Source: Gemmatimonadota bacterium (GTDB taxonomy: Bacteria; GCA-2686955). Taken from it: DNA of 16,307 nucleotides. The notes under the pieces were generated by a model. The model saw only the letters and a list, made by a program, of their open reading frames with translations. It did no database searches and was not told the origin of the DNA. The translations under genes were made by a program, and so were the position numbers. Shown here piece by piece: positions 1 through 16,307 of this stretch; the first letter of the stretch is position 1; each line of letters begins with the position of its first letter. The stretch is taken from NCBI GenBank assembly GCA_002686955.1, contig NYZA01000270.1:1-16307 (forward strand), read 5' to 3'.

Positions 1-965
<965 letters not shown>

Positions 966-1199
966 GGGGATCGGTCTCCGGAGGATCGCGGGGCTCTGCG
1001 GGAGGGGGAGAGTACCACGCCGATCGAGCTCGGATCGGGCGGACTCGCGTTTCGAACCCACGACGGGGGGAGGCGATATGCGAATTCTCTGCTTCGACCG
1101 CCGGAACGACGCAATCTCCACCGGCTGAGCATCGTGGCGGGGCTGGGCCGCCGGTGCTTTTGAACGGGTGCGCCGGAGGGCGCTCCCGCTCGGGGCGGG
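966..1199. other. Intergenic region upstream of the PLP enzyme
   Basis: No convincing gene is seen. Reading leftward it holds the leader of the cystathionine beta-synthase-like gene, with GGAG close to its ATG. Next to the beta-propeller stop codon, CCCGC (1185-1189) pairs with GCGGG (1195-1199) around a 5-base loop. This could be a weak terminator for the leftward operon, but no T-tract follows it. No clear -35/-10 pair was found. Confidence 0.35.
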
Positions 1200-3194
1200 T
1201 CAGGGCATGCGACCACCACGCCCGAAAGAACAGGCGCGAACCGGATCGAAAGTGAGCTCTAGCGCTGTGATGCCCACCACAACGATCTCGTCCTCGAAGT
1301 GATAGATATCCCAGGGCGTGCCGGCGAAGCCGAAATCGAGCTCCGGGCCGAGCTGCTCGAGCTCTTCGCCGGTCCAGCTCAGGGCGGTCAGCCGGTGGTC
1401 GTCGCGGTGCCCCGCGTGCGAGTCGAGGCTCGATACATGGAGCACACCGTCGAGCGCGGTGAGGTAGCCCCAGCCTCGATCGTCCGGTGGCCTCGACTTG
1501 CGATGGATGATGGTGGGGTTGGCCAGGTCGGAGATATCCCAGACCAGAAGCTCCCCGTCGATCTCGCGCGTGTAGAGGATCTCCCGAGTGTCGTCGAAAG
1601 CGTAGTCGCTGTTGCGGCGCGTCTCCACCCCGCCGACTCGCCGCAGACCGGTCTCGCGGTCGACGCGCCAGAGGAAGAAGGAGTCGATTCCGGCCTCGGC
1701 GTAGTGGTCTAGGTGGTCGCTGAGCAGCAGAGTCGCGTCGGGATCACCGGGGAAGGAGCGTGCCTCGAGGTCACGGACGTGGTGCTCCCCCAGATCGCCC
1801 ACCAGCGTCGGATGCCAGGGATCGGCCCGCACATCGAAGATCTCGCCGCTGGTGATCAGGAAGTCGTTTTGAAACCTGAGCGGCGCATCGGTGTACACGT
1901 TCGGCATTACCTCCAGCGAATCGACCAGGGTCAGGCCTTCGCGCAGATCGAGCACGTACATCCAACTCGGGTCGGTGTCGGAAAAGCCGAGATAGCCCAC
2001 CGAGTCTGAACCGGCCAGGTAGCGGGTGGAGTAGCCAAGTCCGGCCGGCTCCAGCACGGCATCGGCTCGATGGGCTCCCGAGGGCAGCCGGCGGGTCTTG
2101 TTGATCATCGGCCACTGCCCGGCCAGCGCCATCGATCCCCGCGAGAAGTAGGTGCCCACATACCCCAGAGGCTCGTGTGCGTGACGGTGCAGCGCCAGAT
2201 CGTGCCCGAAGCGGATGCAGAGAGAGTCTTCGGCCGCGGTGATCAAGCGTCCCGAGCCGAGGAAGGCCAGCCCTCTCAGTGGCGATCCGTACCCACCCTC
2301 GTGCATGATGCGGCGCGCCTCGGCTCCGGGGCCGATCTCCCAGACGATGAGGGAGTCCCGAGTCGCCGCGGCGAGACGACCCATTCCGCCACGCTCATCA
2401 TGCCAGATCGCGAGGAGCGAGACTTTCTCGATCGGGATGGTTCGGATCTGTTGCAGACGACCGGGCTCATAGGCCCGGTAGATCGCGAGGCGTTCGCTGT
2501 CCTGTGCCATGCACACCAGGTTTCGAGAGGGGCTCGAGACCATCGCACGTGCCGAGCCACCAAACACCATGTCCGTCGGCTCGACACAGCCGCCGGCACC
2601 CACCCGTGCCCCCCAGATCGCCGTTTGGCTCCCGAAGTAGATTCCTCCCATACCGTCCGCGACCATCATGACCGGGGCGAGTGAAAGCTCGGGCAGATCG
2701 GTCGCGCACGCCAGCGCGAGCTTCCTGTTCGAGTCGGCGGCAAAGCTGCGGAAAATGGACCAGTAGGGGAAGCCGTAGCCGGCATTGTCGGTGCCGCCGG
2801 CGACCAGATACGAACCGGCTTGAACCAGCGACGCGAAGCCCTGTGTGATCCGCTCGGCGAAAGCGATCCGCCGTCCGCTTTCGTACGACCAGATCGCGCC
2901 GCCGCTTTCGAGCACACGCAGCTCTCCGCCGAAACGCAGCGCGTCGCCCGCGATGCTGGGCAGCAGATGTTGCTCGATCCGCCCGGGAATGCCGTCCCCG
3001 CCGGTGATGTCGAAGCGCCGGAAGGCGCTGTCGAGCTGGAGCAGATGCTCACCGTCACCAACGAGCCAATCGTCGCTGTATGTGTCGCTGCTTTGGTAGC
3101 AACCGACCAAGGCATAGCCTGTGCTGTCGATCGGTGCGGCCAGAACAGCACTTGACGTCCCGACGAGCAGAAGGTGGGCGAACCGAGCGCGCAT
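1200..3194 (-). CDS. Secreted beta-propeller-like protein, function unknown
   Basis: A 664-residue protein. The start is set by a near-perfect AGGAGGA (3199-3205) four bases before the ATG. The N-terminus, MRARFAHLLLVGTSSAVLA followed by APID, is a typical Sec signal peptide, so the protein should be exported. The mature part is built of short beta-rich stretches such as DSLIVWEIGPG, GRLITAAEDSL, LYVGSxT-like turns and LLVWDISDLANPTII. The last of these resembles LVIVD/WD-type propeller blades. I see no catalytic motif, membrane anchor or C-terminal sorting domain. It lies directly downstream of the glycosidase-like gene; the stop of that gene overlaps this gene's ribosome binding site, so the two are probably co-transcribed and translationally coupled. 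It may bind a ligand or scaffold the partner enzyme at the cell surface. The propeller fold is inferred from repeat style only. Confidence 0.7.
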   Translation of the reverse strand: MRARFAHLLLVGTSSAVLAAPIDSTGYALVGCYQSSDTYSDDWLVGDGEHLLQLDSAFRRFDITGGDGIPGRIEQHLLPSIAGDALRFGGELRVLESGGAIWSYESGRRIAFAERITQGFASLVQAGSYLVAGGTDNAGYGFPYWSIFRSFAADSNRKLALACATDLPELSLAPVMMVADGMGGIYFGSQTAIWGARVGAGGCVEPTDMVFGGSARAMVSSPSRNLVCMAQDSERLAIYRAYEPGRLQQIRTIPIEKVSLLAIWHDERGGMGRLAAATRDSLIVWEIGPGAEARRIMHEGGYGSPLRGLAFLGSGRLITAAEDSLCIRFGHDLALHRHAHEPLGYVGTYFSRGSMALAGQWPMINKTRRLPSGAHRADAVLEPAGLGYSTRYLAGSDSVGYLGFSDTDPSWMYVLDLREGLTLVDSLEVMPNVYTDAPLRFQNDFLITSGEIFDVRADPWHPTLVGDLGEHHVRDLEARSFPGDPDATLLLSDHLDHYAEAGIDSFFLWRVDRETGLRRVGGVETRRNSDYAFDDTREILYTREIDGELLVWDISDLANPTIIHRKSRPPDDRGWGYLTALDGVLHVSSLDSHAGHRDDHRLTALSWTGEELEQLGPELDFGFAGTPWDIYHFEDEIVVVGITALELTFDPVRACSFGRGGRMP

Positions 3195-3198
3195 CTCT

Positions 3199-3205
3199 TC
3201 CTCCT
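3199..3205 (-). promoter_or_regulatory. Ribosome binding site overlapping the upstream stop codon
   Basis: AGGAGGA lies four bases before the ATG at 3194. It overlaps the TAG stop (3206-3204) of the glycosidase-like gene. This fixes the start of the beta-propeller gene and suggests that ribosomes finishing the first gene start the second. Confidence 0.8.
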
Positions 3206-6200
3206 AGAGGTGCGGAATACGCACCAGAACGATGCCGTTGTCGGATGTGGCCGGTTGCAGATCCTGCTTCCAGCGGGTGATCGGCTGGTAGTGGTTGTCG
3301 CCTTGGGTCGGGTGCCAGAAGTCGGTGTATTCCGGCGAAGATGGACAGAAGGTCTTGCTGCCCGTCATTGCACCGTAGTCGATGAATCGGGCACTCGGTG
3401 TGCCGGGCACCGACTCGGCGATCTGGCTTCCCGAGATCGCCGAAAGAACCTCGACGCTGGCTCCGCCCTCATGGCGATTCGTGTAGACCCTCACGCACTG
3501 CGACATATCGCCCTCATTGGCGCCATTCACCACCAGGATCCACGATTCGCCAGCGTCCTCAAGATGGCAAAGCTCGTAGACCCTCACCGTTTCGGCATTG
3601 GTCTCGTAGAAAAAGCCGAAGGGCGCTCCGACCTTTTGCGGCGCCTCCCCCTGCGCACGTTCATACACCGCGATGAAGGGCCGCAACGAGTTCAGCGTCG
3701 GCATGGCGTCGCTCGATACGAACGAGATCTGCGGCTCGTACCCTCTGGTGGGTGCATAGGCCTGAAGGAAGAGCCCGTTGTTCCGTCGCTGACCGGGATC
3801 GGTGTCGGCTGCCCAGTATCGTAGTGTGCGGGTCACATCGAATTCCTCCGCCCGGAACGAGTCCCACGAGCCTCCACTGCCCGGGAGGTTGTACGGGTTG
3901 AGCACCGACTTCGGGATTCTGTACTCCCTGGCGCCCGAAGCGAGGAACTGCAAGGCCAAATCGTGGCCCCCGTCGGGATGATTGAATACCGGGGTGTGGC
4001 CGGCGTTGTCAGCAAGGTTGAATCCCCACCACGTAGGATCATATGCCTCCCACTGCAAGGTATCGCCTGATGTGCCCCTCCCCGGAATGCGCGAAACATG
4101 AGTAAAAGGAACCGGGTGACCGCAGTAGGTGATGTCGCAAGCGCCGGTATTTGCGAGCTCCACATTGAACAGAGACAGCAACAAGCGCGCCGACTCGACC
4201 TTCTCGGCGTCGAAGCGCTGGGCCACGTCGTTGAACTTCATTATCCCGACTCCGCCGCAACCGTTAGAGTAATTGGCGCAGGGCATCCCCACTCGGAGGT
4301 CCTGGAACTGCTGGTGGTCACCGGAGTCTCCATTCCCATTGAACCAATTGTCGAATACCGACCATGTTCCCGAAGGCGGCTTCTCGCCCCCGCGAATCAC
4401 GATCTTGGGCGGAAGGCTCTCGAACGAGGGGTTGCCCATCAACCGCTTCTCACCTATGCGTCGCACCATCTGGTTGATCTCGGGGTAGGCGAAGAAAATG
4501 TCCGTGGCCAGGTTGTCGAAGGCGTTATCCCAGATCAGGCGGTTGTCTTCGTCGAGAATGTCCCATTCGGTGCTGACGCAGCCGGTCCCCTCCAATCGCA
4601 CCGGCGCGTTGTCGTGAGCGAGATAGCCGATGCTCCGCGAGGCCGCCGCCTGCGCCGTCATCACCCGTTGTTGGTACTCGCGGGGTGCGGGTTTGTCGCA
4701 ACGGTACGGGCGGAACTGCATCACCGGTAGCACCGCTCGCGGCCGAGCGGACTCGGGATCAGCGAAAACCTCCCCCACATAGTGATGGTAAGCGGCCGAC
4801 CAGGCCCATTGAGCGAGCAGAGGCACGTACTCGCGCGGCGAGTCGCTCGCTATTCTGATCGGATGGTAGTTCGGCATCAGCACATGGGCCATGTCGAACA
4901 TCGACCGCAGGCAGCCGTAGGGTCGCGATTCGCGGCATAGTGTGTGGCAATCCCAGTCATTGCCACCTTCCACGAGCGGTGACTGCGGATTCTCGCATTC
5001 GGAGCGCACCATGCAGGGGTCGTAGCTCTCCGGCACGCATTGCTCCTCGAAGAGGATTCCGCTGGTGTAGACGAAGAGCGGATGGAAGCTCTCCTGAACC
5101 GCCGGAATGCTCTCGTAGTGACCCATCAGATCGTGGTCGAGGGCAGTCGTGACCTTGCCGGGGGATACTTCATCCCCATAGCTCCAGCCGAGCAGAGCGG
5201 GATGGCCGTTGAACTCCTCGACCCACTCCCTCGTCAGTCCTTTCACGAAGGGCAACGGTGAGTTGGTGTTGCTCGCCGGATAGAGCGGCAACCACAAAAT
5301 CACCTTCATCCCGGCGGCCTGGGCCGCGTCGAGATAGAGCTGGGCCATCCGCTTCGTGGCGTAGGTGTTCGAGAGCTTCGGGTTGGCGATGATGGTGTTG
5401 AACTCCATGCCGCCGCTGCCGAGCGGCTCGTAACGAGCCTGAATTTCGTCCGGCAGGTAGCCCGGCCCCTTGTCGTCGATCGCACAGACCACGAAAGGCT
5501 GACCGTTGATCGCCATCCCTCCCTCCGGGTGCAGCTCGACGTGGGTGTCGAGGCCGTCGTCGGTGATCCACATCAGCTTGTCGGTCACCATTACGTCGTC
5601 GAGCCAGGCATCCTCCTCGCCCGCCTCGTCGAGAAGGCCGAATCGTACTTCGATCGACTCCGCCGCCTTGCCGAACGTGGATGTGTCGATCTCCCACTCG
5701 TACTCGGTGGGGGTCTCGGAAAGCACGATGCTCAGCCCTTCGGGGCTGAAGTCTTCCGGATCACCGGCGCTGGCGCCGCCAATGGAGTCGTAGAGCAGAG
5801 CATCCACCATCAGCTTCGCGCCTACGCTTCCCCATGCGGTAAAGGTAACCACGAAGTTCTTCTGCTCCCACTGGTGGGAGTTGATTAGCCGATCCTGCCC
5901 AGTCAGGCAGGACTCCGGATTCCGGCGGTAGGTCAGGTACTCATGGGACATTGGACCGCCGCGGACGAAGTGGATAGCGAGATCGTCGGGGTCCCCGAAG
6001 GGGTCGACTTCGTAGACGATCTGATTGCCGGCGCCTTCGTTGGCGTCGAGCACTGCATAGAGCGAGAGCCCGTAATCGATGGTTCCCCACCAGTGGACCA
6101 CATGGGGCGTCGTGGCGTAGTTGCCTTCACCACACAGATCCTCAAATACGCCGGCTTCCGGCGTATAGACGATATCGAAACCGGGGTTCTCGAGGAGATT

Positions 6201-6309
6201 GAGCAGATGCGCGGGCTGGTAGATCGGATCCGCTAGCGCGCTACCCCCCCCCTGCGAAAACCATGCCAATCACTACAGTATCGATCACACACGCGATGAC
6301 GCGTTTCAT
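3204..6309 (-). CDS. Multidomain secreted glycosidase-like protein (jelly roll, TIM barrel, DNRLRE domain) with apparent signal-peptide frameshift
   Basis: The long open frame starts at a TTG (6269) and gives 1021 residues. The biological start is probably the ATG at 6309: GGGGGA is four bases upstream and MKRVIACVIDTVVIGMVFA is a classic signal peptide. That frame runs into TAG because of nine G (6244-6252). With eight G it joins the long frame as GGGSALA-DP, a proper cleavage site, giving 1034 residues. Using TTG-frame numbering: residues 20-230 look like a carbohydrate-binding jelly roll; 240-620 a TIM-barrel glycosidase-like domain (GMKVILWLPLYP, then GHPALLGWSYGDE with a candidate acid/base Glu near 367); 675-865 a DNRLRE/CBM96-like domain (ESARLLLSLFNVELANTGA, LRYWAADTDP, SFVSSDAMPTLNSLRPFIAVYE); and the end a beta-sandwich. 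Many cysteines fit an exported protein. Substrate unknown; the GH family cannot be named by eye. Confidence 0.75.
6244..6252 (-). repeat. Nine-G homopolymer tract inside the signal-peptide coding region
   Basis: The + strand reads nine C, so the gene reads nine G. With nine, the signal-peptide frame from ATG 6309 ends at TAG right after the tract. With eight, signal peptide and mature protein are in frame. The tract therefore acts as an on/off junction, as a contingency locus or through a sequencing slip. Confidence 0.85.
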
Positions 6310-6429
6310 CTCGTCCCCCATTCAATGGAGTTGCGTTCGTCGGAGTCGCTCCCGTCTCGCGGAGACGCTCCACATTGTGTCTCGGCTGTCTCGAAGTCTA
6401 TACGAAAAGCTTCACGCGCGCGCAAGAAC
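6310..6429 (-). promoter_or_regulatory. Leader of the glycosidase-like gene with a short hairpin
   Basis: It carries GGGGGA (6314-6319) in front of ATG 6309 and a perfect 6-bp inverted repeat with a 3-base loop, CGTCTC-gcg-GAGACG (6353-6367), about 45 bases upstream of the start. The hairpin could be an operator or an mRNA leader structure. No strong -35/-10 pair is evident. Confidence 0.4.
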
Positions 6430-6656
6430 TCAGATCCGCCGGACCCGCCTCTCGATCCAGCGGCCGGGGGGCTCGTCGACGACGTGGGTGGAGTCCATCG
6501 CCAGCTCGAGTCGCGCCGCGCCGGGGCTAGACACCTGTTTGCCGTGGCGATCACCGTGCTCGACGCGGAAGAGGCCGTCATTCGCGCCATCGCCGTGAAG
6601 CCGCTCTCGGTGATTGCCGATGAGGTCGAGCTCACGCGCGCCGGAGCGGGCCCCTA
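6430..6656 (-). pseudogene. Decayed 3' end of a saccharopine-dehydrogenase-family gene
   Basis: This stretch resembles, in the same orientation, the last ~75 codons of the intact dehydrogenase at 10921-12066, including the stop codon in the same place (6432-6430). A 22-base block is identical (6471-6492 with 10962-10983), and by eye about three-quarters of positions match overall. Translation gives FTAMARMTASSASSTVIATA in one frame, against FSAMERMTAFPASIGVIAMA in the intact protein. The frame then changes to LELAMDSTHVVDE, against LELALDSTHVVDE, after a one-base deletion. A second indel lies near 6615-6630. The rest of the gene is missing, so this is a remnant and not a functional gene. Confidence 0.85.
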
Positions 6657-6729
6657 TTCGGGGCGATCGGGACGCCCGCCGAGTTCCGCCCCCGCTGCAG
6701 CGCCCGCCACGTTCCTCGAAATTCCGCAG

Positions 6730-6758
6730 TTGTCATAAGGATTTTCAAGGAATATCTT
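6730..6758 (+). promoter_or_regulatory. Sigma70-like promoter for the DUF4143 ATPase, predicting a leaderless mRNA
   Basis: TTGTCA (6730-6735) and TATCTT (6753-6758) are separated by exactly 17 bases. Transcription would start about seven bases after the -10 box, at or next to the A of the ATG at 6765. The only Shine-Dalgarno-like stretch, AAGGA (6747-6751), is 13 bases from the ATG and would lie upstream of the transcript. Confidence 0.5.
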
Positions 6759-6764
6759 ACAGCC

Positions 6765-7913
6765 ATGATCGATCGTCCTCATTCGCTGGAGCAGATCAGA
6801 GATACCTTTCGTGCCCATCCCGGCGTGGCCCTCTCCGGTCCACGGCAATGCGGAAAGACCACGCTGGCAGGAGTTTATGCAGGTAGCGAGACCCCGCGCA
6901 CATTCCTCGATCTTGAAAAGCTCGTCGATCGACGACGGCTGCGGACACCGGAACGGACCTTGGGCGCTATGCGGGGGCTCGTCGTCATCGATGAGATCCA
7001 ACGCATGCCGGCCCTATTCGAGATCTTGCGTGTGCTCTTGGATCGGCCTGGCCCGACCCGCTTCCTCATCTTGGGGAGCGCGTCGCCGGGGCTGGTCCGA
7101 GGGGTCTCCGAGACATTGGCCGGGCGCGTGGGGTTGGTCGACCTGAGTGGCTTCGGGCTGCACGAAGTCGGGGGAAAAACGCTGCCCGCGCTCTGGTATC
7201 GGGGCGGGTTCCCCCGCTCCTTCCTGGCTTCCGACGACGAGACCTCCTCGATCTGGCGAACCAGCTTCGTGCGCACCTTCCTGGAGCGGGACATCCCCCA
7301 GTTGGGCATCACCATCCCAAGCGAAACCTTGCGCCGCTTTTGGATGATGATCGCCCATTACCACGGTCAAATCTGGAACGCCTCCGAGTTCGCGCGCGCA
7401 ATAGGCGCCAGTGAAGCCACCGCCCGGCGGTATCTCGACATCCTCGGCGGTGCATACATGGTTCGAGTGTTGCCACCCTGGTTCGAGAACATCAAAAAGC
7501 GCCAAGTAAAGGCGCCCAAGATCTATGTACGCGACACAGGGCTTCTTCACACCTTGCTCGACGTTCCCTCGCGCGATGGCCTCGACGGACACCCAAAGGT
7601 GGGTGCATCGTGGGAAGGATTCGTCATCGAGCAACTCTTGGCGCGGCTGAGGCCGAGCTCCGCGTTCTTCTGGGCCACCCACGCCGGTGCCGAGCTCGAT
7701 CTGCTCCTCACCGTCAAGGGCAAACGTTACGGCTTCGAATGCAAGTACGCCGATGCCCCGGGAACGACGCGCTCCATGCGGATCGCGCTGCGCGACCTCG
7801 CGCTCGATCATCTGTGGGTGGTCTACCCCGGTGAAGACACTTACGAGCTGGATGAGCGACTTTCCGTCCTGCCGGGAAGCGACATTCCGGCGCTTGCCGC
7901 GACGCTCGGCTGA
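6765..7913 (+). CDS. AAA-type ATPase with DUF4143 C-terminal domain
   Basis: A 382-residue protein of the widespread AAA_14/DUF4143 family of cytoplasmic ATPases, whose function is poorly known. In order: Walker A GPRQCGKTT (25-33), the typical FLDLE (48-51), Walker B LVVIDEIQRMP (72-82), sensor-like LILGSAS (101-107), YRGGFPRSF (145-153), a small helix-turn-helix-like stretch NASEFARAIGASEATARRYL (206-224), and a C-terminal region with GAELDLLL (308-315) and FECKY (324-328). That last part carries the D...ExK pattern of PD-(D/E)XK nuclease folds, as seen in this family. Length is normal and the frame is intact. It stands alone on its strand between the dehydrogenase remnant and the beta-helix gene, and appears to have replaced the middle of a dehydrogenase copy. 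Such genes are often mobile or lineage-specific, but no transposase is nearby. Confidence 0.92.
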   Translation: MIDRPHSLEQIRDTFRAHPGVALSGPRQCGKTTLAGVYAGSETPRTFLDLEKLVDRRRLRTPERTLGAMRGLVVIDEIQRMPALFEILRVLLDRPGPTRFLILGSASPGLVRGVSETLAGRVGLVDLSGFGLHEVGGKTLPALWYRGGFPRSFLASDDETSSIWRTSFVRTFLERDIPQLGITIPSETLRRFWMMIAHYHGQIWNASEFARAIGASEATARRYLDILGGAYMVRVLPPWFENIKKRQVKAPKIYVRDTGLLHTLLDVPSRDGLDGHPKVGASWEGFVIEQLLARLRPSSAFFWATHAGAELDLLLTVKGKRYGFECKYADAPGTTRSMRIALRDLALDHLWVVYPGEDTYELDERLSVLPGSDIPALAATLG

Positions 7914-7992
7914 CCAGAGCGGATGTCACGGACGTCGCCGATGCCGCGCTGGTGATGCCTCTCAATGGTGCCCGGTCTGGTCCTGCTCACGG

Positions 7993-8098
7993 GGCCGCGG
8001 CCGTTCATGCTCGACTCTCGGATCACTGTGTGCCGAAATACAGATGCTCGAAAACGCACTCGACATCGAGACCGCCCGGCGTTACTGTTTTGCGCATC
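7993..8098 (+). repeat. Diverged copy of the dehydrogenase 5' end and beta-helix leader (pairs with 12022-12146)
   Basis: Shared blocks occur in the same order in both places: GGCCGCGG then CATGC-CG, TCGAAA, CGACAT-GAGA, CCGCCCGG, GTTAC followed by TGTT, and GC-CATC just before the beta-helix start. In the second copy the left part is the 5' end of the intact dehydrogenase and the right part is the leader between the divergent genes. Here only traces remain. The rest of 7914-8123 holds no gene. Confidence 0.55.
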
Positions 8099-8112
8099 GT
8101 CAACCACTATCG

Positions 8113-8120
8113 AAGGGGGA
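8113..8120 (+). promoter_or_regulatory. Ribosome binding site that decides the beta-helix start
   Basis: AAGGGGGA ends three bases before the ATG at 8124. It favours this ATG over the longer in-frame start at 7965, whose extra 53 residues lack any signal-peptide character. Confidence 0.7.
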
Positions 8121-8123
8121 TCC

Positions 8124-10577
8124 ATGGAACTCCGCGTTGCACCGATCGGGCCGTCTGTTGCCGGGTCGCTTCTGGCATACGCCGCGATGCTTCCGAGTGG
8201 AACGGCCACGACTCTCCACGTTCCCAGCGAGTTCGCGACGATTCAGTCCGCCATCGACGCTGCGACTCATGGGGATACAGCTCTGGTTCATCCCGGAACC
8301 TACGTCGAGACACTCGATTTTCTTGGTAAGGAGATCGTGGTCAGCGGAACCGCACCTTCCGACTCGATCGTGGTCGCGGGCACCGTAGTGGACGCCGGCG
8401 GCGCCGGCAGCGTTGTGCGCTTCGATAGCGGAGAAGGACCTGATGCGCTGATCACTGGCCTCACTCTGACCGGAGGCTCGGGGACCGCCCTGGGTGGCGA
8501 GGGCTCCTACGCCGGTGGCGGGATCTACTGCTTCGAATCCAGTCCTACGGTGCGCCGGTGTGTCGTATCAGAGAATGAAGCCTGGTGCGGCGGCGGCATC
8601 TGCCTGTGGCGTTCGAATGCCACGATCGACTCATGCACGATCATCGGCAACTGGGGAACTGGTCTCGACACGGCGAGCGGCGGTGGGATTGCCTGTGTGG
8701 ATTCGTGCGCACCGCTCATCGAGGAATCGCTCATCGTCGGCAATAACAACAACAACGGATTCGGCGGTGGTGTGGCCGTGCTTTGGGGTGCCTCTCCACT
8801 GTTGCGCGGGTGTGAAATTCGAGACAACCGAACATCAGGCAACAACTTCGTCGGAGGTGGAATCGGCTTTTTCGAAAGCGAGGGTGCCCTGCTGGATCGG
8901 TGCAGGATCGAGCAAAACGCGATTTCCCCTCACAGCTACACTCGCGGACTCGGGATCGGGGGCCTTCTCTCTACCGCCCTCATCCGGGACTCGGAGATCG
9001 TCAACCATCGAGACTACTGGGCCGCCGCCCTCTACTGGAAGGGTTCCTACTTGGCCATCGAATCGTGCCGGATCGCAGACAACAGGCACGGCATCTGGTG
9101 CGACGAATCGATCGTCGAAGTGACCGACACACGGATTGAAGACAACACCTTTACGCATGGCCGTGCCGCCGGCATCGATGCAACCGATTCGATCCTGCAT
9201 CTGTCGCGTTGTACGATTCGTCGGAACTTCCCATACTACTCGGAATCGAAGGGAGGGGGAATCTCTCTCTCGGGCGGAGAGCTCCATGTGATCGACAGCG
9301 ACATCCGCGACAATGGATCGTACTACGGCGGTGGTGCGCATGTACAGGGCGCCGAGCTCGTGCGCATGACGCGATGCCAGGTCACCGGTAATGGAGCCGT
9401 GGCCGGCGGAGGATTCTCGCTCTCTGAAGTGGCGACGGTCGTGATCGAAGATTGCGCGTTCAGAGACAACCGTGCAATTGGGTACTACGGAGGTGCGGGC
9501 GGGGCCATCTGGATCGATTCGAGCCGCACTATCGATCTCGATCGATGCACATTGGAGCACAACGAAGCCGCGCTCCGGGGTGGTGGGGCGTCGCTGCGTG
9601 GAACAGATGTTCGCGTCCACGGATGCAGGTTCGTCGACAACAGGACCGTCGGAACCCACTGGAATCCAGGGCAGAGTGGAGGTGGATTGCAGGTTGAAGG
9701 TGGTCGCGTCTCACTGGAATCGTGTGTGTTCGCGGGGAATGAGGCTGACTTGGCAGGGGGAGGCGTCTCGGGCTTTGCCGACACACTCGTAGTCGCAAAC
9801 TGCGAAGTTCGCAACAACACCCTGGTCAACAATGACACGAACGTCATGGGTGGGGGGCTGTATCTAGTCGCCGCGGACTCCCTGTACATTGCGAAGAGCG
9901 TGGTTTCCGGCAATAGCTCCGCCAACTATGGGGGTGGAGTCTATGCAAGCGCACCGTTTGTACTAATCAAGCACAGCAGCGTCGTCGACAACGATGTTCG
10001 AGGCGTCGGGACCGGCTACTACGGTGGGGGAGGGTTATGCATCACCGGCGAGAGGGTCGTGGCTATCAGAAACAGCACAGTTTTGCGAAATCGCGCGGGC
10101 GCGGGTGGCGGAATCACGAGCTTCGCCAACGAGACACGGATCGAAAACAGCGCTATCTCGGGCAACATCTCTTTGGATGACGATACGGCGGCCGTCTACG
10201 GTGTCGGCTGGGACAACTCATTCCAGGTGAGGAATACCATCGTCTGGGGCAACACCGGCGCCCAGATCGCCGGTTGGAACCCCGACGGCATCCACATACG
10301 TTACAGCAACATCGAAGCAGGCTGGCCAGGTGAGGGGAATATCGACGAAGATCCGCGCTTTCGCGCCCGCGGCGCCTACGAGGCCCTCTTGGCCCCCGGC
10401 TCCCGATGCATCGATTCGGGTGATCCCGAGCTCGAGGATGGCGTTTCCGACGATCACCGCCTCTGGCCGGATCGGTATCGCAATGCCGCGAGAAGCGACA
10501 TGGGGGCATACGGCGGTCCCTGGAACTACGGGTGGCTTCCGCCTCTTGCTCCCGCGGAATCTCGGGTGACTCGATGA
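8124..10577 (+). CDS. Secreted right-handed parallel beta-helix protein (intact paralog 1)
   Basis: 817 residues from the ATG at 8124. The N-terminus has a hydrophobic signal sequence ending near LPSGTA, followed by TTLHVPSEFATIQSAIDAA and VHPGTYVETLDFLGK, the standard opening of pectin-lyase-like parallel beta-helix proteins. The middle is a long run of coils with the recurring pattern GGGI/GGGL, then a small-residue turn, then C-x-I/V-x-x-N, for example CVVSENEAWCGGGICL and CEIRDNRTSGNNFVGGGI. The end is IEAGWPGEGNIDEDPRF and SDMGAYGGPWNYGW, a typical closing of these extracellular proteins. No catalytic residues, membrane anchor or sorting domain are recognised, so it may be a surface adhesin, a polysaccharide-binding protein or a lyase. 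It shares its N- and C-terminal sequences with the broken gene at 12179-14503, so the two are paralogs. Confidence 0.85.
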   Translation: MELRVAPIGPSVAGSLLAYAAMLPSGTATTLHVPSEFATIQSAIDAATHGDTALVHPGTYVETLDFLGKEIVVSGTAPSDSIVVAGTVVDAGGAGSVVRFDSGEGPDALITGLTLTGGSGTALGGEGSYAGGGIYCFESSPTVRRCVVSENEAWCGGGICLWRSNATIDSCTIIGNWGTGLDTASGGGIACVDSCAPLIEESLIVGNNNNNGFGGGVAVLWGASPLLRGCEIRDNRTSGNNFVGGGIGFFESEGALLDRCRIEQNAISPHSYTRGLGIGGLLSTALIRDSEIVNHRDYWAAALYWKGSYLAIESCRIADNRHGIWCDESIVEVTDTRIEDNTFTHGRAAGIDATDSILHLSRCTIRRNFPYYSESKGGGISLSGGELHVIDSDIRDNGSYYGGGAHVQGAELVRMTRCQVTGNGAVAGGGFSLSEVATVVIEDCAFRDNRAIGYYGGAGGAIWIDSSRTIDLDRCTLEHNEAALRGGGASLRGTDVRVHGCRFVDNRTVGTHWNPGQSGGGLQVEGGRVSLESCVFAGNEADLAGGGVSGFADTLVVANCEVRNNTLVNNDTNVMGGGLYLVAADSLYIAKSVVSGNSSANYGGGVYASAPFVLIKHSSVVDNDVRGVGTGYYGGGGLCITGERVVAIRNSTVLRNRAGAGGGITSFANETRIENSAISGNISLDDDTAAVYGVGWDNSFQVRNTIVWGNTGAQIAGWNPDGIHIRYSNIEAGWPGEGNIDEDPRFRARGAYEALLAPGSRCIDSGDPELEDGVSDDHRLWPDRYRNAARSDMGAYGGPWNYGWLPPLAPAESRVTR

Positions 10578-10920
10578 TGTCGAGACGATTCCGGGGCCAT
10601 CAGAGGGCCATGTCAGGCGCTGGGGCGCGGATCCTCTCGGGCCGGATCGTAAGGGTTCGCGCAAGAGTAGTTTGCTATTCTGGCATCCCATCTGCGGCAC
10701 ATCTCCGGCCGATCGGCAAGCCCCGAAATCCTCGAAATAGCGCTGCTATTCCTCCGGTTTCGGAGCTCACCGATCTCTACGAATTCAACACCGAAGTAGA
10801 TCCAAACGAAAGAAACCCGAGAAGAGCACTGCAAAGAACTCTACGCCCCAAATCACAGATGCTGCAATTGTGTTTGCGCGCCGCCACCCCGCGCGCTCTG
10901 TGTCATGCCTGGCACACACG
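10578..10920. other. Convergent intergenic region
   Basis: It lies between the ends of the beta-helix gene (+) and the dehydrogenase gene (-). Apart from the stem-loop at 10723-10763 I see no gene or repeat. The heptamer GCTATTC occurs twice, near 10672 and 10745. Confidence 0.5.
10723..10763. terminator. Probable bidirectional terminator stem-loop
   Basis: AATAGC (10736-10741) and GCTATT (10745-10750) pair around a 3-base loop, inside an outer pair CCGAAA (10723-10728) and TTTCGG (10758-10763) with an imperfect middle. Its place between two convergent genes suits a shared terminator. There is no long T-tract on either side. Confidence 0.45.
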
Positions 10921-12066
10921 TCAGCTCCGCCGAACCCGCACCTCAATCCCGCGGCGGGGCAGCTCGTCGACGACGTGGGTGGAATCGAGCGCGAGCTCCA
11001 GTGGCACGGCACCGGGGGCAAGACGCCCGTGGGCCATGGCGATCACGCCGATCGACGCGGGGAAGGCCGTCATCCGCTCCATTGCGGAAAAGTCTGTCTC
11101 CTCGTCGTGATGGTCGATGATATCGATCTCGCATGAACCGCCATCCCCTTCGCAAACCACCCTCAGCACGACCAGATCGCGGTCGCCGGGGAAGTCCAGG
11201 GCGCGGCGGGCGAGCGTGTGGAAGACGGAGCGGGGGACGACCTCCATGCCCTCGACCTCCACCGGTTCGAGATCGAGAAACCCCATATCGCGGAGTGTCT
11301 TCATGCGCTCGAAATGTCCGGGGTAACGCAGGGTCTTGTAGTCGAAATCGGCGATCCGACCGGCGAGGGACCAGGGACAGGTCGAGGTGCCGCCGCTCGT
11401 GGTGAACGCTTCGAGGCGCCCGATCGGTTTCGGGAAGTCGACCGTCTCGAGCTCGGAAAAGGTGTCGATCTCCTCCCGGCGGCCATCGCGCAGAACGACC
11501 GCCTTGCCGAAATACTCGTTGGTGAGCCCTTCGACGCTGAACACCAGCTTGTAGCCGAGTGGAGGGCGAGGATCCTGGGGAAGTCCACCGCAACGGATTC
11601 GCACCGAGCGGGGGGAGTCGACCCGGTCCATCGCGTAAACCGCGAGGCTGTTTCCGAGCCCCGGGGCCAGTCCCAGATCGGGGAGGACGGTGACTCCGGC
11701 GGCCGCCGCCAGATCGTGGAGCTCGAGCTCCGCGCGAACGATCTCGGTGTTGCCGCCGAGATCGCCGAAGCTGGAACCGACATCGACGGCGGCCTCCGCG
11801 AGGCCGAGGTTCAGGTGATAGGGCGCCGCGGAGAGGGTGGCCTTCGAGCCCGCCAGAGCGTCGCGCACACCGACCGGATCGCGCGCGTCGATCGTGCCGG
11901 GCCTTGCTAGGTCGCCCTCGACGAGTCGGTTGATCCGATCCGCCGCGGCTTCGGCCCGCTCGGAATCGACATCGAGCATCCGGATTTCATCGGCGCCCGC
12001 GAATCGGGCCATATCGTATCCGGCCGCGGTGCCCTGCATGCCCGCGCCGATGATGGTCAGCCTCAT
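10921..12066 (-). CDS. Saccharopine dehydrogenase-family oxidoreductase, L-lysine 6-dehydrogenase-like
   Basis: 381 residues, with AAGGAGA (12075-12081) eight bases before the ATG. The N-terminal Rossmann fold is clear: LTIIGAGMQG (3-12) for dinucleotide binding and an acidic end of strand two, MLDVDSERA (30-38). The catalytic half has PDLGLAPGLGNSLA (129-142), FSVEGLTNEYFG (176-187), SGGTST (224-229) and DYKTLRYPGH (242-251). This order and spacing, and the length of about 380, fit L-lysine 6-dehydrogenase and its relatives better than the larger saccharopine dehydrogenases. The likely reaction is NAD(P)-linked oxidation of lysine or a related amino acid in the cytoplasm. The substrate is inferred. 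It is divergent from the second beta-helix gene with a 112-base gap. A decayed copy of its 3' end lies at 6430-6656. Confidence 0.87.
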   Translation of the reverse strand: MRLTIIGAGMQGTAAGYDMARFAGADEIRMLDVDSERAEAAADRINRLVEGDLARPGTIDARDPVGVRDALAGSKATLSAAPYHLNLGLAEAAVDVGSSFGDLGGNTEIVRAELELHDLAAAAGVTVLPDLGLAPGLGNSLAVYAMDRVDSPRSVRIRCGGLPQDPRPPLGYKLVFSVEGLTNEYFGKAVVLRDGRREEIDTFSELETVDFPKPIGRLEAFTTSGGTSTCPWSLAGRIADFDYKTLRYPGHFERMKTLRDMGFLDLEPVEVEGMEVVPRSVFHTLARRALDFPGDRDLVVLRVVCEGDGGSCEIDIIDHHDEETDFSAMERMTAFPASIGVIAMAHGRLAPGAVPLELALDSTHVVDELPRRGIEVRVRRS

Positions 12067-12166
12067 CGAAATTGTCTCCTTCGGGTCGACATGGAGAGCG
12101 CGATTCTACTCTCCGCCCGGAAACTTGGTTACGCTGTTCGCACATCACAATAGTGGACTCGCCCTC

Positions 12167-12174
12167 GAGGAGGT
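12167..12174 (+). promoter_or_regulatory. Strong ribosome binding site of the second beta-helix gene
   Basis: GAGGAGGT ends four bases before the ATG at 12179, which is followed directly by a signal peptide. It fixes the start and shows that the translation start is still in good condition, although the gene carries two in-frame TGA codons. Confidence 0.8.
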
Positions 12175-12478
12175 AGCCATGAAGCCGCTGGATCTCACTT
12201 TGATCGCCACGCTCCTCTTTCTCGGCCCCGTCCACCCCCGCGCCGCGACGATTCACGTGCCGAGCGATGCCCCCACGATTCAGGGCGCCATCGACACCGC
12301 CATCGACGGCGACATCGTGGTGGTACACCCCGGCACCTATATCGAGACCCTGAACTTCCTCGGGAAAGGGGTCGTCGTCACCGGGACCGCTCCCCGGGAT
12401 TCGACGGTCGTGGCTCGCACGGTGGTCGATGCGATGGCGAGCGAGGAAGAGCCGGCGAGTGTCGTGACTTTCGAGTCG

Positions 12479-12481
12479 TGA
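12479..12481 (+). other. First in-frame TGA, at a glycine position
   Basis: The codons read TTC GAG TCG TGA GAG AGC. The paralog at 8124 has FDSGEG then ITGLTL, where this gene has FES-stop-ES then LAGLTL. The stop falls on the Gly. The frame stays open and beta-helix-like on both sides. Confidence 0.85.
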
Positions 12482-13276
12482 GAGAGCTCGACTTCGGTGC
12501 TCGCGGGTCTGACCTTGATCGGTGGCACGGGGAGGTTGATGTCGCTCGCGCATTTCGGAGAAGCGCGCACGGTCGGTGGCGGCGTGGCCTGCCTCAATGC
12601 TTCCAAGCCCCGTCTCTCGCATCTGATCGTACGCGACAACCGAACCCTCGGAGACAGCTGGGGCGCAGGCGGCGGCGTCTACTGTAGCGATTCCTCCGAT
12701 CCAACACTTACCAGCTGCACCATCACAGGGAACCACGCTTCTACATACGGGGGAGGGCGCTACTGCTTTTATTCATCTCCGACTCTGCGGGAGTGCACGA
12801 TCGTTGGCAACGACTCCAAGTATCAAGGCGGCGGAGTCGATTGCTACTACTCTTCTGCAACGCTAACCGACTGCGCCATCAATGCCAACAGTAGCTGGAG
12901 GCAAGGTGGCGGAGTCTACAGCGTGGACTCTGCGCCAAGCCTCACCAACTGCACGATCATTGGCAGCTCCGGCGTGGAAGACGGTGGCGGCCTTTTTCTC
13001 ATTCGCTCCTCGCCGCGCCTTTTCGGCTGCACAATAGCGGGCAACTCAAGTACCGACAACGGTGGCGCACTCTACTGCGCGGGTTCCTCGCCGATTTTTA
13101 CGAACTGCACCATCACGGGAAACTCGGCGGAACGGGATGGAGACGGGCTCTACCTCAGCTCCGGTGACGGGTCGACCTTCACGAACTGCATCATATGGGA
13201 CAATGCGCAACAGGAGATCTTCTCTCTATCGGGCACCACGTACTTCGCCTTCTGCGATATCGAAGGGGGTTGGGAG

Positions 13277-13279
13277 TGA
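13277..13279 (+). other. Second in-frame TGA, at a glycine position
   Basis: The codons read TGG GAG TGA GAA GGA AAT ATC. The paralog has GWPGEGNI and module two of the same gene has GWAGEGNI, so the stop replaces a Gly conserved in both. Both TGA sites share the hexamer GTGAGA. Confidence 0.85.
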
Positions 13280-14503
13280 GAAGGAAATATCGACCAGAAT
13301 CCCCGCTTTTGCGATGCAACCTGCGGGGAGTTCCGAGAGCTCGGACTCGCTTTCGATTCGCCATGTCTCGGCACAGGCAAGGGAGGTGCCAATATCGGTG
13401 CATGGCCCAGTAGATGTGAGTACCCACGGGAGATCACGCCGGCAATCATCGAAGTTCCCGCGGACCACGCCACCCTACGCGAAGCCTTTGATTCCGCCTG
13501 TGACAGCGATACTATTCTCGTCGCACCGGGCACGTACGTGGACTCCCGGATCAAGATCCCGAATCTGGAGCTCACGATCCTGGGGTGGGATCCTGAAGAT
13601 CCGGAGATCGTGAACGCAACAGTGCTCGACGGGGGCGGTGAAGACGTCATCATCATGGGGCCCACTCCCCTGTCGAGCGACGCGACGATCTCGGGCATCA
13701 CCATCACCGGGGGCGGCCGGGGAATCTTCTGCAGCGAAACCTCCGCTTCTATCCGGCATTGCGTGATCAAGGGGAACACCGATAGCGGACTCTATTGTTA
13801 CGATGCATCCCCCAGCGTCACGAACTGCATTATATCGGAAAACACAGCCACGAGACATGGAGGCGGCGGAGTCTACTGTATATCTCAATCATCGCCGATC
13901 TTTGCGAATTGCACAATTACCGAGAACTTCGTCCCTGGAGACGGTGGCGGCCTTTTTGTTAGCGGCTCGGCATCGATGCAAAACTGTATTGTCTCGAGGA
14001 ACACAGCGTCGGAGCTCGGCGGGGGACTCTATTGCTACTTCGGTAATACAGCTCTGATGAACTGTACAATTACCGAAAACCGCGCATCGGAAGCGGGCGG
14101 AGGGCTGTACAACAGGCGCGGCGCGCCAATCCTCACCAACTGCATCTTCTGGGGCGACTTCCCGCGGGAGTTCGATGTGGAGGAGGACTCGCTCTCGGTC
14201 ACATATTCCGACATCCAAGGCGGATGGGCCGGCGAAGGAAACATCAGTCGCGACCCCGCTCTCGTCGAGTGGTTGGGATTCGAATCGATGCCGAACCCGA
14301 TCGATCGGTGGATCGGCGACACCTTCACACCGCGATCCTCTTGTATCGACGCTGGCGATCCCTCCATCACCGACGGCATCTCGGATTCCCACCCGAACTG
14401 GCCGAACTGGTATCCCAACGGAACACGGAGTGACATGGGCGCGTACGGCGGACCGGGCAACGGTGGCTGGCTTGGCGGGCAATTCCTTTCCCGGCAACCA
14501 TGA

Positions 14504-14742
14504 TTCGATGCGCAATTCGCCGGCGCTTCTTGAACGCGTGCGTCGGAGCGGATTGCCCGGTCCCAATCGAAGACGAACCACGGGAGTATCTCGCGAAAAC
14601 TGTCGGCTCCACCGACGCTCCAGTCTTCAGGACCGAAAGGCGCCGCGTGCAAATACTGTCATGGCTACGGCTCGAGCATCCCGCTCTCCGGTGGCCGGTG
14701 TTGTACAATGAGCGATCTCCGTGTCGTCTTCCGGCTCCCGCG
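14504..14742. other. Intergenic, no gene seen
   Basis: It follows the second beta-helix gene. Positions 14519-14547 resemble 1152-1177, just beyond the beta-propeller gene; the meaning is unclear. A TACAAT box sits at 14704-14709 without a good -35 partner. Confidence 0.35.
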
Positions 14743-15205
14743 ATGAAGCGACGACCCAGGGGGTGTGAGACCGGCCGGCACGCGAGGAGTCTTCCACGCA
14801 TCCCGCGCGTCTGATTCTCGTCGCCGTGCCGGCGCTCGCGAAACCGCACACCGTCGGCGCCCGCGAGACCAGCGAGATCCTCTTCAACGTTCCCGGCGCC
14901 GAGGTGCAGATCGAGATTCCCTGTAGCTTTGGTCAGCCTCTGGACAGCCACGCTTGGGATGCAGCGCAGGCCGACGATCCCGAAACTCACGGATATATGT
15001 GGGTCGAAGCGCCGACCGATGTCGAGATCGAGCCGATCGGCGAGATCTGGCGCACCATCGGAGCGAAAGCGATGAGGATGCGTTGCTCGCAACTCACTCG
15101 CTCGACAACGCCCTCCGAGCCGGCACCAAGCACGAGCGGGGACGATACCCGACCCGCGGAGTCCCCAGGCGGGGAAGGGCAGCAGAAGCGCCGCCGCGAC
15201 CGTAG
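14743..15205 (+). pseudogene. Small secreted protein, frameshifted, not recognised
   Basis: From the ATG at 14743 the frame reads MKRRPRG, then RHARSLPRIPRV, and stops at 14812-14814. If one base is missing near 14810, it continues as LILVAVPALAKPHTVGARE, giving a textbook signal peptide with an ALA cleavage site. The next ~80 residues have coding-like codon use (ETSEILFNVPGAEVQIEIP, GYMWVEAPTDVEIEPIGEIW). Near 15065-15075 the coding-like signal seems to change frame again (SDEDALLATHSLDNALRAGT), ending at TAG 15203-15205. I do not recognise the family. No Shine-Dalgarno precedes the ATG, though TACAAT at 14704-14709 is a possible -10 box. A 282-residue reading on the opposite strand is probably a shadow of this gene. 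Confidence 0.4.
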
Positions 15206-15575
15206 TCCCCACCATTGTCCCGATCTCGTTCTCCGGCGCGAGGATGTCTTTGCCGTGAAATCGGATCCGACAAAGGAGCTCCTTCGCTTCCTCTCGTCCT
15301 ACGCGACTGGACGCCTCACCCCTCCCCAGCGGTGTTACCGCAGCCCTCTCCTTCTCTTTTGCACCTCGCCAACCGTGGTAGACGGAAATAGCCGGCTCCG
15401 TGCATGAAAGTTGACACCCAGTCGGCTACATCCTCTCCCGGCGGCGCTCAACCCAAAGTTGAAAAACGACTTATCACGTCAAGTGCGATCAGGCGCGCTG
15501 CTTGCGCGTACTGAGGAGAGCCGTGGCGCAAGTCAAGACTCTCGCGCCGATCGTCAACACCAATTGGAGCCTCGC
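15206..15575. other. Intergenic, with one inverted repeat
   Basis: No gene could be supported over these 370 bases. A TTGACA (15411-15416) has no convincing -10 at the right distance. CTTGCGC (15501-15507) and GCGCAAG (15526-15532) form a 7-bp inverted repeat with an 18-base loop, 44 bases upstream of the FG-GAP gene, and could be an operator or leader structure. Confidence 0.4.
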
Positions 15576-16307
15576 ATGACGCGTAGAACCCACTGCAACA
15601 CTCACACTCCCCCCCTGGCGCTTCTGCTCGCCGGCGCGGTCGGCCATTCGATCGACGCCACCGCCCTGCAGATCGGTCAGGCCGAAACCGACCTGAGGGG
15701 ACCGATCCTCACACGATGGGCGCCAACACCGTTGGCTTCATCTCCGTCGCGCACGGCGGCAACGCCGGCGGCATCGGCGGTCCGTTCGTGACCGTCGCGA
15801 ACGCTTTCGATCCGACGACCGCAACCGAAGCCGGCGTTGTGTATCTGACGAAGGCCTCCGGTGCCTCGACCATCGATCTCAGCACAAGCACCGCGACCAT
15901 CTACGGTGCCGGCGCCGCGGATCAGTTCGGCTTCTCGGTGGTGTCGGGTGACGTCAAAGGAGACGGAACGGATGATCTGCTCATCGGAGCGCCCATGACC
16001 TATTTCCCGCGCCCGGGCGCGGCATTTCTGTTCTACGGCCCCGTGCAGGGCACACTGACCGCCAACGATGCCGACGTCACTTTCGTCAGCGAGATGATCG
16101 CGGATAAGGCGGGTCGATCGGTGGCGCTCATCAGTGACGTCACCGGCGATGGTCGCCCTGAGGTCGCTGTCGGTGCACCGAGGTCGGGCATGGTCAACTA
16201 CAGCCCGGATATCTCACGAGATTCCCTAGCGAGACCGTGCAGGTTCTTGTCCTGCCGGTGCTTCGTGCCGGTTCGACGCGGAGGCGTAGTGGTGCTACGT
16301 CGCACAA
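15576..16307 (+). pseudogene. Secreted FG-GAP (integrin-alpha-like) repeat protein, apparently frameshifted and cut by the window edge
   Basis: The ATG at 15576 follows TTGGAG at about eight bases and opens a signal-peptide-like stretch, THTPPLALLLAGAVGHSIDA, then LQIGQAETDL. Near 15697-15700 (GGGG) one base seems to be missing. With it, the text runs DLRGTDPHTMGANTVGFISV into a frame that stays open to the window end. That frame has FG-GAP calcium-loop repeats: FGFSVVSGDVKGDGTDDLLI ending GAP, FYGP, then GRSVALISDVTGDGRPEVAV ending GAP. Such proteins form extracellular beta-propellers with DxDxDG-like calcium loops and often act in adhesion or as passengers of surface systems. Beyond about 16205 the repeat pattern is lost, which may mean another frame error or the end of reliable sequence. 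An alternative is a start at ATG 15716 without a signal peptide. Confidence 0.65.
16253..16299. repeat. Small repeats at the right end of the window
   Basis: TGCCGGT occurs twice (16253-16259 and 16266-16272). CGTAG (16285-16289) pairs with CTACG (16295-16299) around a 5-base loop. They lie where the FG-GAP reading loses its pattern, and may belong to a dispersed repeat at which assembly stopped. Confidence 0.3.

Follow-up and report, generated by a model that had tools for sequence, protein, structure and literature searches.

Two in-frame TGA codons probably mark a recently inactivated beta-helix gene in a Gemmatimonadota bacterium

Introduction

In-frame stop codons occur widely in bacterial genes that are otherwise intact, and most of them are short-lived (Belinky et al. 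2021, PMC7918605), so a gene interrupted in this way is an ordinary case. In other bacterial systems an in-frame TGA is decoded. Selenoproteins carry such a codon at the selenocysteine site, and nearly all of them have cysteine homologs (PMC13188914), while Gracilibacteria and Absconditabacteria read UGA as glycine (PMC8629427, PMC4032931). Here we analysed a window of 16,307 nucleotides, positions 1 to 16,307 of contig NYZA01000270.1 of a Gemmatimonadota bacterium, in which a gene at 12179–14503 on the plus strand is interrupted by two TGA codons at glycine positions.

This gene resembles the described nonsense-containing genes and pseudogenes (PMC7918605) in having its stops inside an otherwise intact coding frame; a dN/dS test was used in that study, whereas here the gene was judged by coil-profile and codon-bias scores. 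As in right-handed beta-helix proteins (PF13229; NosD, PF05048), both of its modules score far above the PF13229 cut-off and contain the repeated coil GGGxYC..SP..xxCxIxxN, but this copy is broken by two TGAs and belongs to a family that is very large in this genome. It shares with bacterial selenoproteins an in-frame TGA in a genome carrying SelB, tRNA-Sec and a TGA-containing selD, but its homologs have glycine rather than cysteine and neither TGA is followed by a strict bSECIS. It shares glycine positions with the Gracilibacteria and Absconditabacteria code, but its genome is GC-rich, uses TGA as the main stop and retains release factor 2 (RF2).

Results

A single frame of 775 codons was found from the ATG at 12179 to the terminal TGA at 14501. 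Translation revealed TGA at codon 101 (12479–12481) and codon 367 (13277–13279) and nothing else before codon 775, in agreement with the initial annotation, which had described one frame with two internal TGAs and no TAA, TAG or frameshift. The remaining frames across the same stretch contained 14 and 13 stops in the forward direction and 6, 18 and 37 in the reverse, indicating that the open frame did not arise by chance, and GC3 stayed high throughout its three open parts. The ribosome-binding region CGAGGAGGTAGCC (12162–12178, plus strand) lies ahead of the ATG, with GAGGAGG immediately upstream, as had been proposed from the sequence; the signal peptide proposed at the same time was also recognizable, the N-terminus being signal-peptide-like when judged by eye rather than by a predictor.

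All three open parts belong to one protein. The first (12179–12478, codons 1–100, GC3 0.84) encodes an N-terminus resembling a signal peptide together with the beginning of the beta-helix protein, and matches the N-termini of the family. The second (12482–13276, codons 102–366, GC3 0.71) consists of beta-helix coils that match Pfam Beta_helix (PF13229, E 1.4e-20) and score like those of intact paralogs. The third (13280–14503, codons 368–774 plus the terminal TGA, GC3 0.69) combines a further beta-helix module (E 1.3e-16 for PF13229) with the conserved C-terminal motif of the family. The two Pfam matches reached 74.0 and 61.1 bits against a gathering cut-off of 25.9, demonstrating that the product is a right-handed beta-helix protein.

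When family members of the same genome were aligned, the column at codon 101 held glycine in 31 of 51 sequences and cysteine in one, and the column at codon 367 held glycine in 30 of 33 and cysteine in none. This bore out the earlier observation that both TGAs align to glycine in the paralog at 8124–10577, an intact plus-strand member of the family (PF13229, E 2.7e-41). The second TGA also aligns to a glycine of the gene's own second module ('GGWAGEGN' compared with 'GGWE*EGN'), and the sequence GTGAGA is common to both sites, again as first described. We then computed how surprising this pattern is. About 3% of random point changes in the gene yield a stop, and glycine-to-TGA changes account for 9–10% of stop-giving and 25–31% of TGA-giving changes. 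The probability that two random nonsense changes are both glycine-to-TGA is thus about 0.01, or 0.06–0.09 if both give TGA, so that the double pattern is only slightly out of the ordinary, and it was singled out post hoc.

The sequence behind the TGAs showed no sign of ageing. Mean coil-profile scores were 38.0 and 34.3 behind the first and second TGA (leave-one-out median of intact paralogs, 34.1), and synonymous codon bias was 0.127 and 0.124 as compared with 0.123 in the paralog at 8124, although such scores do not distinguish a young pseudogene from a functional gene. These intact-like values indicate that the TGAs at 12479 and 13277 are young, or else are not real DNA. The initial annotation had argued that a randomly decaying gene should also gather indels; this argument is weak for a young lesion, since codon bias and profile scores that are still intact-like imply that there has been too little time for indels, and in this genome indels are indeed found in sibling copies. 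Two substitutions of the middle part, GGGR and GDG, seemed unusual at about 0.7–0.8% each among paralogs but were not counted as evidence, the overall coil score of that part being above the family median. No orthologue of the gene was found by DNA search of 40 relatives or by a scan of genome contigs with the read-through protein, in a comparison where two genomes represented the phylum.

The family gave 193 matches in this genome and 110 in the only related genome examined, and intact paralogs are numerous. Several other copies were found to be broken when three-frame translations were read by eye. The copy on contig C264 is interrupted by TAG, TAA and a frameshift, those on C30 and C5 by frameshifts, and that on C176 by a frameshift close to its C-terminal motif. 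On C194 (L058, 3110–5591) two beta-helix genes lie in tandem; the pair was duplicated recently, and its second copy is apparently frameshifted at both ends. These siblings look like true decay, mostly by frameshift. No TGA was seen inside the matched region of the other family members among the family matches of the genome, and the TGAs counted by the search in those members proved, where checked, to be terminators behind the conserved C-terminal motif.

The divergent neighbour of the interrupted gene is an intact saccharopine-dehydrogenase-like protein (10921–12066, minus strand). At 6436–6642, also on the minus strand, lies what remains of the 3′ end of another saccharopine-dehydrogenase-like gene; it is frameshifted and has 49% protein identity to the intact copy, suggesting an old local duplication. 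A scan of genome contigs with the dehydrogenase returned distant loci only, the closest of these in a Gemmatimonadetes-labelled MAG, on whose contig no beta-helix gene was present beside the dehydrogenase homolog. An FG-GAP repeat protein (PF01839) occupies 15567–16307 on the plus strand, where the contig ends; directly upstream, a stretch resembling a signal peptide lies in a different frame, so that this neighbour, too, may carry a frameshift. The decayed siblings and the dehydrogenase remnant point to duplication followed by loss as the ordinary course in this genome, and with 193 family matches the genome should be able to do without a single copy.

Base-calling error had been offered from the start as one account of the two TGAs. 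One or both could be errors in the consensus of the metagenome assembly, or could stem from minority alleles or collapsed strains, with the gene intact in the organism. The assembly is a fragmented draft of 270 contigs at 84.5% completeness, intact paralogs are many, and the lack of protein-level or codon-level decay behind the TGAs would be expected of such an artefact. However, two independent single-base errors that both produce TGA within 2.3 kb would be unusual, and the other broken copies of the family resemble genuine decay. We therefore consider this explanation possible but unlikely.

We next examined whether TGA is a stop in this genome. Among 334 non-overlapping frames of at least 300 codons in about 765 kb of the genome's contigs, 201 ended in TGA, 107 in TAG and 26 in TAA, and RF2 (prfB) was present (501 bits; cut-off 370), showing that TGA serves as a stop. 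Coding-like in-frame continuations followed 13 of 253 TGA, 16 of 154 TAG and 3 of 26 TAA stops, so that continuations were not enriched behind TGA relative to TAG or TAA and no TGA-specific readthrough signature was found; the threshold of this screen misses both window TGAs, and it addresses a general habit of readthrough rather than single cases. These results weigh on the proposal that UGA is read through by a near-cognate tRNA, in a programmed or tolerated manner, to yield a truncated product together with some full-length protein. The frame does remain open and codon-biased behind both TGAs, and cases of bacterial in-frame stops subject to purifying selection are on record (PMC7918605). 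Yet besides the role of TGA as main stop, the presence of RF2 and the absence of enriched continuations, no TGA was seen within the matched region of the other family members, where those checked proved to be terminators, two leaky stops in series would be expected to yield very little product, and the 100-residue stub has no evident use. Readthrough in this general form is improbable, and the fuller proposal, in which a genome that separately decodes UGA as selenocysteine also keeps this gene functional by UGA bypass at both conserved glycines and so makes a rare full-length surface protein, is slightly more doubtful still.

The organism itself very likely uses selenocysteine. SelB (contig C119) scores above the curated cut-off, a tRNA-Sec with anticodon UCA lies on contig C140, and selD (contig C248, L139:1531) carries an in-frame TGA at the usual selenocysteine site after '...LVPAGG', with a strong 7-bp hairpin with a GGUCG loop 26 nt downstream that fits the strict bSECIS form. 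These elements indicate that UGA can very likely be recoded in this organism, and they are what would favour selenocysteine at one or both window TGAs. A bSECIS was defined as a hairpin 16–37 nt downstream of the codon, with a G[G/U] apical loop in the strict form. Both window TGAs fit the loose model taken from PMC13188914, but in intact paralogs it also fitted 28.5% of random codons and 24% of glycine codons, and it fitted 23% of true TGA stops. Neither the strict G[G/U]-loop form nor a GGU-loop hairpin was found at 12479 or 13277. Since the only fit was a loose one at about the background rate, and since the homologs have glycine at the aligned positions where cysteine would be expected, selenocysteine insertion here is highly improbable.

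A code in which the organism decodes UGA as glycine would account for the conserved columns at both TGAs, but with most genes terminated by TGA, RF2 retained, a window GC of 63% and tRNA-Sec as the sole UCA-anticodon tRNA found (by itself a weak test, as the 21 ordinary tRNAs recovered included none for glycine), this possibility is excluded for practical purposes.

Discussion

The gene at 12179–14503 is probably a recently inactivated copy of the large beta-helix family. This reading is favoured by the normal use of TGA as a stop, the presence of RF2, the lack of TGA-enriched continuations, the decayed siblings, the redundancy of the family, and the codon bias and coil scores that remain intact-like. 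Under the organism's own code the two premature stops truncate a homologous frame, which is one mark of a pseudogene. Against a young pseudogene weighs the occurrence of two nonsense changes, both at glycine, without an indel or any other stop. Of the explanations first put forward, recent G-to-T changes are therefore the best supported, in the form of a young pseudogene, while readthrough gained no positive support in view of RF2, the predominance of TGA stops, the continuation screen and the absence of a canonical bSECIS; base-calling error is possible.

We infer that the organism's DNA does carry the TGAs and that they abolish the function of the gene. The locus would be a member of a large family of secreted right-handed beta-helix proteins, one that is itself duplicating, and would recently have been inactivated when two independent point changes replaced glycine codons by TGA. 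Ribosomes starting at the ATG at 12179 would then make only a 100-residue stub, consisting of the signal peptide and the first portion of the helix, and any reinitiation downstream would start in open parts that lack a signal peptide, so that no exported protein would be expected.

If readthrough were nevertheless true, the gene would be an unusual example of a surface protein made by bypassing UGA twice. Ordinary gene death is what stop usage, RF2, the absent canonical bSECIS and the decaying siblings indicate. The locus thus gives reason for caution, as TGA at glycine positions can mimic recoding when the genome is GC-rich and carries the machinery for selenocysteine.
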